From a bacterium (GTDB lineage Bacteria > BMS3Abin14), in the NCBI GenBank assembly GCA_020350725.1, contig CP070719.1:848659-854782 (forward strand): a stretch of 6,124 bases of DNA, in the 5' to 3' direction. The position numbers and the translations under genes were made by a program. This document shows positions 1 through 6,124 of the stretch, piece by piece. A model generated the notes under the pieces. The model was not told the origin of the DNA and did no database searches. It saw only the letters and a list, made by a program, of their open reading frames with translations. Every line of letters begins with the position of its first letter. Within the stretch, counting starts at the first letter, position 1.

Positions 1-295
1 CCCTGCCGGCGATCTCCGCCGCGATGACCACAGCCTCGTTGGAGTGCAGGGTCCCGACGGCTGAGATCTCACGGTTGGCGGGCATGATCTCGGCCGGGGC
101 CGTCTCCACCAGGAGGCCCGGAGAGGGGGATTTTTCGGTCTTCGCGCTTTCCGGGCTGTCCTGGGTGTCGGCCGCCCTGAGGAACAGCGACAACCCAACG
201 ACGGCCAGCAGGGTCAGCGGCAGCCAGAGGAACCGGTGCAGAGATCTTTTTCTACCCGTGGGCTGGCTGTCCATCCGTGCGATATCCTGATCCAT
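1..295 (-). CDS. RND efflux periplasmic adaptor (membrane fusion protein), N-terminal part
   Basis: Partial gene: reading on the minus strand from ATG at 295-293, an open frame of 98 codons runs off the left edge without a stop. A basic, short cytoplasmic start (residues 1-20, with GRKRSLHR) is followed by one hydrophobic helix at about 21-40, read as a signal anchor. A Ser/Pro/Lys-rich linker (43-60) comes next, then the start of the adaptor core: LLVETAPAEI (61-70), ISAVGTL (77-83) and VVIAAEIAGR (89-98). That is the characteristic first beta strands of HlyD/AcrA-family subunits, in which the next segment would be the lipoyl-like domain and coiled-coil hairpin. In such systems the protein links an inner-membrane RND pump to an outer-membrane channel. 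The start is backed by AGAAGGG at 302-308, about six bases upstream. The pump gene would be expected to the left, outside the window. Family assignment is fairly sure; the transported substrate cannot be told. Confidence 0.82.
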   Translation of the reverse strand, partial: MDQDIARMDSQPTGRKRSLHRFLWLPLTLLAVVGLSLFLRAADTQDSPESAKTEKSPSPGLLVETAPAEIMPANREISAVGTLHSNEAVVIAAEIAGR

Positions 296-547
296 GGCTG
301 TCCCTTCTCAACCAAAAAAGATAGTTCCCCGTTCACGGTCCACAGTGGGGAATCAGAGCATTAGAGCATTAGAAATTAGAGATTAGAGATTAGAGATCAA
401 TCCAAAGTCCAAAATCCAAAAAGACAGTTCACAGTTCACCGTTCACCGTTCCCGGTTGGGAAACAGCCGTGATTTGTGATTCGTGATTCGTGATTCGAAA
501 AGACTGGTTCACAGTTCACAGTTCACCGTTCACGGTTCCCAGTTATA

Positions 548-586
548 GATTGCTTCACGCGGGTTCCGGTTCGCAATGACAACCGC
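548..586 (+). repeat. 39-bp repeat element E, copy 1
   Basis: The element begins GATTGCTTCAC and ends TTCGCAATGACAACCGC. ATTGC (549-553) can pair with GCAAT (573-577). An alternative hairpin pairs CGGTT with AACCG in the right half. The first base overlaps the last heptad of the preceding GTTCACN array. Confidence 0.9.
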
Positions 587-633
587 ATTTTCTCTCCGCC
601 TCCCCGTTGCTGGCGATGCACGTTCCATGTTCC

Positions 634-761
634 AGGTATTAACTGTGAACTGGGAGCTGAGTCCTAAGTACTAAGTGATATGTGATAAGAAAAAGCTCAG
701 TATACTTATCTCTTAGCACTTATCTCTTAGCACTAAATATCCTTCCCCCCTCGCCCCCTCG
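634..761 (+). repeat. 128-bp repeat element H, copy 1
   Basis: This is identical base for base to 2663-2790. It contains a run of heptads at 663-690 (CCTAAGT, ACTAAGT, GATATGT, GATAAGA) and a tandem duplication of the 14-mer CTTATCTCTTAGCA (705-718 and 719-732). The left arm TAAGTGATATGTGATAAG (672-689) is an imperfect inverted copy of the 14-mer region, matching at 15 of 18 positions, so a hairpin across the element is possible. It ends in a C-rich tract leading to the F block. Confidence 0.92.
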
Positions 762-764
762 CCT

Positions 765-799
765 TCTCTGGACGCTGGCCTCTGGGCGCTGGACTGATT
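765..799 (+). repeat. Five-heptad repeat block F, copy 1
   Basis: Heptads TCTCTGG, ACGCTGG, CCTCTGG, GCGCTGG and ACTGATT are followed by the tail TCTCTCCGCGTC. The same five-heptad layout occurs at 3578, 3717, 4469 and 4541. Confidence 0.85.
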
Positions 800-1002
800 T
801 CTCTCCGCGTCCCCTCTTCGCCCTGCATTGGGGTCCAAGGTTTCAGGCCTGTTTGCCGAGACGTGAGGCGAAGTGAGTCCTGAAGTGATAATTGCTCAGG
901 CAGAAAGGTGCCGGCTTTTCATCTGTCAGTTGTCTCCTGTCGTGTACCACCTGTCTGTCAGGACAAAAGACACAATCACCATCTCGTCGTTCCTTGTCAA
1001 GC

Positions 1003-1018
1003 GTGGAATTGGCAGACG
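1003..1018 (+). other. tRNA-Leu D-arm-like fragment
   Basis: The bases GTGGAATTGGCAGACG match the usual position 8 to D-arm region of bacterial tRNA-Leu. Just downstream, TTCAGAA (1021-1027) looks like a CAG-anticodon loop, but the flanking bases do not form an anticodon stem. No acceptor stem, variable arm or TTCGA-type T-loop follows. This is not a functional tRNA gene. It may be a relic, for instance of an old integration site, or chance. Confidence 0.25.
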
Positions 1019-1528
1019 GATTCAGAACGGTCCGGGTTGAGAGGCCAAGATGCAGGATCCCGCTTTTGTGTCGCCTCCCCACGGAGGCCCCCGCCGCCGG
1101 TCTGACGTTGCCATACTGAACACCTGTCCGGAAATCAAACACCTGCCGCGGAAGCACGGGGCCCCCGGTCGGGGCGACAGGCGGATGCGGTGGGACGGTT
1201 GTGTTCCGGCTCCGGTCCCGGGAGTGAGGGGGGTCACAAACCGGTCCGAGTCCGACTGCCCCGGTCACTGACCGGGCGGAGGAGGAAACCGGCGTCGTCT
1301 CATTTCTGTTGGAAAATAGGGTACTTAACGCCTTCATTGAGTCCCGGCCGCGGCGGGAAAATTCCGCCTTTCCGGCGGCGGCTTCCCCCATCCCTGCCTC
1401 CCTTCGCGGCCAATGATCCGGCCGCAACAGGGCCAGGTCTCCTGGGAAGGATGAGGCCGGGGCGGCTTCTGGTATGGCCCGTGCAATCCGATGGTCGTGC
1501 GTTGAGCGGGCCGTCGGCCGGTCCACGG

Positions 1529-1540
1529 AAGGAGAAAGGG
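1529..1540 (+). promoter_or_regulatory. Ribosome binding site that fixes the start at 1549
   Basis: AAGGAG (1529-1534) and AAAGGG (1535-1540) lie 14 and 8 bases before ATG at 1549. The upstream in-frame ATG at 1474 has no comparable site and would put 25 charged, Arg-rich residues before the signal peptide. Confidence 0.7.
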
Positions 1541-1548
1541 TTGGTCCC

Positions 1549-2304
1549 ATGAAATGTGTCAAATGCCTGGCCTTGACCATCCTGTTCGTTGCCCCTTCGG
1601 TCGCCTGGGGAGGCCTATACGGCGGTTACCTGGAGATCTGGGACGATGGGGTGGGTTCCGTCATGCTCTCCACAGGCCCGGGAGCGGCCGTCAAGCTCTC
1701 GGCCGATCCACCTGCGTGGATGCCGGATGCAGAGGCTTTCCTGCTCAAGGTGGATTGGCCTGAATACGCTGTTGCCGCCACCGGCAGCCGTGGGGCCGCG
1801 ATCCCCTCTCTGGACCTGACGGGCCTTCCGGTTTCCACGCCAGCGACGGTGCCGGAGGACAGAACCCGCTACAGGATCTTGCCCGACCCGGACGGGGAGA
1901 TGGATGTGATTGCCATGTCCCCGGACATGGCGACCATGGTCAGCTATCTCTGGGCCGAGATGTTCACGGGAGTCGATATCGTCCGGGAGCTGAGGATCTT
2001 CGCCGAGAGGATGCGCCGGGACATCCCGGGGGATGACAGTGCGGAAGCCGGCAGGGACTGCAGGCCCTCATGGAAGTGGAGGTTCTCATACAGGACGGCT
2101 GATGACCTCGAGGTCATCGCAAGGTTCAGCGGCAGGGGCGACCTGGCGAAACCGGGGATGCTCACTCTGGAGGTGAATGCCGCCGACGTCCTCCTCCATG
2201 AGATCGGCATTTCGGCCTCCCTCCGGGAGAACGGATTCGGGATCGAACTGGATGACGTGGAGCTGAACAACACAATGCTGGCCAGCCTGACGATGGAGTT
2301 CTAG
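1549..2304 (+). CDS. Exported protein of unknown function
   Basis: I do not recognise this 251-residue protein. The start at 1549 gives a short signal peptide: MKCVKC, a hydrophobic core LALTILFVAPSVA, and likely cleavage after Ala19 or soon after. The mature protein is therefore probably periplasmic or secreted. There is no lipobox; the two cysteines (3 and 6) lie before the hydrophobic core, which is unusual. The mature part begins GLYGGYLEIWDDG and is acidic overall. A more charged helical-looking stretch (about 138-160, ELRIFAERMRRD) sits in the middle. The C-terminal half (175-251) alternates hydrophobic and charged residues in a beta-rich pattern (WKWRFSYR, LTLEVNAADVLLHEI, GIELDDVELNN). 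It ends in Phe after a hydrophobic/polar alternation, which is faintly reminiscent of outer-membrane or surface beta proteins, but no family can be named. It is the only plus-strand gene here, isolated by a 715-base spacer upstream and repeats 30 bases downstream. Confidence 0.78.
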   Translation: MKCVKCLALTILFVAPSVAWGGLYGGYLEIWDDGVGSVMLSTGPGAAVKLSADPPAWMPDAEAFLLKVDWPEYAVAATGSRGAAIPSLDLTGLPVSTPATVPEDRTRYRILPDPDGEMDVIAMSPDMATMVSYLWAEMFTGVDIVRELRIFAERMRRDIPGDDSAEAGRDCRPSWKWRFSYRTADDLEVIARFSGRGDLAKPGMLTLEVNAADVLLHEIGISASLRENGFGIELDDVELNNTMLASLTMEF

Positions 2305-2589
2305 GACGGAAGGGGCGAAAGGCTACAGTTTCCGGTTCACATTTCACGGTTCACGGTGGGAATCAGAGCATTAGAGCATTGGAAATTAGAGATTAGAGTT
2401 CAATCCAAAGTCCAAAATATAACTTCCGTGATTTGTGATTTGTAATTCGTGATTCGGAAAGACCAGTTCACGGTTCCCGGTTCACCGTTCAGGATTGGGA
2501 AACCGTCGTGATTGGTGATTCGTGATTCGGAGATCAATCCAAAATCCAAAATCCAAAAAAAAGTTCATAGTTCCCTGTTCACAGTTAAA

Positions 2590-2628
2590 GATTGCTTCAC
2601 ACAGGTGTCGGTTCGCAATGACGACCGT
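2590..2628 (+). repeat. 39-bp repeat element E, copy 2
   Basis: It differs from the other copies mainly in the centre (ACAGGTGTCGG) and at two right-end bases (GACGACCGT). The ATTGC/GCAAT pairing is intact. Confidence 0.88.
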
Positions 2629-2662
2629 TTCCTCCGTGTCTGATAACCATGTCCCATGTTCA

Positions 2663-2790
2663 AGGTATTAACTGTGAACTGGGAGCTGAGTCCTAAGTAC
2701 TAAGTGATATGTGATAAGAAAAAGCTCAGTATACTTATCTCTTAGCACTTATCTCTTAGCACTAAATATCCTTCCCCCCTCGCCCCCTCG
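2663..2790 (+). repeat. 128-bp repeat element H, copy 2
   Basis: Exact copy of 634-761 at a distance of 2029 bases. The perfect identity contrasts with the drifted A-D heptads on its left, and points to recent duplication, gene conversion or constraint. Confidence 0.92.
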
Positions 2791-2816
2791 GGTAGGTCCC
2801 CGCGTCCTCAATCCCG

Positions 2817-3410
2817 CTATTTGCCCTTTCTCAGGCTTGGAAAGCGGAAGCCCCTTCTCGGGGGAACGGGGGAGACTATGCCCGTTTCGCTCACGAACCG
2901 GAGGTCCTCCACCGTGTAGAATGCCTGAGGATTGAACTTCTTGATCGAGTCGACCACCCCATGCAGATGTTTTCTCTTGATCACGGTGAAGAGGATCTTC
3001 ACCGGTCCGCGGCTGCCCTCGGCATTCACCGATGTAACGATGTGGTTTGCCTCCCGAAGATATTTCTCCAGATCAGTGGCATCCCGCTGGGTAATGATCC
3101 GAATGATCTGATAACCAAAGGCGATGCGACGTTCAATGGTAATGCCGATGTAGTTACCCACCGCAAAACCGCCTGCATAGGCCACGTAATTGACCACGTT
3201 GGTGAGGTTGCTCATGATCTGACTGATGGCGAACAGCCAGATGAGGATCTCGAAGAAGCCGGCCAGGGCGGCGACAGTCCTGAGGTCCCTCGAGATGAAG
3301 ATAATACGCAGGGTACCGATAGTGACGTCGGTGATCCTGGCCAGAAAGATGAGCAGGGGGAGAAGGACCAGGGAAAAAACATTGCTATTTATTATGGACA
3401 CCTCTGACAC
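2817..3410 (-). CDS. UPF0316 / DUF2179-type integral membrane protein
   Basis: A 197-residue membrane protein. Three hydrophobic helices lie at about 12-32, 44-64 and 70-92. The family-typical stretch RITDVTIGTLRIIFISRD (25-42) continues into VAALAGFFEILIWLFAIS (46-63). The remainder (about 98-175) is a soluble alpha/beta domain resembling DUF2179: IIRIITQRDATDLEKYL, then VKILFTVIKRKHL, then PQAFYTVEDLR near the end. This matches UPF0316 proteins such as Bacillus YebE in architecture and approximate length. Their biochemical role is unknown, though DUF2179 domains are suspected small-ligand or regulatory modules. The start is GTG at 3410-3408, chosen because GGAG lies six bases upstream. The gene ends (TAG, 2817-2819) about nine bases before repeat mosaic II; the basic tail PPRRGFRFPSLRKGK may be lineage-specific. 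Its neighbours give no functional clue. Confidence 0.85.
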   Translation of the reverse strand: MSEVSIINSNVFSLVLLPLLIFLARITDVTIGTLRIIFISRDLRTVAALAGFFEILIWLFAISQIMSNLTNVVNYVAYAGGFAVGNYIGITIERRIAFGYQIIRIITQRDATDLEKYLREANHIVTSVNAEGSRGPVKILFTVIKRKHLHGVVDSIKKFNPQAFYTVEDLRFVSETGIVSPVPPRRGFRFPSLRKGK

Positions 3411-3416
3411 GATCGA

Positions 3417-3420
3417 CTCC
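3417..3420 (-). promoter_or_regulatory. Ribosome binding site supporting the GTG start at 3410
   Basis: Read on the minus strand, CCGGAG lies six bases before GTG (3410-3408). No ATG in frame has a better site. Confidence 0.6.
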
Positions 3421-3424
3421 GGTT

Positions 3425-3555
3425 AACTCTTATTGCATCAGCTTACGAAACACCACTCCAGATTCCAGAACCAAAGAGAACGTTTCCAGCTAACAGTTTC
3501 CAATTTTAAATGGAAGCGGTTTACCGCAAACCGGGAATTGGATTACAGTGCCAAG
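3425..3555. other. Non-repeat leader region of the UPF0316-type gene, with an inverted repeat
   Basis: This is the only upstream region of a minus-strand gene here that is not immediately occupied by repeats. CGGTTT (3517-3522) and AAACCG (3528-3533) form a perfect six-base inverted repeat with a five-base loop. It has no U-tract. It could be an operator or a transcript hairpin. I cannot pick a convincing -35/-10 pair. Confidence 0.35.
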
Positions 3556-3577
3556 TCGCCCCTCCGCCCTATCTCCC

Positions 3578-3612
3578 CCTCTGGATCTTGACCTCTGGAC
3601 TCTGAACTCATG
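3578..3612 (+). repeat. Five-heptad repeat block F, copy 2
   Basis: Heptads CCTCTGG, ATCTTGA, CCTCTGG, ACTCTGA and ACTCATG. This is the most drifted copy. Confidence 0.8.
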
Positions 3613-3636
3613 TCCCCCCGCGTTCGCCTTTCCCGA

Positions 3637-3675
3637 GATTGCTTCACACGGGCATCTGTTCGCAATGACAACCGC
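3637..3675 (+). repeat. 39-bp repeat element E, copy 3
   Basis: Ends are conserved and the centre reads CACGGGCATCTG. Here it is flanked by F blocks on both sides instead of a GTTCACN array, showing that E can travel independently of module A. Confidence 0.88.
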
Positions 3676-3716
3676 TTGTTCGCCCCCTCGCCCTATCTCC
3701 CCCTCGCCCATGCGCC

Positions 3717-3751
3717 CCTCTGGACGCCGGCCTCTGGACCCTGGACTCATT
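3717..3751 (+). repeat. Five-heptad repeat block F, copy 3
   Basis: Heptads CCTCTGG, ACGCCGG, CCTCTGG, ACCCTGG and ACTCATT, followed by TCCCCCCGCGTC. Confidence 0.85.
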
Positions 3752-3785
3752 TCCCCCCGCGTCAGGCGTCCCTCCGGAACGATCC

Positions 3786-4253
3786 TTAGAAGATCAGGGT
3801 CAATCGTTCGGCTGATTTACGCAGCCTCAGGGAGAGGATCCTGCAGATACCCTTGAGAAGCCTGACCCCCAGCTGAGGATGTTCCTGGAAAAAGAGCTCC
3901 AGGTTGTCCCGGGTGAGGACCAGCAGTTCCGAGTCCTCCAGGATCAGCACCGTCGCCGACCGGGGGTGACTGTCGAACATGGCGAGCTCACCAAGGATGG
4001 ACCCCTTGCCCAGCTGCGCCAGGATCACCCACCTGCCTGCGAATTCGGTCTGCTTTTTGACCTCCACCTCGCCCGACCTGATAACGGCAATAAAGTCCCC
4101 GGCATCGCCCTCCTCGAACAGGGTCGCTCCCGATGGGTATTGCCGGGACTCGAAGTAGGGCGCGATGACCTCCAGGTCACTGTCGGCAAAGGAGCGGAAG
4201 AGGCTGGGCTCACTCTTAAGGGCCAGAACGACCTCGTTGATCCTGTCTTCCAT
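3786..4253 (-). CDS. Stand-alone cyclic nucleotide-binding domain protein
   Basis: A 155-residue protein made almost entirely of one cNMP-binding (Crp/Fnr sensor-type) domain. After an N-terminal helix (1-20), the beta-roll runs from about 28 to 115, with FEEGDAGDFIAVIRSGEVEV (46-65) as the typical central strands. The phosphate-binding cassette is GELAMFDSHPRSATV (88-102). Glu89, Arg98 and Ser99 correspond to the ribose- and phosphate-contacting residues of CAP-like domains, so ligand binding is plausible. A C-terminal helix (about 117-150) follows and the protein ends without a helix-turn-helix or any catalytic domain. It therefore probably acts through protein partners, not as a transcription factor itself. 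Start ATG at 4253-4251 has GGAGG five bases upstream (4259-4263). Stop is TAA. Repeat mosaic IV starts about 29 bases upstream of the start codon. The family is sure; ligand and partner are unknown. Confidence 0.9.
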   Translation of the reverse strand: MEDRINEVVLALKSEPSLFRSFADSDLEVIAPYFESRQYPSGATLFEEGDAGDFIAVIRSGEVEVKKQTEFAGRWVILAQLGKGSILGELAMFDSHPRSATVLILEDSELLVLTRDNLELFFQEHPQLGVRLLKGICRILSLRLRKSAERLTLIF

Positions 4254-4413
4254 GGGAGCCTCCGGGGAACAAAGTTAAAACAGTTCCCAGTTCATCGTTC
4301 ACGGTTTAAAGGCAGAGCATTAGAGAATTAGAAATTAGAACATTAGAAATTTATCCAAAGTCCCAAATCCAAAAAGACGGTTCACAGTTCACGGTTCCCT
4401 GTTCACAGTTAGA

Positions 4414-4452
4414 GATTGTTTCACACGGTCTCCGGTTCGCAATGACAACCGC
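4414..4452 (+). repeat. 39-bp repeat element E, copy 4
   Basis: The left stem base is changed (ATTGT instead of ATTGC). In a plus-strand transcript this leaves a G-U pair with GCAAT. The first base overlaps the final heptad GTTAGAG of the array before it. Confidence 0.88.
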
Positions 4453-4468
4453 CTTTTCCCCGCGTCTC

Positions 4469-4503
4469 CCTCTGGACGCTGGCCTCTGGGCTCTGGACTC
4501 ATT
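4469..4503 (+). repeat. Five-heptad repeat block F, copy 4
   Basis: Heptads CCTCTGG, ACGCTGG, CCTCTGG, GCTCTGG and ACTCATT, followed by TCTCCCC. Confidence 0.87.
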
Positions 4504-4540
4504 TCTCCCCATCGCCCCCTCGGGTAGGTCCCCGCGTCTC

Positions 4541-4575
4541 CCTCTGGAAGCTGGACTCCGGACTCTGGACTCATT
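4541..4575 (+). repeat. Five-heptad repeat block F, copy 5 (contains a stop codon used by a gene)
   Basis: Heptads CCTCTGG, AAGCTGG, ACTCCGG, ACTCTGG and ACTCATT. The TCA at 4571-4573 is, on the minus strand, the TGA stop of the AcuI-like gene. The tail of the block continues into that gene's coding sequence. Confidence 0.87.
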
Positions 4576-5593
4576 TCTCCCCGCGTCCTTTTTCCCCCTT
4601 CAGGTCCACGACCACCCTTCCCCTCTGCCCTCCTCGGAGGATGAGCTCGATCTCGGGGTCCAGTTCGTCAAGCGAGACCTCCCTGGTCAGGCGGTGGAGC
4701 CCGTCCACCTTCCAGTCGCCGCCAAGGAGGCGCCAGATCTCCCTGCGGACAGGCATGGGGCAGTGTTGAGAGCTGATGCCGATCAGGCTGATGCCCCTGA
4801 GGATGAACGGGTAGACGGTGGTGTTCAGCTCGGCCGAAGCCACGTTGCCGCAACAGGTGACCGCCGAGTGAAGCATGGCCCTCCTGACGGCCGTTTCCAG
4901 GAGATCCCCCCCCACCGTGTCCACCACTCCTGCCCACCTCTCCGGCAGGAGCGGCTTATCCGAACGGTCCACGGCCTCCTCCCGGCTGATGACCTCCCGG
5001 GCCCCCAGATCCAGGAGATAAGGTCGTTGGTCGGATTTTCCGGTGACGGCCACGACATCGTGGCCCATCCCGGAGAGAATGGCAACGGCGAAACCACCCA
5101 CTCCACCGGTTGCCCCGGTCACCAGGATCTCACCCCGGCCGGGTGCGACGCCATGCTCACGGAGCATGTAAACGGACAGGGCCGCCGTAAATCCGGCCGT
5201 GCCGTATGCCATACTCTCCCGAAGGGACAGACCCTCGGGAAGTCCGACCACCCAGGCGGCCGGCACTCTTATGTACTGGCCGAAACCGCCGGGCGTGTTC
5301 ATTCCCAGGTCGTAACTGGTCACGATCACCTTGTCGCCGGGACGGAATTCTTCGGTGGCGCTCATCTCGACCACACCGGCGGCGTCGATGCCGGGCGTGT
5401 GGGGGAAGTTCCGGGTTACCCCCCGGTTGCCGGTGGCCGAAAGGGCATCCTTGTAGTTCAGAGAGGAGTAACTGACGCATACCAGAACCTCGCCCTCGGG
5501 AAGATCGTCAACCGACCGCTCCGTGACCCGCCTGACGAACTTCCCATCGCCGGACTCCTCAACCAGCATGGCTCTGTATGTTTTATCGGTCAT
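4571..5593 (-). CDS. acuI: YhdH/AcuI-family NADPH-dependent oxidoreductase (probable acrylyl-CoA reductase)
   Basis: A 340-residue zinc-independent medium-chain dehydrogenase/reductase. The GroES-like N-terminal domain carries SLNYKDALSATGNRGVTRNF (44-63), FPHTPGIDAAGVV (63-75) and RPGDKVIVTSYDLGMNTPGG (84-103). The Rossmann domain has the glycine-rich NADPH motif VTGATGGVGG (158-167), TGKS (184-187) and WAGVVDTVGG (220-229). PFILRGISLIGISS (262-275) is also diagnostic of the YhdH/AcuI subfamily. Members reduce acryloyl-CoA to propionyl-CoA with NADPH, for example in DMSP or 3-hydroxypropionate metabolism, or detoxify acrylate; the substrate here is inferred from family only. No zinc-ligand cysteine set is present. 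Start at 5593 is chosen over an upstream in-frame ATG (5626) because AGGGAGGA lies just before it and the family begins there. The protein is slightly longer than E. coli YhdH at the C-terminus: the last residues GRGEK and the stop come from a repeat module. Confidence 0.9.
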   Translation of the reverse strand: MTDKTYRAMLVEESGDGKFVRRVTERSVDDLPEGEVLVCVSYSSLNYKDALSATGNRGVTRNFPHTPGIDAAGVVEMSATEEFRPGDKVIVTSYDLGMNTPGGFGQYIRVPAAWVVGLPEGLSLRESMAYGTAGFTAALSVYMLREHGVAPGRGEILVTGATGGVGGFAVAILSGMGHDVVAVTGKSDQRPYLLDLGAREVISREEAVDRSDKPLLPERWAGVVDTVGGDLLETAVRRAMLHSAVTCCGNVASAELNTTVYPFILRGISLIGISSQHCPMPVRREIWRLLGGDWKVDGLHRLTREVSLDELDPEIELILRGGQRGRVVVDLKGEKGRGEK

Positions 5594-5597
5594 GGGA

Positions 5598-5605
5598 TCC
5601 TCCCT
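5598..5605 (-). promoter_or_regulatory. Ribosome binding site fixing the start of the AcuI-like gene
   Basis: AGGGAGGA on the minus strand, with GGAGG five bases before ATG (5593-5591). This favours the internal ATG over the one at 5626. Confidence 0.75.
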
Positions 5606-5804
5606 GGGGTATCGACTCCGAGCCAAGATCTAAATTCCAAAAAGACAGTTCACGGCTCACGGTGGGTGAACCAGTGATTCGTGATTTGTGATCTGTGATT
5701 CGAAAAAGACAAGTTCACAGTTCACCGTTTACGGTTCACAGTTGAAAGCCGTCGTGATTTGTGATTCGGAAAAGCTAGTTCACAGTTCCCGGTTCACTGT
5801 CAGA

Positions 5805-5843
5805 GATTGCTTCACACAGGCATCGGTTCGCGATGACAACCGC
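5805..5843 (+). repeat. 39-bp repeat element E, copy 5
   Basis: The right stem base is changed (GCGAT instead of GCAAT), again leaving a G-U pair in a plus-strand transcript. The first base overlaps the last heptad GTCAGAG of the preceding array. Confidence 0.88.
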
Positions 5844-5895
5844 TTGTTCGCCCTCTCGCCCTATCGCCCCATCTCCCCCTCGCAATTACTGTGGC

Positions 5896-5939
5896 CCTCT
5901 GTGGCGGCGTCTCAGGGGACGCCTCTGTGTCCTCTGTGG
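5896..5939 (+). repeat. CCTCTGTGG direct repeats flanking a small hairpin (element J)
   Basis: Three 9-base units (CCTCTGTGG 5896-5904, CCTCTGTGT 5922-5930, CCTCTGTGG 5931-5939). A perfect six-base inverted repeat, GGCGTC (5906-5911) with GACGCC (5918-5923), lies between the first and second. There is no U-tract after the stem, so it is not called a terminator. Seen once in this window. Confidence 0.75.
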
Positions 5940-5958
5940 TAAAGCTTTTCATCATCGG

Positions 5959-5997
5959 GATTGCTTCACGCGGTTTCCTGTTCGCAATGACAACCGC
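5959..5997 (+). repeat. 39-bp repeat element E, copy 6
   Basis: Centre CGCGGTTTCCTG with conserved ends. This is the second E within one mosaic, only 115 bases after copy 5, and it leads towards element H. Confidence 0.88.
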
Positions 5998-6024
5998 TTC
6001 CTCCGTGTATGATAGCCATGTTCC

Positions 6025-6124
6025 AGGTATTGACTGTGAACGGTGAACGGAGAGCTGAGTCCTAAGTACTCAGTGATATGTGATGAGTAACAGCTCAGTA
6101 TACTTATCTCTTATCACTTATCTC
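6025..6124 (+). repeat. Repeat element H, copy 3 (diverged, truncated by window edge)
   Basis: It aligns with the first about 100 bases of H. Differences include an extra GTGAACG near the left end, ACTCAGT for ACTAAGT, and CTTATCA for CTTAGCA in the tandem 14-mer region. The central CTCAGTATACTTATCTCTTA is unchanged. The right part lies outside the window. Confidence 0.85.

Follow-up and report, generated by a model that had tools for sequence, protein, structure and literature searches.

Tandem heptamers of unlike sequence in bacterial intergenic DNA and a possible duplication step of seven bases

The window, that is the whole stretch of 6,124 nucleotides analysed here, is one complete contig of the 2.78 Mb host genome, in which the contigs are joined by runs of 100 N. 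It carries short tandem repeats of clearly different sequence, most of which have units of seven bases. A preliminary description of the window regarded these modules as unrelated in sequence and proposed that their common period reflects one generating mechanism or one reading machinery. We asked what sets a step of seven bases in repeats that differ so much in their letters. The arrays of the window were determined by direct reading of the letters and with TRF; in Rfam the window repeats had no match, even at an E value of 1. The features are listed below, with the basis of each in brackets.

324-763, forward strand: first copy of the composite repeat, with GTTCAC, ATTAGA, TCCAAA, GTTCAC, GTGATT and GTTCAC arrays, hairpin B and element H (sequence reading; blastn copies genome-wide)
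355-397, forward strand: ATTAGA-N array, its left end partly of period 8; 368-397 in the array scan (TRF)
399-421, forward strand: TCCAAA-N array (TRF)
424-451, forward strand: GTTCAC-N array (TRF, array scan)
468-497, forward strand: GTGATT-N array, in register with 427-468 (sequence reading, TRF, array scan)
507-548, forward strand: GTTCAC-N array, four exact GTTCAC-N cores followed by GTTCCCA and GTTATAG (sequence reading, TRF, array scan)
547-586, forward strand: hairpin B, AGATTGCTTCAC..GTTCGCAATGACAACCGC (genome-wide matches)
648-763, forward strand: element H, an inverted-repeat element whose arms are heptads, with heptads at 663-690 (copy search)
704-734, forward strand: 2.2 copies of ACTTATCTCTTAGC inside element H, a unit of 14 = 2 x 7 (TRF)
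765-799, forward strand: CTCTGG heptads (sequence reading, TRF)
2330-2792, forward strand: second composite copy, with arrays at 2333-2357, 2365-2398, 2428-2456, 2466-2491, 2506-2529 and 2536-2558 and element H at 2677-2792 (sequence reading, TRF, blastn)
2536-2558, forward strand: perfect TCCAAAA array of 3.3 units, three of them exact at 2538-2558 (TRF, array scan)
2817-3410, reverse strand: neighbouring gene for a DUF5698 and DUF2179 protein (context only)
3583-3760, forward strand: partial composite, with CTCTGG heptads, hairpin B (3636-3675) and a period-8 TCGCCCCC array (3680-3718) (sequence reading, TRF)
3786-4253, reverse strand: neighbouring gene for a cyclic-nucleotide-binding domain protein (context only)
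4277-4580, forward strand: third composite, with GTTCAC, ATTAGA (period 8/15), TCCAAA and GTTCAC arrays, hairpin B (4413-4452) and CTCTGG heptads (4470-4503, 4541-4572) (sequence reading, TRF)
4571-5626, reverse strand: neighbouring gene for a zinc-type dehydrogenase/quinone oxidoreductase-like protein (context only)
5632-6124, forward strand: fourth composite, with GTGATT (5674-5702) and GTTCAC (5712-5743) arrays, hairpin B (5804-5843, 5959-5997) and an element H cut by the contig end (sequence reading, TRF)

Direct reading and TRF found heptamer arrays at the places given in the preliminary description, with small unit differences only. ATTAGAG at 375-395 and TCCAAAA at 2538-2558 each consist of three exact units, CTCTGG/GCTGG heptads are present at 765-799 and 4469-4503, and element H contains both its heptads and its 14-bp duplication. 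Three arrays were less uniform than described: at 401-421 two TCCAAAA units follow a TCCAAAG, at 469-496 three GTGATTC units follow a GTGATTT, and the count of six GTTCACN units at 507-548 was generous, as four have the GTTCAC-N core and the last two do not. The single register reported for 427-503 was found again, with units starting at 427, 434, 441, 448, 455, 462, 469, 476, 483 and 490 and a break before 507; its spacing recurs in other composite copies, which makes this register a single inherited observation. Eight period-7 arrays in the window scored at least 12, compared with a mean of 0.005 per shuffle in 200 dinucleotide shuffles, and one period-8 array and none with periods 2-6 or 9-13 reached this score. 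A common period was thus borne out for these strong arrays, but some modules have a period of 8, namely CCCCCTCG at 746-763, 2775-2790, 3680-3718 and 5848-5883 and AGAGCATT near 358-374.

The genome-wide test that had been suggested was run on 1.99 Mb of the host genome, read in stretches, and it confirmed the period. Recurrence of 7-mers at lag 7 was 13 times that in a second-order Markov surrogate, and the lags 14 and 21 gave additional peaks. As the genes were predicted by a home-made, simple codon-usage script, the coding and intergenic classes are approximate. In intergenic DNA we observed 5112 recurrences per Mb at lag 7, 4496 at lag 14 and 2262 at lag 21 against about 150 at unrelated lags, which makes the lag-7 rate about 34 times that of unrelated lags, whereas any excess in coding DNA was slight (169 per Mb at lag 7 versus a background of about 75). 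The array scan detected 389 intergenic arrays of period 7, representing 68 distinct canonical heptamers, together with 53 of period 8 and 0-6 at each of the periods 2-6 and 9-13; only 19 period-7 arrays were coding. The Markov surrogate contained no period-7 array.

A large share of these arrays (337 of the 389) have repeated flanks. The composite element, about 450 bp in size, has the order GTTCAC, ATTAGA, TCCAAA, GTTCAC, GTGATT and GTTCAC arrays, a hairpin-like module, element H, and period-8 C-rich and CTCTGG arrays. Many modules that had been taken as unrelated in sequence are therefore parts of one ordered element dispersed through the genome, and different heptamers are joined in register because they were inherited with it. 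Hairpin B gave 126 matches in the host DNA analysed, 125 of them intergenic, and element H is present in 37 copies. Unit number varies between repeat copies and the longer indels are mostly of 7 and 14 bp: we counted 543 insertions of 7 bp and 84 of 14 bp, next to 21 of 5, 74 of 6 and 179 of 8 bp. Hairpin B is palindrome-like and intergenic and the host has two PF01797 genes, neither of which has hairpin B or an array within 3 kb. Dispersal by RAYT seems doubtful, since the genes are present yet do not lie beside the arrays, and occur also in relatives with fewer arrays. A similarity search against plasmids gave no match. Dispersal on this scale would be expected if a small number of old heptamer arrays had once originated by chance and had then been copied as composites and diverged, the number seven being a historical accident.

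We then considered the arrays and duplications that lie outside the dispersed repeats. There are 52 period-7 arrays with unique flanks, compared with 0-4 at each other period from 4 to 13. In unique intergenic DNA, defined as the 326 kb of intergenic sequence without a repeat match, exact two-copy duplications of 7 bp were observed 148 times where 21.6 were expected, an approximately 7-fold excess. The corresponding ratios were 1.1 at 5 bp (340 observed, 317 expected), 1.6 at 6 bp (134 and 83), 2.7 at 8 bp (12 cases, 4.4 expected) and 3 at 9 bp (3 cases, 1 expected), and coding DNA contained 119 two-copy 7-bp duplications, about as many as its size predicts. We scored separately those isolated pairs whose flanks are unlike the unit and which are thus not part of a still-visible longer array; such pairs could be worn remnants of longer arrays. 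At distance 7 there were 37 isolated pairs with seven-base runs versus 12.9 expected (z 6.7) and 96 with six-base runs versus 56 expected. No excess of isolated pairs was detected at distance 8 in unique intergenic DNA, and the mild excess at distance 6 over all run lengths is expected from codon periodicity in missed genes. Among 59 isolated pairs, 58 different sequences were present. Since the excess among two-copy duplications is specific to seven, the step of seven bases is already there at birth, and this is the main new evidence.

Similar results were obtained with relatives of the host. The main short period was 7 in all five relatives sampled (G002, G004, G008, G003 and G007, one stretch of 78-130 kb each), with array densities of 54-344 per Mb. 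The heptamers of the window are only partly the same there: TCCAAA-N, GTTCAC-N and CTCTGG-N are common to some of these genomes, and several carry others, such as CTGCGTN, TTGAACN and GACACTA. GTTCAC-N was not found in G003, G007 and G009; G003 and G007 carry other heptamers, and CTCTGG-N occurs in G003 and G009. One array was detected in 78 kb of G001 (73% complete) and none in 30 kb of G009, in whose whole genome a pattern search gave 36 CTCTGG-N matches. The lag-7 peak was absent from an E. coli stretch and from 32 named contigs. TCCAAA-N triplets were present in 12 of 145 genomes, including the unrelated G040 with 45 matches, which indicates that this kind of heptamer repeat is scattered across bacteria, in line with published findings on other heptamers.

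Some heptamers occur in several relatives, so the period that these genomes have in common may in part stem from inheritance. As an account of the period, a chance origin followed by dispersal is possible and agrees with the repeated flanks, the many copies of hairpin B and element H and the heptamers common across the family; we nevertheless consider it unlikely, given the unique-flank arrays, the two-copy excess in unique intergenic DNA, the near absence of repeated sequences among the isolated pairs, and the relatives in which other heptamers prevail. Period 7 leads in the unique-flank arrays, in the isolated two-copy duplications and in the five relatives alike, and this argues for the one generating mechanism of the preliminary description and against unlike modules having slipped independently.

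We put the chances at about even that the intergenic DNA of the host's bacterial family is, or was, subject to a duplication process whose step of seven bases is intrinsic. Its first product would be a two-copy 7-bp duplication of whatever sequence stood there. Arrays would then gain or lose whole units of 7 or 14 bp, point mutations would alter the heptamer over time, and some arrays would have been joined into the composite element, which spread through the genome by copying. The most likely biochemical source would be misaligned strands during replication or repair of DNA, the polymerase-DNA complex determining the length of the step, as Mrazek and colleagues suggested for the heptamer excess of bacteria (cited in PMC4692102). 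What the data show is the 7-specific two-copy excess, the unit-sized indels, the dispersal and, across the family, a single period with heptamers that differ. We infer that the process is slippage and that a polymerase sets its step; slippage with a machinery-set step is, with moderate confidence, the best present explanation because it covers the varied sequence, the 7-bp birth and the unit-sized indels. It does not explain the free column of the units, described below, or the restriction to some genomes. An extra factor is needed, because such arrays are missing from most genomes although replicative polymerases are universal in bacteria. A Y-family polymerase is encoded in 11 of 12 genomes, so its presence does not discriminate. 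Loss of mismatch repair as the cause was excluded as far as MutS goes, with MutS_V matches in all 12.

The free column was apparent from unit logos, in which conserved columns stood next to one or two free ones. The seventh base of GTTCAC-N was G in.41, A in.40, C in.16 and T in.03 of the cases, and the other logos read GTGATT-N (N being all four bases), ATTRGA-N, TCCAAA-R and CNCTGG-M. Because logos pool related copies, unique-flank arrays and relatives were tested separately, against simulations of neutral slippage to which the same rule of detection was applied. Of 41 two-variant arrays, 14 (34%) had both variants in a single column, versus 3-8% in the simulations, and a weak test of columns with at least three bases gave 33 versus 26 expected (p 0.03). 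Exact six-base matches at distance 7 numbered 263 in unique intergenic DNA where 62 were expected, and such a shoulder was absent at lag 21. Examples of a six-plus-one unit are CTGCGT followed by A/A/G/C/T in G002 and TTGAAC followed by C/G/A in G003. This pattern carries two caveats, mutational hot spots and the common ancestry of G002 with G008. Units are thus often a fixed hexamer with one varying base, beyond what simulated neutral slippage gives. An unrecognised bacterial copying process or nucleic-acid reader that steps by seven (six copied bases and one free base), making or keeping arrays of any sequence, is a speculative reading for which we see a small chance; if true, its gene would be expected in families with an intergenic lag-7 peak.

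A hexamer core with one free base, seen in GTTCAC-N, GTGATT-N, ATTRGA-N, TCCAAA-R and others, would also result if the arrays were putative DNA or RNA sites of a protein whose contacts span six bases, with a spacer of one base, function keeping the period. The same-column variant excess fits such selection, and similar proposals have been published for Geobacter (PMC2700814) and Beggiatoaceae (PMC4679880). We find it improbable, since one genome holds dozens of unlike hexamers, divergent, tandem and convergent regions do not differ in how many arrays they carry (0.72-0.75 per kb), and isolated two-copy duplications of many sequences already measure 7 bp. The equal density in all intergenic region classes gave no evidence for the reading machinery that had been proposed as the other possible source of the period.

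An exact 7-bp birth of many sequences and the missing other periods might further be accounted for by a transposable element with a 7-bp target-site duplication, whose excision would leave tandem duplications for ordinary slippage to expand. We think this very unlikely: the host DNA analysed has no abundant multi-copy insertion sequence (10 long repeat pairs, in a short-read assembly that can hide such elements), the two IS200-like genes of the host have no array or hairpin B within 3 kb, and such an element would have to occur in relatives and distant bacteria as well. Templated or end-joining copying, with six copied bases and one uncopied base added per cycle, would yield the six-plus-one unit and the six-base matches at distance 7, but we give it hardly any credence, as exact matches of seven bases and longer are also in excess, the host genome has no RVT_1 match (against reverse-transcriptase or telomerase-like repeat addition) and none of 12 family genomes has Ku, for which a B. 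subtilis control was positive (against Ku/LigD-dependent end joining with +1 addition).

The host family offers a clean test system for a duplication process with a seven-base step, since its genera differ in the sequences but keep the step of 7, and births are visible as isolated two-copy duplications. Any mechanism must also reproduce the free seventh base, which serves as a quantitative signature. If one particular enzyme is the source of the step, it could be traced by comparing genomes of one family that are strong, weak or empty in this respect.

Heptamer excess in bacterial intergenic DNA has already been published (PMC4692102, PMC4679880, PMC2700814). As cited in PMC4692102, Mrazek et al. 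(2007) described GGGAATC repeats of Xanthomonas and GGGGA(C/T)T repeats of Nostoc, and Mrazek and colleagues proposed a polymerase footprint as the explanation of the excess; PMC4692102 itself notes that heptamer repeats lack a detailed literature and that their role is open. In the form cited there, these repeats resemble those of the host in a period of 7 above other periods, a mainly intergenic position and degenerate unit positions. In contrast, the dispersed composite of the host joins many unlike heptamers in order, its 7-specific two-copy births were tested in unique DNA, and its units are not of the G-quadruplex type of the Xanthomonas and Nostoc heptamers, units with runs of at least three G being minor types only in the list of 68 heptamers (e.g. 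AAAGGGG). The STRR heptamers of the cyanobacterium Calothrix, likewise cited in PMC4692102, share with the host, by their description, several tandem heptanucleotides in one genome; a Trichormus plasmid stretch had only two heptamer arrays in 100 kb and no lag-7 peak. The TAACTGA direct repeats of marine Beggiatoaceae, Cyanobacteria and Bacteroidetes (PMC4679880) are also short intergenic tandem heptamers, scattered across phyla, but there one heptamer prevails and most copies lie directly upstream of start codons, whereas the host has many heptamers and no placement by gene orientation. A translational repeat of the TAACTGA type was rejected for the host arrays, which are equally dense in all region types and lie at a median of 209 bp from the 5' gene end. 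Geobacter metallireducens comes close, with dispersed multicopy elements of 3-5 tandem heptamers or octamers, several kinds per genome: 49 copies have four tandem GGACCGG, and further hepta- and octanucleotide sites occur (PMC2700814). Those elements were interpreted as individual regulator sites, in part within genes and in pairs on opposite strands, whereas the host arrays are almost all intergenic and near pairs of like arrays are more often direct (12.3%, versus 7.4% of random pairs); a general inverted pairing was not found, inverted near pairs amounting to 2.8% versus 7.5% at random. What is new in the host and its family is the 7-specific birth, the six-plus-one unit and a family-wide period with changing heptamers.

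The heptamer composite, a dispersed and ordered intergenic element, includes three kinds of module besides its heptamer arrays, located in the window as follows.

648-763, 2677-2792: element H, an inverted repeat with further copies in the host genome
547-586, 2589-2627, 3636-3675, 4413-4452, 5804-5843, 5959-5997: hairpin B, a hairpin-like module (AGATTGCTTCAC..GTTCGCAATGACAACCGC)
746-763, 3680-3718, 5848-5883: C-rich period-8 repeat family (CCCCCTCG)

Hairpin B matched the examined host DNA 126 times, with 125 of these matches intergenic and half of the 126 having a heptamer array within 80 bp; a comparison of the module with Rfam gave no match. The arms of element H are made up of heptads (AGTCCTAAGT..AAG / CTTATC..AGGACT), and a comparison of diverged genome copies showed that the arms were retained while the loops differed widely in sequence. 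The C-rich family CCCCCTCG accompanies the heptamer composite, and its period of 8 was the only frequent short period other than 7.

Contig ends were found within 300 bp of 92 of the 389 intergenic period-7 arrays, which indicates that the assembly breaks in these repeats. Copy numbers are therefore lower bounds.

Almost no arrays were observed in the sampled DNA of one relative, G001 (73% complete). This same, only 73% complete, genome was also the single one in which a Y-family polymerase was not found.

Triplets of AAACCT-N, the reversed control pattern for TCCAAA-N, matched 44 times in another relative, G007, and AAACCT-N is therefore itself a heptamer array type there. The pattern search of G040, a bacterium from an unrelated family, detected 45 matches to perfect TCCAAAA triplets and 0 to the reversed control. 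The occurrence of the same heptamer in G040 would be a case of convergence or transfer.
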